Source of the DNA: Elusimicrobiota bacterium | GTDB taxonomy: Bacteria; Elusimicrobiota; Endomicrobiia; Endomicrobiales; Endomicrobiaceae | Reading direction: 5' to 3' | Assembly: GCA_017528425.1 (NCBI GenBank) | Contig: JAFXOV010000015.1 | Coordinates: 62,001 to 126,000, forward strand | Length of the DNA: 64,000 nucleotides | Part shown: positions 1-64,000 of the stretch, piece by piece | How positions within the stretch are numbered: position 1 is the first letter of the stretch | Layout of the letters: each line of letters begins with the position of its first letter | The notes under the pieces: model-generated | Databases searched by the model: none | Seen by the model: the letters and a program-made list of their open reading frames with translations, nothing else | Told to the model about the DNA's origin: nothing | Position numbers and translations under genes: made by a program

Positions 1-129
1 CCATGTAGAAAAACATTTCAGAGCCAACACAAATTTCGCACCGGACTGCTCTCTTATAAAGGCAATCTTTTTCATGTTTTCCAACAATTTTTTTTCTTCA
101 ATAAAATAGTAAGGGGTTTGTATCTTCAT
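1..129 (-). CDS. nspC: Carboxynorspermidine decarboxylase, N-terminal 43 residues only
   Basis: This is the start of a gene that runs off the left edge. The start codon is at 129-127 on the minus strand, preceded by a purine-rich ribosome site (AAAGGCGA). The visible residues begin MKIQTPYYFIEEKKLLENM and include REQSGAKFVLALKCFSTW, close to my memory of NspC, a PLP-dependent fold III decarboxylase that turns carboxy(nor)spermidine into (nor)spermidine. The Lys of the ALKCF stretch should be the PLP Schiff-base residue. It is divergent from yqeY, so 130-310 holds promoters for both. A related fold III enzyme (diaminopimelate decarboxylase) is the main alternative, but the ALKCFSTW stretch favours NspC. 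Confidence 0.8.
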   Translation of the reverse strand, partial: MKIQTPYYFIEEKKLLENMKKIAFIREQSGAKFVLALKCFSTW

Positions 130-267
130 TTCGCCTTTCCATATTGATATTTTTTCAAGTTGAATAAGTTTATAAAATATGCAAGAAAAATGCAATGAAA
201 ATTTATATCTTTTTTTTTTCAATTATAAAATCATAATTTCCAATTACTAATTATCATTTAAATTTTG

Positions 268-273
268 TATAAT
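268..273 (+). promoter_or_regulatory. Putative -10 box for yqeY
   Basis: A perfect TATAAT preceded by TTTTG lies 37 bases upstream of the yqeY start codon in the nspC/yqeY divergent gap. No convincing -35 hexamer lies at the right distance. The surrounding DNA is very AT-rich, so this may be chance. Confidence 0.35.
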
Positions 274-310
274 AACAGCAATTTATAAAAAAAATCAGGG
301 AGCAAAAAAA

Positions 311-742
311 ATGTCAACAATTGAAAAACTTAAAGAAGATTTAAAAACTTATATGAAAGCAAAAGATATGGTAAGTTTGAATACTGTAAGAGGAATACTC
401 AACGAAATAAATATAAGGGAAATGAAAAACATTAAGATTAATGAGGAAGAAGTTATAAAAGTTCTCAGAAGTGAAGCTAAAAAAAGAAAAGAATCTATTG
501 AAACATTTGAAAAAGCCGGCAGAACCGATTTAACAGAAAAAGAAACGAAAGAACTTAAAATAATAGAAGGATATCTTCCTGCGGAAATGTCCGACGAAGA
601 ATTGACGGCAAAACTTAAAGAAGTTGTTGCCTCCTGCGAAGATAAAAATTTCGGTACGGTAATGAAAGCATCAATGTCAGCTCTTAAAGGTGCAGCTGAC
701 GGCAAAAGAATTTCTGCAATATTGAAACAAATACTACAATAA
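311..742 (+). CDS. yqeY: GatB/YqeY domain protein
   Basis: A 143-residue, lysine- and glutamate-rich helical protein matching the YqeY family across its full usual length (about 150). The N-terminus (STIEKLKEDLKTYMKAKD) and the ALKGAADGKRIS stretch near the C-terminus are typical. The fold is that of the tail domain of the GatB amidotransferase subunit, which contacts tRNA; stand-alone YqeY proteins are suspected tRNA or amidotransferase-associated factors, but the exact role is not settled. The site GGGAG sits about 10 bases before the ATG. The next gene follows after 15 bases, so the two may be co-transcribed. Confidence 0.85.
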   Translation: MSTIEKLKEDLKTYMKAKDMVSLNTVRGILNEINIREMKNIKINEEEVIKVLRSEAKKRKESIETFEKAGRTDLTEKETKELKIIEGYLPAEMSDEELTAKLKEVVASCEDKNFGTVMKASMSALKGAADGKRISAILKQILQ

Positions 743-757
743 AAAGGTACATAGAAA

Positions 758-2122
758 ATGTTGTTAGCACAGATTTTTGCAGTTATAATCTTCCTTGTAA
801 TGTTCACACTTATCATTACGGAAAAATATGAAAGACAATGGGTTACACTTGTTTGCGGCGGGTTAACCTTGGTTTTGGTTTTTGCGATAGGATTCGGCTT
901 TAGTGAAAAATCTCTTATTGCAACAATCGAAACATTAAATATAAAGGATTTATTCACTTTAGGGTTTTGGTACACTAAAGATGCTCATTTAAGCTCAAAA
1001 GGTATAGATTGGGCAACAATATTGTTCATTGCCGGTATGATGGTAATGGTTGAAGGTATGGCAAGAGTAGGTTTTTTCAGATGGTTATGTATGCGACTTG
1101 CCAAATCCGTTAAATATAAAGTATTACCGATATTTTTTGCTTTTATGATACTTTCCGCAGTGCTATCAATGTTTATAGATTCCATAACGGTTATTTTGTT
1201 TTTAGCGGCTGTTACCGTTGAATTATCGTTCCTTTTGGATTTTAATCCTATATCAATGATACTTGCGGAAATATTTTGTGCAAACTTGGGCGGTTCTTCC
1301 ACAATGTGCGGTGATCCTCCGAACATAATTATAGGTTCAAAACTCGGTTATACTTTTATGGATTTTTTGTGCAATACCGGTATAATCGCATTAATCGGTT
1401 TGGTTTTTACTTTAGCTTATTTCTATTTTGTTTGCAGAAAAGAATATTCCACGGCAGGGCAACATATTGACAGAAGAAAATTCCCGAAACCCGAATCTGC
1501 AATTACGGATAAAACGGGATTTGTTATAAGTTGCATTATTTTCGGATGTGCCGTCATAATGTTAATAACTCATGCACAAACACATTTAAGTGTTGCAACC
1601 ATCGGTGTTTTTATTGCTTTTATTACTCTTATTACAAGCGGCAAACATGTTATGGAAATAATTAAAAGGGTAGATTATAAAACTTTATTCTTCTTTATAG
1701 GCCTTTTTATTGTTGTCGGCGGTCTTGAACAAACAGGAATTCTTGAACTTATTGCACGATTAATTGAAAACACTTCAGGGGGAAATCCGTATATTTTAAT
1801 TGCAATTATTATATGGGTAAGTGCAATAGCGTCCGCATTTATAGATAATATTCCTTTTGCCGCAACAATGATACCTGTAATACAATCTTTGGCCGTAACA
1901 AGCGGTTTACCGTTGGCAACTATGAGTTGGGCTCTTTCAATAGGAACAGATATCGGAGGAAGCGCAACACCGATAGGTGCAAGTGCAAACGTTGTAGGAA
2001 CTTCCGTTTCTGCAAAGTCGGGCCATCCTATAAGTTGGGCAAGATATTGCAAGATTTCAGGTCCGGCAACGGTTATGGTAATTCTTCTAAGCACAATCTA
2101 TATTTGGATTGTATATTTATAA
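758..2122 (+). CDS. ArsB/NhaD-type ion transporter (SLC13-like permease)
   Basis: A 454-residue integral membrane protein with about 11-12 hydrophobic segments. Two inverted-repeat signatures of the ion transporter superfamily are visible: GGSSTMCGDPPNIIIGS around residue 180 and GTDIGGSATPIGASANVVGT near 400, with DNIPFAATMIPV just before the second. These re-entrant hairpins bind the ion or anion in NhaD and ArsB relatives. The family includes Na+/H+ antiporters, arsenite exporters and dicarboxylate carriers; no ars genes lie nearby, so a Na+/H+ antiporter is more likely than arsenic resistance, but substrate cannot be read from sequence. It follows yqeY by 15 bases. Confidence 0.8.
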   Translation: MLLAQIFAVIIFLVMFTLIITEKYERQWVTLVCGGLTLVLVFAIGFGFSEKSLIATIETLNIKDLFTLGFWYTKDAHLSSKGIDWATILFIAGMMVMVEGMARVGFFRWLCMRLAKSVKYKVLPIFFAFMILSAVLSMFIDSITVILFLAAVTVELSFLLDFNPISMILAEIFCANLGGSSTMCGDPPNIIIGSKLGYTFMDFLCNTGIIALIGLVFTLAYFYFVCRKEYSTAGQHIDRRKFPKPESAITDKTGFVISCIIFGCAVIMLITHAQTHLSVATIGVFIAFITLITSGKHVMEIIKRVDYKTLFFFIGLFIVVGGLEQTGILELIARLIENTSGGNPYILIAIIIWVSAIASAFIDNIPFAATMIPVIQSLAVTSGLPLATMSWALSIGTDIGGSATPIGASANVVGTSVSAKSGHPISWARYCKISGPATVMVILLSTIYIWIVYL

Positions 2123-2141
2123 AAAAATAAGCTTCTTTGAC

Positions 2142-2261
2142 GATAAAAATTTAAACTTTTAGTTACAACTTCATATTTTTAAAGCTTATGTACCGCTTCG
2201 CTTATGTACACTACACTTTAAAAATATTTCGTTTCGCTGACAAATTTTAAATTTTTCTATC
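2142..2261. repeat. Long imperfect palindrome P1 with conserved tip
   Basis: The gap 2123-2308 between the transporter and the M49-like gene holds a long inverted repeat. An exact 12-base pair of arms, 2173-2184 (ATATTTTTAAAG) and 2216-2227, encloses a 31-base tip. The tip contains GTACCGCTTCGCTTATGTAC. Looser outer arms (AAAAATTTAAA at about 2146-2156 and its complement near 2246-2256) extend the pairing. The two neighbouring genes converge here, so it could also stop transcription from both sides. The tip is shared with palindromes at 46759, 47085 and 62626. Confidence 0.75.
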
Positions 2262-2308
2262 AATACTCACATTTTCTACAATAGATTAAATAAAAAAATA
2301 AATGAATT

Positions 2309-4033
2309 TTATTTTCTTAACAAGAAATCGGCGAGCTGTGTTTCAAGTTTACCGTTAAGGGTTTTGCTTACCTTTTGCAACTTTTGTGCGATTGTTTCCA
2401 TTTGGTCGGTCCAAACGAAATTTCTTTCTATATATTGTTTTGCTTGTTCGATATCTCCGTCTATTTGTATTCTGACAATTTCAGAAAGCATTTTTTTTGC
2501 TGTCGGAACAACTTTATCTGTATTTACGAAAATTTTGTTGTCTTCGGTTAATGTATAACCTCCGTTATCGAACATATACTTGTTTTGCATAACTGTTCTT
2601 ACTCTGTGAGCTTGAGATAAAGTCGGTTTGGATTTTAAAAAATTGTCTGTAATAAACGTCACTATAATCTGTAACCTTTGTTCTTGTGTGTACATTCCGA
2701 GTTCCGTCAATAAATCAACAAAAGCCAGTGAGCCCATATCCGCTTTGTTTTCTTCGATAATATTAAGATATTTGCCGAGTTTTTCGTTTCCTTTTTTAGG
2801 TCCTAAAGAATGTAAGTTTTCATGTCCTATGGTAAACCAGTGATCAGCTTCGTCAAGATAATATTTGTGTTGGCTTTTATCTAAGATTTCATCAAGCATT
2901 TTTTGTAATTTTTCTTTATCACTTATAAAACGAATTTGTCTGTGATAAACATTTCTTAAACCGCCGCCGATAGTCAAAGACAATTTGTCGGCATTTGGAA
3001 GATTTTCGGCCAAAGTTATACCGCCTCTGTATTCTCCGGAATCACCGGATGCATATACCATATCGACATCAGCCATGGTTTGTTTAGCCTCTTCCGTTGA
3101 AGAAATAGTTTGTTCGTATTCATTATTGTAAGGCATGTTTTTTGCAAGTATCGGAAGATACTCTTTTATTTTTAAAAGGGTTTGAGTTCCTTCTTTATTA
3201 ACAATTCCTACCCTGCCGCCTAAAAAATCTTTCGGTATGGGAGAAATATTATTTTCTTTTAAAAGAGCAGTAAGTTCTTTATTTTCAAATATCGTTCCCG
3301 TAAGTTCGTCTTCATAATTTTCTCTTGTTATTGTAAACTCTAACGGTGTATCTTGTAATGTTGCCCATTGTTTATCCGCGTAAGCATCAAGCATAGGATC
3401 TGCAGTTCGTAAAGCTTTTGCCTGTAATTTTAAATATTTGTTGAATTCTTTGTTTGTGGAAACTTCGCCTGCTTTTTCAAGTTCGTCGGCTACAACAGAA
3501 AAATCTTCTTTAAAATAATCTATATAATCTATACCATTCAGCTTATCTTCAAATCTTACAACAACAGATCTTTGAGTCAAAATGTTTTTTACTTCATTTA
3601 TTTCACCGTCTTTAATCATTTGTGTAAGAATTGTATGAAATTCTTCTTTAAATAAATCTTCGGGATAAACTCCTTTACCGGGAGTTTCTTGTATGCCTTT
3701 TGCGAGATTTATTTTGTTGGATAAAGAATCTATTGCATTAATACCTTTTTGTGCATCAAAAAGAATTTTTGTAAGTTCGGCTTGCTTGTTACCTTTTTTT
3801 ATTTCTTCTTCGAGAAATTGTTTAAAAGGTAAATTGTATTTGCAGTCCAACTGCATGTTTATTTTTTCTATAACGGCAGCGGCTTTAACCAGATGCTTTA
3901 GTGCTTGTTTGTCACCGTCTTTAAGTGCAACATATTCGGGAGAATCGGGAGTTAAAAATTTTTTTGTTGCCAAATATTCTTTGTTCGTTCTTTTTTCCAA
4001 TTCTTCCATTGAAAGATTAAATTCAAAATTCAT
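2309..4033 (-). CDS. M49-like (dipeptidyl peptidase III-like) zinc metallopeptidase
   Basis: A 574-residue soluble protein with no signal peptide. Residues 404-408 read HENLH, an HEXXH zinc site with Glu405 as the likely base. About 20 residues later comes EENKAD (427-432), matching the EEXXA(D/E) motif that gives the third zinc ligand in peptidase family M49, which removes dipeptides from peptide N-termini. Human and most bacterial members have a six-residue HEXXGH motif; this one has the five-residue form, which I recall from a few bacterial members. It is shorter than human DPP III (about 737). TIGGGLRN and RGGITLAENLPN precede the site. The start follows AGGAA. Its operon partners are unclear; a glycosyltransferase lies upstream in the same direction. 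Confidence 0.7.
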   Translation of the reverse strand: MNFEFNLSMEELEKRTNKEYLATKKFLTPDSPEYVALKDGDKQALKHLVKAAAVIEKINMQLDCKYNLPFKQFLEEEIKKGNKQAELTKILFDAQKGINAIDSLSNKINLAKGIQETPGKGVYPEDLFKEEFHTILTQMIKDGEINEVKNILTQRSVVVRFEDKLNGIDYIDYFKEDFSVVADELEKAGEVSTNKEFNKYLKLQAKALRTADPMLDAYADKQWATLQDTPLEFTITRENYEDELTGTIFENKELTALLKENNISPIPKDFLGGRVGIVNKEGTQTLLKIKEYLPILAKNMPYNNEYEQTISSTEEAKQTMADVDMVYASGDSGEYRGGITLAENLPNADKLSLTIGGGLRNVYHRQIRFISDKEKLQKMLDEILDKSQHKYYLDEADHWFTIGHENLHSLGPKKGNEKLGKYLNIIEENKADMGSLAFVDLLTELGMYTQEQRLQIIVTFITDNFLKSKPTLSQAHRVRTVMQNKYMFDNGGYTLTEDNKIFVNTDKVVPTAKKMLSEIVRIQIDGDIEQAKQYIERNFVWTDQMETIAQKLQKVSKTLNGKLETQLADFLLRK

Positions 4034-4085
4034 TTAAGTTTCCTTATTGTTAAATTTCTTTATTATCTTTTTATAAAATGGATTT

Positions 4086-4898
4086 TTATATGTATTTTTT
4101 TATTTTTGTTTTTAAAAAGAACTCAATGTTTTCACGCTTATTTTTAATATTAAATAAACTTTTTATTAATTGAGGATAATTACTTAAAACTTCATTAATA
4201 GAAGCATCATTGTTATAATAATTAAATTCATACAACGATGTTTGCTGGGAATCTTCAATATAATCGAAGTCAAGAATATTGTCTTTTACGATATTAATTT
4301 CCCTGTTGTTTAAAACACCCATTGCCCAAAACCAAATATCATCATTTTTCGGACAAAGTTTCATAAATAAATCTTCCCTTAAGATATCTTTATGTAAGCA
4401 GTTTGGAGGATAAAGTACTCCGCCCATTCCAGTAAAAAAATTACAAAAAGAAGGTTTAACATCTTTAATGCACCGTAGCCATTTCCTGTAAGGAACCAGT
4501 TTTTTCCTGCCGAATTTAAAGAGAATTCTGTGTGCTCTATGGCAATGTATATATGTGGGGTTATCTTTGTAAGCTTTATATAATTTTTCAAGCCAATCTG
4601 AAGGATAAAGAACATCATCGTCAGCCGTTACAATAATTTTATCGGGATATTTTTGTAATGCAGGAATAAGTTTTTTATATGGTTTTATATCGCGGCACCA
4701 ATCTATAGTTAATCCGTTATTTTTTAAAGCTAATAAATTTTCCGGTAAATCTTTTTCTTTGTTGGGAAACTGTTCTAGTCCCAACCACAATATAACTTTG
4801 TCTGCCTTTACGGATTGATTTAACAAAGTTTCAATAGCTTGATTCACGGTACTTATTCTGGCAGGATACGTCGTTAATGATACTACAATATTTAACAT
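4086..4898 (-). CDS. Glycosyltransferase-like protein
   Basis: A 270-residue protein whose N-terminus (VVSLTTYPARI) and the VTADDDVLYPSDWLEKLYKA stretch near residue 90 match a family of GT-A type glycosyltransferases found in capsule and LPS loci. The DDD triplet should hold the divalent metal and the sugar nucleotide. No membrane segment is apparent. It lies between a WG-repeat exported protein and an M49-like peptidase, all on the minus strand with 35-52 base gaps, so a surface glycan role is an inference only. The acceptor and the sugar cannot be told. Confidence 0.7.
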   Translation of the reverse strand: MLNIVVSLTTYPARISTVNQAIETLLNQSVKADKVILWLGLEQFPNKEKDLPENLLALKNNGLTIDWCRDIKPYKKLIPALQKYPDKIIVTADDDVLYPSDWLEKLYKAYKDNPTYIHCHRAHRILFKFGRKKLVPYRKWLRCIKDVKPSFCNFFTGMGGVLYPPNCLHKDILREDLFMKLCPKNDDIWFWAMGVLNNREINIVKDNILDFDYIEDSQQTSLYEFNYYNNDASINEVLSNYPQLIKSLFNIKNKRENIEFFLKTKIKKYI

Positions 4899-4933
4899 AT
4901 ATTTTCTCCAAAAGATGTATAAATTTTTTCCTG

Positions 4934-6010
4934 TTACATTCCTTCACGGGGTTTAGACCAAACCCAATGTCCTTTCTTGTTTATATACCCTTCAATTTCT
5001 TCGTGCTTTACATAAGCTAAATCACCTTCAAAATCTCTTGCAAATTCATAAACAGGGGGAATAACCAATTCAAAATTTTTATTTATATAACCTGTTTTAT
5101 AATCGATTGTAAATCGTGCCATATCCGAACTGAAATTATCAAATACACCGATTTCTTCTCTTAATAAATCTGTCGGAAGTAAAAAAGAAATTACATATTT
5201 AAGATTACCTTTTTTATCCATATATCCGGTTATTATTTCATTTGACTCGTTATAAATATAAATTACGGCAAGACCTTCACTAAAACCGCTGCAGAAAGAT
5301 TGTATTGGAAATATCTTTTTTTTATCGATTACAACTTTACCTTTTTTATCGATATAAGAACATGCTTCATCTTTACCTTTTATAACCGGCACAAGTCCTT
5401 CTTTGAATTCTTTAGGTTCCAAATTGTTATCTTTAAAAGATATTACGACATTTCCTTTTTTATCAATATAGCCTGCGGTTTTATGTTTTGAATAAGATAT
5501 CGCCGCCAAACCTTCACTGAAATTACTTACGTAGTAATATTTGGGTTCTATTACCGGTTTACCATCCTTATCAATAAAGCCCCATTTTTCATCAATACAA
5601 ACAGCGGCAAGACCTTCTTTAAAAATTTTTATATCATCATATCGTGTTTTCGATTTTTTATTGTTTATAATATCAATGTAACCATATTTGTTATTTTCTT
5701 TGTAGAATACAAAATTCTCCGATAAATTGTTCAATTCTTCATAATCAAATTTAACAATAAGATTTCCTTGTTTATCAATAATTCCGTATTTTAAATTTTT
5801 GTTTTGAACTATTGCATAATCACCGACAAATCTACCGGCAAAATTATATTTTTGTTTTAATACAATATCGCCGTCTTTATTTATGTATCCGCCTCCGGAT
5901 TCATCATTTATCGGATACAAGTTTTCTGCTTTATCTGCAGAAAAAGAAACAGAATAAATACTTACACAAAAAAACAAAGAAATAATAATAACTTTTAAAA
6001 TATTTTTCAT
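4934..6010 (-). CDS. Exported WG-repeat protein
   Basis: A 358-residue protein with a clear signal peptide (residues 1-25, hydrophobic core IIISLFFCVSIYSV, cleavage near SFSA-DK). The mature part is a run of roughly eight degenerate repeats of the WG/KWG type, such as KWGFIDKDGKPVIEPKY and GYIDKKGNVVISF, each pairing Gly-Tyr/Phe-Ile-(D/N)-Lys-x-Gly with a following strand and an FSEGLA turn. Such repeats are thought to build a beta-propeller or solenoid used for binding at the cell surface or in the periplasm. The ligand is unknown. The long divergent gap (6011-6137) separates it from guaB. Confidence 0.8.
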   Translation of the reverse strand: MKNILKVIIISLFFCVSIYSVSFSADKAENLYPINDESGGGYINKDGDIVLKQKYNFAGRFVGDYAIVQNKNLKYGIIDKQGNLIVKFDYEELNNLSENFVFYKENNKYGYIDIINNKKSKTRYDDIKIFKEGLAAVCIDEKWGFIDKDGKPVIEPKYYYVSNFSEGLAAISYSKHKTAGYIDKKGNVVISFKDNNLEPKEFKEGLVPVIKGKDEACSYIDKKGKVVIDKKKIFPIQSFCSGFSEGLAVIYIYNESNEIITGYMDKKGNLKYVISFLLPTDLLREEIGVFDNFSSDMARFTIDYKTGYINKNFELVIPPVYEFARDFEGDLAYVKHEEIEGYINKKGHWVWSKPREGM

Positions 6011-6137
6011 AATATATTAATTCTAAATTAATAATAATAAAAAATCAATTGATAGATAACTTAAAAATTGGTATACTTAAATATTATACTTTTAGCTTAA
6101 ATATATAATATATACGATTTCTTAAGGAGGCAGCAAA

Positions 6138-7646
6138 ATGGCTTTTTATTTTGATGAACCGTCTCACACTTTTAACGAGTATCTTTTAGTTCCGGGATAT
6201 TCGGACGAGAATTGTATTCCGGACAATGTAAGTTTAAAGACACCGCTTGTAAAATTCAATAAAAAGAAAAAAGAAAAACCTGCTTTAAGCATGAACATTC
6301 CTATGGTTTCTGCCGTTATGCAGGCTGTTTCCGATGATAAAATGGCTATTGCTCTTGCAAAAGAAGGAGGAGTAAGCTTTATTTACGGCAGCCAAAGTAT
6401 TGAAAATCAGGCAGCAATGATAGCAAGAGTAAAATCATATAAAGCCGGATTTGTTACATCAGATTCAAATGTTCGTCCCGATCAAACATTGCAGGAAGTT
6501 ATTGCTTTAAGTCAAAAAACAGGACATTCTACCTGTGCCGTTACCGAAGACGGAACCGCTCACGGAAAACTCGTAGGTATTATAACATCGAAAGATTTCA
6601 GAATATCTCATTGTAAACCGAGTTCAAAAGTTCGTGAATATATGACACCTCTTTCGGAAATGGTAACAGGGCAAGAGGGAATTACGCTTAATAAAGCAAA
6701 CGATATAATTTGGGATAAAAAAATTAATCAATTACCTATAGTGGATAAAAAGGGAAATTTGGTTGCTCTCGTATTTAGAAAAGATTATGCAACACATGAA
6801 TCGCATCCGTTGGAATTGCTTGATTCCAACAGAAGATACATTGTCGGTGCCGGAATAAACACAAGAGATTACATGGAAAGAGTTCCTGCTTTACTTAAAG
6901 CAGGTGCGGATGTTTTTGTCTTGGATTCAAGTGAAGGTTATTCTTATTGGCAGGCAAAAGCCCTTAAAGATATACATGGGAAATTCGGTAATAAAGTTAA
7001 AGTCGGTGCGGGAAATGTTGTCGATGCGGACGGCTTTAATTTTCTCGCTAAGGCCGGTGCGGATTTTGTAAAGATAGGTATCGGCGGCGGTTCTATATGC
7101 ATTACAAGAGAACAAAAAGGTATAGGAAGAGGTCAGGCAACCGCAACTATAGAAGTTGCAAAAGCAAGAGATGCTTATTATAAAAAAACCGGTATATATA
7201 TTCCTATTTGTTCCGACGGCGGTATCGTTCAGGATTATCATATAACATTGGCTTTGGCTATGGGATCCGATTTCGTAATGTTGGGCAGATATTTCGCAAG
7301 ATTCGATGAATCTCCTTCAAATAAACTTGTTGTTAACGGAAATTATGTTAAAGAGTATTGGGGAGAAGGTTCAAACAGAGCAAGAAATTGGCAAAGATAT
7401 GATTTGGGCGGTAAAAAATCTTTAAGTTTTGAAGAAGGTGTGGATTCTTATGTTCCTTATGCCGGACATTTACACGACGGTGTTTCCATTACACTCAGAA
7501 AAGTAACTCATACAATGTGCAATTGCGGAGCTCTTTCAATTCCGGAATTGCAGAAAAAAGCAAAACTTACATTGGTAAGCCAAACGACTATCAGTGAAGG
7601 TTCTGCTCACGATGTTATAGTAAAAAACACTTCAATGCAAAACTAA
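6138..7646 (+). CDS. guaB: Inosine-5'-monophosphate dehydrogenase
   Basis: Oxidises IMP to XMP with NAD+, the committed step to guanine nucleotides. The protein is 502 residues, the full family length. The TIM barrel begins near [14 protein letters not shown]; a CBS-domain pair fills about residues 100-220; the catalytic loop is [18 protein letters not shown], whose Cys forms the covalent intermediate. The phosphate-binding [19 protein letters not shown] and the flap region follow. The variant reads like the long IMPDH type known from some anaerobes and protozoa. The start is fixed by a perfect AAGGAGG at 6124-6130. It is probably transcribed alone, ending at the hairpin at 7697. Guanylate kinase at 21124 acts two steps later. 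Confidence 0.96.
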
Positions 7647-7696
7647 TACGACAATTTATAATGTACAATGTATAATTGGAAAAAATAATATAAACA

Positions 7697-7734
7697 TAAA
7701 AAAACAGGAAGATAAAATTCTTCCTGTTTTTTTT
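7697..7734 (+). terminator. Rho-independent terminator after guaB
   Basis: The stem CAGGAAGA (7705-7712) pairs perfectly with TCTTCCTG (7719-7726) around a 6-base loop. It is flanked by A-run and T-run, so the stem can extend and a poly-U tail follows on the plus strand. Because the A-run mirrors the T-run it could also serve ddh coming from the right. Confidence 0.9.
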
Positions 7735-7784
7735 ATAACCCTATAACCTTATAACCCTTTAAACTAAAATTTGCAAAGCAAATT

Positions 7785-8753
7785 TTATAGCATTGTCTTT
7801 CTGAGTTCTTCTGCCGATTTTGCGCTTAAATATGCAGGGGGAATATCAAATATCGTTTTAGCTCCTTTTTGGCCTTCTTTATTCAATTTATAAGCTGCTC
7901 TTGCAAAAGCAACAAGAACACTTGAAGTAAATTCGGGATTGGATTCAAGTTTTATATTGTATTCTATTACATGTTTTGTTTTACCGGTTTGTCCCGTTCT
8001 TATAACACATCCTCCGTGAGGAAGTCCGGAATGGTTCTTTTTCATTTCATCCATTGAAATAAAATGAACTGTAGTATCGTAGTCGGAAAAATAGTTTGGC
8101 ATTTCTTTTATTTCTTTTTCTATCCTTGCTTTATCTGCGCCTTCGGCTGCAACGACAAAACATTCTCTTGTATGTTTTTGTCTTGTTGTAAGAGTAGGAT
8201 TTTCACCGTTTCTTACAGCCTTAACGGCAGCATCAACAGGAATGGTATATTGTCTTGCATCCAATACCCCTTCTATTCTTCTTACGGCATCGGAATGTCC
8301 CTGGCTTACACCTTTACCCCAGAAAGTATAATCTTTACCGTTAGGCAAAATAGCATTTGCATACATTCTGTTTAAAGAAAAAAGTCCCGGATCCCAACCT
8401 ACGGATATTATTCCTATTTTACCTGCTTCTTTTGCTGCTTTATCTACATTGGCAAAATGTTCCGGTATTCTTGCATGTGTATCAAAACTGTCTATAACAT
8501 TAAACATTTTTACATATTTCGGAGTTTGAACAGGCAAATCCGTTGCACTGCCTCCGCACAAAATTAAAACATCAACTTTATCTTTCCAATTTTCGATTTC
8601 GGACACGTTTACAACTTTTGCATTGGATTTTACTTTTAAGTCTTGCGGATTTCTTCTCGTAAAAATTGCAACAAGCTCTACATCCGGATTGTGTTGAATT
8701 GCATTTTCAACACCTTTACCCAAATTACCATAACCTACAATACCTAATTTCAT
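7785..8753 (-). CDS. ddh: Meso-diaminopimelate D-dehydrogenase
   Basis: Makes meso-diaminopimelate directly from tetrahydrodipicolinate with ammonia and NADPH, a one-step alternative to the succinylase/acetylase routes to lysine and peptidoglycan cross-link precursor. The 322-residue length matches the family. The N-terminal dinucleotide fold GIVGYGNLGKGVENAI is followed by FTRRNP (NADPH phosphate contact), GWDPGLFSLNR and WGKGVSQGHSDA, all hallmark stretches. The start follows GGAG. A 10-base inverted repeat (7765-7774 with 7778-7787, loop AAA) overlaps its stop codon. Since this enzyme uses free ammonia, its presence agrees with the idea of an ammonia-rich habitat raised by nadE and the PurF paralogue. 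Confidence 0.95.
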   Translation of the reverse strand: MKLGIVGYGNLGKGVENAIQHNPDVELVAIFTRRNPQDLKVKSNAKVVNVSEIENWKDKVDVLILCGGSATDLPVQTPKYVKMFNVIDSFDTHARIPEHFANVDKAAKEAGKIGIISVGWDPGLFSLNRMYANAILPNGKDYTFWGKGVSQGHSDAVRRIEGVLDARQYTIPVDAAVKAVRNGENPTLTTRQKHTRECFVVAAEGADKARIEKEIKEMPNYFSDYDTTVHFISMDEMKKNHSGLPHGGCVIRTGQTGKTKHVIEYNIKLESNPEFTSSVLVAFARAAYKLNKEGQKGAKTIFDIPPAYLSAKSAEELRKTML

Positions 8754-8934
8754 AACGGCTCCTTAATATATTAAATTTTTATTATTGTAAAAAAAAAGAC
8801 GCAAAAAAATAAGGCAATTAACCTAAATTTTTCCAGCACCTTTGCTAAAAATTATATGTTCGTAATAATGTTCTTTCGATTATACTCTTTTATATTTTTT
8901 GTGTCAACAAAAAGATTTTTTTCATATTAATAAT

Positions 8935-9924
8935 TTAGACGACATACTTTTCAAAAGTTTGTTTTATCTTTTTTAGAATTTTTGCGACAGTTATGTATAT
9001 GGAAGCGTGATTCAGGAAAAACTTGAAGATAAATACAGCAAACTTGTCGAACAAATTTGTATATTTTGAACTATTATAAAACAAGAACTTTTTAGCCACC
9101 ATAAGCATTTTTTGAGTTCTTTTCTTTGCAATGTTACTGTAAATTAATGCAAAGCTTATAAATATAAAACTATATGTATAAAAAACTCTGAAATATTCTC
9201 CGAAAAGATTTTTATTGTCTAAACTTTTTCTTATTGCTTTTAACAGAAAAATGGCATCATGCAGTATAAAATAAGAGAAAGATGTAATTGATTGTTTTCT
9301 GTTAACTCTATAAAAATAAATCGGTTCGTTAATATATATAATTTTAACTTTATGCATCACGAGTTCATATAAAAACAAGCAATCTTCTCTGCCTTTTAAT
9401 TTAAAAAACAAGTTGTTTTTTAACAAAAACTCTCTGTTGTATATTTTGCACCACGGACTGCAATTTATACTCGGTATCACAATCAAAGACTTATTGTTTT
9501 TGCTTTTTGTTGTAAGGAATGAGTATTGCCTTATTTTATATTGAGAAGTTTTATCATTATAGAGAGAATAGCATCCGGCAAACACATCGCATTCAAGTTT
9601 TTCTATGTTATTAAATAAGAATTCCACATAATCTTTCCTGATCCAGTCATCAGAATCCACAAAAGCTATATATTTGCTTTTTGCTTCTTTTATTCCTATA
9701 TTTCTTGATTTTGATAAACCGCCGTTGTTTGAAACATTAATTAAAACAATTCTGTTATCTTTTTGCTGATATTCTTTTATAATCGATACGGAATTATCCG
9801 TGGATGCATCATTAACAACTATTATTTCTATATCCTGAAAAGTTTGATTTATTACACTGTCAAGACATTGTCTTAAATATTGTTCCGTATTATATACCGG
9901 AATTGTTATCGAAACTTTTGCCAT
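8935..9924 (-). CDS. Family 2 glycosyltransferase
   Basis: A 329-residue GT-A glycosyltransferase. The N-terminal nucleotide-sugar fold is textbook: SITIPVYNTEQYLRQCLDSV, VVNDASTDNS, NNGGLSKSRNIGIKEAKSKY and the metal-binding FVDSDDWI at about residue 90. The C-terminal third has a hydrophobic stretch (FYTYSFIFISFALIY) and a basic tail, as in enzymes tethered to the inner membrane that build LPS, capsule or wall glycans. It stands apart from its neighbours (181 bases to ddh, divergent from the deacetylase). Sugar and acceptor are unknown. Confidence 0.9.
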   Translation of the reverse strand: MAKVSITIPVYNTEQYLRQCLDSVINQTFQDIEIIVVNDASTDNSVSIIKEYQQKDNRIVLINVSNNGGLSKSRNIGIKEAKSKYIAFVDSDDWIRKDYVEFLFNNIEKLECDVFAGCYSLYNDKTSQYKIRQYSFLTTKSKNNKSLIVIPSINCSPWCKIYNREFLLKNNLFFKLKGREDCLFLYELVMHKVKIIYINEPIYFYRVNRKQSITSFSYFILHDAIFLLKAIRKSLDNKNLFGEYFRVFYTYSFIFISFALIYSNIAKKRTQKMLMVAKKFLFYNSSKYTNLFDKFAVFIFKFFLNHASIYITVAKILKKIKQTFEKYVV

Positions 9925-10150
9925 AAACGAAAACCTTTCTCATCAAATATATAAAAAGCAATCTGTTATAAATAAGATAAACAGTACCCTGTATTCAACA
10001 AAAAAACAACTTGTCGCAATAAAAATATCGTCACATACGGAAGTGTACTACAAAAAGTTTTGTATGTCAATGATATGTTTGACTAATTTTGAAGTATATG
10101 TAATAATTAACAATATTTATAATATCTTTTGTTTCTTTTTGGAGTTTGTT

Positions 10151-10900
10151 ATGCCGAAAAAAGATATCGTTTTATATTTTTCACCTCACCAGGATGATGA
10201 ATTGTTAACAATGGGAGTAGATATAAGTAAAACATGTTTGTTGGAGAACAAAGATGTTCATATAATTTTATGCACCGACGGTTCTAAATCTCCTGCAAGG
10301 CAAAGATTAAACAGCGGAGATGTTTGTCCAAAACACAATCAAATTCACAAATGTAATTTATCTGTAGAAGATTTTGTAAAAGCAAGAGATTTTGAGTTTG
10401 TCTCAAGTTGTAAAGCCCTAGGAGTACATTCCGAAAATATACATATATATGAAAAAAGAGCCGTTGACGGGGAGTTATCCGTTGAATATGCTCAAGAAAT
10501 TATTAAACATTTTGTATCAATATATGGTAAAAATGCCGAAATTTGCACAATTACTCCGTTTAGATTTTTTCAATTTCAACACGAAGATCACTACAATCTC
10601 GGTTTAGCAGCCAAAATTTTAGCCAAAAAGAAAGAAATTTTAAAGACAAAATTTTTTTTAGAATCAAATCGTCTTGGCAAATTTAGCAAAAGAATTATTA
10701 ACAATATCATTTATGACATCAAAAAAGAAGACATAACAGAAGAAATAGAAGATAAAATAAAAAAAGCTATCGATGTTTATTATTATTTCAACCCTGCAGA
10801 AAAAAGATATGCTATAGGTTCTCATTGTGTACCTTTTCTCTTTGAGTTTTATAAAAAGAATATGTTAACCTATTGTCTCAAGCCCAGAATAAGGATATAA
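10151..10900 (+). CDS. PIG-L family deacetylase
   Basis: A zinc-dependent de-N-acetylase of the LmbE/PIG-L family (249 residues from this start). The zinc-binding signature is FSPHQDDELLTMG at the N-terminus, a variant of PHPDDE, and the third ligand is likely in FQHEDHYNLG near residue 155. Family members remove acetyl groups from GlcNAc-linked substrates. An upstream in-frame ATG at 10043 would add 36 hydrophobic residues, but the ATG at 10151 has GGAG 7 bases before it and starts right at the domain, so I prefer it. It is divergent from a glycosyltransferase and convergent with the SDR gene. The substrate could be a surface glycan, by context only. Confidence 0.8.
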   Translation: MPKKDIVLYFSPHQDDELLTMGVDISKTCLLENKDVHIILCTDGSKSPARQRLNSGDVCPKHNQIHKCNLSVEDFVKARDFEFVSSCKALGVHSENIHIYEKRAVDGELSVEYAQEIIKHFVSIYGKNAEICTITPFRFFQFQHEDHYNLGLAAKILAKKKEILKTKFFLESNRLGKFSKRIINNIIYDIKKEDITEEIEDKIKKAIDVYYYFNPAEKRYAIGSHCVPFLFEFYKKNMLTYCLKPRIRI

Positions 10901-10941
10901 AAAAAGGGGAGAAATTAAATAAAAAATTTTTTCATAGTGCT

Positions 10942-11724
10942 TTATTTCTTTTCAGGGTTAATTTTCTGTTGTGAAAGCCAAATTTTCATTATCAGTTTTT
11001 CCGGCAAAAGTTTAGATAAAATACCGCAAGCATTTACATATAAACCGTAAACGGAAATATCTTTGTTATCATAAGCATCTTTTAATGCTTTTTTTACAAC
11101 AACATCGGGTGTAACCATATGAACAAAATTTGTTGTTGCTTTCTTTGCGTTTATACAACCTCTGTCATACAAATTTGTCTTTATCCATCCGGGGCAAACG
11201 GCAGTCACAACAATACCTTTTTCTTTTAATTCTATGTTTAAAGCTCTGGAATAATTTTTTACAAAAGATTTTGTGGCACTGTAAATGTTTTGATAAGGAA
11301 CAGGTTGAAATGCTGCTTGTGAAGCGATGTTTATAATATGAGAGTTTTTACTCATAAACGGAATACAAACCAATCCCATTGCCACAACAGCGGATATATT
11401 GAGATTTATCATGTTTAAAGATTCGTCTATCGAAAGATCCTCATAAGAACAAAACTTTGCAAAACCCGCATTATTGACTAACAGTTTAATATTAATATCT
11501 TCTTTTCCCAAATATTTACCGAAGGTTTTTATGTTGTTTATATCCGATAAATCCGTGGGATATGGTCTGATTTTATTACCGTATTCGTTCTTTAATTCAT
11601 TTAATTTATCTTCACTTCTTGCCAAAACAAAAATTTCGTCGAACTTTTTGTCGTTAATTAAAGATTTCACAAATTCTTTTCCAAGTCCGCTGCTTGCACC
11701 CGTAACTATTGCTATATTTTTCAT
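10942..11724 (-). CDS. Short-chain dehydrogenase/reductase
   Basis: A classical SDR of 260 residues. The Rossmann fold shows TGASSGLGKEF, the NNAG stretch at LLVNNAGFAKF, a catalytic Ser within IINIASQAAF and the YSATKSF motif with Tyr and Lys. It oxidises or reduces a carbonyl or alcohol with NAD(P)(H); DltE-like and ketoreductase proteins look similar and substrate cannot be read. It is the last gene of a minus-strand run that starts with the large helicase at 17032 and has gaps of 8, 51 and 26 bases, so it may be co-transcribed with it. Confidence 0.88.
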   Translation of the reverse strand: MKNIAIVTGASSGLGKEFVKSLINDKKFDEIFVLARSEDKLNELKNEYGNKIRPYPTDLSDINNIKTFGKYLGKEDINIKLLVNNAGFAKFCSYEDLSIDESLNMINLNISAVVAMGLVCIPFMSKNSHIINIASQAAFQPVPYQNIYSATKSFVKNYSRALNIELKEKGIVVTAVCPGWIKTNLYDRGCINAKKATTNFVHMVTPDVVVKKALKDAYDNKDISVYGLYVNACGILSKLLPEKLIMKIWLSQQKINPEKK

Positions 11725-11750
11725 GATTTAAAATATCCTTTTGTTAAATT

Positions 11751-12362
11751 CTATTTTATTATGGAATCGTTTATTTCGTTCGGATAAGAATTTTCTTTTG
11801 CAGATGTAATCTTTTTGTTTTGTTCTATACTCTTTTTTTCTGCCTGTCGTATCTTTATAAAAGCAAATATTATTATAAAGAGAAAAAACAAAGACCATAT
11901 TAAATAATCACGAATAAAAGAAAAGTTTTTGCCTGAAAAAACTTCATATTTGAAAATTTTGTTGTTTTGTAAAGCATCGTTTATTTCTTCTTGCAGTTGC
12001 TCTATGTTAATATCTTCTTTTTTCTTCATAAAAAAAGATATGCTCTTTTTAAATTTACTGTCAGATTGTTCGTTCTTGAAAACGAAATTAAAAATATAGG
12101 ATTTTGATTGTAATAACAATCCGTCTGTTTGTTTTGTTACCGTTACTTTTTCCAACTTTGGTAAGGGAAAATATATGTCTTTAAATTTAGGAACCATGCT
12201 GGTTATATGAAACTTAGGAACAAAAACATCATCGGTTACAGTTGTTTCAAAATCAACACGAATTGTTGTCAGTAACAAAAATATCATTCCTGATATCAGA
12301 AAATATATCATAAAGAATAGAACTATAAGTTTTAAGATTAAAAATTTCAATTTATTTTTCAT
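11751..12362 (-). CDS. Membrane protein of unknown function, two transmembrane segments
   Basis: I do not recognise this 203-residue protein. A long hydrophobic helix lies at about residues 8-32 and a second at about 150-172. The stretch between them (about 115 residues) would lie outside the membrane and is beta-rich with a charged part (KKKEDINIEQLQEEINDALQ). The C-terminal tail is Lys/Glu/Asn-rich and should lie on the same side as the N-terminus. It sits between another unknown membrane protein and the SDR gene in the helicase-led run. Very AT-rich codon use, like its neighbours. Confidence 0.55.
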   Translation of the reverse strand: MKNKLKFLILKLIVLFFMIYFLISGMIFLLLTTIRVDFETTVTDDVFVPKFHITSMVPKFKDIYFPLPKLEKVTVTKQTDGLLLQSKSYIFNFVFKNEQSDSKFKKSISFFMKKKEDINIEQLQEEINDALQNNKIFKYEVFSGKNFSFIRDYLIWSLFFLFIIIFAFIKIRQAEKKSIEQNKKITSAKENSYPNEINDSIIK

Positions 12363-12413
12363 AAAAATATTATATAAAAAATATATGATTAATCATACAA
12401 GATCTTTTATTTT

Positions 12414-12914
12414 TTATAAACTAATAACATAAAACACAAAACATAAAAATACACTTATAGCGTTTGCGATTAGTAACCACCAAAAAGTTTTAAGTAATTT
12501 TATTTTTAACATGAATTTTATAAATAAACCTTCAATCAATGTATTTATAAGAATTACCAACAAATATGCTGCAAGCCAATGGCTCCAGTGAAAAGTTCCT
12601 ATACCGAACTTATCATAAGCATGGAAAACAAAATCAAAAACAATTTCAGAACCTAATCCTGACAGGGGAATAAGTATAATTCCCAATACGGTTGTAATTA
12701 AGTTCATTAAAAACGTAACAATAAAAGATTTTTTCCAATCGGTTTTGGTGAAAAACTTTACAAAGAACAATTCAACAATGAACCCTAAAAGAATCACTTT
12801 TATACTCAACATGCCTTTTGCAATATAAAGCGACGGCCATACAAGATCCGCATTCACGGGTAATGTAACGGATATAACCAATAATATACTTAAAATAATT
12901 TTTCTGATATTCAT
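12414..12914 (-). CDS. Polytopic membrane protein of unknown function
   Basis: A 166-residue protein with a signal-like N-terminus (IILSILLVISVTLPVNA) followed by four likely transmembrane segments. It begins 8 bases after the stop of the 1369-residue helicase gene, tight enough to imply a shared transcript and perhaps translational coupling. Between segments are TKTDWKKSF and YDKFGIGTFHWSHWLAAY. I know no family for it. A small membrane partner beside a large cytosolic nucleic-acid enzyme is a common layout in phage defence loci, but nothing in this sequence alone shows that role. Confidence 0.6.
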   Translation of the reverse strand: MNIRKIILSILLVISVTLPVNADLVWPSLYIAKGMLSIKVILLGFIVELFFVKFFTKTDWKKSFIVTFLMNLITTVLGIILIPLSGLGSEIVFDFVFHAYDKFGIGTFHWSHWLAAYLLVILINTLIEGLFIKFMLKIKLLKTFWWLLIANAISVFLCFVFYVISL

Positions 12915-12922
12915 AAAGATTC

Positions 12923-15900
12923 TTAATTATTTACGGTTTCAATAAACTTTGTAAGCTTTTCCAATTGTTCCGTAGGATTTTTAAACCAATCGGCTGACCA
13001 AATTCTATACATTTTCCAACCTAATCGTTCCAATACCTCTTGCCTTAATCTGTCTCTGTCTCTGATTGTTGCACAAGAATTGTAAGTAGGACCGTCACAT
13101 TCTATTCCTACCAAAAATTTATTCGGATTGTTTTTATCTCTTACAGCTAAATCTATTTTATAGTTTGAACAACCTACTTGAGAAGATACGGAATACCCTT
13201 TTTCATTTAAAACTTTATAAACAGATTCTTCAAAAGGGGAAACAAAATTGTTGTTGTCGGTATGTCCTTCTTTTTTGTTTAAGGCACTTTCACCTTTTTC
13301 TGCAAAATCCAGATATGCCTGTAAAAGTTTTACACCGGTACTGTTTGTTTTCTCTAAATTAAAATCGGAAGCTTTTATTCCGCTGAAAACTTCTATTTTA
13401 TATCTTGCTCGTGTAACAAGCACATTAAGCCTGCGTTCTCCGCCGTCTTGATTGATTGGTCCGAAGTTCATTGAAAGAATACCGTTTTTATTCTTGAAAT
13501 ACCCTACGCTTATCATTATAACGTCTCTTTCGTCTCCCTGAACCGACTCCAAGTTTTTAACAAAGAAATATTCTTGCCCGCCTGTATTAAAAAATTCTTC
13601 ACAGGAAGAATCTTCTTCTCTTAATTTTTCAATTTCATTTTCAATCAAACCTTTTTGTTTAATGTTTAATGTTGCAACTCCCAAAGTCATATTCGGATGT
13701 TGTTTAGCATGTTGCATAACCGCTTTTGCCACGATTTTTGCTTCTTCCAAACACATTTCTTCTTTTGTTGCCGGTGTCGGTGTATGATAAGTAAATTTTA
13801 CTCCCAAAGTATCGGAAGTTTCGATACAGTTGGGGAAAGTATATAAATCCTGATATAAATGTTTATTTGAAAAAGCAATTAAATGTTCGTGTTTACTTCT
13901 GTAATGCCACTTTAACATACATTGCGGAAATCCCGATGTTGTGCATTCGTCAAGAATACTGTCCAAATCTTCTCTTTCCGGTTCTTGTGTTTGTTCTTCG
14001 TCAAATTCTTCGTCTTCCGGTTCAACAACGGTTCTGAAAAAAGATGTTGGCGGTAACTGCTTTGTGTCACCGGCAACAACGAGTTTTGATCCTCTTATTA
14101 TTGAACCGATACAATCTTCGGTAGTTAATTGACTTGCCTCATCGAATATAACCACATCAAAATAAAACAGGTTAGGATCCAAAAGTTGAGCTACCGTTGA
14201 CGGACTCATCATTAAACACGGCTTTAATTCCAAAAACAAGTTTGGAATAGAATGAATAATTTGCCTTAAAGATTTTCTAATTCGTTGTAATTTACATAAT
14301 CTCTTGAGTTCGGTTACTTCTTTTGAATATTGTTGTTTTGCAAAATTCACATTGGAAGAAAGTTTGGATACAAGTCTTTCTTTTGCAGAAACGATTTGAC
14401 CTTTATCGAGATTTTTAAAATCTTTAACCAACTCGTTTTGTTCCAAAGAATTGAAATTTTTTAAAACATCGTTGTTTTCAAAGACATATCCGCTCAGCCA
14501 TATTCTCAAAAATTGTGTTTCCAATGCTGCGGCATAATCATCTAAAAGCAGTTTTGCATCGGAACACTTATTCCAAAATTCGGTTAATCCTTCTTTTTCT
14601 ATTTCGTCTGTTAAGTCCAAATATTTTATCCATAAAGTTAAATCGTCTGCTTTTTGTGAAATTGCCGAGAATTTATTTTTTAATATATTGAAATCAATAT
14701 CGGTATATTCACAAGAGAAAGCTTTATTCCAATCAAACTTCAATATGTCGGTAATAATATCAAACTTATTTTTTATCGGTCCTTTAAGTTGTACTATTGT
14801 ATTTATTGCCGTCTTAACTTTATCGTAATTTATGTTTTTATTCTTTATCTTTTCCGTAATATTTTCTTTAAACGAACCGTCTTCTTTTATAATTTTTTTG
14901 AATTTTAATAAACGAGTACTTTGTATGTCTATATCGTTATCATCGGGATTATTCTTGTTCCAAAATTGCGAATATAATTTTGTTGCTATACTGTCACATT
15001 CATCAAGTTTGGTTATTGATTTTTTTAATTCCTTTACATTGTTTAAATCGTACAAAAGTTCATAAAACCCCGGCCTGTGTTTATTGATAAAAAACTGTTC
15101 AAAGAATTTATAATCTTTATTAAATTTAAAAAACAATTTCGATATAAAACCGCAAAGAGACAACTTAGATATTAAATCATCAATATCTTGGCTTAAAATG
15201 TTCGAATTATATTTATTTTTAACCCTGTTGTTATAAATATTAAACTGTTTTACCGTATCACGAACAGACTTAACATTTTCTTCCAACTTTAAATCTTCGT
15301 TTTCCATGTAAGGCAGTGCCGAAACGGGAATATTTGAAACAGCGTCGGTAACAGTTATAAAATCTTCAAGTTGTGCAAATTTTGTGGTTGGTTTCAACAA
15401 AAGTTCTTCACATAAGATATTAACACTTTGTTCAATATCGTTAATATCTTTTATAAGAGAATCCGTTTCATTTTTTAAATCTATTTTTTCTTTAAGAGAC
15501 AATTCTCTTACTTGTGTACCGTACCAAGCGAACTCTTTCGGATTACCTAATTTTTTTATCGTTTCCGTCATATTGTTGAAAAGTTCTTTTTTTGACGATA
15601 AATCCTTATCCGTCCACTTATCATAATTATCAAATATGTATCTGAAGTCGGGGATATTTTTATTGTCTGAAACAATTCCTATTGCTTTGTAGGGGGAAAA
15701 TTTTACCAACCCCATGGGAGTATGCAACTCTTTCGAGTAAATCTTTAAAGATTTTATGTCGGTTAATATTTGGGTTAAACTTTGCGAGTCGTAATTTCCT
15801 GTAAATTTGTAGTCGAGAGTTTTGGCAAGTTCCGTAAGTACGGTTTTTCTGTTTGTTTTGTTGCTGTGAAGTTCCAAACAAAACGGAGCAAGTCCGTTTG

Positions 15901-17032
15901 CTGCCAAACGGTTTTTTACCACTTCCAAAGCCGCTATTTTTTGGCTTACGAACAAAACCTTTTTGTTTTGTGCCAAAAGTTCGGCAATCATATTTGAGAT
16001 GGTTTGACTTTTACCTGTTCCCGGAGGACCTTCTATAATTAAATTATTTCCTGCTTTTACAACCTGTATTGCTTGTTGCTGTGAAGAATCGGCATCCAAA
16101 ATTTGGTAAGTTCCGTGAGGATGAACGATATTATCAAGTTCCGACATAGGACAAATGTCTTCCGAAGAGATTTGTTTGTTATCGTTTAACCCGCAAATTG
16201 TTTCAATAAAGTTGTTTTTCTTTATTATATTTTGATGTTCTTCCAAATCTTTATACATTACGAACTTTGCAAAAGAAAACAAACCGATATAAATATTGTT
16301 TAACAGTTTCCAACGGGGATTCTTGCTTATTTTGTTTTGAACTTTAACAAAAACATCAACAGGATTTAATTCATCTTCGTCAATATTTATATCTTCTAAA
16401 TTTATTTGAAAATCTCTTTTTAGTTTAAGTACAAGTGCGGGATTTAATATAACGGAATCTTCATTATATCTAACCGCAAACGGTTGTCCGATACCTTTTC
16501 TTTTCATCTCAACAGGAATTAAAAGAACAGGTGCTTCCATAGGTTCGTTACTGTTATCTTTCTCATACCAAATTACACTTCCCAAAGCCAAAAACAAAAC
16601 ATTATAACCTAAATCATCGTTGGTGGATCTTGCGGTTGTACTTATTTTATTTAAAACTTTGTTTAAGTCTTGAAGGGAAAGTTTTGTTTGTAAGTATTTG
16701 TCCGAATGTTTTTTGCTTAATTGTTTCGGATCGTATTCTTTGAATTCCTGTGCTTTAAATTCTATCCCTTCGTTTAATTCTTCCAATGACTTCTTTTCTT
16801 GCTCGGGAACATCTTCATTATTTATCTTTATCGGTAAAAATTCCAGGGAGTGCAATTCCTGAACTAAAGCTTTATATACTTCCGGCGGTTGTTCATCGAT
16901 AATTCTTAAAGTTAATGATTTTGAAAATTTAAAATTTAATAATCTGTTTCTTTTAGATAAATCTATAAGCTTTTCTTTCCACTTATATATTCTTTTGTCA
17001 ATTTTTATGTCTTTTTCATTGTTTTCGTGCAT
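12923..17032 (-). CDS. DUF4011 - superfamily 1 helicase - Vsr/MTES_1575-like nuclease
   Basis: A 1369-residue cytosolic protein. The N-terminus (WKEKLIDLSKRNRLLNF) is the DUF4011 signature. Walker A is IIEGPPGTGKSQTISNMIAE near residue 335. A long, probably helical insertion follows, then the Walker B-like VIFDEASQLTTED, GDTKQLPPTSFF, and helicase motifs V and VI (ESVQGDERDVIMISVGY and RRLNVLVTRAR). The last about 110 residues form a PD-(D/E)XK nuclease-like domain: YKIDLAVRD, VGIECDGPTY, RDRDRLRQEVLERLGW. The order matches a single-protein anti-phage system that I recall as Hhe; it could instead be a repair factor. It leads a run with two unknown membrane proteins and an SDR. Confidence 0.85.
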   Translation of the reverse strand: MHENNEKDIKIDKRIYKWKEKLIDLSKRNRLLNFKFSKSLTLRIIDEQPPEVYKALVQELHSLEFLPIKINNEDVPEQEKKSLEELNEGIEFKAQEFKEYDPKQLSKKHSDKYLQTKLSLQDLNKVLNKISTTARSTNDDLGYNVLFLALGSVIWYEKDNSNEPMEAPVLLIPVEMKRKGIGQPFAVRYNEDSVILNPALVLKLKRDFQINLEDINIDEDELNPVDVFVKVQNKISKNPRWKLLNNIYIGLFSFAKFVMYKDLEEHQNIIKKNNFIETICGLNDNKQISSEDICPMSELDNIVHPHGTYQILDADSSQQQAIQVVKAGNNLIIEGPPGTGKSQTISNMIAELLAQNKKVLFVSQKIAALEVVKNRLAANGLAPFCLELHSNKTNRKTVLTELAKTLDYKFTGNYDSQSLTQILTDIKSLKIYSKELHTPMGLVKFSPYKAIGIVSDNKNIPDFRYIFDNYDKWTDKDLSSKKELFNNMTETIKKLGNPKEFAWYGTQVRELSLKEKIDLKNETDSLIKDINDIEQSVNILCEELLLKPTTKFAQLEDFITVTDAVSNIPVSALPYMENEDLKLEENVKSVRDTVKQFNIYNNRVKNKYNSNILSQDIDDLISKLSLCGFISKLFFKFNKDYKFFEQFFINKHRPGFYELLYDLNNVKELKKSITKLDECDSIATKLYSQFWNKNNPDDNDIDIQSTRLLKFKKIIKEDGSFKENITEKIKNKNINYDKVKTAINTIVQLKGPIKNKFDIITDILKFDWNKAFSCEYTDIDFNILKNKFSAISQKADDLTLWIKYLDLTDEIEKEGLTEFWNKCSDAKLLLDDYAAALETQFLRIWLSGYVFENNDVLKNFNSLEQNELVKDFKNLDKGQIVSAKERLVSKLSSNVNFAKQQYSKEVTELKRLCKLQRIRKSLRQIIHSIPNLFLELKPCLMMSPSTVAQLLDPNLFYFDVVIFDEASQLTTEDCIGSIIRGSKLVVAGDTKQLPPTSFFRTVVEPEDEEFDEEQTQEPEREDLDSILDECTTSGFPQCMLKWHYRSKHEHLIAFSNKHLYQDLYTFPNCIETSDTLGVKFTYHTPTPATKEEMCLEEAKIVAKAVMQHAKQHPNMTLGVATLNIKQKGLIENEIEKLREEDSSCEEFFNTGGQEYFFVKNLESVQGDERDVIMISVGYFKNKNGILSMNFGPINQDGGERRLNVLVTRARYKIEVFSGIKASDFNLEKTNSTGVKLLQAYLDFAEKGESALNKKEGHTDNNNFVSPFEESVYKVLNEKGYSVSSQVGCSNYKIDLAVRDKNNPNKFLVGIECDGPTYNSCATIRDRDRLRQEVLERLGWKMYRIWSADWFKNPTEQLEKLTKFIETVNN

Positions 17033-17095
17033 AAAAAGCTCTTTTTTATAATGTTATTGTAATTCTAAACAAAATATTCTTAAAAATCAATATTT

Positions 17096-18007
17096 TTAAT
17101 TTATGTAAATTTTATAGTTGTAATAAATGATATATGCTATCAATGAAATTGCGATAAAATAAGTATAACTTACAAATATTTCAGGGAAGACAAAATAAAA
17201 AACATTATTAAGCAAAAGGAAAATTAAAATTATGTTAGCAAGCAACAAAAACATAAATTCTTTACTGTATACAAAATCATGTTCTTTGCTCAATGTGGAA
17301 TTTGACTTCATTAAATATATAACCGAAAGAAAAATTATAAAATGAAAAAACACGGTAAAGGAAAAGATATTTTCGGAAAAGCAATTTAAAACAAGAAAAA
17401 TTGTTGACATTATATAAATATTGAAAAACAAAATTGCCGCAAAAAAAGATTTAAGCTCAAAAACTTTTTTATAAATAAAGAGTAAAAAAGTAAGTACCAG
17501 GAACAAAAACGGCAAATATAAAATCAATTGTATTGTGAGCTTGTCTGCCCTGTAAACAAAGAAATCAAACAATAAGAATATACAACTTAAAACAATAGTT
17601 GCTTTTAATGTTGAAGATATCTTTGAAACAGGAATGGGAGATTTTTTCTGTTTTTTGAGTCGGTATATGTAATATGAAACAAAAATTATAAACAGTGCTA
17701 TATAGACATAAATCATTGAACCGGAAAAATTTTTGGAGGATAACGAATTTAAAATCAAAACCGATAACAAAACTATAAAACTTATTATTTGTGCTTGTTC
17801 CGATGCGCCAAACAATAAGTTTTCTTTGTTGTTAAGTATTTTTATCCAAAATCTGTAACCCGTAAAATAAAAACTTAAAAATAACAAATAGGCTAATACC
17901 GCGGGAAAATTAAATGAGAAAAAAAGCCAATAAACACAAGATAAAAATATAAATTCGATTATCATAACAAAAAAGTAATGCTGTTTTGTCTCTTTTAAAA
18001 TATTCAT
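17096..18007 (-). CDS. Polytopic membrane protein of unknown function
   Basis: A 303-residue, very hydrophobic protein with about nine or ten predicted transmembrane helices joined by short Lys- and Asn-rich loops. An in-frame upstream ATG at 18064 would add 19 residues; the ATG at 18007 is preceded by GGGAG at a good distance and by the start of the hydrophobic region, so I chose it. I recognise no family. It lies 63 bases upstream of the helicase gene in the same direction and is divergent from the ATP-grasp pair. Phe and Ile content is extreme, as expected for AT-rich DNA coding membrane helices. Confidence 0.6.
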   Translation of the reverse strand: MNILKETKQHYFFVMIIEFIFLSCVYWLFFSFNFPAVLAYLLFLSFYFTGYRFWIKILNNKENLLFGASEQAQIISFIVLLSVLILNSLSSKNFSGSMIYVYIALFIIFVSYYIYRLKKQKKSPIPVSKISSTLKATIVLSCIFLLFDFFVYRADKLTIQLILYLPFLFLVLTFLLFIYKKVFELKSFFAAILFFNIYIMSTIFLVLNCFSENIFSFTVFFHFIIFLSVIYLMKSNSTLSKEHDFVYSKEFMFLLLANIILIFLLLNNVFYFVFPEIFVSYTYFIAISLIAYIIYYNYKIYIN

Positions 18008-18117
18008 TTTATCTCCCAAGTCTTTTTTTTGATTATAATTAATTTTATATATATAATCAAACAAATAAAAAAAGAATAATGAATAAAAATAAAAAATAAT
18101 GTAAAATACTTAATGTT

Positions 18118-19266
18118 ATGAAAAATTTGTTTTTTTGGTTCTATTACAAACCGCTTTGGCGTATTCGTTTATGGTTATATAATATGCTCATGGAACATTG
18201 GAGATACAATTATTATCTTAATGTTTTTAAAGAAATTTCTAAAATAAAAGATGTCAAAAAAAATATTTTAACAAAAAAACAAAAAAAAGAAATAGACGAA
18301 TACTATAAAAAATATTATGGTAAGAAAGTTCCGTATATGTGGCACAATTTAATTGTGCATTATAATAAATTTTTGAACGTTCGTTACATTCCTCCCAATG
18401 TTTTTTTGGAAATTATAGAAAATTTAAACAAAAAGATTAAAAACAATTATATTGTTTGTGATAAAAATTTACTTTATAATTTTGCCGCAAAAACAACAGC
18501 ATCTGTACCCAAAAGACTTTTCTACTCTGTAAACAATTTGTTTTTTGATTCTTCAAACAATAAAATTTCGAAAGAAAATTTATACAATCAAATGTCAAAC
18601 ATAGGCGAAGTTTTTATTAAGCCTTCAACTTTGTACCATTCCGGATATGCAAGAAACTGCAGAATAATAAATGTGGTTGATGGTGTAGATACTTATTCTA
18701 ATAAAAGCATAAAAAATATAATAGAAAAACATTACACCGAAGATTTTATCGTCCAAGAAAAGATAGTTTGTCATAAAAGTATTTCCGATATTTATCCAAA
18801 CTCGGCAAATACTTTTTCTGTTTACACTTTCATTTGGAATAATGAAGTAAAGATATTAAAGACTATATTTAAAATTGGAATGGGGGGTAATTTTACAGAT
18901 TATTCCGGAATAGCAAAAGATGGTCTTATTATGGGTATAAACAATGATGGTACATTGTTCGACTCTGCCCTGTGTATAAAACAAGATAAATGGTATAATG
19001 CTCACCCGGATACAGGCGTAATATTCAAAAATCATAAAATAATAAACTTCCCAAAAGTGTTGGAAACAACAAAACTTCTTCATTATTGTATCCCGTGGAT
19101 AACTTTTTGCAGGTGGGATGTAACTCTAAATATTGACGGAGAACCGGTTTTTTTTGAAGTAGAATGGCCAAGTGAAATGTTGCAACAACAGATTTTATAC
19201 AAAGACGGTTTTTTCGGAGAATATACCGAAGATATATTGTCTTCTTTAAGAAGACGAAAAGACTAA
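18118..19266 (+). CDS. Sugar-transfer-associated ATP-grasp protein, copy 1
   Basis: A 382-residue protein related to the ATP-grasp family found in polysaccharide gene clusters (the group named sugar-transfer-associated ATP-grasp). Signature stretches: EVFIKPSTLYHSGYARNC (nucleotide-binding Lys), VQEKIVCHKSISDIYP, AHPDTGVIF and the C-terminal metal-binding part WDVTLNIDGEPVFFEVEWP. ATP-grasp enzymes join a carboxylate to an amine or thiol using ATP; the substrate of this group is not known to me. There is no ribosome-binding site before the ATG; instead a TAAAAT box lies 10 bases upstream (18102-18107), so the mRNA may be leaderless. Copy 2 follows after 48 bases. Confidence 0.75.
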   Translation: MKNLFFWFYYKPLWRIRLWLYNMLMEHWRYNYYLNVFKEISKIKDVKKNILTKKQKKEIDEYYKKYYGKKVPYMWHNLIVHYNKFLNVRYIPPNVFLEIIENLNKKIKNNYIVCDKNLLYNFAAKTTASVPKRLFYSVNNLFFDSSNNKISKENLYNQMSNIGEVFIKPSTLYHSGYARNCRIINVVDGVDTYSNKSIKNIIEKHYTEDFIVQEKIVCHKSISDIYPNSANTFSVYTFIWNNEVKILKTIFKIGMGGNFTDYSGIAKDGLIMGINNDGTLFDSALCIKQDKWYNAHPDTGVIFKNHKIINFPKVLETTKLLHYCIPWITFCRWDVTLNIDGEPVFFEVEWPSEMLQQQILYKDGFFGEYTEDILSSLRRRKD

Positions 19267-19314
19267 TATAAATAAAAAAACAACAAGTGTTTTTTCTGTT
19301 AAAGGAATTATATT

Positions 19315-20466
19315 TTGAAATATTTCTTTTGTAATAAACTTTTTTCTTCATTAGTTTTTTTTAAAACAAGACAATTTATTATCAAAATTTTTGTATATCT
19401 TAGAAGAGAGTCAACATATAAATATTTTTTTGATCCGTTGAAAAAAGATATTACAAAAAATATCTTGACAAAAAAACAAAAACAGGAAACAGATCTTTTC
19501 TACAAGAAACATTATGGTAAAAGAGTTTCGTATATCTGGCACAATTTATTTACAAAATATACCGGCATTTTTGACGTAAAATATATTCCTTTTGATATAT
19601 TTCTAAAATTTATTGATATGATGAACACAACTCACAATTATTTCGGCATATTGGAAGATAAAAACTTTATGTATTTATGTGCAAGTTTTACGGGAATAAA
19701 AATACCTGAGAGATTTTTCTATTCAATAAATAATAATTTTTTTGATTCCAATAACAATATCATCTCAAAAGAAAGTTTTTATAAAAAAATGGCAAATATT
19801 GGTGAAGTTTTTATCAAACCGACAAAACTTAATACATCCGGAAATGCGAAAAATTGCAAAATTATTAAAATGGCAAATAATGTAGATGCCTATTCCGGGT
19901 TAAACATAGAGACCTTGCTAAAAAAATATCATTATACGAATTTTGTTGTTCAGGAAAAAATAGTTTGTCATAAAAGTATTTCCGATATTTATTCTAAATC
20001 GGCAAATACTTTTGCTGTTTCTTCTTTAATATGGAAAGATAAAATAAATACACCGATGCATGTACTCAAAATAGGAAGAGGAAATAAAACTGTTGATTGG
20101 GAAGGATTAACAAGCAACAGCTTGGTAATAGGTATAAAAGAAGATGGATCTTTATATGATTTTGCATTTTCTCCTGCAGAAAAGAAAAAATATTATGCTC
20201 ATCCCGACACCGGATTTGTATTTAAAAATTACAAAATAGATTTATTCCCGAAAGTTCGTGAATCGGTAATAAAGCTTCATTCTGTAATCCCGTGGATAAA
20301 ATTTTGTAATTGGGATATTACGATTGACTGTGAAGGAAACCCCGTTATAGTAGAAATGGAAAACCCTGCAGGATGGAGTTTGATTTATCAAGCTGCATTA
20401 GGTAAACCGTATTTCGGAGAAAACACGGCAGAAATATTATCTTTTATAAAAGAGCATCTAACTTAA
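19315..20466 (+). CDS. Sugar-transfer-associated ATP-grasp protein, copy 2
   Basis: A 383-residue paralogue of the preceding gene, collinear over almost all its length. Shared runs include QEKIVCHKSISDIY, SANTF, AHPDTG and IPWIKFCNWDITIDCEGNP. The gene starts with TTG at 19315, supported by AAGGA 8 bases upstream; no ATG precedes the conserved part. The first 35 residues are hydrophobic and basic and may be a membrane anchor, and both copies carry LTKKQK just after that region. The tandem arrangement suggests duplication followed by divergence, with each copy perhaps acting on a different acceptor. Substrates unknown. Confidence 0.75.
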   Translation: MKYFFCNKLFSSLVFFKTRQFIIKIFVYLRRESTYKYFFDPLKKDITKNILTKKQKQETDLFYKKHYGKRVSYIWHNLFTKYTGIFDVKYIPFDIFLKFIDMMNTTHNYFGILEDKNFMYLCASFTGIKIPERFFYSINNNFFDSNNNIISKESFYKKMANIGEVFIKPTKLNTSGNAKNCKIIKMANNVDAYSGLNIETLLKKYHYTNFVVQEKIVCHKSISDIYSKSANTFAVSSLIWKDKINTPMHVLKIGRGNKTVDWEGLTSNSLVIGIKEDGSLYDFAFSPAEKKKYYAHPDTGFVFKNYKIDLFPKVRESVIKLHSVIPWIKFCNWDITIDCEGNPVIVEMENPAGWSLIYQAALGKPYFGENTAEILSFIKEHLT

Positions 20467-20552
20467 GTCAAACAAATTGCTTTAAAAGTTATAATTTTGT
20501 ATATTTACAAATTGTGAATTATTAAATCTAAAAAAAAGGAGAAAGAAAGTAA

Positions 20553-21014
20553 ATGAAAAGTTTTTTCAGTGAATTTAAGAAGTTCATCGCAAGAGGAAAT
20601 GTGATGGATATGGCAGTAGGTATCATCATAGGAGCTGCATTTACAAAGATAGTTAATTCTTTGGTTGCAGATATCATAATGCCTCCTATCAGTCTTTTGT
20701 TGGGTAATGTTGATTTCACAAACTGGTTTATCGTATTAAGAGACGGAGCGGAAACCGCAGCACCGTATGCTTCTTTGGATGCAGCAAAAGCAGCAGGAGC
20801 TGTAACAATGAATTTGGGTTTCTTTATTAACAGCATAATTTCTTTCTTAATAGTAGCTTTCGCAATATTCGTAATAATTAAAGCTATTAACAAAATGAAA
20901 GAAGAACCGGCACCTGCACCTGCAGCACCTACAACAAAGAAATGCCCTTATTGCTTTTCTGAAATCAATATAAATGCAACAAAATGTCCGCATTGTACAT
21001 CAGATATAAAGTAA
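20553..21014 (+). CDS. mscL: Large-conductance mechanosensitive channel with C-terminal zinc ribbon
   Basis: Forms the pentameric pore in the inner membrane that opens under osmotic downshock. The N-terminus [20 protein letters not shown] with the pore-lining first helix and the [12 protein letters not shown] segment are diagnostic; the second helix is at about residues 90-115. Where typical MscL (about 136 residues) ends with a short helix bundle, this one has an Ala/Pro linker and a zinc-ribbon-like tail with Cys131-x2-Cys134 and Cys145-x2-Cys148. Such tails occur in some MscL proteins. GGAGA lies 11 bases before the ATG, and a strong terminator follows, so the gene is monocistronic. Confidence 0.95.
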
Positions 21015-21030
21015 TACAGATATAAAAAAG

Positions 21031-21064
21031 AGCCGTGTAGATATAATTCTACACGGCTTTTTTT
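21031..21064 (+). terminator. Rho-independent terminator after mscL
   Basis: AGCCGTGTAGA (21031-21041) pairs perfectly with its complement at 21048-21058 around the loop TATAAT, followed by a run of six T. It separates mscL from the gmk operon. Confidence 0.93.
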
Positions 21065-21086
21065 GTTTATGGTTTGCGGTTTGTTG

Positions 21087-21115
21087 TTTACAATTTGTTA
21101 GTTTTTTAATAAAAT
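21087..21115 (+). promoter_or_regulatory. Putative promoter of the gmk operon
   Basis: TTTACA at 21087-21092 and TAAAAT at 21110-21115 are separated by 17 bases. The gmk ATG is only 8 bases downstream, so a transcript from here would have almost no leader, and no Shine-Dalgarno sequence is seen. Confidence 0.4.
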
Positions 21116-21123
21116 ATAAGATT

Positions 21124-21723
21124 ATGAAAAAGAAAGGTATGATAATAATTGTTTCTGCTCCTTCGGGCGCAGGTAAAACAAGTATTTGTGACGCTTTGAT
21201 AAAGAGTGACAAAAATATAGTTTATTCCGTATCTACAACAACGAGAAAACCCAGAAAAGGTGAAAGAAACGGCAGGGAATACTTTTTTGTTGATGATAAG
21301 ACTTTCAAAACAATGGTTAAGAAAAACTTGTTTGTTGAATGGGCAAAAGTTCACGACCATTTTTACGGAACATCAAAGAAAGTATTGGAACAAACAATAA
21401 ACAAAGGTAAAGATATTTTGCTTGATATAGATGTTCAGGGTGCAGTTAAAATAAAAAAGCAGTATAAAGACGCATTAATGATTTTTATAACAACACCGAC
21501 TTTGAAAATATTAAAAGAAAGATTAATAAAAAGAAACAAAGATTCAATGGACGTTATAAAAACAAGGCTTGAAAACGCAAAAAAAGAGTTAACATATTTA
21601 CCTAAATATGATTATTTAATCTTGAACGATAAATTGGATGAAAGTATAGAAAAAGCTAAATCCGTAATTTGTGCCGAAAGATTATCAATAAAAAGAAATA
21701 AAAATATAAGTGGGGGAAAGTAA
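21124..21723 (+). CDS. gmk: Guanylate kinase
   Basis: Phosphorylates GMP to GDP with ATP. The protein is 199 residues, the normal length. It shows the P-loop SAPSGAGKTSICDAL, the GMP-binding TTRKPRKGERNGREYFFV, and the LLDIDVQGAVKIKKQY segment, all diagnostic. It heads the operon gmk-rpoZ-coaC-coaB-udg-priA, a gene order common in bacteria (gmk with rpoZ, coaBC and priA). No ribosome site precedes the ATG at 21124. An in-frame later start would remove the P-loop, so this start is right despite the missing leader. Confidence 0.97.
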   Translation: MKKKGMIIIVSAPSGAGKTSICDALIKSDKNIVYSVSTTTRKPRKGERNGREYFFVDDKTFKTMVKKNLFVEWAKVHDHFYGTSKKVLEQTINKGKDILLDIDVQGAVKIKKQYKDALMIFITTPTLKILKERLIKRNKDSMDVIKTRLENAKKELTYLPKYDYLILNDKLDESIEKAKSVICAERLSIKRNKNISGGK

Positions 21724-21724
21724 A

Positions 21725-21985
21725 ATGACTAACGAAGAAAGACCAATAGAAGAATTATTCTTTGCATCAGGCAAAGGAAAATATGAAGTTACAAAACTTG
21801 CAATAGATTGGATAAAAGTAAAAAAAGATGAAGATGAGTATAGAAAGTTATCTCAGGCTGATTTGTTGGATAAAGCCGTAAGAGACGTTTTGTCCGGTGA
21901 AGCAACCTATGAAAAGATAGAAGAAATCATGAAGAAGAAAGCTGCGGCAAAAGAAGAAAAACAGGAAGAAAATGCAGCAAACTAA
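21725..21985 (+). CDS. rpoZ: RNA polymerase omega subunit (divergent)
   Basis: An 86-residue acidic/basic protein placed exactly where rpoZ sits in gmk-coaBC-priA operons. The stretch KYEVTKLAIDWIKVKK matches the (R/K)(F/Y)xLVxxAAKRAR helix of omega, followed by LDKAVRDVLSGEATYEKIEE, which matches its ALxEIaxGki region. The C-terminal tail is Lys/Glu-rich. Omega helps assemble the beta prime subunit. The ATG at 21725 follows the gmk stop by one base and has GGGGG upstream; an in-frame start at 21710 within gmk is less likely. Sequence similarity alone is modest; synteny carries the call. Confidence 0.75.
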   Translation: MTNEERPIEELFFASGKGKYEVTKLAIDWIKVKKDEDEYRKLSQADLLDKAVRDVLSGEATYEKIEEIMKKKAAAKEEKQEENAAN

Positions 21986-22523
21986 TTTGAAAGGTAAAAA
22001 CGTAGTTATCGGCATTTGTGCCGGAATAGCAATATACAAGGTTTGCGATTTGGTAAGATCTCTTATTAAATCGGAAGCTAATGTGACCTGCATAATGACC
22101 GAAGCTGCAACAAAATTTGTTACACCGCTGACATTTCAGTCTTTGTCTAAAAACAAAGTTTTTGTTGATATGTTCGACACTTCTAATTTTGAAATAGAGC
22201 ATGTTTCTCTTGCACAAAAAGCGGATATTTATGTGATAGTTCCCGCAACGGCAAACACAATTTCAAAATTAGCTAACGGAATGGCAGACAATTTGGTAAC
22301 ATCAACCGCAATAGCGACAACGGCAAAGGTTGTTGTTTGCCTTGCCATGAATCACAACATGTATCATCATAAGGCCGTTGAAAAGAATATAGAAACTTTA
22401 AAAAGTTACGGATACGAAATAGTCGATGCAAGGCCCGGACTTCTTGCCTGCGGAACCGTAGGCGACGGATGTCTTGCCGATAACGAAACAATATTGGAAA
22501 CAATAAAAGATCAATTAAAATAA
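21972..22523 (+). CDS. coaC: Phosphopantothenoylcysteine decarboxylase (CoaC half of Dfp)
   Basis: Flavin-dependent decarboxylation of 4'-phosphopantothenoylcysteine in CoA synthesis. The 183 residues match the HFCD flavoprotein fold: IGICAGIAIYKVCDLVRSL at the N-terminus, the active-site His in FEIEHVSLAQKADIYVIVPA, and AMNHNMYHH, corresponding to the PAMNxxMW motif with Met-to-His change in its last position. RPGLLACGTVGDG closes the substrate flap around its Cys. It overlaps rpoZ by 14 bases. In most bacteria this domain is fused to CoaB; here a stop codon ends it and CoaB begins one base later. Confidence 0.92.
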   Translation: MQQTNLKGKNVVIGICAGIAIYKVCDLVRSLIKSEANVTCIMTEAATKFVTPLTFQSLSKNKVFVDMFDTSNFEIEHVSLAQKADIYVIVPATANTISKLANGMADNLVTSTAIATTAKVVVCLAMNHNMYHHKAVEKNIETLKSYGYEIVDARPGLLACGTVGDGCLADNETILETIKDQLK

Positions 22524-22524
22524 A

Positions 22525-23184
22525 ATGGCTATAACAATACTTATTACTTCAGGTCCTACAAGAGAATATATAGATCCGGTAAGATTTGTATCAAATGCAT
22601 CTTCCGGTAAAATGGGTAAAGCTTTGGCCGAACAGGCATTAAAGCAGAAATGTAATGTCATCGTCGTAAAAGGTCCTTCTGATATTGATATACCAAGAAG
22701 CAAAAAGTGTAAAGTTATAGATGTGGTAAGTGCAAAAGATATGTTGTCTGCCGTAAAACAGAATCTAAAATCCGCAGACATTTTTATAGGTGCAGCTGCT
22801 GTTTCCGATTACAGACCGATTGAAATCGCAAAAACAAAAATAAAAAAAACCGATATCGGCAGTGACACAATAACTTTAAAACTTGTAAAAAATCCCGATA
22901 TTATAAGATATGTTGCTTTTCATAAAGAAGAAAAACAAGTGGTTATAGGTTTCGCATTGGAAACAAGAAATCTTTTGTCTTATGCAAAAGCAAAACTAAA
23001 AGAAAAAAACTTGGATATGATTGTTGCCAATGCCGCAAAAACAATTTCTTCAAAAAATTCGGCACCTACAATTATTTTCAAAGACGGCAATATGAGAAAG
23101 TTAAAAATGAGATCTAAAGAAAAAGCCGCAAAAGAGATAATCGATGAATCAATCAGAATATATAAAACTGTTAAAACTCGTTAG
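22525..23184 (+). CDS. coaB: Phosphopantothenate-cysteine ligase (CoaB half of Dfp)
   Basis: Joins cysteine to 4'-phosphopantothenate using a nucleotide triphosphate, the step just before CoaC. The protein is 219 residues: ITSGPTREYIDPVRFVSNAS and SGKMGKALAEQA (nucleotide and phosphopantothenate binding), AAAVSDYRP, and the KLVKNPDIIRY and GFALET segments are diagnostic. The gene starts one base after coaC ends, so the usual bifunctional enzyme is simply split, with translational coupling likely. Its last 41 bases overlap the start of the uracil-DNA glycosylase gene in another frame. Confidence 0.93.
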   Translation: MAITILITSGPTREYIDPVRFVSNASSGKMGKALAEQALKQKCNVIVVKGPSDIDIPRSKKCKVIDVVSAKDMLSAVKQNLKSADIFIGAAAVSDYRPIEIAKTKIKKTDIGSDTITLKLVKNPDIIRYVAFHKEEKQVVIGFALETRNLLSYAKAKLKEKNLDMIVANAAKTISSKNSAPTIIFKDGNMRKLKMRSKEKAAKEIIDESIRIYKTVKTR

Positions 23185-23983
23185 AACCTCAATAGAAGAA
23201 TATAAGAATTGGGGAGAAGATGAACTTGTCTTGGACAACTCTATGTTGTCAAAAAAAGCTAAACAGGAACCTATAAAAGAAGAAAAAATTGCCGTTAAAG
23301 CGACAGAATCAAAAATAACAAAGCAAGAAAATATACAAATGAAAACAACAGAAAAAAAAGAACCTACAGTTAAACAAACAAAGCAAACAAAAAATGCGGA
23401 ACAGAAGTTGGAAGATTTAAAAAAACAGATTGCAGAATGTAAAAAATGCAATTTAGGTAAATACAGATTAAATGCCGTTTGCGGCAGCGGGGACCCTTAT
23501 GCAAATATTATGTTTGTGGGAGAAGGTCCCGGATTTCAAGAAGATCATGAAGGAAAACCTTTTATCGGCAGAGCCGGAGACTTATTAACCAAAATCATAG
23601 AAGCAATGGGTTATAAAAGAGAAACCGTTTATATCGCCAATATAGTAAAATGTCATCCGATGAAAAACCCGGAGAATCCGGAATTAAAAGGAAACGACAG
23701 ACCTCCTACACCCGAAGAAATGCAAACATGTCAACCTTACCTCGATGAACAAATAAAAATAATTTCGCCGAAAGTTATTATAACGTTGGGAGCATCTTCT
23801 ACAAGAGCATTATTGAAAACGGATGATGTCATAAGTAATCTCAGAGGAAAATTCTCTCAATATATGGGTATACCGTTAATGCCTACATATCATCCTGCCG
23901 CATTGTTGAGAAATCCCAAATTGAAAAGGGATGTTTGGCACGATATGCAAAAAGTAATGGTATTAGTCAACAAAAAAGGTTAA
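23144..23983 (+). CDS. Family 4 uracil-DNA glycosylase with long linker
   Basis: Removes uracil from DNA as the first step of base excision repair. The catalytic domain (about residues 90-279) has motif A GEGPGFQEDHEGKPFIGRAG, KCHPMKNPENPEL, IITLGASSTRALL and motif B PTYHPAALLRNP. Cysteines in CKKCNLGKYR, KCHP and TCQPYL fit the four-cysteine 4Fe-4S cluster of this family. The first about 20 residues (KLVRTSIEEYKNWGEDEL) look like the helix that often opens such proteins and support the start at 23144, inside coaB. A 55-residue Lys/Glu/Thr-rich linker joins the two parts. Confidence 0.93.
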   Translation: MNQSEYIKLLKLVRTSIEEYKNWGEDELVLDNSMLSKKAKQEPIKEEKIAVKATESKITKQENIQMKTTEKKEPTVKQTKQTKNAEQKLEDLKKQIAECKKCNLGKYRLNAVCGSGDPYANIMFVGEGPGFQEDHEGKPFIGRAGDLLTKIIEAMGYKRETVYIANIVKCHPMKNPENPELKGNDRPPTPEEMQTCQPYLDEQIKIISPKVIITLGASSTRALLKTDDVISNLRGKFSQYMGIPLMPTYHPAALLRNPKLKRDVWHDMQKVMVLVNKKG

Positions 23984-23985
23984 AA

Positions 23986-25977
23986 ATGAAAGTTGCAGAA
24001 GTAGTTTTACCCGTTCCGTTAAATAAATCTTTTTATTACACAATTCCCGAAGAATTCAAAGAAAAAGAACTTAAGTACAGAAGAGTTTCCGTTCCTTTCG
24101 GAACAAGAAATCTCGACGGTTATGTTATATCCGTAATTGAAAATTATCAACAAGATAAAAAGATTAAATTAAAAAATATCAAAAATATTATAGACGATGC
24201 TGAAATTTTAACGAATGAAATTTCAGAGCTTGCAAAATGGCTTTCACAAACGTATTTATGCTCTATAGGTGAAGCACTTGCAACCATAGTTCCTATATCA
24301 TTAAAAGTTCCCAAAAAGAACTCAAAAATAAAAAAGAAAAAGATAAAAATATCTGATCCGAACTTTAATATGACCGACTATCAGAAAACGGCCGTAGAAA
24401 AAATAGAAAAGGCAATAAAAGAAAACACCAACAAAACTTTTTTAATACACGGTGTTACGGGTTCCGGGAAAACGGAAGTTTATTTAAAAAGCATTAAAAC
24501 TGCTATAGACAACAACAAATCCGCCATATTTTTATTACCGGAAATATCTTTAACTCCGCAATTTATTTCAATATTAAACAAAAGATTCGGCGATATTGTG
24601 GCTTTATGGCACAGCGGAGTAACAACCATACAAAAATACAAAATTTTTAATGCAATTCGTGCCGGAGAAATAAAAATTGTTGTCGGTGCAAGATCGGCAA
24701 TATTTTTACCTTTCACAAATCTCGGATTAATAATAATAGATGAAGAGCACGAAAACACATACAAACAAAACAATAAACCTTGCTATGATACAAAAGAAAT
24801 TGCATTGTGGAGAGCGAAATATAACAATTCCGTTACTGTTTTAGGTTCTGCCACACCATCAATAGAAACCTATTATTCCGCTAAAACAAACAAATATGAA
24901 TTACTTGAAATGCCTTACAGAATAGATAAAAAAGATATGCCGTCAATAAAAATGCTTTCTTTAAGAAACGTAAAAACAACGGTATCGGTATTTTCAAAAC
25001 CAATGTTACAGGCAATAAAAAGAGCTTTGGCAAGAAGAGAACAGGTAATAATCTTTTTAAACAGAAGGGGATTTTCTCCGTCCATAATATGCAAAAAGTG
25101 CGATACGGTAATACAATGCCCCGATTGTTCGGTTGCAATGGTATACCACAAACATCCGGAACATCTTGAATGTCATTATTGCGGAAAACAAATGAAGTTT
25201 CCGTTGAAATGTCCGCATTGCGGAAATAAAGAATATAAAGTTATCGGTATGGCTACGCAAAGAGTAGAAGAAGACTTACAAAATTTATTTCCGCACACAA
25301 AAGTTTTCAGGTTAGACAGAGATACTGCCACATCCAAACAGGTTTATACCGAAGTTTACGAAGGAATAAAAAACGAAGAATATTCTATTCTTTTAGGTAC
25401 GCAAATGGTAACAAAAGGGTTCGATTTTCCGAGAGTATCTTTAGTTTGTGTTGTGGATGCCGATACATCTTTATATCTCCCGGATTTCAGATCTTCCGAA
25501 AGAACATTTCAACTTATTACACAAGTTGCGGGAAGGTGCGGCAGGGCGGATATTAAAGGTAAAGTTTTGGTTCAAACGAAATATCCCGAAAATTATGCTT
25601 TGGATTTTGCGCAAAAATATGATTATAAGAAGTTTTACGAGCAGGAAATAGAAATAAGAAAAGAATTGTCTTATCCTCCGTTCTGTAATATTGCTAAAAT
25701 TACCGTCAGGAATAAGGACAACCAAAAATCGTTGGAATTTACCGAAAAGATCTATAAGATTACAGAAGAAGAAATTTCCAACAAATCTTATCCGGTATCA
25801 ATATTGGGGCCGGCACAATCTTACATTTCAAAATTAAACGGAACTTACAGATGGCAAATAATATTAAAAGGTGACCGAAAACAATTAAAAGAAATTTTGG
25901 AATATTTACAGTCTTTAATAAAGTTACCGTCGGGAACATTTATCAATATAGAACTCGATCCGAGTGATTTGTTGTAA
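23986..25977 (+). CDS. priA: Primosomal protein N' (replication restart helicase)
   Basis: A 3'-5' helicase that recognises stalled forks and reloads the replisome. From the ATG at 23986 (three bases after the glycosylase stop) the protein has 663 residues and starts with the typical MKVAEVVLPVPLNKSFYY of the 3'-end-binding domain. Walker A is HGVTGSGKTEVYL, Walker B IIIDEEHENTYKQ; the zinc-binding insertion carries four CxxC pairs (CKKC, CPDC, CHYC, CPHC); RVEEDLQNLFP, GTQMVTKGFDFPRV and QVAGRCGRA complete the helicase motifs. An in-frame start at 23935 inside the previous gene is not credible. Last gene of its operon. Confidence 0.97.
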   Translation: MKVAEVVLPVPLNKSFYYTIPEEFKEKELKYRRVSVPFGTRNLDGYVISVIENYQQDKKIKLKNIKNIIDDAEILTNEISELAKWLSQTYLCSIGEALATIVPISLKVPKKNSKIKKKKIKISDPNFNMTDYQKTAVEKIEKAIKENTNKTFLIHGVTGSGKTEVYLKSIKTAIDNNKSAIFLLPEISLTPQFISILNKRFGDIVALWHSGVTTIQKYKIFNAIRAGEIKIVVGARSAIFLPFTNLGLIIIDEEHENTYKQNNKPCYDTKEIALWRAKYNNSVTVLGSATPSIETYYSAKTNKYELLEMPYRIDKKDMPSIKMLSLRNVKTTVSVFSKPMLQAIKRALARREQVIIFLNRRGFSPSIICKKCDTVIQCPDCSVAMVYHKHPEHLECHYCGKQMKFPLKCPHCGNKEYKVIGMATQRVEEDLQNLFPHTKVFRLDRDTATSKQVYTEVYEGIKNEEYSILLGTQMVTKGFDFPRVSLVCVVDADTSLYLPDFRSSERTFQLITQVAGRCGRADIKGKVLVQTKYPENYALDFAQKYDYKKFYEQEIEIRKELSYPPFCNIAKITVRNKDNQKSLEFTEKIYKITEEEISNKSYPVSILGPAQSYISKLNGTYRWQIILKGDRKQLKEILEYLQSLIKLPSGTFINIELDPSDLL

Positions 25978-26027
25978 TTTATATGACAATTTTATAGAAT
26001 AAGCAAAATTTAAAAGCAGGTGGTTAT

Positions 26028-26624
26028 ATGAAAAAATTTAATTTGTTACTTTTGTCTGTTTGTATGTTCTTTTTGATTGGTTGCGGTGATGAAATATCCA
26101 AGTTAAAAAAACAGGCAGATAATAATGATGTGTCCGCTCAAATAAAACTTGCCCGAATTTACTATTCAGGTAATGATAAAGTTAAGCAAGACTTTAAAGA
26201 ATCTTTCAAGTACTACTCTAAAGCTGCGGAAAACAATGATATTGATGCACAACTTGAAACTGTTTGGATGTCCTTCGGCGGTAAGGGAACAGACAGAGAT
26301 TATCCTAAAGCAACAGCATTGTTAACCAAATATGCGGATAACGGTAATAAAAAGGCTCAAGAAGTTTTAGCTTCAATGTATTATTTCGGTATTTTTGTTA
26401 AAAAAGATTATAAAAAAGCTTTTGAGTTGTTTTTAATAGCGGCTGAAGACGGAAAACTTTATGCTCAGGAAAAGCTCGGTGATATGTATTATGAAGGCGA
26501 ATATGTAAAGAAAAATTATACAAAAGCTCTTGAATGGTATAGAAAAGCATCGGAACAAGGCAGTTTATATGGGAAAATAGCTGCAACAGAAATAGAACAA
26601 ATGGATATTAAAGGGGAACTTTAA
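26028..26624 (+). CDS. Sel1-repeat lipoprotein
   Basis: A 198-residue exported protein. The signal ends in a lipobox (FFLIGC, Cys19), so it should be lipid-anchored. The mature part is a string of about four Sel1-like repeats, a TPR relative of some 36 residues: AQIKLARIYYSG-DKVKQDFKESFKYYSKAAE, AQEVLASMYYFGIFVKKDYKKAFELF, AQEKLGDMYYEGEYVKKNY. Such solenoids bind partner proteins. The second repeat is degenerate. The site AGCAGGTGG precedes the ATG. The partner is unknown; the next gene, an exported beta-rich protein, follows after 38 bases. Confidence 0.88.
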   Translation: MKKFNLLLLSVCMFFLIGCGDEISKLKKQADNNDVSAQIKLARIYYSGNDKVKQDFKESFKYYSKAAENNDIDAQLETVWMSFGGKGTDRDYPKATALLTKYADNGNKKAQEVLASMYYFGIFVKKDYKKAFELFLIAAEDGKLYAQEKLGDMYYEGEYVKKNYTKALEWYRKASEQGSLYGKIAATEIEQMDIKGEL

Positions 26625-26662
26625 TAATATTGAAGAAAAAGTATAAAAAGGAGGAGTTTTAA

Positions 26663-27259
26663 ATGAAGAAGTTGTCAGCAGTAGTATTGTCGTTAATGCT
26701 TTGTGTAAGTATGTCTTTTGCTGCAAGAGGGGGAAGCAGTAGCAGCAGTTCTTCTCAAAAGAAATCATCAAGCAGTTCAAGTTCATCAAGCGGTAGTTTC
26801 GGTTTAGGTTATTCTCAAGTAAATTTTAATCAATCTATTAACGGAGTTGGAAACATAAGTTTTGCTTTTGATGAAGTTGCGGGAAGATATTGGTTTGATG
26901 ACAAGCTTGCTATAGATGTTCAGTTGGGATTCGGCAGCGGAGATGCAACATCAAGATTTTTGATTGGTGGTAAAGTTTTAGGTAATGTTGTATCTCTTAA
27001 CAATTTAAATGTTTATTTATTCGGTGGTCTTGCTTTCGGTAGTTTTACATTAAAGACCGGCCCTGTAGATCAAGATTACTCTCTCTTCTCAATTCATGGC
27101 GGTGTAGGTGCCGAATACTATGTTCTTCCTTGTTTATCAGTTCTTACCGAAATGGGTCTTCGTTATATCAGTGTTAAACCGGATGGAGGAAACTCTCTTT
27201 CTGATTTTGCAATATATGCAGAATGGTTACCTCAAGCAGGTGTAAGATATTATTTCTAA
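26663..27259 (+). CDS. Small outer-membrane beta-barrel candidate with Ser-rich N-terminus
   Basis: A 198-residue exported protein with a signal peptide (MKKLSAVVLSLMLCVSMSFA). Right after the cleavage site is a low-complexity region of about 25 residues made almost only of Ser, with Gly and Lys. The rest alternates polar and hydrophobic residues with Gly and aromatic turns (LAIDVQLGFGSGD, LFGGLAFGSFTL, SIHGGVGAEYYVL) and ends in YYF, as outer-membrane barrels often do. Eight strands would fit. The start has a perfect AAGGAGG. The Ser run may be a linker or export spacer. Function unknown. Confidence 0.7.
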   Translation: MKKLSAVVLSLMLCVSMSFAARGGSSSSSSSQKKSSSSSSSSSGSFGLGYSQVNFNQSINGVGNISFAFDEVAGRYWFDDKLAIDVQLGFGSGDATSRFLIGGKVLGNVVSLNNLNVYLFGGLAFGSFTLKTGPVDQDYSLFSIHGGVGAEYYVLPCLSVLTEMGLRYISVKPDGGNSLSDFAIYAEWLPQAGVRYYF

Positions 27260-27282
27260 TTGTTAACAAATACTTAAAAATG

Positions 27283-27326
27283 AATTTAGCTTGTAATGAG
27301 TTTATCGTTACAAGCTAAATTTTTTT
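27283..27326. terminator. Bidirectional terminator between the barrel gene and hydF
   Basis: A perfect 14-base inverted repeat, 27283-27296 (AATTTAGCTTGTAA) with 27308-27321, followed by a T-run on the plus strand. Two convergent genes meet here, and the stem edge (A/T-rich on both sides) can end transcription from either direction; the hydF stop codon lies just to the right. Confidence 0.85.
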
Positions 27327-28554
27327 ATAAACTTTTTATGAAAGGTTGTATTACTCTGTCTAAAGTGTTGTTTACGAAAGATATTACCATACCGTAATTT
27401 GTTATAGGTATATTTTTATCTGCGGCATAATTTAATCTGGATATCATTTGTTTTTTGTTAATCATACATCCGCCGCAATGTATAATTAAAGAGTACTGTT
27501 CCAGATTTTTAGGATAGTCTATTCCTGAAGAAACATCGAATTTTATTTCAAAACCTAAATATTTGCTTAACATTTTAGGAATTTTTACTCTGCCGATATC
27601 GTCTTTACTTGCATGATGAGAACATGCTTCGGCTATAAGAATTTTATCTGTAGGTTTTAAATTTTTAATTGCTTTAATTCCGTTAAGCATGGTTTTAAAA
27701 TCCGACTTGTTGGAAGAAAAAATTATCGAAAAAGTTGTAAATGCTGTATCTTCGGGAATAATATCCAAAACTTTTTTTACAACCTGGCTGTCACAAATTA
27801 CGATATCGGGTTTATCTTTTAATTTTTCCAATGTCTGTTTAAGTTCCGTTTCCTTCGTTATTATAACGACAGCATTTATATCAAGACATGCTCTTATCAT
27901 TTGTACCTGAGGTAAAATAAGTCTTCCTTTCGGTGCTCCCAAATCCAAGGGAACAACCATAACAACCGTTTGAAAACTTTTTATTATGTTTTGTGTAAGA
28001 GGTTGTAAATTTAAACTTTCTTCCGGAATTACGGAAAGAAGGTTTTGTTTCAGTCCCGATAAAAAAGATTCTCTGTACTTTTTATCATTTAATAATTCCG
28101 TTTCAATAAACTTATATTGCGAAAAACTTCTAATAAAATCTGCGGTTAATTGTTCTTTTTTATAATTGTTTATAACAAACAAAAACGGTGTTTTTTTGTT
28201 GTTTAGTTGTTCTATAATATTATTCTCGTATTCCGTCCAAAGATTCGGAGTTAAAACGATAATCGCAACATCCGTCGAATCAAAAATTCTATTAGTCCTT
28301 TCTATCCTTTCTTTCGACAGATCGGATATATCGTCCATTCCCGCCGTATCAATAAGTGTTACAGGTCCTAAAGGGGAAAGTTCCATGCTTTTATAAACGG
28401 AATCCGTTGTCGTTCCTGCTACCGGAGAAACTATAGAAGTATCTTGTCCCGAAATATAATTTACAAGTGTGGATTTACCTACATTTGTTCTTCCGAAAAC
28501 GCCTATATGTATTCTTAAAGATTTCGGAGTATTAAATTCCGTTTTATTTTCCAT
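27325..28554 (-). CDS. hydF: [FeFe]-hydrogenase H-cluster maturation GTPase
   Basis: HydF is the scaffold on which the two-iron part of the H-cluster is assembled by HydE and HydG before transfer to the hydrogenase. The protein is 409 residues. Residues 15-190 form a TrmE-like GTPase: GVFGRTNVGKSTLVNYI, PVAGTTTDS, LIDTAGMDD. The cluster-binding C-terminal motif is fully present: Cys311-x-His313, then His359-Cys360-x2-Cys363. It points to hydrogen metabolism; no hydE, hydG or hydrogenase gene lies in the window. A 20-base gap separates it from the upstream membrane TPR gene. Confidence 0.96.
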   Translation of the reverse strand: MENKTEFNTPKSLRIHIGVFGRTNVGKSTLVNYISGQDTSIVSPVAGTTTDSVYKSMELSPLGPVTLIDTAGMDDISDLSKERIERTNRIFDSTDVAIIVLTPNLWTEYENNIIEQLNNKKTPFLFVINNYKKEQLTADFIRSFSQYKFIETELLNDKKYRESFLSGLKQNLLSVIPEESLNLQPLTQNIIKSFQTVVMVVPLDLGAPKGRLILPQVQMIRACLDINAVVIITKETELKQTLEKLKDKPDIVICDSQVVKKVLDIIPEDTAFTTFSIIFSSNKSDFKTMLNGIKAIKNLKPTDKILIAEACSHHASKDDIGRVKIPKMLSKYLGFEIKFDVSSGIDYPKNLEQYSLIIHCGGCMINKKQMISRLNYAADKNIPITNYGMVISFVNNTLDRVIQPFIKSL

Positions 28555-28574
28555 GTTCAGTTCCTAAAAAACTT

Positions 28575-30128
28575 TTAAAACCCGGGTAATCTCTCAATGT
28601 GTTTTAAAAGAAGTTTATCGTTTGGCTTCATTGCATAAGCTTGTTTTGCAAACTTTATGGCTTTTTCCATATCTCCTTCATAATAATAAACTTCACTTAA
28701 ATAAAATATTGTTACAAAATGTTCTTCTTCTTCCAAAAGACTTAATAAAAGTTCTTTGGCTTCTTTTAAATCATCTTTGGCTATAAGTGCTGCACTTATA
28801 TTTAAAGAATTTTCGTATGTATCTTTCAAAGCTCGGGTTTTTTTAAACAATTTTAAAGCTTCATCATATTCTCCGGCATAGAAATATTGTTTTGCAAGTC
28901 CTGAAGAACATAAATGATAATTAGGAGCATCTTTGTACGCATTAAGCCAAAATATGTCGGAATTAATATATTTATCTATATTTATAAAAGATTTAAAAGA
29001 AAACAAAATCAGTATAATAACAAACAATGTAATAAACGATTTTTTCAAACCTTTTTTTCTTTTTAGAATATTATCTGTGGCCTGTATAAAAATCATTGCC
29101 AAAAAGAACAAAGGCAAGAATAATCTGTGATAAAACACTTGATTTTCATATAAAAAAACCGTAGGGAACAAAATACCGACAATGGTAAGGAAAGAAAAAA
29201 TCATCAATCTTCTGTCTGCAAGTTTTTTATAGTAAATTATAAACAACAATATCACGAAAAGACCGCTTATGATAATATCTGTTACCGATATATCCACGTC
29301 GAATAAAATTGCATGTATATGGTCGGGGAAAACAAACTTTCTTATATATAACACCATTATATTGAAAAAGTTTATATACGTATCGGGATTTGTTAAGAAA
29401 TAAATAAAATCCGATGACGGAACAGCTTTACTTCTTAATATAAAATATATAACGGTGGGTACAAGAAGATATATAAAAAGTTTAATATACTCTTTAATTG
29501 TCACTTTGTATTTAAAGAGGAAACTGAAAACAAAGAACAAAGGGAAAAATATCAGTGCTGATTCTTTAGTAAACAATGCTATGGTATAGAAAAGCGCTTG
29601 AAGTATTAAATATCTTGTTTTTTTTGTTTCCAGGTAGCTTATAAACACAAAGAAAGCAAGTAAAATAAAAATTGCTATCAAAATTTCAGCACGAGTGGAA
29701 ACATAAGCCGCATTAGATGAAATTATCGGATGTACGGCAAACAGAAGTAAAACACATTTTGAAATAGTCTCGTTAAAATCAAGTTTTAAAAGCAAAAAAT
29801 ACATTATGTATATGGCAAAACAAAATAATTGTAAGTTCCCGAAGTGGTAAATTTTACTGCTAAACCCGAACAAAATAGTTTCCAAAGCAAAAGTCAAAAC
29901 AAAAATCGGTCTGTAATACGGAATATCGGCATGATCTTTATCATAACAATTTGTTTTAAAAATTTCCGGAATGTTTTCTGCTTTTGATATTCTTTCAAGA
30001 TTGTTTGTTATTGTTGTCTTATCATCCAAAGATAACAAATCGAAATTCACGGACTTACCGTACACAATAAAAACAACAACAGCAACCGCAATTGCAAAAA
30101 ATATCGTTGACGAAAAAATTTTTCTCAT
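28575..30128 (-). CDS. Membrane protein with C-terminal TPR repeats, glycosyltransferase C-like
   Basis: A 517-residue protein. The N-terminal about 370 residues carry roughly ten transmembrane segments with an extracytoplasmic loop after the first (SLDDKTTITNN, then YDKDHADIPYYRPIF). This is the pattern of lipid-phosphate-dependent glycosyltransferases and of the TMTC group, where an acidic pair in the first loop is catalytic. The last about 110 residues are TPR-like (KQYFYAGEYDEALKLFKKTR, YYYEGDMEKAIKFAKQAY). It may glycosylate exported proteins or lipids; substrate unknown. It starts divergently from the sugar ABC operon and reads toward hydF. Confidence 0.75.
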   Translation of the reverse strand: MRKIFSSTIFFAIAVAVVVFIVYGKSVNFDLLSLDDKTTITNNLERISKAENIPEIFKTNCYDKDHADIPYYRPIFVLTFALETILFGFSSKIYHFGNLQLFCFAIYIMYFLLLKLDFNETISKCVLLLFAVHPIISSNAAYVSTRAEILIAIFILLAFFVFISYLETKKTRYLILQALFYTIALFTKESALIFFPLFFVFSFLFKYKVTIKEYIKLFIYLLVPTVIYFILRSKAVPSSDFIYFLTNPDTYINFFNIMVLYIRKFVFPDHIHAILFDVDISVTDIIISGLFVILLFIIYYKKLADRRLMIFSFLTIVGILFPTVFLYENQVFYHRLFLPLFFLAMIFIQATDNILKRKKGLKKSFITLFVIILILFSFKSFINIDKYINSDIFWLNAYKDAPNYHLCSSGLAKQYFYAGEYDEALKLFKKTRALKDTYENSLNISAALIAKDDLKEAKELLLSLLEEEEHFVTIFYLSEVYYYEGDMEKAIKFAKQAYAMKPNDKLLLKHIERLPGF

Positions 30129-30196
30129 ATGTATATATAACCTTTATGAATATATTTTGCTTATTATTTTAACAAATTTTACATTTAAATGTATAA

Positions 30197-30226
30197 TTGA
30201 CTATATTTTATAAAATTTGATAAAAT
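30197..30226 (+). promoter_or_regulatory. Putative sigma-70-type promoter of the sugar ABC operon
   Basis: TTGACT (30197-30202) and TAAAAT (30221-30226) are 18 bases apart, giving a leader of about 48 bases before the solute-binding protein start. The same pair with the same spacing occurs upstream of the ATP synthase operon. Confidence 0.5.
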
Positions 30227-30280
30227 ACACAAGTTAAAACACTAATCAGAAAAATAATTTTACATGGGGGAATATAATAA

Positions 30281-31582
30281 ATGTCTAAAAGAAATCTCAT
30301 CATTGCTCTGCAATCCTTATGTTTATGTCTTGCAATATTTATGGTTGCCGGTTGTTCGGGTGGCGGAAGCGGAAAGAATGAAGATGCCGTAAAAATTTGG
30401 CATTGGATGACAGACAGACAAGAAGCATTTGAAAAGTTGGCAAACGATTATTACAAATTAACGGGCGTAAAAGTTATTTTCGAAACATATGCCCCTACCG
30501 ACGTATATAAAAATAAAATCACGGCAGCGGCAAGCGGACATTTATTACCTGATATTTACAATCCTCAAAGCGATAAGAAAGAATTGGCATCTTACATTAA
30601 TGCCGGATACATTGCAGATTTAACCGACGAAATGAACACCGGTTGGAAAGATGTATTCTTTGAAAAATCTTTAATAGCAAACTCTTTTGAAGAAAATAAT
30701 GAGTGGGGCGTTAAACCCGGTATTTACGGAGTTCCTTTGGATGTAAGTTCTTTAATGATTTATTATAACAAAGACTTATTTGCACAAGCAGGACTTGATC
30801 CTGAAAATCCTCCTAAAACATGGCCGGAATTTATAGAAGCAGGTAAAAAGCTAAGAGAAGCCGGAATTCAACCTTTCGTAAGCGGTTTCGGTGAAGCTTG
30901 GCTCATAGGTGCATTTGCTTCTTCTTATCAGTGGTCTTTGTTCGGTAAACAGGGAATAATCGACACTATCGATGGAAAAATCCCTTACAATGACAAGAGA
31001 TGGTTAAAAATATTCCAACTTTTTGAAGAAATGAAAGATAACAAAATGTTCGCATCCGGAATTGTTACTATGGTAAACAAAGATTCCGAAAGAACATTTG
31101 CTACGGGAAGAGCGACAATGACATTTAACGGTTCATGGGGCGTAAATGTTTATAAATCCATGAATCCTGCATTAAACTACGGTCTTATGTACCCGCCTTC
31201 ATTACCTGATGCACCGTATCCTTTATTGGTATTCGGAGGAGACGGATCTTCAATGTTTGTTAATGCAGAATCTCCGAGAAAAGATAAAGCAATCGCTTTC
31301 TTAAAATGGTTTACCGAAAAAGATCAACAAGCTTACTTGGCAAAAGAAACATTAAATATACCTTCAAATAAAGACAGTGCTCAGGATTTACCTGAAATAT
31401 TACAAGAGTTTTCCAAGAGTATCACAAGAACATTTGAAAACTTGCCTAAATTGGAAGCATGGCAGGTTACAAATTATATAAATATTAACTTACAGTCTGT
31501 AATAATAGGTGAAAAAGATCCTGCTAAAGCAGTTAGAGAAATTCAAGAAGAAAAATTAAGACAGATGAAGGTGCAAAAATGA
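30281..31582 (+). CDS. Sugar ABC transporter solute-binding lipoprotein
   Basis: A 433-residue family 1 extracellular binding protein. The signal ends in a lipobox (FMVAGC), and the mature part starts with a Gly/Ser spacer. VKIWHWMTDRQEAFEKLAND opens the fold; YGVPLDVSSLMIYYNKDLFAQAG and the ATGRATMTFNGSWG segment are typical of binding proteins for oligosaccharides. It captures sugar in the periplasm and hands it to the two permeases encoded next (overlap of 4 bases). Sugar specificity cannot be told. GGGG lies about 12 bases before the ATG. Confidence 0.93.
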   Translation: MSKRNLIIALQSLCLCLAIFMVAGCSGGGSGKNEDAVKIWHWMTDRQEAFEKLANDYYKLTGVKVIFETYAPTDVYKNKITAAASGHLLPDIYNPQSDKKELASYINAGYIADLTDEMNTGWKDVFFEKSLIANSFEENNEWGVKPGIYGVPLDVSSLMIYYNKDLFAQAGLDPENPPKTWPEFIEAGKKLREAGIQPFVSGFGEAWLIGAFASSYQWSLFGKQGIIDTIDGKIPYNDKRWLKIFQLFEEMKDNKMFASGIVTMVNKDSERTFATGRATMTFNGSWGVNVYKSMNPALNYGLMYPPSLPDAPYPLLVFGGDGSSMFVNAESPRKDKAIAFLKWFTEKDQQAYLAKETLNIPSNKDSAQDLPEILQEFSKSITRTFENLPKLEAWQVTNYININLQSVIIGEKDPAKAVREIQEEKLRQMKVQK

Positions 31583-32463
31583 TGAACGCATCCCCAAAAG
31601 AAAAAACATTCAATATGATGTTTATCTTGCCGGCGTTGTTGTTGTTTTTGGTATTTAATTTATATCCTTTACTAAGAACAATACAGTTGAGTTTTTTCCA
31701 GTGGAACGGTATAGATAAGGATATGGTTTTTGTAGGTTTCGCACAATACAAACATATTATATTTAACAATCCCGCATATTGGAAATCCATGTTAAATGCC
31801 GGTTATATTACTCTTTTATGTTTAACTTTGCAGAACGGATTGGCATTGCTTCTTGCAATATTGGTTAACAGACAAATAAAAGGGGAAAATATATACAGAG
31901 TAATATTTTTCTTGCCGCCCGTACTTTCCGGTATAGTTGTAGGTTTGATATGGAAATTTATGTACGACGGTAATTTCGGTATTTTGAACAGCTGGTTGGC
32001 ATCAATCGGTTTCGAACAATTTAAAGATTTTGCATGGCTTTCCGAAATTAAAACGGCTTTGTCTTCGGTAGCCGTAGTTCACATGTGGAAAGGTTTCGGT
32101 TACGGTTTCATAATACTTCTTGCCGGTCTTCAAACAATTCCTAACGAATTATATGAAGCAGCGGAAGTTGACGGTGCCGACAAATGGCAGCAGTTTAGAC
32201 ATATTACCGTTCCATCCATGATACCTGTATTTACAATGGTTACGGTATTAACCGTTTTGGGTGCTATGCAGATATTCGATTTGATTTATTCTATGACACA
32301 AGGCGGACCTGCAGGTCATACGGATGTGCCTATCACTATGATTTATAAATACATGAATAACGGAGAATTCGGGTATTCTACCGCCATGGCAGTTATATTC
32401 GGTTTAGTATTATTGATAGCAAGTATTTGTCAGCTTTACGCAAGTAAAAAATTTAATAAGTAA
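31579..32463 (+). CDS. Sugar ABC transporter permease, MalF type
   Basis: A 294-residue inner-membrane protein with six transmembrane segments. The start sequence FILPALLLFLVFNLYPL and the cytoplasmic EAA loop EAAEVDGADKWQQFRHITVPS at about residue 195, which docks on the ATPase, are hallmark features. The start codon overlaps the binding-protein stop (ATGA), showing coupling. Two Met codons are adjacent; either may start. It pairs with the next permease to form the channel. Confidence 0.95.
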   Translation: MMNASPKEKTFNMMFILPALLLFLVFNLYPLLRTIQLSFFQWNGIDKDMVFVGFAQYKHIIFNNPAYWKSMLNAGYITLLCLTLQNGLALLLAILVNRQIKGENIYRVIFFLPPVLSGIVVGLIWKFMYDGNFGILNSWLASIGFEQFKDFAWLSEIKTALSSVAVVHMWKGFGYGFIILLAGLQTIPNELYEAAEVDGADKWQQFRHITVPSMIPVFTMVTVLTVLGAMQIFDLIYSMTQGGPAGHTDVPITMIYKYMNNGEFGYSTAMAVIFGLVLLIASICQLYASKKFNK

Positions 32464-32484
32464 AGATATAAATAGGATATAAAA

Positions 32485-33324
32485 ATGAACTCATTTAAAG
32501 TAAAAAAGAAAATTTTAGATGTTATTACACATGTTATTTTGATAGCTGTGGCACTCACTTGTGTATTCCCTGTTTTTTGGATGTTATCTTCTTCATTAAA
32601 AACAAACGAAGAAATATTCAAAAGTATTACTTTATTTCCTGAAGCATGGCAATGGAGCAACTACACTGAAGCTTTATTAAAAGCAAAATTCGGTATGTAT
32701 TTCTTAAACAGCCTTATTTATACCGTTGTAGGAGTTTCTGCAATTGTTATTGTAACATCAATGGCTGCTTATGCTTTTGCAAGACTTGAGTTCTGGGGAA
32801 AAACGATTTTATTCTATTTGTTGATATCTACATTATTAATTCCTATACCGGGCGCTTTCGTTCCGTTATATCTTTTACTTAAAAGTTTACATTTATTGGA
32901 TACAAGAACCGGTCTTTTGTTATGTTATATAAGCGGCGGTATTGCTTTCGGATTGTTCTTGTTAAAAGCATTCTTCGAAGAATTGCCGAGAGAAATAGAA
33001 GAAGCAGCTTTAATAGACGGATGTTCAAGGTTCGGTATATACTGGAGAATAGCTTTACCTCTTGCAAAACCGGCCGTTGCAACACTTGTTATCATTCAAT
33101 GTTTAACAATATGGAACGAATTCTTGTTGGCTTTGGTTGTTTTACAGGATCCTTCAAAAATGCCTATACAGAGAGGTTTGATGGTGTTCCAGGGAACACA
33201 CATGACGGATTATCCTCTTTTGATGGCAGGTCTTACAATAGCAACAGTTCCTATAGTAATAATTTATCTTCTTATGCAGAAACATATCGTTAAAGGTATT
33301 GCTGCAGGTGCCGTAAAAGGATAA
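32485..33324 (+). CDS. Sugar ABC transporter permease, MalG type
   Basis: A 279-residue inner-membrane protein with six transmembrane segments, the second half of the sugar channel. Signatures: FPVFWMLSSSLKTNEEIF near the N-terminus and the EAA loop EEAALIDGCSRFGIYWRIAL around residue 175, then WNEFLLALV. AGGAT precedes the start. No ATP-binding subunit gene follows; a HAD phosphatase does. Many sugar importers of this type share an ATPase (MsmX/UgpC-like) encoded elsewhere, which is the likely case here. Confidence 0.95.
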   Translation: MNSFKVKKKILDVITHVILIAVALTCVFPVFWMLSSSLKTNEEIFKSITLFPEAWQWSNYTEALLKAKFGMYFLNSLIYTVVGVSAIVIVTSMAAYAFARLEFWGKTILFYLLISTLLIPIPGAFVPLYLLLKSLHLLDTRTGLLLCYISGGIAFGLFLLKAFFEELPREIEEAALIDGCSRFGIYWRIALPLAKPAVATLVIIQCLTIWNEFLLALVVLQDPSKMPIQRGLMVFQGTHMTDYPLLMAGLTIATVPIVIIYLLMQKHIVKGIAAGAVKG

Positions 33325-33361
33325 ACCCTTAAACCTTTTCTATAATCTTGAGGTTTTTAGA

Positions 33362-33982
33362 ATGTCGGGCAAACTTATTATTTTTGATTTAGGTAAAGTT
33401 ATTTTTGATTACGATTTGAGCATAATATCTAAATCCTTGTCCGAATATTCACCGAAAAAAGAATTGTTCGAAAATATGGAACAATTTGTTATTTCTCACA
33501 TAGATATATTCGCAAAATATGAAAGAGGTCTTATAGAATCCCGTGATTTTTATAAAACAATGGTTGATTTGTTGGTATTGGAAAATTTGCCTTTTGAAAA
33601 GTTTTCCGATATTTGGAACAATATTTTTACACCCATACAAGATGTTATCGACTTGGTAACCTCGTTATCTCACAGATACGATCTTGCAATGTTATCAAAT
33701 ACCAACGAACTTCATTTTAACTTTTTGTATGAAAAGTATCCGGATATATTTTTAAAGTTTAAAAAACTTCATTTATCTTATTTAATGCACGAAAGAAAAC
33801 CGGATGCTCAAATATACGAACAGGTTATAAAAGAACATAATGTCGAACCGCACAATATATTTTTTACGGACGATAATAAAGAAAACGTTTATTCCGCCAT
33901 GCTTTGCGGAATAAAAGCTTTTTCTTTTAAAAATATAATAAAATTAAGACAAGATTTGGAAAGTTTCGGGATAGAAGTATGA
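33362..33982 (+). CDS. HAD-family hydrolase, YihX-like
   Basis: A 206-residue soluble hydrolase. Motif I is IFDLGKVIFDYD, with Gly in place of the second Asp but the later Asp present, as in the YihX group that dephosphorylates sugar phosphates such as glucose-1-phosphate. Motif II is LAMLSNTNELH, the conserved Lys lies in HERKPDAQIYEQ, and motif IV is IFFTDDNKENV. Its position directly after the sugar importer (37 bases) suggests a sugar phosphatase role, by inference. It overlaps the next gene by 4 bases and so joins the RF-nadE-radC run. Confidence 0.87.
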   Translation: MSGKLIIFDLGKVIFDYDLSIISKSLSEYSPKKELFENMEQFVISHIDIFAKYERGLIESRDFYKTMVDLLVLENLPFEKFSDIWNNIFTPIQDVIDLVTSLSHRYDLAMLSNTNELHFNFLYEKYPDIFLKFKKLHLSYLMHERKPDAQIYEQVIKEHNVEPHNIFFTDDNKENVYSAMLCGIKAFSFKNIIKLRQDLESFGIEV

Positions 33983-34392
33983 TAAATTTCGGAATAACAA
34001 TATCAAAACAAAAAGAACTTGAAGACAAATTCGTTAAGTTAAACATTAAAGAATGCGATATCGTTGAAAAATTTGTTCACTCGTCGGGTAAAGGCGGTCA
34101 AAACGTGAACAAAGTTGCAACTTGTGTATATTTAAAATATCTTCCTTTAAACATAGAAATAAAATGCCAAAAAGCAAGAACTCAACTTTTAAACAGATAT
34201 TATGCAAGGAGAATGTTAGCGGAAGAAATAGAGTGCAGACTTTTGGGTGAAAAAAGCAAAAAACAAAGAGAAATCGAAAAAATAAGGCAACAAAAAAGAA
34301 AAAGAAGCAAAAGAGCCAAAGAAAAAATTTTGGAATTAAAAAGAATGAATTCCGAGAAGAAAGAAAACAGAAAGAAGGTTATAATAGAATGA
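33979..34392 (+). CDS. Stand-alone release-factor domain protein (ArfB/PrfH-like)
   Basis: A 137-residue protein with the peptidyl-tRNA hydrolysing motif HSSGKGGQNVNKVATCVYL (GGQ at about residues 38-40) and no codon-recognition domains. The C-terminal 60 residues are a very basic helix (RQQKRKRSKRAKEKILELK), similar in character to the ArfB tail that enters the empty mRNA channel of stalled ribosomes. ArfB-like rescue of nonstop ribosomes is the likely role. It overlaps its neighbours by 4 bases on each side (ATGA), so translation is coupled to the HAD gene and nadE. Confidence 0.85.
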   Translation: MINFGITISKQKELEDKFVKLNIKECDIVEKFVHSSGKGGQNVNKVATCVYLKYLPLNIEIKCQKARTQLLNRYYARRMLAEEIECRLLGEKSKKQREIEKIRQQKRKRSKRAKEKILELKRMNSEKKENRKKVIIE

Positions 34393-35987
34393 AAATAGCA
34401 TTGGCAAAAATAAACCAAACCGCCGGAAATATCGAGAAAAATCTTTTAAATATTTCAAAATATATATCCGATGCCGAAAAAGCAAAATGTGATTTAATCG
34501 TGTTTCCTGAATTTGCAATTTGCGGCGGGTACTGCGGAGATTTATTATTAAACGAAGATTTTATCGAAGAAAACATTAAAGCGGCCGACAAAATAATAAA
34601 AGAAAGTAAAATACCGGTAATTTGCGGAACGGTCACAAAAGACGGCAAAGGCGGTCTTTTAAATTCCGTTTCTTTATTTTACGGAGAAGTTTCCGGTCTT
34701 GCAGGTGCAAAAGATAATTTAAACGATTCCGCTTTTAACGATATGAAATATTTTAAGAATTACAATATCGTCAATATCGTCAAACTTGCAAACAAAAATA
34801 TTTTGTTTGTTTCCATAGACAATATAACCGCTATTAAAGAGACAATTAAAACAATTTTTAAAGAAACTACCGTTAAGCCGGACATTGTTTTTGTTATCGG
34901 TTGCAGTCCTTATTATTACGGAAAAATCGAAGAATTTAAACAATGTTTCAAAGAACTTGCCGTTGAAAATAAAGCCGATTTTTCTTATTTGAATATGCTC
35001 GGCGGTAACGACGGATATGTTTTTGACGGTTTGGCAATATATGCAGACAAAAACGGTAATTTTAAGTTAACGGACCAATCTTTCGAAGAAAGATTAATAA
35101 TAGCAGATACCGACGGAGAAAATGTTAAAACCGAACAAAACGACAGAAACAAAGAATTGTACGATGCTTTAGTTATTGGACTAAAAGATTACATGGTAAA
35201 AAACAAATTCAAAAAATGTGCTTTGGGTGTAAGCGGGGGAATAGATTCCGCTTTGGTTGCCGCAATTGCGGTTGATGCAATAGGTGCGGAAAATGTGTTG
35301 GGTGTACTTATGCCCTCGAAATATACTTCCAAAGAATCTATAGATTGTGCTTTGGAATTATGCAAAAATTTAAATATACAATCTAAAACAGTTCCCATAA
35401 ACGATGTCTATAACACATATATCAATCAACTAACTCCGTTATTTGAAGGAAAGCCAAAAGATTTAACGGAAGAAAATTTGCAGGCAAGAATAAGAAGCAA
35501 TATTTTAATGGCATTATCAAATAAGTTCGGTTATTTTATTTTGTGCACATGTAACAAGTCCGAAGATGCCGTAGGTTACAGTACTCTTTACGGTGATGCA
35601 ACCGGCGGATATTCCGTTATAGGAGACTTGTTAAAGAAAGATGTTTACGCACTTTCAAAATACAGAAATACAATTTCAAATGTTATTCCGGAATTTATAA
35701 TTACGAGACCGCCGACGGCGGAACTCAGAGACAATCAAAAAGATTCCGATTCATTACCGGAATACGATATTTTAGACGATATATTAATAAAAATATTGGA
35801 AGAGAAAAAAACTTATTCTCAAATAATCAAAAGCGGTGTAAAAAAAGAAGTTTTGGATAAAGTTTGGAAACTGTTATCCACATCGGAATATAAGAGAAGA
35901 CAATCTCCGTTAGGAACAAGAGTTTCTAAAACCGCTTTTTCAAGAGATATTACTTTACCAATGAGCAACGGATACAAATGGAAATAA
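34389..35987 (+). CDS. nadE: NAD+ synthase, two-domain type with altered glutaminase site
   Basis: Converts deamido-NAD to NAD+ with ATP. The C-terminal synthetase domain (from about residue 255) is intact: GVSGGIDSALVAAI (ATP pyrophosphatase loop), CNKSEDAVGYSTLYGD, GDLLKKDVY. The N-terminal nitrilase domain (about 1-250) normally supplies ammonia from glutamine through a Glu-Lys-Cys triad. Glu in IVFPEFAICGGYCGDLL and Lys in GAKDNLNDSAFNDMKYF are present, but the segment aligned with ICED reads VSID: Ser142 (codon 34812-34814) replaces Cys. The enzyme may therefore depend on free ammonia. It overlaps radC by 10 bases. 532 residues, near normal. Confidence 0.93.
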   Translation: MKIALAKINQTAGNIEKNLLNISKYISDAEKAKCDLIVFPEFAICGGYCGDLLLNEDFIEENIKAADKIIKESKIPVICGTVTKDGKGGLLNSVSLFYGEVSGLAGAKDNLNDSAFNDMKYFKNYNIVNIVKLANKNILFVSIDNITAIKETIKTIFKETTVKPDIVFVIGCSPYYYGKIEEFKQCFKELAVENKADFSYLNMLGGNDGYVFDGLAIYADKNGNFKLTDQSFEERLIIADTDGENVKTEQNDRNKELYDALVIGLKDYMVKNKFKKCALGVSGGIDSALVAAIAVDAIGAENVLGVLMPSKYTSKESIDCALELCKNLNIQSKTVPINDVYNTYINQLTPLFEGKPKDLTEENLQARIRSNILMALSNKFGYFILCTCNKSEDAVGYSTLYGDATGGYSVIGDLLKKDVYALSKYRNTISNVIPEFIITRPPTAELRDNQKDSDSLPEYDILDDILIKILEEKKTYSQIIKSGVKKEVLDKVWKLLSTSEYKRRQSPLGTRVSKTAFSRDITLPMSNGYKWK

Positions 35988-36673
35988 AAGAGAAAGACGT
36001 TTTAGGGCATAGAAACAGAGTAAAAAAAAGATTTTTGAATACCGGATTTGACGGTTGGCAGGATTACGAAATCTTGGAACTCGTATTGTTTTATGTTATA
36101 CCGAGAAAAGACACAAAACAAATCGCTAAAGATCTTATAAAAAAGTTCGGCAGTTTAAAAGAATTAATGAATGCGGGCCATAATGAATTGCTAAAAGTAT
36201 TAAAAGATATAGACGGAGTCGGCCCAAACACTGCCTTTTTCTTTCGTTTTTTAAAAGAGATTTCGATTAAATATTCGGAATTCAAAATAAAAGATAAACA
36301 AAAGGTTTCTTCTCCTCAGGAAGTTGTTGAATTTTTAAAAAATAAAATAGGAACTTGCAAAGAAGAACAGATGTATACTGTTTTTTTAAATGCATCAAAT
36401 AAAATTTTGGATTTTGATAAGATAAGCGAAGGAACGGTATGCAGGTCAGCAGTGTATCCTTCAAAGATAGTAAAAAGTGCAGTATTAACCGATGCAAGAA
36501 GTGTTATTGTTGCTCATAATCATCCCGGGGGTGTTTGCAAACCTTCACAAAATGATATAATAGCAACAGAAGCAATACAGAAAGCTTTAAAGACCGTGGA
36601 CGTTATGTTGTTAGATCACATAATTGTCACCGGTTCGGATTATTACAGTTTTAAAGATAACGGTCTTATATAG
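35978..36673 (+). CDS. radC: RadC/JAB-domain protein
   Basis: A 231-residue member of the RadC family. The N-terminal half has a helix-hairpin-helix (LLKVLKDIDGVGPNTAFFF at about residue 70). The C-terminal half is the JAMM/MPN metal site: SEGT, then AHNHPGGVCKPSQND with both His and the Asp. Despite the historic name, its repair role is doubtful; JAMM domains elsewhere cut isopeptide bonds. The start lies within the end of nadE. The next gene begins 9 bases after its stop, with GGAG in the gap. Confidence 0.93.
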   Translation: MEIKEKDVLGHRNRVKKRFLNTGFDGWQDYEILELVLFYVIPRKDTKQIAKDLIKKFGSLKELMNAGHNELLKVLKDIDGVGPNTAFFFRFLKEISIKYSEFKIKDKQKVSSPQEVVEFLKNKIGTCKEEQMYTVFLNASNKILDFDKISEGTVCRSAVYPSKIVKSAVLTDARSVIVAHNHPGGVCKPSQNDIIATEAIQKALKTVDVMLLDHIIVTGSDYYSFKDNGLI

Positions 36674-36682
36674 GAGAAAAAA

Positions 36683-38110
36683 ATGAGTGGCTTATTCGGT
36701 GTAGTTTCAAAAAAGAAAGACAGTTGTATAGATTCTTTAATTTACGGAACTGATTATCAGGCACACATGGGTTCGGAATACGGCGGGTTGGCCGTATTCG
36801 GCAATAACAGCTTTGCAAGATTTATTCACAGAATGAGCAACGCAAATTTCAGAGATAAATTTTTTGAAAGTATAAAAGATTATGAAGTTCACAGCGGTAT
36901 CGGTGTAATAAGCGATTTGGAAGAACAACCTATTTATATGAAATCGAAAGTAGGGGAATTTTGTATAGTTACGTCGGGCAGAATTGTTAATATGGAAGAA
37001 CTTGCAAAAGAAATGATGGATTCGGGAATATGTTTCAGCGAATTCAGCAAATCTCATGTAAATATGACGGAACTTGTAGCAAGAATCGTTTCCTTGGGAA
37101 AGACAATACCCGACGGAATAAAATTGATGTTTGGCAAAATCAAAGGTTCTTGTTCTTTGCTTATTTTGGCAAGAGAAGGTGTTTATGCCGCAAGAGATTA
37201 TTTCGGCAGGACGGCTCTTGTTTTAGGTCAGGATTCCGACTCTTTTGCGGTATGTTCGGAAACTTGCGGTTTTGCAAATTTAGGTTACAGAACAATAAGA
37301 GATTTAAATCCGGGGGAAATTCTTTTAATAAGCGATACGGAAGTTAAAGTATTGGAACCCGGCTACAAAAACAGAAAAATTTGTACTTTCTTATGGATAT
37401 ATACCGGTTTTCCGTCATCAAGCTACGAAGGATTAAATGCCGAACTTGTAAGAGAAAGAAGCGGAAAAATCCTCGCAAAGAGAGATAAGGGGATAAAAGC
37501 GGATTTGGTTGCCGGTGTTCCCGATTCCGGTCTTGCACATGCAATCGGTTACTCTATGGAATCCGGTATTCCGTTTAGAAGACCGTTAGTAAAATATACT
37601 CCAACATACGGAAGAAGTTATGCACCTCCGTCACAACATTTAAGAGATTTAACGGCAAGAATGAAACTTATAGCAATAAAAGAAGTTATAGAAGGCAACA
37701 GTCTTATTCTTTTGGAAGATTCTATAGTCAGGGGAACACAGTTAAAGAATTTTACGGTGGAAAAGTTGTGGAATTGCGGAGCAAAAGAAATACATGTAAG
37801 ACCTGCATGTCCTCCGTTAATGTTCCCTTGCACATATTGCAACTCTACAAGAACTAACAGCGAACTTATAACAAGAAGAGCTATAAGGGAAATAGAAGGG
37901 CATGATATAGAGGATGTTTCCGAATATCTTGACCCAAAAACCGAAAAATATGCTAAAATGATAGAGTGGATCAGGAAGTACTTGAATATTACGTCTTTGA
38001 AATATCAAACTTTGGAAGATATGATAGAAGCAATAGGTTTGCCTAAAGAAAATTTATGTACTTATTGCTGGAACGGCAAAGATTGTGCCTGTTGCAAAAA
38101 AGACAAATAA
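36683..38110 (+). CDS. PurF-like amidophosphoribosyltransferase paralogue lacking the glutaminase Cys
   Basis: A 475-residue protein with the two-domain plan of PurF, which makes phosphoribosylamine from PRPP and glutamine. The transferase half is sound: VAGVPDSGLAHAIGYSMESG and the PRPP loop ILLEDSIVRGTQLKN. The glutaminase half is not. The mature enzyme should start with Cys; here the start reads MSGLFGVVSK, with Ser2 encoded by AGT, and a TAG lies in frame 6 bases upstream so no longer start exists. The usual HVRYPTAG, HNGNL and SDSE motifs are also lost (GVISDLEE, TSGRIVN, VNMTE). C-terminal Cys residues could bind a cluster. Perhaps ammonia-dependent, or another role. Confidence 0.85.
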   Translation: MSGLFGVVSKKKDSCIDSLIYGTDYQAHMGSEYGGLAVFGNNSFARFIHRMSNANFRDKFFESIKDYEVHSGIGVISDLEEQPIYMKSKVGEFCIVTSGRIVNMEELAKEMMDSGICFSEFSKSHVNMTELVARIVSLGKTIPDGIKLMFGKIKGSCSLLILAREGVYAARDYFGRTALVLGQDSDSFAVCSETCGFANLGYRTIRDLNPGEILLISDTEVKVLEPGYKNRKICTFLWIYTGFPSSSYEGLNAELVRERSGKILAKRDKGIKADLVAGVPDSGLAHAIGYSMESGIPFRRPLVKYTPTYGRSYAPPSQHLRDLTARMKLIAIKEVIEGNSLILLEDSIVRGTQLKNFTVEKLWNCGAKEIHVRPACPPLMFPCTYCNSTRTNSELITRRAIREIEGHDIEDVSEYLDPKTEKYAKMIEWIRKYLNITSLKYQTLEDMIEAIGLPKENLCTYCWNGKDCACCKKDK

Positions 38111-38152
38111 ATTTGTTATTAATTACTAATTTCTAATTAATAATTGCAGAAT

Positions 38153-38225
38153 GGGGCTATAGCTCAGTTAGCAGAGCGCTTGCATCGCATACAAGAGGCC
38201 GGGGGTGCAACTCCCCCTAGCTCCA
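38153..38225 (+). tRNA. tRNA-Ala, anticodon CGC
   Basis: A full cloverleaf of 73 bases. The acceptor GGGGCTA pairs with TAGCTCC (38218-38224) with G3:U70, the alanine identity pair, and discriminator A. The D stem is GCTC/GAGC. The anticodon loop ATCGCAT (38184-38190) gives CGC. The T stem GGGGG/CCCCC closes loop TGCAACT. CCA is not encoded. Two oddities: C31 faces A39 at the base of the anticodon loop, and position 55 is G instead of the near-universal U. Located between the PurF paralogue and the ATP synthase operon. Confidence 0.88.
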
Positions 38226-38233
38226 TTTTTTTA

Positions 38234-38263
38234 TTGACTTTTAAGACTAATAAGTTGTAAAAT
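38234..38263 (+). promoter_or_regulatory. Putative promoter of the ATP synthase operon
   Basis: TTGACT (38234-38239) and TAAAAT (38258-38263) are 18 bases apart, identical in hexamers and spacing to the candidate at 30197. The leader before atpB would be about 45 bases. It starts right after the tRNA gene and its T-run. Confidence 0.5.
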
Positions 38264-38314
38264 TGTAGTGTTATTTTAGTGGTATTTTTAGAAGAATAAG
38301 AAGGATTTTATAAT

Positions 38315-39061
38315 ATGACGTTAGCACCAAGTATTTTATTTCATATAGGCAGTTTTCCAGTTACAAACACATTAGTTACAACTCTCGTAGTAGATGTAAT
38401 AATAATTGCACTTGTTATTGTATTTAACAGGTGTCTTTCTCTTTATCCGAAAGGTATTCAAAACTTTTTGGAAATGGTTTACGAATACTTTTATAATTCA
38501 ACCAAAGAAATTTCAAGCAAAGTTGATATCATATCTCCGTGGGTTATAACATTTTTTATCTTCATAGTCATTTCAAATGTATTGGGACAGTTTCCCGGTT
38601 TTGAAACAATAAGATTTTATGCCGCGGGTTCGGGAGAAGAAGGTGTTCCTTTATTTAGAACAGCAACAAGCGATTTAAATGTCACCCTTGCTTTTGCTAC
38701 GATTTCAATAGTTATGTGTCATTTCTATTCAATAAAATATACGGGTTTAAAAAGTTATATAGGCAGATTTGTTTCCTTAAGTCCTATTTTCTTATTTGTA
38801 GGTCTTTTGGAATTTATAGGTGAATTTACAAAAGTTATATCCTTGTCTTGCAGGTTGTTTGGAAACCTCTTTGCGGGGGAAAGTGTTATGGGAACAATTT
38901 CATCCATGAGTTTGAAAATATTCGGTATCAGTATTCCGTTACCGTTCTTTGCTGTTCCTGTACCTTTTATGATGTTGGAACTTATGGTTGCCGTTATTCA
39001 GGCAATCGTTTTTGCTATGCTCACAATGACATTTATGAGCATAATGGTTGAAAAACATTAA
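38315..39061 (+). CDS. atpB: ATP synthase F0 subunit a
   Basis: The stator channel of F0, which passes ions to and from the c-ring. 248 residues with about six transmembrane segments. The essential Arg is in LSCRLFGNLFAGESV at about residue 178, and the C-terminal helix FMMLELMVAVIQAIVFAMLT carries the conserved Glu/Gln pattern. AAGGAT precedes the ATG. First gene of the operon; the usual atpI is absent here. Confidence 0.96.
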   Translation: MTLAPSILFHIGSFPVTNTLVTTLVVDVIIIALVIVFNRCLSLYPKGIQNFLEMVYEYFYNSTKEISSKVDIISPWVITFFIFIVISNVLGQFPGFETIRFYAAGSGEEGVPLFRTATSDLNVTLAFATISIVMCHFYSIKYTGLKSYIGRFVSLSPIFLFVGLLEFIGEFTKVISLSCRLFGNLFAGESVMGTISSMSLKIFGISIPLPFFAVPVPFMMLELMVAVIQAIVFAMLTMTFMSIMVEKH

Positions 39062-39072
39062 TTAAAAAATAA

Positions 39073-39303
<231 letters not shown>

Positions 39304-39307
39304 TTTT

Positions 39308-39841
39308 ATGGAAACAATAAACTATATATTAAATTTATTCGGATTAGAAGGTAATCTCTTTATAGCACAAGTAATAAACTTTGCTATATTGTTGATTATC
39401 TTAAAGATATTCTTATATAAACCGATTGCACAAATATTAGAAGAAAGAAAAGCAAAAATAAAACAAGGTCTCGACGATGCCGAAAATGCAAAGAAAGCAT
39501 TGGCAGACGCAGACAATCAAAAAACAAAGATTTTGAAAGAAGCAAAAGTTGATGCCGACAAAATTTTGGAAAACACAAAAGCTTCTTCCGAAAGTTTAAA
39601 ACAGCAATCTGCACAAGATGCAAAGAAACAGGCAACCGAAATTGTAGACAATGCAAAAAAACAAGCTCAAGACGAGTTTGCAAAAGCAAGTAAACAAGTG
39701 GGTTCAATGTCTGTAGAATTATCTAAAAAAATAGTAGCAAAAATATTGTCTGAAATTTTTACCGAAGACGACAAAAATGCGGTTTTGGCAAAAGCGGTGG
39801 AAAAGATAGAACAAGGCGGATATGAAAAAACAACAAATTAA
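39308..39841 (+). CDS. atpF: ATP synthase F0 subunit b
   Basis: The peripheral stalk: one N-terminal membrane helix (residues about 15-40, FIAQVINFAILLIILKIFLY) then a long, charged, Ala/Lys/Glu-rich coiled coil to residue 177. PIAQILEERKAKIKQGLDDA is the typical join. It begins four bases after atpE and overlaps atpH by 20 bases. Confidence 0.95.
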   Translation: METINYILNLFGLEGNLFIAQVINFAILLIILKIFLYKPIAQILEERKAKIKQGLDDAENAKKALADADNQKTKILKEAKVDADKILENTKASSESLKQQSAQDAKKQATEIVDNAKKQAQDEFAKASKQVGSMSVELSKKIVAKILSEIFTEDDKNAVLAKAVEKIEQGGYEKTTN

Positions 39842-40178
39842 GCAATTAGCATTATCCGTAGTTGAAACGGGTGAAATATCCGAAGAAGTTTCAAAATGGA
39901 TAAACAGCAACTTATCGAAAAGTGAATTAAAACTTTTTGTAAGTTATTTGTCGGCAGCATTAAAAGATGCTACCGTTACGGTAAAATATGCAGGAAATCC
40001 GTCACAAGCTACTAAAGACAAAATACATAAAATGTTTCCCGACAAAAAAATTGTGTATATAAGAGACGACAAAGAAATCGGTGCGGGAATAAAATTTGAA
40101 TTCGGCGATTATATTTTGGATTACACCGTAACAAATATGATTGTAAAAATAATGAAAGATATAAGAGAGAGTCTATGA
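39822..40178 (+). CDS. atpH: ATP synthase F1 subunit delta, unusually short
   Basis: In the atpH position and frame-shifted by overlap with atpF, this gene codes for only 118 residues where delta is usually about 175-180. The C-terminal part is recognisable: DDKEIGAGIKFEFGDYILDYTV corresponds to the delta stretch that reads (E)xxIGGIxixxGDxxiDxSv. The N-terminal six-helix domain, which caps the alpha-subunit N-termini, is reduced to about 45 residues. It overlaps atpA by 4 bases. The reduced domain may still dock, or the stalk may be held in another way. Confidence 0.8.
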   Translation: MKKQQIKQLALSVVETGEISEEVSKWINSNLSKSELKLFVSYLSAALKDATVTVKYAGNPSQATKDKIHKMFPDKKIVYIRDDKEIGAGIKFEFGDYILDYTVTNMIVKIMKDIRESL

Positions 40179-41686
40179 AACCAGAAGAACTTATAAAACA
40201 AATTGAAGAAAAACTTAATTCCGTAGACATTAATCCGGAACTTGTTAATTACGGTATTGTTGAAACCGTTGGTGACGGTATCGTTAAAGCAACAGGCCTT
40301 TCCGGTGTGGGTTACGGGGAAGAAGTTGAGTTTGAAAATAAAGCTAAGGGGTTAGTTTTAAATTTGGACGAAGATGCCGTATACATAGTGTTGTTGTCGG
40401 AAATAGAAGTTACAAGAGGAATGAAAGTTTCCACAACGGGCAAAATTCTCGGTATCAACGTTTCAGATAAATTGATAGGAAGAGTAATTGATCCTACATG
40501 TAAACCGTTAGACGAAAAAGAACTTAAAATCGACGACGGAAAACTTTATCCTTTGGAAAAAATTGCTGCGGGTATCATTGAAAGAAGCCCTGTAGACAGA
40601 CCTATCAAAACAGGTATCAAAGCCATCGATGCCATGATTCCTATAGGAAGAGGACAAAGAGAGCTTATCATCGGTGACAGAAACACCGGTAAAACAGCAA
40701 TCGCAATTGATACCATAATCAACCAAAAAAAATTGGATTTGGGATTAAAAAGAGTTATTTGTATATATTGTGCAATAGGTCAGAAAAGATCCAATGTTGC
40801 ATCAATCGTTGCAAAACTTAAAGAAGCAGGTGCAATGGACTACACAATAGTGGTTTCGGCAACCGCTTCGGATCCTGCATCCTTACAATATATCGCACCT
40901 TTTGCAGCTTGCGCAATCGGTGAATATTTCATGGAAAAAGGCGAAGATGTTCTTGTTGTATATGACGATTTAACAAAACATGCTTGGGCATACAGACAAA
41001 TATCTTTGTTGCTTAAAAAACCGGCAGGAAGAGAAGCATATCCGGGAGATATTTTCTATTTACATTCAAGATTACTTGAAAGAGCCGTAAGACTTTCCGA
41101 CAAAAACGGCGGAGGAACACTTACAGCATTACCTGTAATAGAAACTCAGGGAAACGATGTTTCCGCATATATTCCTACAAACGTTATTTCAATTACCGAC
41201 GGACAGATTTATCTCGAAGGAGATTTGTTCAATGCCGGTGTAAGACCTGCTCTTAACGTAGGTTTGTCGGTATCCAGAGTGGGCGGTGCCGCACAGACAA
41301 AACCTATGAAACAGTTGGCGGGCCCTGTAAGACTTGAACTTTCACAGTTCAGAGAATTACAAAGCTTTGCACAGTTCGGCAGTGATTTGGACGAAGATAC
41401 ATTAAAGAAAATTAACAGAGGTAAAGTTTTAACCGAAATATTGAAACAACCTCAGTACAGACCTTACGACGAAGCTTCCGAAATAATTGCAATCTATTCG
41501 GCAACATCCGGTTGTTTGGATGATGTTAATGTAGATAACATTATGTCGGTAGAAAGTAAGATAGTGGAATTTGTAAAACTTAACTATAAAGATTTGGTTA
41601 AAAAGTTGAACGAAAACAAAAAATTGGATGAGCAAACTTTAACCGAACTTAAAAATGCAATACTTGAATGCAAAAAAACAATTTAA
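40175..41686 (+). CDS. atpA: ATP synthase F1 subunit alpha
   Basis: The non-catalytic nucleotide-binding subunit, 503 residues, full length. Walker A is GDRNTGKTAIAIDTI; VYDDLTKHAWAYRQISLLL and the signature GRPALNVGLSVSRVGGAAQ (here as VRPALNVGLSVSRVGG) follow. The N-terminal region that meets delta is present. Starts within the end of atpH (ATGA overlap). Confidence 0.98.
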   Translation: MKPEELIKQIEEKLNSVDINPELVNYGIVETVGDGIVKATGLSGVGYGEEVEFENKAKGLVLNLDEDAVYIVLLSEIEVTRGMKVSTTGKILGINVSDKLIGRVIDPTCKPLDEKELKIDDGKLYPLEKIAAGIIERSPVDRPIKTGIKAIDAMIPIGRGQRELIIGDRNTGKTAIAIDTIINQKKLDLGLKRVICIYCAIGQKRSNVASIVAKLKEAGAMDYTIVVSATASDPASLQYIAPFAACAIGEYFMEKGEDVLVVYDDLTKHAWAYRQISLLLKKPAGREAYPGDIFYLHSRLLERAVRLSDKNGGGTLTALPVIETQGNDVSAYIPTNVISITDGQIYLEGDLFNAGVRPALNVGLSVSRVGGAAQTKPMKQLAGPVRLELSQFRELQSFAQFGSDLDEDTLKKINRGKVLTEILKQPQYRPYDEASEIIAIYSATSGCLDDVNVDNIMSVESKIVEFVKLNYKDLVKKLNENKKLDEQTLTELKNAILECKKTI

Positions 41687-41700
41687 TGAGATAATATAAA

Positions 41701-42546
41701 ATGGCGGAAAATTTACAACAGGTAAAAAAAAGAATAAGGACATCAAACAGCATAGCTCAAATAACAAAAGCTATGGAAATGATTGCCGCTTCCAAAATAA
41801 AAAAAGCTCAATCTGCCGTTGAGAAAAACAAACCTTTTGCCGACAGAGTTAAATTTATCGTTCAAAAGATATTGGCGGAAAATACAGACTTGGCTTTAAA
41901 TTCTTCTTTTGTGGGAATAAGCAAAAACGCTGACAGAAAATTAGTTTATGTTATTTCAAGCGATAAAGGTTTGTGCGGCGGTTTACTTGCAAACATATAT
42001 AAGCAGGTTGCTGCAACGGTAACCAAAGACGATTATGTTGTTACCATCGGTAAAAAAGCACAAAACTTTTGTATAAAGAACGGTTACAATGTAAAAGCAT
42101 CTTTTCATATGGGATCTTCTTTTCCTCAATATGAAAGTATTTTCCCTATGTTAAAGATAATGAACAACTTGTACGAAGCAAAAGAAATATCGTCTGTGGA
42201 AGTTATTTATACAAACTTTAAAAATCGTTTGGTACAGGAACCGGTAACAAAAGTTCTTTCTCCGGTGGAAAGAGACGAAAATTTTGTAAACAAAGGCGAT
42301 CATGTTTTTGAACCGTCTTCAAAAGAAGTGTTGGATAAGTTGATACCTTACTATTTTGAGGCATCGTTTTATAATATGTTAATGAATGCTTATGCAAGCG
42401 AGCAGGCGGCAAGAATGTCTGCAATGAGCAATGCAAACGAAAATGCAAAAGAAATATCGGCATCGTTGACGATAATTTATAATAAGTCCAGACAGGAAAA
42501 GATTACAAACGAAATTCTTGATTTGGCAAACGGACAGATACACTAG
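41701..42546 (+). CDS. atpG: ATP synthase F1 subunit gamma
   Basis: The central rotor shaft, 281 residues. The N-terminal helix VKKRIRTSNSIAQITKAMEMIAAS and the C-terminal ARMSAMSNANENAKEISASL helix that enters the alpha/beta ring are diagnostic, and SSDKGLCGGLLANIYK is the conserved central segment. Instead of being joined to atpD it is followed by a 188-base repeat cassette. Confidence 0.97.
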   Translation: MAENLQQVKKRIRTSNSIAQITKAMEMIAASKIKKAQSAVEKNKPFADRVKFIVQKILAENTDLALNSSFVGISKNADRKLVYVISSDKGLCGGLLANIYKQVAATVTKDDYVVTIGKKAQNFCIKNGYNVKASFHMGSSFPQYESIFPMLKIMNNLYEAKEISSVEVIYTNFKNRLVQEPVTKVLSPVERDENFVNKGDHVFEPSSKEVLDKLIPYYFEASFYNMLMNAYASEQAARMSAMSNANENAKEISASLTIIYNKSRQEKITNEILDLANGQIH

Positions 42547-42550
42547 AGGC

Positions 42551-44137
<1,587 letters not shown>

Positions 44138-44138
<1 letters not shown>

Positions 44139-44575
44139 TGGCTAATATTTATAAATTAGATATTTTATCACCGGAAGGCAGTGTTTTCAGCGGGAACGTT
44201 AAACAAGCAACATTTCCTACAATGTCCGGTTTAATTACAATACTTGCGGGGCACACCGCACTTGTAACAAATCTTTCTCAAGGTGATATTGAAGTAGAAC
44301 CTGAAACAGGAGAAAAAAGAAATATCACCATATCCGGCGGATTTTTGGAAGTGTCCGAAAATATGGTAAGTGTCGTTGCCGACTTTGCCGTAAGAAGCGA
44401 AGATATTAACGACGAACTTATACTTAAAGCAAAACAATATGCGGACGAACAAAGAAAGAAAAAAGAAAACGTTAACAGCGAAATGGCGGAAAGAGAATTA
44501 CAAAAAGCTATAATGGCACTAAAGGTGCTTGAACATAATAAACTAAAAAGAAAGAGTAAAGGAGTAAAATATTGA
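44138..44575 (+). CDS. atpC: ATP synthase F1 subunit epsilon
   Basis: 145 residues: an N-terminal beta sandwich (LDILSPEGSVFSGNVKQATF, GLITILAGHTALVTNL, GGFLEVSENMVSVVADFAVR) and a C-terminal helical hairpin rich in Lys and Glu that can inhibit the enzyme. It connects gamma to the c-ring. Its stop overlaps the TTG start of the next lipoprotein gene. Confidence 0.94.
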
Positions 44576-45483
44576 AAAATATTAATTTATTCTTAACAAC
44601 TTTATTTATTTGCAGTGTAGTTATGTTTTCATGTTCTTCCGCACAGAAAGAAAAAGTTTCTTCTATGGAAGCAACCGAAGAAGGAGACGAAGTAGCGCAG
44701 GAACAAGTTATATTTACATCAAAAAAAGTAACTAAATCCGATATAAAAACGGTAACTTATGCTTACGTTTTGGAAGGACAGACCGTAGCAACCGAAATTG
44801 TAGATACAAAAGGGGAAGTTATTTTCTTCCAAGGTGAAATTCCTAACGGTTTAATAAAAGAATACGATGCAAAAAACAATATTGTTTCGGAAATGAACTA
44901 TAATGCGGGAAAACTCGAAGGAGTTACGAAAACGTTTTATCCCGACGGACAAGTTGCTTCCGTAAAAAATTACAGAAACGGCATTTTGGAAGGTAAAGTT
45001 ATAGAATATTACGAAAACGGTAACAAAAAACTCGACTCCAACTATAAAGACGGTATATTAAACGGTGCCGTAAAAAAATATTCCATGTCGGGAACTTTAA
45101 CATCAAGTGCATAATACAGTGACGGTCAGTTGGAAGGTTTATATAAAGAATATTTTGTTACGGGAACACCGAAAATAGAAACCGAATATTATAACGGTTT
45201 GAAAGAAGGATTCAGTAAAGAATATTTTTCCAACGGTATATTAAAAACTCAATATAACTATTCTCAAGGTAAATTGGAAGGCGATTCTCACATATATTAT
45301 GAAGACGGCAGCATAAACAGAATAGAAAAATATAAAAACAACAAATTGAACGGTGACACAAAAATTTACAGCAGCAATAACTCTGAAATTCCGTTATATA
45401 TAGATACTTATGTAAACGGAAAAAAGAAAGTAAGAAAAGCTTTCAGCAGTAAAGGCGAACAAATTTTTAAAATACAATATTAA
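44572..45483 (+). pseudogene. YwqK/MORN-like repeat lipoprotein gene interrupted by one TAA
   Basis: One continuous reading frame of 303 codons broken by a TAA at 45112-45114. The protein starts at TTG 44572 (overlapping the atpC stop, with GGAG upstream), has a lipoprotein signal (VVMFSC) and then about nine repeats of the YwqK antitoxin/MORN-like type: YNAGKLEGVTKTFYPDGQVA, YRNGILEGKVIEYYENGNKK, YKDGILNGAVKKY, then after the stop YSDGQLEGLYKEYFVTGTPK and so on. The repeat phase is exact across the stop, which replaces a residue that is Asn, Lys or Glu in other repeats. A single base change explains it. The 5' part (180 residues) may still be made; the 3' part has no start of its own. Confidence 0.82.
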
Positions 45484-45505
45484 AAAAATATAGAGGGGTT
45501 TTATT

Positions 45506-46255
45506 ATGTCAGGTCATAATAAGTGGGCAAGTATTAAACACAAAAAAGCAGCTACGGATGCTAAAAGAGGCAAAATTTTTACAAAGATAATCAGAGAAAT
45601 TGTTGTTGCAGCCAAGGAAGGCGGCGGAGTAATCGAAAACAACGCAAGATTAAGAAAGGCAGTTGACGATGCAAGAGAAGCAAATATGCCTCAAGATAAC
45701 ATTAAAAAGGCTATTCAAAGAGGAACAGGTGAACTTCCGGGTGCAGTTTACGAAGAAAACACATACGAAGGTTACGGTCCTGCGGGAGTAGCTTTGATAG
45801 TTGAAACAACTACAGATAACAAAAACAGAACAGCTTCCGAAATAAGAAAGATATTTTCAAAACATTCCGGAAGTATGGGAGAATCCGGTTGTGTAGGTTG
45901 GATGTTCTCCAAAAAAGGTTTTATTTCCATAGATAAATCAGCAGGCGACGAAGATACTATTATGACAATAGCATTGGAAGCAGGTGCCGAAGATTTTGTT
46001 GCGGAAGACGACAGTTACGAAATATATACAACAACTAACGACTTTAATGCAGTATTGGATGCAATAAAAGCTAAAAACATAGAAGTTGCAGAATCCGAGA
46101 TAACAATGATACCTCAAACGTATGTTAAACTTGAAGGCGACAATGCCGAACATATGTTAAAGTTGTTGGACGAATTGGAAGAACACGACGATGTAAAAGA
46201 TGTTTATTCCAATTTTGATATATCCAAAGAAGATATGGAAAAATACGGAGCATAA
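45506..46255 (+). CDS. yebC: YebC/PmpR family protein
   Basis: A 249-residue protein of the YebC/TACO1 family, starting with the invariant SGHNKWASIKHKKAATDAKRGK. EANMPQDNIKKAIQRGTGE and YEGYGPAGVALIVET are equally typical. Members were described as transcription regulators and more recently as translation factors that help ribosomes through difficult proline stretches. It is followed directly by ruvC (TAATG overlap), the classic yebC-ruvC pairing. GAGGGG precedes the ATG. Confidence 0.96.
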   Translation: MSGHNKWASIKHKKAATDAKRGKIFTKIIREIVVAAKEGGGVIENNARLRKAVDDAREANMPQDNIKKAIQRGTGELPGAVYEENTYEGYGPAGVALIVETTTDNKNRTASEIRKIFSKHSGSMGESGCVGWMFSKKGFISIDKSAGDEDTIMTIALEAGAEDFVAEDDSYEIYTTTNDFNAVLDAIKAKNIEVAESEITMIPQTYVKLEGDNAEHMLKLLDELEEHDDVKDVYSNFDISKEDMEKYGA

Positions 46256-46740
46256 TGATAGTATTAGGAATAGACCCCGGCTTGGCTATGCCCGGCTGGG
46301 GTGTTGTTTATAAAGGACAAACTGACAAACTTACCTGTTTAGCTTACGGGTGCATGAAAACATACCCGAAAGACTCTTTAGCCGACAGACTCAAATTCAT
46401 TTTCACTGAAACACAAAAAATCGTAGATACATACAAACCCGAAGTAGTTGCTATGGAAGATATATTCTTCTTAAAAGGATCTAAAGTCATAGCTACTATC
46501 GGTCAAGCAAGGGGAGCATTAATTTCCGCCGTAGTGACAAAAGGGCTCCCTTTATTCGAATACAACCCCAGAACAATAAAAATGGCATTAACCGGTTACG
46601 GACTTGCAGATAAATATCAAATGCAGCACATGGTAAAGACTATGTTGGGATTGAAGGAAATTCCCAAGCCGGATGATGCGGCGGATGCGTTGGCGATGGC
46701 GATTTGCCATATTAATACTAATCGTTTTATTGTCAAATAA
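46255..46740 (+). CDS. ruvC: Holliday junction resolvase RuvC
   Basis: Cuts Holliday junctions during recombination. 161 residues, normal length. The catalytic acids are visible: Asp7 in LGIDPGLAMPGWGVV, Glu in VVAMEDIFFLKG (about residue 67), and two Asp in KPDDAADALAMAIC (about 138 and 141). ruvA and ruvB are not adjacent. After its stop comes a 487-base gap filled with repeats. Confidence 0.96.
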   Translation: MIVLGIDPGLAMPGWGVVYKGQTDKLTCLAYGCMKTYPKDSLADRLKFIFTETQKIVDTYKPEVVAMEDIFFLKGSKVIATIGQARGALISAVVTKGLPLFEYNPRTIKMALTGYGLADKYQMQHMVKTMLGLKEIPKPDDAADALAMAICHINTNRFIVK

Positions 46741-46758
46741 AACGATAAACCTTATATC

Positions 46759-46867
46759 GAACGAATATTTTAAACTACACTTTTGCATTTTAAAATCTTA
46801 TGTACCGCTTTTGCGATATGTACACCGCAATTTTAAAATGCTTCAGTTCGTCACAAACTATTCGTTC
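46759..46867. repeat. Long imperfect palindrome P2 with conserved tip
   Basis: First of several repeats in the 487-base gap 46741-47227. Outer arms GAACGAATA (46759-46767) and 46859-46867 pair perfectly; inner arms GCATTTTAAAAT (46785-46796) and 46830-46841 also pair perfectly. The 33-base tip contains TTATGTACCGCTTTTGCG and ATGTACAC, as in P1 at 2142, although the arm sequences of P1 and P2 differ. Confidence 0.8.
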
Positions 46868-46904
46868 TCTAACGACCACAACATAACGACAACAAAGAAG
46901 CCGT

Positions 46905-46933
46905 GTCATTGCGAGCGAAGCGCGGCAATCCAG
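46905..46933 (+). repeat. REP-like unit A copy
   Basis: GTCATTGCGAGCGAAGCGCG followed by GCAATCCAG: a short palindromic unit in which ATTGC pairs with GCAAT. Copies or variants lie at 42596, 58359 (inverted), 58397 and 62532. This unit type is known from intergenic regions of many unrelated bacteria. Confidence 0.85.
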
Positions 46934-46946
46934 CTGTTCTTGCCCT

Positions 46947-46995
46947 TCAAAGGATTTACAGATTTTAAATTATAACGAAGTATTTGGTGAATGAA
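46947..46995 (+). repeat. Half copy of long palindrome P3 (left arm only)
   Basis: From TCAAAGGATTTACAGATT through AAGTATTTGGTGAATGAA the sequence is the same as the left arm of the element at 47085, then it breaks off at 46995 without the tip or right arm. A module that includes GCTTAGAATAAAGCATTTA (47042-47060, also at 58514-58532) fills the space to the full copy. Confidence 0.8.
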
Positions 46996-47084
46996 TTAAA
47001 GTCGTTGTCGTTGGTTGCTCTCAAAGAGTTTTCAAGTTTTTGCTTAGAATAAAGCATTTACCGACTGCGCTCTTGGCATTCAAA

Positions 47085-47204
47085 GGATTTACAGATTTTA
47101 AATTATAACGAAGTATTTGGTGAATGAAGTGTACGTAAAAGAAAGCGGTAGCGATTGGTACTCGATTGAGCCAAATACAAAGTTATAATTTAAAAGATAA
47201 ATCC
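47085..47204. repeat. Long imperfect palindrome P3
   Basis: Arms of about 35 bases, 47085-47120 and 47171-47204, pair almost fully (GGATTTA...AAATTATAAC...GTATTTGG with its complement). The 50-base tip holds GTGTACGTAAAAGAAAGCGG and GGTACTCGATT. Together with flanks (47078-47212) it is nearly identical, with a handful of changes, to the element at 62617-62752. It ends just before the lptD stop codon. Confidence 0.85.
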
Positions 47205-47227
47205 GTTTAGCTCAATAACGAGAAAAG

Positions 47228-49258
47228 TTATCTCCAAGGATAGAATTCTTCGTCAATCTCTTTGGTTCCGTCTTTCTTCTTTAAGGTGGGGACATTTGCT
47301 TTCATTTCAAACTTTAAATAGAATTCAAAATATTCTTCTCTAAGTCTAAAACTTGCTCCTAAATTGAAACAATGCAGGTCTCTATATACTTTTAACTCTT
47401 GGTCTCTTTTAGACCATTCAATATCGTCCTCGTAGTTGCATGTTATTCTTATAAGGTAATCAAGTCTCCATTTGGAATTTAACCAAAAGCCTATACCGGA
47501 AACCAAATCAACTTCTTCCGGTCTTGTTTGATAATAGAAAGCGGAAAATTTAAAATAAAACCTTTCAAGTCTTCCGAACATTGAATCGAATTGTAAAGAA
47601 TTAAATTTAAACGGGTGCAAATCTTGTGTTTGTTTCAAATATAATGTCATTTTAGACGACGGAACATAAGTTAATTCCGTAATAAACGGATACCAATCTA
47701 TATAACCTAACCCTTCCAAATCTCTGAAATCGTATCCGGTAGTGTTTCTTACCGTTAAATTAGAGTTTGTATAAATGTAGTTATTAAACAATATTGCATT
47801 TTGTTCCACACCTTTATCAAACTCGTCGGTATCTATATTTAACCTGTTAATATCGGACCTTAACTTTGCATTGTAAGATAAGTTCCAATCCATCCACCAG
47901 GTAGGTCTGTATCTTGTATTTAAAGAGCCGTAATATCTTGTTGTAAAGTTTTTATCGTCGTCTTCGGGATTTACGCTGTCGGAAAAAGTTCCGTTTATGC
48001 CCAAAGTCGGCTTAACGGTCATTCTTTTGGATATTCTGTAATCTTTTGTTATGTTATAGTCGGCATAAGCGCTTATTTTTCTGTAATCGTAAGTATTTGA
48101 AGAAAATTCCATTTCATAATTTGTTTTGTTTTCAAAATTAAAAGTAAAACTGCTATATGCTCCCAACGTTTTTGTGGGGTACAACGAATAATAAACTTGC
48201 GGTAATATTAAATAAGAACCGTTTTGAATCTTATCTGTTATAGGATTATATATTTGGTACAATTCCGACATTACTCTTAAATTCGATTTATTGCTTTGTC
48301 TTGTAATGGAGGCATACGACCTTCTTCTGTTCAAAACCCTGTCCCAATCGTCGAGTGAATATCTGTTATTGAAATAAGAATCGCTTACGAACTCCGCATG
48401 AGATTGGATTGTCCACAAATCGTTTATTTTTTGCCAATAAGACGGCTTTATCATCCATCTTTGGGAATCTTCTTTCCTGTCCTGTGTGCCGTAAGCATAT
48501 AAAGTTGCTTTTAACTTCTCTTTATCGTAATAATTCGTTTCAAGGCCTACACCTTCTCCTCTGGTTCCCAAATAATCCAATAAAAGGGCGGAATTTAATT
48601 TGTCGGTAAATTTATACTTCAATTTAGCTTTTGCGGATAACCCGCCGTCATTGGTATAACCCGGCTCGATTTCGTAACTGAATTTGCTGTCGGAACTTGC
48701 CAAGTTTCTTGTATATTTCGGAAAATAGAAAACAGGAACTTTACCTACATAATAAGTTGCTTTATATATTGTTATCTTTTTATCTACCACATACACACCT
48801 TTTTTCGCAAAAGCATAGTGGTGGGGATTATCCAAATCGCAGTTGGAAAGTTTTACATTTTCTATTTCGTATGTATCGGAAGAAAGTTTTACCATCTTTT
48901 CCGCTTTAAAAAATATGGACGAGCTTGTTCCGAAAGTGTTTTCAAGATCACCTTGTTCTTTTGCCATATCGTATTGAATTTTGTCCGACATAAGAAGGCT
49001 TTTTTCTTCGGAAATTACAACATTGCCTTCCGCTTGAAGATGTTGATCTTTTATTCTCATTTCTATATTGTCGGCTTTTATTATTTTGCCGGTCCATTCA
49101 AGCTCGATATTTCCGGAAGCGGTAATAATTTCGTCGTCCTGTTGATATGTTAAAGAATCCGCTTTTATAGTAACTTCATAAGCACAAAATGCACTTGAAG
49201 CAAATATAAATAACAAACAAAATATTGATAATAAGAAGATTATCTTTTTATGAAACAT
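47228..49258 (-). CDS. lptD: LPS assembly outer-membrane protein LptD-like
   Basis: Inserts lipopolysaccharide into the outer leaflet. A 676-residue protein with a signal peptide (ending SSAFCA). Residues about 25-130 form the periplasmic OstA/LptA-like jellyroll with repeats such as ADSLTYQQDDEIITASGNIE and KADNIEMRIKDQHLQAEGNV. NCDLDNPHHYAFAKKG and YVGKVPVFYFPKY lead into a beta-barrel of about 500 residues rich in Tyr and Arg. It is shorter than E. coli LptD (784). Cysteines are few: one in NCDLD and two near the C-terminus (TCNYEDD, LHCFNLG). Three bases separate it from the ROK gene; last gene of the accD operon. Confidence 0.88.
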   Translation of the reverse strand: MFHKKIIFLLSIFCLLFIFASSAFCAYEVTIKADSLTYQQDDEIITASGNIELEWTGKIIKADNIEMRIKDQHLQAEGNVVISEEKSLLMSDKIQYDMAKEQGDLENTFGTSSSIFFKAEKMVKLSSDTYEIENVKLSNCDLDNPHHYAFAKKGVYVVDKKITIYKATYYVGKVPVFYFPKYTRNLASSDSKFSYEIEPGYTNDGGLSAKAKLKYKFTDKLNSALLLDYLGTRGEGVGLETNYYDKEKLKATLYAYGTQDRKEDSQRWMIKPSYWQKINDLWTIQSHAEFVSDSYFNNRYSLDDWDRVLNRRRSYASITRQSNKSNLRVMSELYQIYNPITDKIQNGSYLILPQVYYSLYPTKTLGAYSSFTFNFENKTNYEMEFSSNTYDYRKISAYADYNITKDYRISKRMTVKPTLGINGTFSDSVNPEDDDKNFTTRYYGSLNTRYRPTWWMDWNLSYNAKLRSDINRLNIDTDEFDKGVEQNAILFNNYIYTNSNLTVRNTTGYDFRDLEGLGYIDWYPFITELTYVPSSKMTLYLKQTQDLHPFKFNSLQFDSMFGRLERFYFKFSAFYYQTRPEEVDLVSGIGFWLNSKWRLDYLIRITCNYEDDIEWSKRDQELKVYRDLHCFNLGASFRLREEYFEFYLKFEMKANVPTLKKKDGTKEIDEEFYPWR

Positions 49259-49261
49259 TTG

Positions 49262-50203
49262 TTAGTTTTTTACAAGCATTGCAGCACCGACGACACCGAG
49301 TTTGCTTGTATATTTAGATACAACTATTTTACAAGCTTTGGCAGCAGTTTTGAATGCTCTCTTTTTTATTTGTTCTTTAGCAGGTTTAATAATTAAGTCG
49401 CCGGCATTACTTATACCGCCGCACAATACGATACAGTCGGGATTAAAAAAGTCTATAATGTCGGATAACAATATTCCTAACTTTTCACCGGCATTTTTCC
49501 AAACTTTCTTTGCAACCAAATCGCCTTTTTCCGCAGCCTGAGATAAAAGTTTGGGTGTAATTTGTTCTATATCGTTGTTTGCCAACTTCAATATATATTT
49601 CGATTTTGTTGTTTTAAGTAAATCGATGGTTTCTTTTACTATATGTCTTACACCGATATAAGTTTCGGCACAACCGTAATTACCGCAATTACATTTTCTG
49701 CCTTCGGGCTCTACCGTAATATGGCCTACTTCGCCTGCCGTTCCGTTATTACCTCTGAAAAGTTTTTTGTTTATTATTATTCCGCCGCCTACACCCGTTC
49801 CCAGGGTAACACATACCATATTGTCTGCTTTGGCTTTAATATCGAGCCAATAAGCGCCGATTGCGGCAGTATTGGCATCATTGTCCACAAAAACTTTTTT
49901 ACCCGTAATTTTCTCAATATCTTTCTTTAATTGAACTTTGTTCCATTTCGGCAAATTGGGGGACATTCTTACAATACCCTGTCTAAAATCTATATCACCC
50001 GCAATACCTATACCTATGGTTTTTACCTTGTTGTAGTGTTTAAATTTTTTAAACACTTCGGTTATATTTTCTATAACTGATTTCGGACTTGCCGTTATAT
50101 CCGTATTAACAACAGCTTCTTCCAAAACATTAGCTTTATCGTCAACTATCGCTATCTTTATTAATGTTCCGCCCATATCTACACCAAGATAATAATTAGC
50201 CAT
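49262..50203 (-). CDS. ROK-family sugar kinase (glucokinase-like)
   Basis: A 313-residue sugar kinase. The ATP site is GVDMGGTLIKIAIVDDKANV, the sugar site FVDNDANTAAIGAYW with catalytic Asp, then TLGTGVGGGIIINKKLF, EVGHITVEPEGRKC and the zinc motif CNCGNYGCAET. No DNA-binding domain is attached, so it is a kinase rather than a ROK repressor. Glucose is the most common substrate; N-acetylmannosamine or fructose are possible. It overlaps folC by 8 bases in the accD-folC-ROK-lptD run. Confidence 0.92.
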   Translation of the reverse strand: MANYYLGVDMGGTLIKIAIVDDKANVLEEAVVNTDITASPKSVIENITEVFKKFKHYNKVKTIGIGIAGDIDFRQGIVRMSPNLPKWNKVQLKKDIEKITGKKVFVDNDANTAAIGAYWLDIKAKADNMVCVTLGTGVGGGIIINKKLFRGNNGTAGEVGHITVEPEGRKCNCGNYGCAETYIGVRHIVKETIDLLKTTKSKYILKLANNDIEQITPKLLSQAAEKGDLVAKKVWKNAGEKLGILLSDIIDFFNPDCIVLCGGISNAGDLIIKPAKEQIKKRAFKTAAKACKIVVSKYTSKLGVVGAAMLVKN

Positions 50204-51473
50204 TTGTTTCCTCTGTAAATTTTAGTATGGTTCCCGCCAAATAAAAGGAACCTAAACATATATAAACATCGTTGTTTTTTATGTTGCCGAAAAATTGTTT
50301 TACGGTATCGTAAGTATAAATATTCTTGTTATCAATATATTTCGAAAATTCTTTTTTTAAAACGTTTATATCCACGGCTCTTGAATTTTCAACTTTTAAC
50401 AAACTTACGTTATTAAAATTTTTTGCAACTTTTTTAATTACCGTTTTAAAATCTTTTTCCTGCATAACGGCAAAAAGCAACTTTGTTGTCTTCTTATAAA
50501 AAGGGGATTTTTTGTACAGTTCAAAAAAATTGTTTATTGCCTGTATATTGTGTGCCCCGTCTATAATAAAAGAACTTCTTTTACCGTTTATTTTAACTTT
50601 CCTGAAATCAAATCGTGCAGGCCACTTTATATTCTTACAAACTTTATTTACAGTATTAAAACTTATTTTTAAATCTTTTTTTAATATCTCGCAAACAGCC
50701 AAAACCATTGCCGAATTGTACACTTGCGAGTTGCCCAACAAGGAATATTCAACGGTTAAATTTTTGTTTATACCGGAATAATCTATTTTCTGTGTTAAAT
50801 TTTTCCAATTACAACTTTTATATTTTGCACCGAAATTTTTGTTAAAAATATATATCTTCGATTTTTTTTGTCTTGCAACTTTCTTTATTACGGAAAGAGC
50901 AGAACTTTTTATATTTCCGCACACTACCGGAACACCGTCTTTTATTATACCAGCTTTTTCAAAAGCAATTTTTTGTAATGTGTTACCTAAAACTTCGGTA
51001 TGATCAAAATCAATACTTGTAATAACCGAAACCAACGGAGAAACTATATTTGTTGCATCAAGTCTTCCGCCAAGCCCGGTTTCAAGTACAACGATATCAA
51101 CTTTACTTTTAACAAAATATATAAAAGCAAGTGCCGTAATATATTCGAAGTATGTAAGTTTATACTTTTTCGATATATCGGAATATTTTTTGTCTAACGA
51201 TTTCAGTTGTCTGTCTGTTATCGGTAAAGAATTTATTTGTATTCTTTCGTTTATTTTAATAAGGTGGGGAGAAGTGTACAACCCCGTTTTGTATCCCGAA
51301 CTTATCAATATTTCCGAAAGAGTTTTTGCGACGGAACCTTTACCGTTGGTTCCTGCTATGTGAATATACTTTAACTTGTTATATTCTATATTTTGATCGG
51401 ACAAAAATTTTTTTATTCTGTCCAGTCCGAGCAACATAGTTTTATATTCTTTTCCGGCATCAATTGAAATCAT
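50196..51473 (-). CDS. folC: Folylpolyglutamate synthase / dihydrofolate synthase
   Basis: Adds glutamate to dihydropteroate and folates. 425 residues with the Mur-ligase fold: P-loop IAGTNGKGSVAKTLSEIL, TSPHLIKINERI, ETGLGGRLDATNIV, TSIDFDHTEVLGNTLQKIAFEKAGII and the C-terminal FIIDGAHNIQAI. All key stretches are intact. It begins two bases after accD, the common accD-folC gene order. Confidence 0.96.
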   Translation of the reverse strand: MISIDAGKEYKTMLLGLDRIKKFLSDQNIEYNKLKYIHIAGTNGKGSVAKTLSEILISSGYKTGLYTSPHLIKINERIQINSLPITDRQLKSLDKKYSDISKKYKLTYFEYITALAFIYFVKSKVDIVVLETGLGGRLDATNIVSPLVSVITSIDFDHTEVLGNTLQKIAFEKAGIIKDGVPVVCGNIKSSALSVIKKVARQKKSKIYIFNKNFGAKYKSCNWKNLTQKIDYSGINKNLTVEYSLLGNSQVYNSAMVLAVCEILKKDLKISFNTVNKVCKNIKWPARFDFRKVKINGKRSSFIIDGAHNIQAINNFFELYKKSPFYKKTTKLLFAVMQEKDFKTVIKKVAKNFNNVSLLKVENSRAVDINVLKKEFSKYIDNKNIYTYDTVKQFFGNIKNNDVYICLGSFYLAGTILKFTEETNG

Positions 51474-51475
51474 TT

Positions 51476-52285
51476 TTATTTTTTCGGTTTATATACAAAG
51501 AACTTTATTAATTTTATTATTGTATCTTTCAAATTTTTTCTTTCAACAACCATATCAACCATACCGTGTTTCAACAGGAATTCGGATAATTGGAATCCTT
51601 TCGGTAATTGTTGTCTTATGGTTTGTTCTATAACTCTGGGGCCTGCAAACCCTATTAAAGCGTTCGGTTCTGCGATTGTAACATCACCCAACATCGCAAA
51701 AGATGCCGCAACACCGCCGGTAGTGGGATCGGTTAATACGGAAATAAACGGCAATCTCTTTTGACCTAATTTGGCTAAAGCCGCAGAAGTTTTTGCCATT
51801 TGCATTAAAGAAATAATACCTTCCTGCATTCTTGCACCGCCGGAAGCGGCAACGATAATTACAGGCATCTTCTTTTCTATGGCTTTTTCTATAAGTCTTA
51901 CAATCTTTTCACCTACAACGGAGCCCATACTTCCGCCCATATATTCAAAGTCCATAACACCTATAGCAACGGGATATCCGCCCATTTTTGCTTCACCGGT
52001 ACAAATTGCATCTTTTGTTTTATAAGAATCTTTTTTTACTTTGTATCCCGGGAAACCTATAACGTCAACAGGTTTCAAATCGGCATTTATTTCTTTAAAC
52101 GAACCTTTATCGGTTAAAAAAGCTATTCTTTCTTTTGAATTTAATCTTACATAGTAGCCGCATTTCGGGCATACCATAAAATTTTCTTCAAAATCTTTTT
52201 GAAAGATTATCTGTTCACACTTCTTACATTTCGTCCACAATCCTTCAGGTAATCCTTTTTTGTTACTGACAGATGAAACCATCAT
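51476..52285 (-). CDS. accD: Acetyl-CoA carboxylase carboxyltransferase subunit beta
   Basis: Transfers carboxyl from biotin to acetyl-CoA to make malonyl-CoA, with AccA (not in the window). 269 residues. The N-terminal zinc ribbon is CKKCEQIIF and CPKCGYY; the crotonase-like core has [39 protein letters not shown] and [21 protein letters not shown] at 52298-52295 lies 9 bases before the ATG at 52285, so this start is preferred over an in-frame TTG at 52300. The divergent gap 52286-52463 contains a minus-strand TATAAT at 52343-52338 that could drive accD. Confidence 0.96.
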
Positions 52286-52463
52286 TTTTATGTACCTCAA
52301 TAAGTTATGTTTTTATTAAACAAATTTAATCTTAAATATTATACTAATTTTTTACTTAAATAGATACAACATTGTATGTGTTAAAATTATCGGCTTGAAA
52401 CTTAAACAAAAAGATATTAAACTATTATATTATTATAATATTTATATATATTTGGGAAAAAGT

Positions 52464-55400
52464 ATGAAAAAAATACTGAGTACAGTTATTTCTTTATGTT
52501 TTATTAACTTAATAATAACCGATATTTACGGCGCTTTCATTCCGAATGCCGCAACTGTTGCCGTTAACAATACGGTCAACTATAACATGCTTCCGGAAGA
52601 TATAGGGAAATTTGTTCGGGATATGTATGTTTTGGGTGATAAAACAATAATCAATATTCAAGATTTGCATTCCGATGAAAATACTCAAAAAAACATTATT
52701 TCCATACTTGAGTTCCTTTCTGATAATTACAACATTAAAAACGTTTATCTTGAAGGTGCCTACGGCAATTTGGATTTCGGTTGGCTGAATGCAATAAAAG
52801 ATGAAAAACTTAAAAAAACAGTAGCTGACAACCTTTTAAAGGAAGGTAAAATTACCGGTACGGAATATTTCGGACTTTTCGAACAAAACAAAAATATTCT
52901 TTTTAAAGGTTTGGAAGAAGAACAAGTATATAAAGAAAATTTTTATATTTTGGAACAGATGTTTGAAAAAAGAGCCGCGATAAACATAAAAATGCAAAAT
53001 ATTTCAAATGTTTTGGAACAGGCTGCCGAAGATATATACAATTTCAGATTAAAAACTTTTAACGATTTGGTTACGGACTATAACGCAAAAAATGTTTCCC
53101 GCAGCGAATATTATGAATATTTACTTAAATTGATACCGAAATCCGTTCCTGAATCCGATTATAAAAATATTATCGATTTCTTAAAATTAGAACAAAATTT
53201 TAAGTCGGTAAACACAAAGAAACTACAACTCGAAATTTCCGAAATAACTGTTCTTCTTAAAGAAAAGTTGCCTTTCGAACAATATACAAAGATACAAAAA
53301 ACGGCAAAAGCTTTTCCGGACAAATATTGTACCGAGTTATTAAATTTTGTTTTAGCAAACAAGTTGGAAAAAAATTATTCCGAGTTTATAAAGTTTTCAA
53401 AATGCTTAAAACAAAGAAACATGTTGGATGCAACAAAAATTTTAAACGAAGAAAAATTTTTAACGGACAAATTGTACGACGAATATTCAAAAACAACAAC
53501 AGAAAAAAATTTGATATTTTTGAATTCTTACACCGAAAAACTTTTGTTGTTCCTTACAAACAACATTCCGTCTTTTGAATATGAATATATCAAAGAAAAT
53601 TTCGGCAGATACTGTATTTTACTTAAAAATTATATTTCAAATACGGATATAACGGAAATAAAACAATGGTATAAACTCGTTAACAGATTTTATTCAAACA
53701 ACGAAAAAAGAAATTTATTCTTTTTGGAAAATATTCTCAATAAAAAAATATCGGAAAAAGATTTTGTAAATAAATTAGTTATTAAAAACGAAGGGAGAAA
53801 ACCTTTTGAAGAAATTTTGCAGAGAACCAAACAACCCATAGATATTATGGTAACCGGAGGATACCACAGTTTGGGGTTGCAGGAGTTAATGACAAAATCA
53901 AACATAAATTATGCGGTTATTATGCCGAATGTTCAATTTGCCGACACCGAAGCCAGTGAAGACAAATTCTATAAAGATTACATAAAACAATATTCGATTT
54001 TATCCAATACATACCAAAAATTTATAAGAAGTTCCGTTATGAATATGGAATGGGAAGATCCGGTAAAAGTTATTATCGGAACATTTTTGGATTATACTGT
54101 TTTACAATCTCTTTCAAACAACTTAAATAACGAACAGGAATTTAATTCCGTTATAGACCTTATACAACAACATTTTAAGGATATACTTCAAACAAAAGGA
54201 TTAAAGTCCGATATAAATATAAAAAACATAGAAATTGCGGAAGGGAATTCTTTCATTATAACCGTTTCGGATAACGGTAAAGAACGAATATTTTATATTT
54301 CTCAAAATGTTGCCGGTGAGATACAGAATAAAAGCGATATATCAACCATGCAACAGGATATTGAAACATTGAACAGATTAACAAAAGAAAAAAAACAAAG
54401 TGAAATAAAAAGAATATTAAAAAAACTTTCGAGATTTATAACTTTTATTTTGGCATTTCCTTTGTTAATGGCTATGGGCGGCGGCGGCGGCGGATTTCGT
54501 TCTTCCGGGAAACAACCGCAACCGAAAGTTAAAACTATTAACGGAACATTTGAATATATTGATACCGTTGTGGAAGATGGTGCACGTGCGATTTTGGAAG
54601 GAAAAATAAAGCTTGATAATGTTTTTGTGAACAAAGGTACAACTCTTACTTTAAGAGCCGGTACAAACACTTCCATAACAATGAAAAACGTGGATTTAAG
54701 TGAAACAGGAGACCTTGATATTACCATAGAAGATAACGGCGATTACGAAATTGTTTCCGAAGACGGTATAGTGAAAGTTTATAAAGTGTTAAAGACGGAT
54801 TTTTCTTCTTCGACAAAACAAAAAAGAGAACTTGTTTCCGTACTGAAAAAAGGAAGTTTGTTTTTGCCGAATGAATCCGACTGGGAATACAAAGAAACAG
54901 ATCCCGTTATAGTTTTTTACGGCAGATACGGTTCTTGGACAAGACAGGAAGATATAAATAAAAGAACCGACCTTATATACAAAGGTAAAAAAGTAATATA
55001 TATTGATGTATCCGATATTACTTCCATGAGAGGAGAAATAGAGAAAGAAAGATTAATAAGAATTTTGGAACAGAATAACCTGCAAGGCAAAAATGTTTGT
55101 TTGGATCTTTCTTTAATAGAAGAACGTTTTTCAAAGCCTTTGGCAACACTCGGTGATATTTGGTCTCAACAAACAAACGGAGCAACTTTTTTAAACACAA
55201 ATATTCCTTTTTCTTTGTTTGTAAAATCTACACATTCTTTTAACAGAAACAACACTCATTTTTATTTAAATCCGGACGGAACATACAAGAGATATCCTTA
55301 TAAAGATCGTAACTGGTTAAAATCGGTATTACAAAAATATATGCCTGCTTTTACGGAAAAAACTTTCGTTTTTGTTTGGCCGGTGGAATCCGTTAAATAC

Positions 55401-58262
55401 ACATATTTTACCCCGAAATATTCCGACGGCGGCGCACCGGAGCAAAGAATTTTGGCGTTCGAACCGTTTAAAGAATTTATGGATAAAGCAAAAAAGTATA
55501 CCGCAGACGGCAAAAATTCAATAGTATTTATGCCCGGCTATTTAATAAGTGAACTTTCATTGTATTTAGGTGACAAAAATATCGGTGATAAATTTGCAGA
55601 TATTACATACGGCGACAGTGAAGAAACAAATCCTTTCAGTATTTGGTACAAGAAACAAGATGCAAAACAAATAGAAAAAATAGAAGTTTTAAAGTTGGAC
55701 GGCTTAACAATCGTTATGTATCCGGAAGGAAACAGAGGTCATAACGAACAGGCATATTTAAAAACTTTAATGGCGACATACAATTTCGGAAAAGAAAGTT
55801 TTGACAGTATGCTCACGCAGGCGGGTTTTTCATGGAAAGCAAACACAGTTTATGTTTATGAAGGCAAAGAAATGGAAAACTTGGACATGGAAGCACAACT
55901 GTTAAAAAATCCGTCCATAAAAACAGGTAAAGTTTCTTATGTGTATGATAATTTAAAAAGAGTTTTTATAGACCTTTATTCAAATATGAACAAATTTTTC
56001 AAAGCCGTAATACCTAAATACATGAAAGGAAATTGGATTTCCTTTGAAAGTGAAGTCAGAGAAACCGTAGATATGACTCAAATAAAGGAAGCTGTATCCG
56101 CAAAATCAAAATTGGGTTTTGAATCCACTGTTGTTATTCCGGTAAATGCAAATGCTTTAAATGAAACTGAATACGGTGAACCGGAAATATTGGAACAGGA
56201 CGGTAAAGAAATAAAACTGTACACTTTGGAATTCGAAGGTTCTAAAATTTATCTTGTCGGGATAGATAATCCGAACACTGCCTGGCAGGACAGTGTTTTA
56301 AATTACATATCGGACTTTTTAAGAGATTACAGAAACAATATTGTTTCGTTTGAAGGTGTTCCTCAATTAACATTATTAAGGTTGAATTATATTCTTTCGG
56401 ACAGTTTTGTTCACTATATTCCGGTTGTATTAACTTCCGACGAAGAAACTTATGAACAAATAGAATCTTTAGGCTACGATGATATCGTTGATACTTCCGA
56501 AATTGTATCAAGAATAGGAAACACGCAATTAAAATATCCGCATGTCGCTTCCGATATGAAAGAAATTTCAGAAGCAATAACCGTAATAAAAGCATTAAAA
56601 AGAAAGTCGTTTTTCGGAAATTTTTCCGACTATAAAACTTCTTATGTAGGTGTAAAAATTGCTTCCGACGAGCACATCTTTAACAGTGAAATGGAAGAAA
56701 ACGAATTTATAGAAATATTGAAAGGAACGGATATAGATTTTGTTACCGTAGTTATAAGAGATAATGATTTGGGTGTCCACGTTTTAAACAGAACAACAAC
56801 GGTAAAGGAAAATTTAACGAAATTATCGGAAAATCTCCATAAAAACAACAAAAAAATAGTTTTGGAATACACTTTCAGATTTGTGGACGAATTCTTTGAT
56901 TCTTTTGTAAGATCGATACAGGAAGATTGTACGGATATGGATTTAGACGGAATAAAGCTCGATTTGGCGGATTGTCCTATAGGAGATATCGGAAAAACAA
57001 TAAAAGATTTTAAAGCAATAAGAGAAGCGCTTCCCGATTTAAGCATATCTATACAGGTGTCAAACGAAGCTTGGGAAAAACATTCTCCGTTCTTTGAAGA
57101 ATTAAAAATCACAAGAACCGTATCAAGTAAAGAGGAACTTCTTTGGGGAGAACACGATTTATCAGACTCTGCCGATGTAAATTATGAAATATCAATATAC
57201 AAGAATCAGCAGGAATATGAACAGAAAGTTTTCAGTTTAACCAATCAAAGAGAAAGAATGTTGGATAAAGATCCCGAACGTCTTTCACCGCAAATGAAAG
57301 CTTTGGTTGACTTGGGAGAAGAAAAATTTGCAGACCAAATAATCGATAACAGATTGGAAAATATTTTTCAAAAAGTTGTTGTTAACGATTCGATAGGCAA
57401 ATTAATTCTTCCCGTTAATATGCTTTATGCCAAAAGATTGGAAAACAACGAAAATTCAAACGTTATACAAGCTGTATCCAACCTTATAAGATTATTTAAA
57501 GAATCCAAAGGTATGGCGGAAAGAAGAAAGTTTGCTTATGAGTACGGTTTGCAGCAGAAAGTAAATTTAACGCCTGAAGAAGAACAGGAAATAGCCCAAA
57601 TTTTAAGAGGAGAAAGTAAAGGAACTGCCGGCAGTTATGTAAGGAAACATTATCCTTTTGTATTTAACTATTTTGTGGAATCAAGACAAACAAGAATAGA
57701 AATAAGTGACAGTTTCTTGTTCGGTATATATGAAGCAAACATTATAAGAAAATATAAAGAAGGACAATTCGGTAAAGTATTGGAATTTGTTCTTGATAAA
57801 AATCTTATTTATAACGATACTCAGGAAGCCGTAGATCAAAGACAAGATTTGTTTTATCGTGCTTTGGCACATATATCTTTATACAGAAACGTAACAAATA
57901 TCGAAGATCTTTTCTCAATAGACGAGAATGATTATGATTTTTATGAAGGGAAAAATTATAAGGAAAATTATTTGAATGCTCTTATAAGAGAAGTTAAAGG
58001 AAGAGACAGAATGAGCCATGTAATGATGGTTTTCGAAAAGGGCTTTCCTTTATTAACAAATATTGCGGTAGGATATCTGCCGAACAGAGAATCGACTTTA
58101 TATGAAGCAAGAATATTGTTAAGAACTTTATCCATGGTGTATACAATGCAGGAAATTGAACCCGTACTACCGGAACTTACCGATGAAGAATTGCAGGTTG
58201 ATGATATGTTCATTAATGAAAATTCAAGCACTTATATTAACGAACTCTTGGCCAGCGCTTAA
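52464..58262 (+). CDS. Giant exported multidomain protein of unknown function
   Basis: From the ATG at 52464 (a TTG 69 bases upstream would only lengthen the signal) the protein has 1932 residues. Residues 1-24 are a signal peptide. About 40-480: a domain that opens with INIQDLHSDENTQKNI (His69), then VYLEGAYGNLDFGWL, and closes with MVTGGYHSLGLQEL (His468); this outline recalls the ChaN/TIKI/TraB clan of metal- or haem-binding enzymes, by eye only. About 658-678: a hydrophobic segment running into six Gly. About 690-780: beta-rich. About 1385-1560: alternating strands and helices like a TIM barrel (DFVTVVIRDNDLG, DLDGIKLDLADCPIGD). The rest is helical. I know no named function. Similar giants occur, from memory, in Elusimicrobiota and Omnitrophota. 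Confidence 0.72.
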   Translation: MKKILSTVISLCFINLIITDIYGAFIPNAATVAVNNTVNYNMLPEDIGKFVRDMYVLGDKTIINIQDLHSDENTQKNIISILEFLSDNYNIKNVYLEGAYGNLDFGWLNAIKDEKLKKTVADNLLKEGKITGTEYFGLFEQNKNILFKGLEEEQVYKENFYILEQMFEKRAAINIKMQNISNVLEQAAEDIYNFRLKTFNDLVTDYNAKNVSRSEYYEYLLKLIPKSVPESDYKNIIDFLKLEQNFKSVNTKKLQLEISEITVLLKEKLPFEQYTKIQKTAKAFPDKYCTELLNFVLANKLEKNYSEFIKFSKCLKQRNMLDATKILNEEKFLTDKLYDEYSKTTTEKNLIFLNSYTEKLLLFLTNNIPSFEYEYIKENFGRYCILLKNYISNTDITEIKQWYKLVNRFYSNNEKRNLFFLENILNKKISEKDFVNKLVIKNEGRKPFEEILQRTKQPIDIMVTGGYHSLGLQELMTKSNINYAVIMPNVQFADTEASEDKFYKDYIKQYSILSNTYQKFIRSSVMNMEWEDPVKVIIGTFLDYTVLQSLSNNLNNEQEFNSVIDLIQQHFKDILQTKGLKSDINIKNIEIAEGNSFIITVSDNGKERIFYISQNVAGEIQNKSDISTMQQDIETLNRLTKEKKQSEIKRILKKLSRFITFILAFPLLMAMGGGGGGFRSSGKQPQPKVKTINGTFEYIDTVVEDGARAILEGKIKLDNVFVNKGTTLTLRAGTNTSITMKNVDLSETGDLDITIEDNGDYEIVSEDGIVKVYKVLKTDFSSSTKQKRELVSVLKKGSLFLPNESDWEYKETDPVIVFYGRYGSWTRQEDINKRTDLIYKGKKVIYIDVSDITSMRGEIEKERLIRILEQNNLQGKNVCLDLSLIEERFSKPLATLGDIWSQQTNGATFLNTNIPFSLFVKSTHSFNRNNTHFYLNPDGTYKRYPYKDRNWLKSVLQKYMPAFTEKTFVFVWPVESVKYTYFTPKYSDGGAPEQRILAFEPFKEFMDKAKKYTADGKNSIVFMPGYLISELSLYLGDKNIGDKFADITYGDSEETNPFSIWYKKQDAKQIEKIEVLKLDGLTIVMYPEGNRGHNEQAYLKTLMATYNFGKESFDSMLTQAGFSWKANTVYVYEGKEMENLDMEAQLLKNPSIKTGKVSYVYDNLKRVFIDLYSNMNKFFKAVIPKYMKGNWISFESEVRETVDMTQIKEAVSAKSKLGFESTVVIPVNANALNETEYGEPEILEQDGKEIKLYTLEFEGSKIYLVGIDNPNTAWQDSVLNYISDFLRDYRNNIVSFEGVPQLTLLRLNYILSDSFVHYIPVVLTSDEETYEQIESLGYDDIVDTSEIVSRIGNTQLKYPHVASDMKEISEAITVIKALKRKSFFGNFSDYKTSYVGVKIASDEHIFNSEMEENEFIEILKGTDIDFVTVVIRDNDLGVHVLNRTTTVKENLTKLSENLHKNNKKIVLEYTFRFVDEFFDSFVRSIQEDCTDMDLDGIKLDLADCPIGDIGKTIKDFKAIREALPDLSISIQVSNEAWEKHSPFFEELKITRTVSSKEELLWGEHDLSDSADVNYEISIYKNQQEYEQKVFSLTNQRERMLDKDPERLSPQMKALVDLGEEKFADQIIDNRLENIFQKVVVNDSIGKLILPVNMLYAKRLENNENSNVIQAVSNLIRLFKESKGMAERRKFAYEYGLQQKVNLTPEEEQEIAQILRGESKGTAGSYVRKHYPFVFNYFVESRQTRIEISDSFLFGIYEANIIRKYKEGQFGKVLEFVLDKNLIYNDTQEAVDQRQDLFYRALAHISLYRNVTNIEDLFSIDENDYDFYEGKNYKENYLNALIREVKGRDRMSHVMMVFEKGFPLLTNIAVGYLPNRESTLYEARILLRTLSMVYTMQEIEPVLPELTDEELQVDDMFINENSSTYINELLASA

Positions 58263-58575
58263 TTCAATTAGAAATCAGCAATTAACGGCAGAACGACAAA
58301 CGACAATTTATAATTTACAATTTATAATTAATGTGTCCTTCGGACTAATATTTTATAGATTACTTCACTTCGTTCGTAATGACATCCATTTTTTTTGTCA
58401 TTGCGAGGGACAAAGTCCCGTGGCAATCCATCCGTCTGTCATTCCGAACTTGATTCGGAATCTATTAAAATATACATTCCTTATTCTTGGCTTTCAAAGA
58501 GTTTCAAAGTTTTTGCTTAGAATAAAGCATTTGCCGACTGCAGTGTACATATCCGCTCAAGTTCAAAATTTAATA
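58263..58575. repeat. Mosaic of REP-like units after the giant gene
   Basis: A 313-base gap between convergent genes, holding no gene I can support. In order: AT-rich block with GTCCTTCGGAC (58305-58345, an inverted copy of 42663-42715), unit A inverted (58359-58384), unit A with a longer stem (58397-58430, GAGGGACAAAGTCCCG), unit B (58438-58463, ATTCCGAACTTGATTCGGAAT), then the module with GCTTAGAATAAAGCATTTG (58514-58532) also found at 47042, and a degenerate tip-like AGTGTACATATCCGCTC near 58543. Confidence 0.82.
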
Positions 58576-60030
58576 TTATTTGATAACATTAAATTTTGAT
58601 ACCCTATCGATAAGAGAATTTCCTGCAACTTCTGAACCTATCTCAAGATTGGAAACGATTGTTTTGTTTATATAATTGACCGTCTTTTCATTCTTTTCCG
58701 TATATGAAGTTACACCCCAAATACATTGTATCACATAAGGTTTATCGTCTTCACTGCCGATATAAAGCATAATATGTCCCGATAAATAAATGAAAGATAT
58801 GCCTGCAACGGCATCTTCTATTATGGCAGCATTTTTTATCGTATCATCATCTTTTTTGTTCAGTTTTGTAACTTCTCCGCACTTTATTTTTTGTACCGAA
58901 GTTTCCGGAAGTAATATTCCGAAACAATTAAATATTTGTCCGAGATATCCGGAACAGTCTTGTTCTCCGTTTGAACCGCCCCATCCGTAAGGGGAATTTA
59001 AGTGATTAAACGCCAAATTTAAAGCATTTCTTTGAGTGTATGGTACATAACCTATATTCGCTTCTTTAAAATTCAAATATCCTTTTTGCAACACCAAATT
59101 CCCGTACTCATCGGCCGCAGGAATATTTACACATATTGTCTTTGTTCCTTTTTTACTTACATAAGGAAGTTTTGTGCCCATTCTTACATATTCCAAAAAT
59201 TCGGTTCTTTCTTTATCGGTAAAAATGTCCGCTTTGTCTTCGGTAATTACCACCGGTTTTTTCATGTTCACCCAGTTATTAAAAGTTTTTCTGTCGGTAA
59301 ATGCTAAATTTTCGGCTTGTATCCAACCTTCCTCGGTAGGAGTTGCCACATAGCACCACTGTTCATCTTTTGTTTGGCATAACACTATTACGGGAGTTCC
59401 CAAATCTATACTTTCTTCCTGTAATCTGTCTATATCCTTGGAATTTTTACTTGAAATTATTTTTTTTGATGTCGGTAACAATCTTACATCATTATATTTT
59501 GTTGTTATGGCAAAACGTACGGCGACATCATCTTGTTCTTCGGGAATATCTATACTTTCATCTAAAGTAATAAAAAAGTCGGGGAATAAATGTTCTCCGT
59601 TTTCGTTAAGATAATTTTTTTTCGATAAAAACGAAGATGTCGATTTAAAAGTTTTTTTAAGTCTTTCTTTAGACACCGTATCGGGGTATCCTTTCATATT
59701 TACTATACCGAGATGCATATCGGATATATCTTCGTTCAGTTGTGCTATTTGTTTTTTATCCAAAATTATTTTATCTGGTTCCAATAACTTCGATATCCAA
59801 TAACCTTCCGTCTTCATTTGTTTTGGAGTGGTATCTTCAAACACAACCTTATCGGAAGTTTTTCTGTATATTAAAGAAACCGGATTTTTTATCTCAACGT
59901 TTTTCTTCGATACTTTTACCGAAATATAATCAATACCTGTTTCCGTTCTTTTTTTTGCAGGTTTTGCAAAAACATTTGTTGTTAAAAACAAACTTAAAAT
60001 AAGTGATACTAATAAAAGTTTTCTGTTCAT
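58576..60030 (-). CDS. Exported NlpC/P60 peptidase with SH3b domains
   Basis: A 484-residue exported protein (signal peptide LLLVSLILSLFLTTNVFA). Residues about 210-330 contain SH3b-like wall-binding domains (LGTPVIVLCQTKDEQWCYVA, EGWIQAENLAF). The C-terminal NlpC/P60 domain has the Cys nucleophile in NSPYGWGGSNGEQDCSGYLG and the His in YLSGHIMLYIGSEDD; the third position is likely in YVIQCIWG. Such enzymes cut gamma-D-Glu-DAP or related bonds in peptidoglycan, which fits the DAP-type wall implied by ddh. It is convergent with the giant gene and divergent from the OmpA-like gene. Confidence 0.88.
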   Translation of the reverse strand: MNRKLLLVSLILSLFLTTNVFAKPAKKRTETGIDYISVKVSKKNVEIKNPVSLIYRKTSDKVVFEDTTPKQMKTEGYWISKLLEPDKIILDKKQIAQLNEDISDMHLGIVNMKGYPDTVSKERLKKTFKSTSSFLSKKNYLNENGEHLFPDFFITLDESIDIPEEQDDVAVRFAITTKYNDVRLLPTSKKIISSKNSKDIDRLQEESIDLGTPVIVLCQTKDEQWCYVATPTEEGWIQAENLAFTDRKTFNNWVNMKKPVVITEDKADIFTDKERTEFLEYVRMGTKLPYVSKKGTKTICVNIPAADEYGNLVLQKGYLNFKEANIGYVPYTQRNALNLAFNHLNSPYGWGGSNGEQDCSGYLGQIFNCFGILLPETSVQKIKCGEVTKLNKKDDDTIKNAAIIEDAVAGISFIYLSGHIMLYIGSEDDKPYVIQCIWGVTSYTEKNEKTVNYINKTIVSNLEIGSEVAGNSLIDRVSKFNVIK

Positions 60031-60083
60031 AATAGTATTATTATATCAAAAAAATATTTTTAAGTTGTTTTTTTTGTTATAAT

Positions 60084-60650
60084 ATGGGTATGAACAAAAT
60101 TTATAAATTCCTTATCACTATTATATGTTTATTTGTTTTGAGCGGTTTTTGTTTTGCAGCAAATTCCAAAGATGAAAACAATGTTAGAGTAATACAAAAA
60201 GACGAAAATTATAAAATTTATATTCCGCCTGTTGTGGGGCTTGATACAAGAGCGTCTTTGGAACAAGACGAAATAAATATAATAGACAAGAAAAGATTTA
60301 ACGACTTGTTAAAGTATAAAAGAATATTTACAAAAGAAATTAACACAATTGATATAAAATACAGTGCCGCTTGGATACAAAAACTTCAAAATGTTGCCCG
60401 TGAAATAAGGAAACGTCCCGGCACGATTGTCATTGTTGAAGGTTTTAGAAACACAGAACTTACGGGAAGAGAAAATCTTCTTATGTCTAAAAAACATGCT
60501 TTGTTTGTAGCATCCATATTAAGAGATATATACAGAGTAAAAAACACAATGGCTGCCATCGGCAGAGGAATAGAAAAAAACGAAGATCTTAATTATAATT
60601 GTGTAATAATATCTCTTATAAAAAACGTTAATCCTTCCGACAAAATTTAA
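60084..60650 (+). CDS. Exported OmpA-like (peptidoglycan-binding fold) protein
   Basis: A 188-residue protein with a signal peptide (IIICLFVLSGFCFA type). The C-terminal half resembles the OmpA/Pal fold: IVIVEGFRNTELTGRENLLM, SKKHALFVASILRDIY and AAIGRGIEKNEDLNYNCVII correspond to the (V/I)xGYTDxxGxxxxNxxLSxxRAxxVxxxL and GxGxxxP/NRRVxI pattern, but with weak conservation. It may bind peptidoglycan. Two in-frame ATGs lie at 60084 and 60090; a perfect TATAAT (60078-60083) lies directly before the first, with no ribosome site, so a leaderless start at 60090 is possible. Confidence 0.65.
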   Translation: MGMNKIYKFLITIICLFVLSGFCFAANSKDENNVRVIQKDENYKIYIPPVVGLDTRASLEQDEINIIDKKRFNDLLKYKRIFTKEINTIDIKYSAAWIQKLQNVAREIRKRPGTIVIVEGFRNTELTGRENLLMSKKHALFVASILRDIYRVKNTMAAIGRGIEKNEDLNYNCVIISLIKNVNPSDKI

Positions 60651-60732
60651 AAACACTCAGCGTTTTAATTTCTAATTACTAATTGCCTAATTTTTTTATA
60701 TAATATATCGAATTAAATTTTAGGAAAAACAA

Positions 60733-62499
60733 ATGAACAAATACGATGTTATTGTTATCGGCGGCGGTAATGCAGGTTGCGAAGCAGCCCTTGCCCCTGC
60801 CAGAATAGGTTTAAAAACATTACTTATAACTCAAAATATAGACTTGATAGCAAATATGCCTTGCAACCCTGCAATAGGCGGTATAGCCAAAGGTCAAATT
60901 GTCAGGGAAGTAGATGCTTTGGGCGGTGAAATGGGTTGGATAACCGATATGGCGGGTATCCAATTTAAAATATTGAACAAATCAAGAGGTCCCGCAGTTT
61001 GGTCACCGAGAGCTCAATGCGATAAAAAACTTTATTCCATGTTCATGCAAAATTCCATAATATCGCAAAAGAATTTGGATTTGCTACAGGCAACCGCCAC
61101 ACAACTTATTATTGAAAACAATAAAGTTACAGGTGTAAAAACAAATTTAGACGAAGATATATATGCACAAGCGGTTATTATAACCACGGGAACATTTTTA
61201 AACGGTAAAATATTTGTAGGTAAAACGGTATTTAACGGAGGAAGATTCAGCGAAAAATCTTCTACGGATTTATCGGAATCATTAAAGAAAGATTGCGGTC
61301 TTGAAATATCAAGATTTACAACTTGTACTCCGATGAGAGTTAACGGAAGCACGGTAGATTATTCCAAAATGACTCCGCAACCGGGAGATAACCCTCCTAT
61401 ACCTTTTTCACATTTTACCAATACAAAAGTTTGGCAACAAACAAAAAAACAAGTTCCGTGTTATTTGGTATATTCCAACGAAACAACACACAAGATAATC
61501 AGAGACAACATTAAAGAGTCTTCTTTATATAACGGTCTTGCAAACGCTCACGGTCCGAGATATTGCCCTTCTATAGAGGATAAAATCGTAAGATTTCCCG
61601 AAAGAACAAGACATCAATTGTTTTTGGAACCGGAAAGTTTAAGCACACAAGAAGTTTATATTAACGGACTTTTTACAGGGTTGGGAGAAAAAGTTCAGCA
61701 GGAACTTTTGCACTCCATTGAAGGATTGGAAAATACAAAGATAATAAGATACGGTTATGCTATCGAATACGATTATATTCCGCCTACTCAAACAAAACAC
61801 ACTTTGGAAACAAAAAACATAGAAAATCTTTACCTTGCAGGGCAAATTAACGGAACAACAGGATACGAAGAAGCCGCGGGACAAGGTATAGTTGCAGGAA
61901 TAAATGCCGCACTGAAAATATTGCAAAGAGATCCTTTGATACTTCACAGACAAGAATCTTATATCGGTATTTTGATAGACGATTTGGTAACAAAAAACGT
62001 GGATGAACCTTACAGAATGTTTACATCCCGTGCGGAATACAGGTTAAGTATAAGAAACGATAATGCGGATTTAAGACTTATGGAATTAGGTCATAATATC
62101 GGTTTAATATCCGATGCAATGTACAAAAAATTCACATTGTACAGACAAGCTTTAGTTGACTTGTACGAAAAAACAGGTGCACCGTTACCGACGGACGAAG
62201 AACTTTCGCCGTGGTCTATGGAAAAAGTTAACGAAGAACTTGAAATAACAAAGAAATACGAAGGATACATTCAAATACAAGAACAATCGGCAAAGAAGTT
62301 AGCAAAATACGAAAACAAACAGATACCGAAAGATTTTGATTACGATTCTATTTCCACGTTGTCGGCGGAAACAAAAGAAAAGTTGAAAAAAGTTTTACCT
62401 TTAACGTTGGGACAAGCTAACAGAATACCGGGCATAAAACCGAGTGATATTTTGTTTTTGAATATTGCGATTGAAAAAGCCAAGAAAGGCAATTTATAA
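60733..62499 (+). CDS. mnmG: tRNA uridine-5-carboxymethylaminomethyl modification enzyme MnmG
   Basis: With MnmE, adds the carboxymethylaminomethyl group to U34 of several tRNAs using FAD, NADH and methylene-THF. 588 residues, slightly shorter than usual (about 620). FAD site IVIGGGNAGCEAALAPARIG; NPAIGGIAKGQIVREVDALG; the Cys-containing TTCTPMRVNGST; GTTGYEEAAGQGIVAGINAA and FTSRAEYRLSIRNDNADLR are all typical. AGGAAA precedes the ATG. MnmE is not in the window. mnmG often lies near the replication origin, but no DnaA-box cluster is seen here. Confidence 0.97.
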   Translation: MNKYDVIVIGGGNAGCEAALAPARIGLKTLLITQNIDLIANMPCNPAIGGIAKGQIVREVDALGGEMGWITDMAGIQFKILNKSRGPAVWSPRAQCDKKLYSMFMQNSIISQKNLDLLQATATQLIIENNKVTGVKTNLDEDIYAQAVIITTGTFLNGKIFVGKTVFNGGRFSEKSSTDLSESLKKDCGLEISRFTTCTPMRVNGSTVDYSKMTPQPGDNPPIPFSHFTNTKVWQQTKKQVPCYLVYSNETTHKIIRDNIKESSLYNGLANAHGPRYCPSIEDKIVRFPERTRHQLFLEPESLSTQEVYINGLFTGLGEKVQQELLHSIEGLENTKIIRYGYAIEYDYIPPTQTKHTLETKNIENLYLAGQINGTTGYEEAAGQGIVAGINAALKILQRDPLILHRQESYIGILIDDLVTKNVDEPYRMFTSRAEYRLSIRNDNADLRLMELGHNIGLISDAMYKKFTLYRQALVDLYEKTGAPLPTDEELSPWSMEKVNEELEITKKYEGYIQIQEQSAKKLAKYENKQIPKDFDYDSISTLSAETKEKLKKVLPLTLGQANRIPGIKPSDILFLNIAIEKAKKGNL

Positions 62500-62531
62500 T
62501 TTACAATTTATAATTTATAATTGTTTTTTTT

Positions 62532-62560
62532 GTCATTGCGAGCGAAGCGTGGCAATCCAG
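62532..62560 (+). repeat. REP-like unit A copy
   Basis: GTCATTGCGAGCGAAGCGTG then GCAATCCAG, preceded by an AT-rich block (AATTTATAATTTACAATTTA, 62494-62522) that overlaps the end of mnmG. It opens the 272-base gap before the flavodoxin gene. Confidence 0.85.
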
Positions 62561-62625
62561 CCGTGGTCGTTGGTTGCATTCAAAGAGTTTTCAAGTTTTT
62601 GTCGTGGTCGTTGGTTGCATTCAAA

Positions 62626-62744
62626 GGATTTACAAATTTTAAATTATAACGAAGTATTTGGGGAATGAAGTGTACGTAAAAGAAAGCGAAGCGATTGGTA
62701 CTCGATTGAGCCAAATACAAAGTTAGAATTTAAAAGATAAATCC
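62626..62744. repeat. Long imperfect palindrome P4
   Basis: Near-identical to P3 (47085-47204), with only a handful of base changes over about 135 bases including flanks. Arms 62626-62661 and 62711-62744; the tip contains GTGTACGTAAAAGAAAGCGA and AGCGATTGGTACTCG. On the complementary strand the tip reads GTACC-AAT-CGCTTCGCTT, matching the tip of P1. Confidence 0.85.
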
Positions 62745-62771
62745 GCTTAGCTAAAAAACACGGAGTGTTTT

Positions 62772-63554
62772 ATGAATAAAGAAATAAATATTTATGTTTT
62801 CTCCGGAACGGGCAATACATTTATCGTTGCAAATAAAATTTCGGAAACATTTAACAAAAATTCTTATAACTCAACCGTTTTGAAAATGGAATCGGTTGAA
62901 CCCAACCAAATAGATTTAAATTCCACGATAGGTATAGGTTTTACCACGGCATGTTGGAACACTTTTCCTTTTGTAAGAACTTGGATAGACAATCTTCCCG
63001 ACGGTAACGGAGCAGAAACTTTTCTTTTTACATCCATGGGAGATTGTTCTTTCGGAATGATAGCACACATTGCAAAAATATTGGAAAAGAAAAATTATAA
63101 AATTATCGGCGCAAAAGGTTTTATAATGCCGAATAACTTTTTGCTTGTATTAAAAGACGATAAAAACATAGCAAGAATAGAAAAAAATTTATTAAAAGTG
63201 GAAGAATATGCGAAGGGTATTATTAACGGTAACGGATATATAAGAAAAACCAACATTCTTTCTTCGATAGCATTTTCTGTTACAAGTCTTGTTACAACAA
63301 AATTATGGAAGACCAAACTTGCACAAAAAATAATGAAATTTAAAGTCGATAAAACAAAATGTAACGGATGCGGATCTTGTGTAATGCTCTGTCCTGCGGA
63401 AAATATTGAAATAAAAGATATTCCGCAATTTAAAGATAAATGTGTTTTTTGTTTAAGATGTGTATCTTATTGTCCGCAACAGGCATTAAGTAACAAAATA
63501 CTTTTAAAAACTTACAGAGCCGTAAATTTAAAGGATATGTTATGGAAAAAATAA
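62772..63554 (+). CDS. EFR1-type flavodoxin/ferredoxin fusion protein
   Basis: A 260-residue electron-transfer protein. The N-terminal flavodoxin-like domain binds FMN through VFSGTGNTFIVANKI (phosphate loop) and TSMGDCSFGM. The C-terminal part carries two 4Fe-4S motifs: CNGCGSCVMLCP and CVFCLRCVSYCP. Such proteins shuttle electrons at low potential in anaerobes; the partner is unknown, though a [FeFe]-hydrogenase implied by hydF is a candidate by inference. The stop overlaps the next gene by 13 bases. Confidence 0.92.
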   Translation: MNKEINIYVFSGTGNTFIVANKISETFNKNSYNSTVLKMESVEPNQIDLNSTIGIGFTTACWNTFPFVRTWIDNLPDGNGAETFLFTSMGDCSFGMIAHIAKILEKKNYKIIGAKGFIMPNNFLLVLKDDKNIARIEKNLLKVEEYAKGIINGNGYIRKTNILSSIAFSVTSLVTTKLWKTKLAQKIMKFKVDKTKCNGCGSCVMLCPAENIEIKDIPQFKDKCVFCLRCVSYCPQQALSNKILLKTYRAVNLKDMLWKK

Positions 63555-63820
63555 TTATAGATTTTTTAGGATATATAGCTGCAACTATCACAACAATAGC
63601 TTTTTTACCGCAAATTATAAAAACGGTTAAATCAAAATCCGCTAAAGATGTTTCTATGGGAATGTTTGTGCTGTTCACGACGGGAGTTTTTTTGTGGATA
63701 GTTTACGGTATTTTAACAAGCACTTATCCGGTACTCATAGCAAATGCGGTTATATTCTGTTTGGCACTTACACAAATTATTTTAAAAATAAAGTACGATA
63801 GGGAAGAAGGTAAAAAATAA
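63542..63820 (+). CDS. SemiSWEET sugar transporter
   Basis: A 92-residue inner-membrane protein with three transmembrane helices and the PQ-loop pattern (GYIAATITTIAFLPQIIKTV, then SMGMFVLFTTGVFLWIVYGI with a conserved Trp/Asn region). SemiSWEETs work as dimers and let sugars such as sucrose or glucose move down their gradient. It starts within the end of the flavodoxin/ferredoxin gene. Length and helix number match the family. Confidence 0.92.
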   Translation: MEKIIIDFLGYIAATITTIAFLPQIIKTVKSKSAKDVSMGMFVLFTTGVFLWIVYGILTSTYPVLIANAVIFCLALTQIILKIKYDREEGKK

Positions 63821-64000
63821 ATGAAAAAAACAGCATTATTAATATTGTTTATTCTCTTTTGCAGTACAAATGTTTTCGCATTGGAAAAGGATACTTTATA
63901 CAAGTATGCTAAATTAGATCTTTGCTTATCTGCAGGCTCAACGGAAACTTACGATAAAGAAGGCGATGAAAGAGGTATGGTAAGCATCGGCTTTATGGCA
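63821..64000 (+). CDS. Exported protein, N-terminal 60 residues only
   Basis: The gene starts one base after the SemiSWEET stop and runs off the right edge. It begins with a signal peptide (MKKTALLILFILFCSTNVFA) cut before LEKD. The visible mature part (YKYAKLDLCLSAGSTETY) looks like the first strands of a beta-rich protein, maybe an outer-membrane barrel. No more can be said. Confidence 0.6.
   Translation, partial: MKKTALLILFILFCSTNVFALEKDTLYKYAKLDLCLSAGSTETYDKEGDERGMVSIGFMA

Follow-up and report, generated by a model that had tools for sequence, protein, structure and literature searches.

A widespread family of PurF paralogues with a dismantled glutaminase half and a conserved PRPP site

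Purine synthesis is treated as needing glutamine at its first step. The DNA analysed here (the window, a 64,000-nucleotide stretch of an Elusimicrobiota genome) contains a gene for a PurF-like protein with serine where PurF has its N-terminal cysteine nucleophile, which raises the question of what such a protein might do. We use PurF* as a label for this paralogue, encoded at 36683-38110, and for its family.

A PurF-like protein and its altered glutaminase domain

The open reading frame encodes 475 amino acids (N-terminus MSGLFGVVSK), the second codon being AGT for serine. The gene radC ends with an in-frame TAG (36671-36673), which is followed by GAG AAA AAA (9 bases) and then the ATG, and therefore an earlier start is impossible; the first-pass annotation had concluded the same, but gave the spacing as 6 bases, which was incorrect. 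The protein is PurF-like along its whole length, with B. subtilis PurF as the best PDB match, and scored 210 bits against NCBIfam TIGR01134 (purF), below the curated cut-off of 350. An AlphaFold model (mean pLDDT 86.5) was most similar in Foldseek to 1ao0_A, B. subtilis PurF (TM 0.81), and the predicted model has the two-domain PurF fold. The genome is 2.08 Mb in size (completeness 100). The records of relatives, among them Candidatus Ruminimicrobiellum at 94-95%, point to rumen Elusimicrobiota, and the gene order with radC is maintained in Elusimicrobiota relatives. A tRNA-Ala gene (anticodon cgc), the sole tRNA gene found in the window, lies at 38152-38226 between PurF* and ATP synthase genes. 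Features of the locus are collected in Table 1.

Table 1 Coordinates of the PurF* gene, its neighbours and its diagnostic residues in the window
Feature	Position	Strand	Evidence or conservation
nadE, glutamine-type NAD synthetase, two genes 5' of PurF*	34389..35987	+	CN_hydrolase and NAD_synthase
radC-like JAB-domain gene, directly 5' of PurF*	35978..36673	+	PF04002
PurF* gene, 475 aa	36683..38110	+	profile, AlphaFold, Foldseek
Dead class-II glutaminase domain	about residues 1-228	+	
Type-I phosphoribosyltransferase domain	about residues 229-466	+	
Ser2 in place of the Cys1 nucleophile	36686..36688	+	S 76, G 7 of 83 PurF*; C 43/43 canonical
Cys15, invariant new cysteine	36725..36727	+	83/83 PurF*, 2/2 intermediates; 0/43 canonical
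Met29 in place of Arg26 (HRG motif)	36767..36769	+	L 57, M 26 of 83 PurF*
Ile76-Ser77 junction, glutamine-loop deletion site	36908..36913	+	deleted in 83/83 PurF*, 2/2 intermediates
Cys234, Fe-S ligand position	37382..37384	+	83/83 PurF*
Flexible loop of the phosphoribosyltransferase domain, Lys304-Leu329 (KYTPTYGRSYAPPSQHLRDLTARMKL)	37592..37669	+	one residue longer than in PurF
PRPP loop EDSIVRGT (345-352), intact	37715..37738	+	next residue Gln353 (Thr in PurF)
Cys383, Fe-S ligand position	37829..37831	+	83/83 PurF*
Cys459 and Cys462 (CTYC), Fe-S ligand positions	38057..38068	+	83/83 PurF* each

We aligned 139 proteins, comprising 87 PurF*, 43 canonical PurF, 2 intermediates, 5 other proteins without Cys1 and 2 of a third type; L043, with an incomplete start, was excluded from alignments. 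The PurF* sequences, two of which come from one genome (G099), were thinned at 98% identity to a non-redundant set of 83 and mapped onto E. coli K-12 PurF. None of the 83 has Cys at the nucleophile position, and all lack a loop that starts at E. coli Arg73, so that Arg73, Tyr74 and Thr76 are gone throughout. The available part of PMC7953260 gives R73-E84 as the glutamine loop of PurF. In the window protein, GHVRYPTAG... of E. coli PurF has become GVI, a nine-position gap and SDLEEQP, HNGNL has become TSGRI, and SDSE has become NMTE. The serine codon and changes in these three segments had been pointed out in the first-pass annotation, and the alignment bears both out, the change at HVRYPTAG going further, to deletion of the loop. 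Asn101 is retained in 25 of the 83 sequences and the Asp127 equivalent in one. At the wall of the ammonia channel, Tyr74 is deleted in all 83, while Ile335 is replaced by Thr (66), Ala (11) or Met (1) and kept in 5. With Tyr74 deleted, Ile335 mostly replaced and the Arg73 loop gone, both the glutamine site and the channel wall have been lost. Furthermore, among the 41 loci of relatives that were fetched, 40 reach the N-terminus and all 40 start with MSG, VSG or MGG. Given that Cys1 and the loop are missing from 83/83 PurF*, their loss is due neither to chance nor to sequencing error, in line with the earlier claim that the glutaminase site has been lost.

At the PRPP site, Tyr258, Arg332, Arg342, Lys349, Asp367, Ser368 and Arg371 are retained in all 83 sequences, and Thr333 is Ser in all of them; roles of these PurF residues in PRPP contact are described in the available parts of PMC7953260 and PMC7056826. 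The alignment also agrees with the first-pass observation of an intact PRPP loop. The four cysteine positions kept in PurF* are those that we take to be the ligands of the Fe-S cluster. At the position of Cys15, canonical PurF has Ala (39 of 43), Ser (2) or Val (2). The flexible loop of PurF* has the form KYTP...RSY, with the equivalents of Tyr329 and Ile335 lost and Tyr329 changed to Gly or Thr in 83/83. In all 87 PurF*, RGT is followed by Gln, the FEY Glu is Leu or Phe, and the Arg of RPDS is Phe or Tyr; the Phe that follows the changed Glu is Thr in 80 of 87. As many as 102 positions are at least 97% conserved across the 87 sequences, many of them specific to the family. Among 23 genomes with both proteins (253 pairs), mean identity of the glutaminase domain was 58% for PurF* (dead) versus 52% for PurF (live), and that of the phosphoribosyltransferase domain was 71% versus 55%; the glutaminase/phosphoribosyltransferase divergence ratio was 1.42 for PurF* and 1.11 for PurF. 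The dead domain is relaxed relative to the phosphoribosyltransferase domain, yet it is clearly retained, and the constraint on it suggests some further function.

Phylogeny and distribution of PurF*

PurF* formed a single clade (FastTree support 0.754, or 0.993 together with the two intermediates, from G151 and G004), in which the Bacteroidota, Peptoclostridium and second G099 copies made up a subclade (0.999). The intermediates, both read as sequence, are like PurF* in the loop deletion, RGTQ and Cys15, but they retain Cys1, the HRG motif and the FEWAY segment. As they have Cys1 and already lack the loop, loop loss seems to have preceded Cys1 loss in the PurF* lineage. They also bear on a result that the first-pass annotation had named as one that would overturn its view, another cysteine aligned at the nucleophile position: none was found, and Cys15 lies within the chain and coexists with Cys1 in these two early-branching relatives. 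By score, G341, G312, G258, G304 and G326 are perhaps in the intermediate group as well. Two proteins of a third PurF-like type (L200 in G129 and L201 in G126; MSGIFGFIG...) lack Cys1 and have HRG, VRYPT, HNG and TDTE; their PRPP loop is altered to DSLLVRGST and they occupy a separate long branch. A divergent 452-aa PurF-like protein (L225), starting MSGIIGVF and changed at three of the four Fe-S cysteine positions, is the only PurF-like match in G156, where purM and purH are present and purD sits at a contig edge.

Relatives occurred in records named Elusimicrobiota, Omnitrophota, Auribacterota, Krumholzibacteriota, Brocadiia, Deltaproteobacteria and Syntrophaceae. They were also present in plasmid records of Peptoclostridium, Bacteroides, Parabacteroides and Phocaeicola, plasmid records being the sole sample of Bacteroidota and Bacillota, and were annotated there as amidophosphoribosyltransferase, as hypothetical protein or not at all. 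The guess that GGFFG-type N-termini in other anaerobes mark an uncharacterised subfamily has thus been borne out as to both parts: such N-termini are seen in Bacteroides, Parabacteroides and Phocaeicola (GGLFG in Peptoclostridium), and PurF* is a monophyletic family in several phyla. In the open-licence PMC literature, a scope outside which most subscription papers and all preprints fall, we found no description of the family. Among named proteins, Bacteroides finegoldii WP_007756110.1 and Peptoclostridium acidaminophilum WP_025436666.1 (both annotated amidophosphoribosyltransferase) and Parabacteroides distasonis WP_009018525.1 (annotated hypothetical) belong to it. They are 42-49% identical to the window protein and share its losses, but have Gly rather than Ser at position 2, and their genes adjoin pepT (plus gcvT in Bacteroidota) whereas the window gene follows nadE-radC. 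A relative 43% identical was also present in MT836108.1, a 12.9-kb record filed as phage that may instead come from the chromosome of a gut bacterium.

Compared with PurF (TIGR01134; E. coli and B. subtilis, PDB 1ecb and 1ao0), PurF* shares the two-domain fold, the PRPP site and the four Fe-S cysteine positions seen in the canonical sequences of the alignment; it differs in lacking Cys1, Arg26, the glutamine loop and the Tyr74/Ile335 channel wall, and in having a longer flexible loop and Gln after RGT. By description, Methanocorpusculum labreanum Mlab_0150 is similar to PurF*, since it accompanies a normal PurF as a second copy whose nucleophile is replaced by Ser; according to the available part of PMC3261824, it arose from Mlab_0202 by a relatively recent duplication.

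The search for a canonical PurF elsewhere in the genome, proposed in the first-pass annotation, returned L001 (MCGIFG start, 483 bits), which makes the window protein a paralogue. The two genes are on different contigs (C24 for PurF* and C45 for purF), and they are far apart in most genomes. The canonical purF of this genome adjoins genes of a split glutamate synthase (GATase_2, Glu_synthase, Pyr_redox, GXGXG), of which GATase_2, Glu_synthase and GXGXG lie directly upstream of it at L195 (G000:C45). We surveyed Elusimicrobiota and Omnitrophota (the phylum of G145) at a completeness of at least 90%, and the phylum of G126 at 95% or above. PurF* was detected in 17/119, 39/97 and 25/118 genomes, respectively, together with canonical PurF in 14/17, 30/39 and 25/25, most of these genomes being metagenome-assembled so that absence is weak evidence; in the phylum of G126, the count includes G245, split over two contigs, and G334 and G348, whose canonical matches are partial. 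For Elusimicrobiota, 13 of the 17 PurF* were read as sequence and four (G011, G014, G101 and G103) were assigned by score and open frame, while G116 and G106 (partial, 168 and 185 bits) and G004 (344 bits) were not counted. Of the 31 genomes reached through the fetched loci, 23 also had a canonical PurF over the cut-off. PurF* is mostly a companion of canonical PurF.

Links to purine synthesis and natural loss of Cys1 elsewhere

In some Omnitrophota, PurF* lies in a purine operon with the order purB-purL-TIGR00730-(purQ)-PurF*-purM-purD. This was the case in 9 of the 39 PurF*-bearing genomes of the 97-genome sample (five with purine neighbours among 31 loci, G212 read directly, and G181, G203 and G205 by coordinates), though not in the window, and the remaining Omnitrophota loci showed no purine neighbour in the stretches examined. 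The TIGR00730 gene (Rossmann fold) stands inside the purine operon at L163, L168, L170, L171 and other Omnitrophota loci, most of these operons having an hflK-like gene too. Four genomes with PurF* in a purine operon (G146, G148, G187 and G221) yielded no canonical PurF. Four others have PurF* and purF side by side: in G141, G143 and G145 the start codon of purF overlaps the end of PurF*, stop codon included (offsets -4, -17 and -20), and the two frames also overlap in G212. For Elusimicrobiota, purD was found in 15 of the 17 PurF*-bearing genomes, and PurF* in 0/23 tested genomes without PurF and purD (hypergeometric 0.019, confounded by genome relatedness), which is moderate evidence, the genomes being related, for co-occurrence with the purine pathway.

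Several simpler patterns did not hold. Retention of PurF* where purine synthesis is absent was considered for three genomes without purD and purM (G091, G211 and G218), but all three have purH; as purF, purM and purD are often together, a gap in the metagenome-assembled genome probably explains the missing genes, and two control genomes (G196 and G223) likewise lack purD and purM yet have purH. Replacement of PurF by PurF* was not supported as a general pattern: 9/39 Omnitrophota with PurF* gave no PurF match, but some controls without PurF* also lack PurF while having purD, and all 25 PurF*-bearing genomes in the phylum of G126 have both. PurF was missing from 7/37 purD-bearing Omnitrophota with PurF* versus 4/56 others (Fisher 0.11), purD having been tested in the 7 controls without a normal PurF match and assumed in the 52 with PurF. 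Neighbouring genes do not point to a single function either, since none is common to all lineages. At unrelated loci, PurF* or intermediates neighbour genes for glutamate dehydrogenase (G211, G169 and G151), carB (G211, G137, G169, G151 and G099) and a glutamine synthetase-like protein (G099), and pepT-gcvT lies beside PurF* in Bacteroides and Parabacteroides. The neighbours have a nitrogen theme and no single partner.

A separate loss of Cys1 has taken place in canonical-type PurF. One genus of the window's family includes three genomes (G046, G054 and G058, each 99% complete) whose single PurF is canonical in type and scores 427-435 bits; these proteins start with MGG, MSG and MGG (L213, L212 and L211) versus MCG in the sister G023, and stop codons lie just upstream of the starts. 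These proteins form one clade (0.982) within the genus (0.999) and retain the glutamine loop and channel residues, and purD and purM are present in all three genomes. Since the sole PurF lacks Cys1 and purD and purM are kept, a PurF without glutaminase activity seems to suffice here. The HNG motif is drifting in L211, L212 and L213 (KNGN, HNGS and QDGN). In G023, a single-contig genome whose PurF has Cys1, purD was found and purM gave no match, unlike in the sisters without Cys1. In G032, a second PurF copy (L203, G032:C1:567891-569225) has Gly in place of Cys1 and stands immediately before purD and purM, and a Cys1-bearing PurF is found elsewhere on the same contig. According to the available part of PMC3261824, replacement of Cys1 by Ala or Ser in E. 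coli PurF abolishes the use of glutamine while ammonia still serves. Like PurF*, these C1A and C1S mutants have no nucleophile, but they are laboratory mutants with the rest of the protein intact, nearer to the natural G046, G054 and G058 proteins than to PurF*, and the ammonia-dependent activity cited in PMC3261824 is that of the mutants. Together, the mutants and the natural proteins without Cys1 make ammonia-fed synthesis of 5-phosphoribosylamine (PRA) a realistic option in these habitats.

Possible functions of PurF*

The reading that we consider most likely, although somewhat short of an even chance, is that PurF* makes PRA from PRPP and free ammonia, as a glutamine-independent sister working beside PurF. 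Its phosphoribosyltransferase domain would bind PRPP and condense it with free ammonia, supplying PRA to PurD without spending glutamine, and could thereby give anaerobes in ammonia-rich places an entry to purines; the dead glutaminase domain would now serve structure or allostery. Both the reaction and the source of ammonia are inferred. AsnA beside AsnB is a comparable pairing. The PRPP contacts kept in every PurF*, the place in the purine operon in some Omnitrophota, including the four genomes without canonical PurF, the co-occurrence with purD in Elusimicrobiota, the natural and laboratory proteins without Cys1, and the ammonia-metabolism neighbours at unrelated loci argue for ammonia use. 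Against it, ammonia use alone requires no change in the phosphoribosyltransferase domain, as the G046, G054 and G058 proteins indicate, yet that of PurF* carries new residues that are invariant, and the constraint on the dead domain hints at another role. Genomes with PurF* mostly have PurF as well, so that PurF* seldom has to act as the sole PurF; PurF is not significantly more often lacking in PurF*-bearing Omnitrophota; and the purine-operon location, which the window does not show, is that of a minority of Omnitrophota PurF*.

The invariant new residues would be better accounted for if the acceptor to which PurF* transfers phosphoribosyl from PRPP were some amine besides ammonia, such as an amino acid, an amide or a small amine, a new phosphoribosyltransferase reaction that we regard as unlikely. 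Residues on the acceptor side and in the flexible loop were remodelled and have become fixed across phyla, for which simple ammonia use gives no need, and the invariant Cys15, the conserved domain where the glutaminase was and the many loci outside purine operons fit as well; at a similarly low probability, the acceptor may be chosen by the remodelled acceptor-side residues together with the former glutaminase domain, repurposed and bearing Cys15. No candidate acceptor is at hand, however, and PurF* seems restricted to purine prototrophs in Elusimicrobiota, is in the purine operon of some Omnitrophota, and in G091, G211 and G218 accompanies purH, where a gap in the assembly is likely. A marginally likelier but still doubtful proposal is that PurF* is a partner subunit of PurF, which in the available part of PMC7056826 is a homotetramer; mixed tetramers would sense PRPP and purine nucleotides and tune the glutamine-dependent enzyme, with little catalysis by PurF* itself. 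Its near-constant company with PurF, the constraint on the dead domain and the overlapping genes in G141, G143, G145 and G212, a translational coupling typical of subunits, speak for this. On the other hand, the genes are distant in most genomes, the invariant PRPP-site residues would be dispensable in a mere subunit, and several purD-bearing genomes show no PurF, although assembly gaps may be responsible. That PurF* is a decaying pseudoenzyme without function is very improbable: the whole glutaminase site is lost and its domain diverges faster than the phosphoribosyltransferase domain, more markedly so than in PurF, but the 102 conserved positions and the open frames across several phyla are hard to reconcile with decay. 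Serine can serve as the nucleophile of Ntn enzymes in other families, and Cys15 is invariant; even so, a glutamine-dependent PurF* using Ser1 or Cys15 is scarcely credible, given Gly at position 2 in 7 of 83, which excludes serine as a substitute, the deletion of Arg73 with the glutamine loop, and the near-complete loss of Asp127.

Judged from its sequences, PurF* is a widespread, conserved and little noticed family in which the glutamine half and the ammonia tunnel are gone and the PRPP site is kept. Metabolic models that count PurF* as PurF are probably wrong, at least on the nitrogen source. If another amine is the acceptor, a second PRPP-consuming enzyme would be common in anaerobes, including gut Bacteroides. 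Whether purine synthesis is run on free ammonia in cells becomes a testable question, and the three genomes whose sole PurF lacks the nucleophile suggest that such synthesis is possible.

Follow-up and report, generated by a model that had tools for sequence, protein, structure and literature searches.

The window analysed here, a stretch of 64,000 nucleotides, comes from the genome of a rumen Endomicrobia bacterium (phylum Elusimicrobiota) resembling Ca. Ruminimicrobiellum, and its largest gene encodes a protein of 1932 residues whose features are collected in Table 1. An alternative, longer start of this reading frame is a TTG at position 52395. All features that the initial annotation had quoted for the frame, namely the signal peptide, both histidine motifs, YLEGAYG, the hydrophobic segment with its glycines and DGIKLDLADCP, were found in the sequence. 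The surrounding genes look housekeeping, and the downstream neighbour is not a small co-directional gene but encodes a 484-residue secreted protein on the opposite strand.

Table 1. Features of the 1932-residue protein and their positions in the window
Feature	Positions	Strand	Basis or remark
Whole gene	52464..58262	+	ATG start, 1932 residues; modular protein with TIKI/ChaN-type head
Signal peptide, residues 1-24, MKKILSTVISLCFINLIITDIYGA	52464..52535	+	Predicted from hydrophobicity and sequence; cleavage near IYGA
TIKI/ChaN-like head, residues 25-545	52536..54098	+	Alignments A1 and A2, AlphaFold2, PF04187 match in distant members
D67-L68-H69, first catalytic-type motif, in IQDLHSDENTQ	52662..52670	+	D67 and H69 invariant in A1 and 18 paralogues
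E97, in YLEGAYG, 28 residues past H69	52752..52754	+	Invariant in A1 and 18 paralogues
GGYH, residues 465-468, within TGGYHSLGLQEL	53856..53867	+	G465, G466 and H468 invariant
Second hydrophobic segment and Gly run, residues 655-677	54426..54494	+	Hydrophobicity; retained in same-genus orthologues
Probable (β/α)8 TIM barrel, residues ~1391-1660	56634..57443	+	AlphaFold2, generic fold matches, lowest dN/dS
Tail STYINELLASA	58227..58259	+	Family consensus ..[IY]RA[IM]L[SA]AA

Judged by sequence comparison, the reading frame is a real gene. Three congeneric genomes contain full-length orthologues with 68-69% identity, while a fourth carries a split, near-identical orthologue and a fifth a fragmentary one of 41-45% identity; two termite-gut Endomicrobium genomes contain orthologues that are 33-38% identical. 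Nei-Gojobori estimates with two of the 68-69% identical orthologues gave a dS of ~1.0-1.1 and a dN of ~0.20. By segment, dN/dS ranges from ~0.1 to 0.4, with the minimum (~0.12) in the presumed barrel and the maximum in the linker of residues 546-690, and these values indicate that every part of the gene is under purifying selection.

Between head and tail lies a region that we call the passenger. Its hydrophobic segment comprises residues 655-673, followed by six glycines (672-677), a β-rich region and then an α/β region. The segment ahead of this second hydrophobic stretch is strongly positive and, given the positive-inside rule, a simple stop-transfer at this position would be ill-suited. 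The AlphaFold2 model that contains the barrel is poor overall (pLDDT 54, pTM 0.36), with local pLDDT values of ~75-83 in the first half of the barrel, and it matched generic TIM barrels such as MTHFR, aldolases and isomerases. The TIM-barrel-like region around DGIKLDLADCP proposed earlier hence holds only at the level of the generic fold. The barrel would probably be a carbohydrate- or small-molecule-active enzyme. A GH13-like reading of DGIKLDLADCP was rejected, as the acid that it calls for does not align among the orthologues. Orthologues aside, no relative of this passenger was detected among the other giant proteins that we collected.

The head domain and the TIKI/ChaN superfamily

The head is predicted to consist of an α/β core and a helical insert of ~300 residues (about 153-425). 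Its conservation was assessed in two alignments over residues 1-545: A1, with 33 relatives collected without a motif, and A2, with 78 relatives collected by a pattern spanning IQDLH, so that the invariance of residues 65-69 in A2 is partly built in. Residues Q66, D67, H69, Q75, E97, G98, E134, N159, N413, R416, G465, G466, H468 and P488, among others, are invariant in A1. The initial annotation had singled out His69 and His468 as the residues whose conservation should be checked; both are invariant in the 33 relatives and, together with D67 and E97, unchanged in 18 of 18 copies in the same genome, many of which are only 20-30% identical. In distant members, which belong to other families of the phylum, GGFH or GGYH is present in 22 of 22, and the 28-residue spacing from His to Glu is kept in 17 of 22. 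The AlphaFold2 model of the head (pLDDT 85.3, pTM 0.83) contains six core strands (48-54, 61-67, 91-96, 146-149, 459-465 and 482-488) that alternate with helices, and H69, E97 and H468 are each located directly after a strand. A cysteine in the core of the signal peptide (residues ~8-14, T-x-x-C-[FL]) recurs in many paralogues, in a context that is not that of a lipobox.

We compared the head with the TIKI/ChaN superfamily, covering ChaN (PF04187), Tiki, TraB, EreA/B, RRSP and HopBA1. In RRSP of V. vulnificus the essential TIKI residues are E3900, H3902, E3930 and H4030 (PMC6254334). The residues D67, H69, E97 and H468 of the head follow in the same order with an equal 28-residue gap from His to Glu, and thus match the TIKI set of two His and two Glu except that the first acid is Asp rather than Glu. 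A G/Q-[ED]-x-H motif and a G-x-x-H near the end are likewise common to the superfamily and the head, and the strands and helices of the predicted model are suggestive of the parallel β-sheet core with flanking helices that the superfamily has. On the other hand, the ~300-residue helical insert, the location at the N-terminus of giant proteins and the many copies per genome set the head apart.

The closest Pfam family is PF04187, reached via distant members: one of them (L187) matches with an E-value of 6.6e-7 and 30.0 bits against a curated cut-off of 27.7, while the query alone has no match to PF04187. Direct comparison of the Endomicrobia head profile with ChaN by hhalign was not significant. 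The profile of distant members placed GGFH on the G-x-GH of ChaN (E-value 2.6e-4, probability 42%), and a second hhalign alignment, itself not significant, placed QD-x-H over the GE-x-H of ChaN. Searching the PDB for folds gave nothing at an E-value below 1e-3, with the TIKI protein HopBA1 at a non-significant rank 33; the helical insert hampers this search. Ordinary known domains, which the initial annotation had named as an outcome that would count against its own proposal, were thus not returned for the head, and searching PDB sequences with the head profile gave chance matches only. The invariant residue set, the order and spacing common with RRSP and the PF04187 matches of distant members make membership of the TIKI/ChaN superfamily well supported at the sequence level, and the earlier description of the first domain as ChaN/TIKI-like is upheld; membership of ChaN proper is not well supported. 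Two further candidates were set aside, a single sub-threshold Pfam match of the query to the PF02244 carboxypeptidase propeptide, judged to be due to chance, and weak matches to DUF1722 in 13 of 33 heads, which probably reflect helical similarity.

A family of giant proteins with a common tail

A head profile search of the same genome revealed 18 copies of the head, each at the N-terminus of an open reading frame. These frames range from 488 to about 10,400 residues and total ~64,000 codons, or ~9% of the 2.08 Mb genome. The largest value relies on a joined gene: the contig ends of C58 (L039) and C11 (L157) break within one repeat, LNEDGTLKDNYLDIVKGIIRADKIAEEQAAAVA, and genome G314 of the same genus contains an uninterrupted frame of 10,563 residues; its head and that of C58 match the profile with similar strength, and we therefore consider the two pieces to be probably one gene of ~10,400 residues split by the assembly. 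The smallest member, C45 (488 residues), consists of a head only and has no tail. The initial annotation had named the largest gene of the window as the best candidate for an undescribed system; a candidate system is retained, but it is the family of 18 paralogues with common head and tail, not the single gene.

The tail was examined in 34 non-redundant relatives. Ala occupies position -1 in 31, Ala or Ser position -2 in 29, Leu position -4 in 32 and Ile, Met, Leu or Val position -5 in 33 of them, with Ala at -6 in 18 and Arg or Lys at -7 in 22. The information is limited to about the last 11 residues and the preceding sequences are largely unrelated; a typical member ends in RAILSAA-COOH. As a DNA pattern, [IM]L[SA]AA followed by a stop has nine matches in the genome, all nine at the ends of giants, against none in reversed controls, and two of the nine uncovered giants that the first search had overlooked. 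The tail fades outside Endomicrobia, where other families of the phylum show a helix-like end with little beyond the final Ala. A copy of the tmRNA tag was considered as its source and rejected, since the tag ends in MPIAA and only the final AA is common to both. Another frame, of at least 6614 residues (L159:159-20000, minus strand; G000:C58:18158-37999), ends in AISSAA, with no head match in the part read; this ending may be due to chance or may mark a related class. The tmRNA, at L155:17644-18035, adjoins this frame, and the tag given by ARAGORN, DRKRNDKQIVPNMMLKPMVPAFMPIAA, is unusually long and possibly misread.

Most near-complete Endomicrobiaceae genomes carry 16-22 head copies, and in four genomes of other families 21, 29, 38 and 49 head matches were found, counts in which split genes may appear twice. 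In G325, from another family of the same order, 18 frames with ~122,000 codons occupy 10.8% of 3.4 Mb. About a tenth of the genome is thus given to one family with a catalytic-type head and a common tail, in two species of the same order. Genus g3, which has small genomes and which we take to be Endomicrobiellum, holds 0-5 head copies, some with in-frame stops. No head copies were found in g2, g6, g8 and g10 or in G294, the single-contig 1.6 Mb genome of g4, presumably E. proavitum. By these counts the family appears mostly lost from reduced genomes. In the giants retained there, the sole passenger match is a short metalloprotease-like stretch to C58. Frames of ~5,900-8,300 residues are still present in the g3 genomes G249, G254, G259, G264 and G265.

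Within the reach of our searches the family looks confined to Elusimicrobiota: the best 80 loci all belong to this phylum, in line with the suggested restriction to Elusimicrobiota-like bacteria, and the viral contigs searched gave no matches. Elusimicrobiota are known to be rich in proteins of more than 5000 residues with no COGs assigned (PMC11573180), and the accessible part of that census, which spans Elusimicrobiota, Omnitrophota and others, describes no common head, tail or family. Similarly, a term search of an Endomicrobia genome paper (PMC11257099) found no mention of the giants. No earlier account of a head-and-tail family was found in the literature searched, a body outside which most subscription papers lie, and owing to this restricted scope its novelty is provisional. 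The unexplained tally of huge, unannotated Elusimicrobiota proteins nevertheless becomes a defined, testable class, with four head residues and an 11-residue tail as handles.

Passengers and possible roles of the family

All-against-all BLAST showed that most paralogues are alike in the head only, whereas some giants have internal blocks in common. Pfam and PDB matches identify in the passenger of C18a a complete phosphoglucose isomerase (PGI) followed by a four-domain phosphomannomutase (PMM), in that of C19a the glycogen debranching enzyme GlgX and in that of C19b an MFS transporter. C23 and C43 contain PPDK_N and PEP-utilising domains in reversed order, as in a PEP-synthase-like dikinase, and C4 an ABC1/UbiB kinase with an M48 peptidase. 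Other passengers match UGPase (part of C11), a deaminase (C14), a metallophosphatase (C18c) and an LMW phosphatase (C43), and 31 pieces from other genera gave matches to PGI, PMM, UDPGP, PPDK_N, SecA DEAD-like, HD, GA-module and TPR domains. As a lead only, several of these passengers appear to touch α-glucan and sugar-phosphate metabolism. The embedded PGI keeps the MES, QHS and LGK positions and the embedded GlgX its three catalytic carboxylates D, E and D, and by their residues the passengers look catalytically competent. A stand-alone PGI gene (G000:C18:5069-6532, L161) lies directly upstream of the giant with the embedded PGI (11482-12993, L162); the two are 46% identical, and the embedded one looks like a captured copy. 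In the passengers, HExxH occurs at 10 sites (in C4, C15, C58, C31, C18c and C11b) in ~64,000 residues, compared with an estimated ~0.5 expected by chance from residue frequencies, and metalloprotease domains thus seem to be embedded frequently.

Why should core-metabolism enzymes with intact active sites lie inside giants that bear signal peptides? On balance, we think it probable that the proteins are linked to export and form a large modular family in Elusimicrobiota, in which exchangeable passengers sit between a catalytic head and a C-terminal signal. Architecture, repetition, conservation, tail and intact passenger active sites are seen directly; the steps that would connect them are as follows. 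With its Sec-type signal peptide the protein would enter the envelope via Sec, and hydrolysis by the head, most likely of peptide bonds, would take place there. The tail would be a signal that either a sorting machine or a PDZ-type protease recognises at the C-terminus, and its recognition would allow unrelated passengers to be handled alike. The sorting signals PEP-CTERM, GlyGly-CTERM and the T9SS CTD are likewise short, conserved C-termini of exported proteins that otherwise have no relation to one another. Compared with these, the tail has neither a membrane helix nor a β-domain, being ~11 residues long with a free Ala-Ala end. ATP-dependent kinases and dikinases, PGI and UGPase need cytoplasmic substrates, and such passengers fit export poorly, except where stop-transfer segments would bring them back into the cytoplasm; because passengers use ATP, some of the middles may face the cytoplasm. 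A bolder proposal, which we regard as doubtful, is that a TIKI-type protease head and the C-terminal Ala-Ala tail together make up a reusable carrier, an undescribed system of the envelope by which almost any captured cytoplasmic enzyme is exported and processed, with part of sugar and starch metabolism placed on giant polyproteins. If so, PGI, GlgX, the dikinase and others would run outside their usual compartment.

Alternatively, the giants could be self-processing polyproteins, in which, once exported, the head cuts the chain it belongs to or those of siblings and frees the passengers as separate enzymes, the tail marking the chain end. The peptidases among TIKI proteins (PMC6254334), the whole enzymes in series, such as PGI and then PMM in C18a, and the excess of HExxH sites would all suit such a scheme. 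We nevertheless hold it to be unlikely, given that the head-only C45 implies a role for the head without a passenger in cis and that no cleavage-site signature was noticed, albeit without a systematic search.

Delivery of variable passengers by conserved head and tail into neighbouring cells or protist hosts, as secreted effectors or polymorphic toxins, seems distinctly unlikely. As in polymorphic toxin systems, variable enzymatic modules are paired in the giants with a constant region for trafficking, here between conserved ends, and weak nuclease-like (PBECR3), deaminase, kinase, phosphatase and metalloprotease matches point the same way. However, the variation lies in the middle rather than in a C-terminal module with a downstream immunity gene, and a conserved tail follows it; beside the 1932-residue gene no immunity-gene arrangement is seen among the housekeeping-like neighbours. 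Many passengers belong to core metabolism, and PGI, GlgX or UGPase would be unusual as toxins. Moreover, the losses and stop interruptions occur in the small g3 genomes, probably of protist endosymbionts, where host effectors should be most useful.

Uptake of haem or metal as in ChaN, with a cofactor-binding head and structural passengers, accords with PF04187 as the closest Pfam family but is very improbable, because every residue of the TIKI catalytic-type set is invariant, E97 and D67 would have no obvious need to be kept for binding alone, and the passengers are enzymes that keep their active-site residues.

Tandem arrays of proteins of ~350-520 residues with weak ChaN matches were also observed in another family of the phylum (G075:C19, G072:C11 and G018:C2), and these are possible passenger-free relatives of the head.
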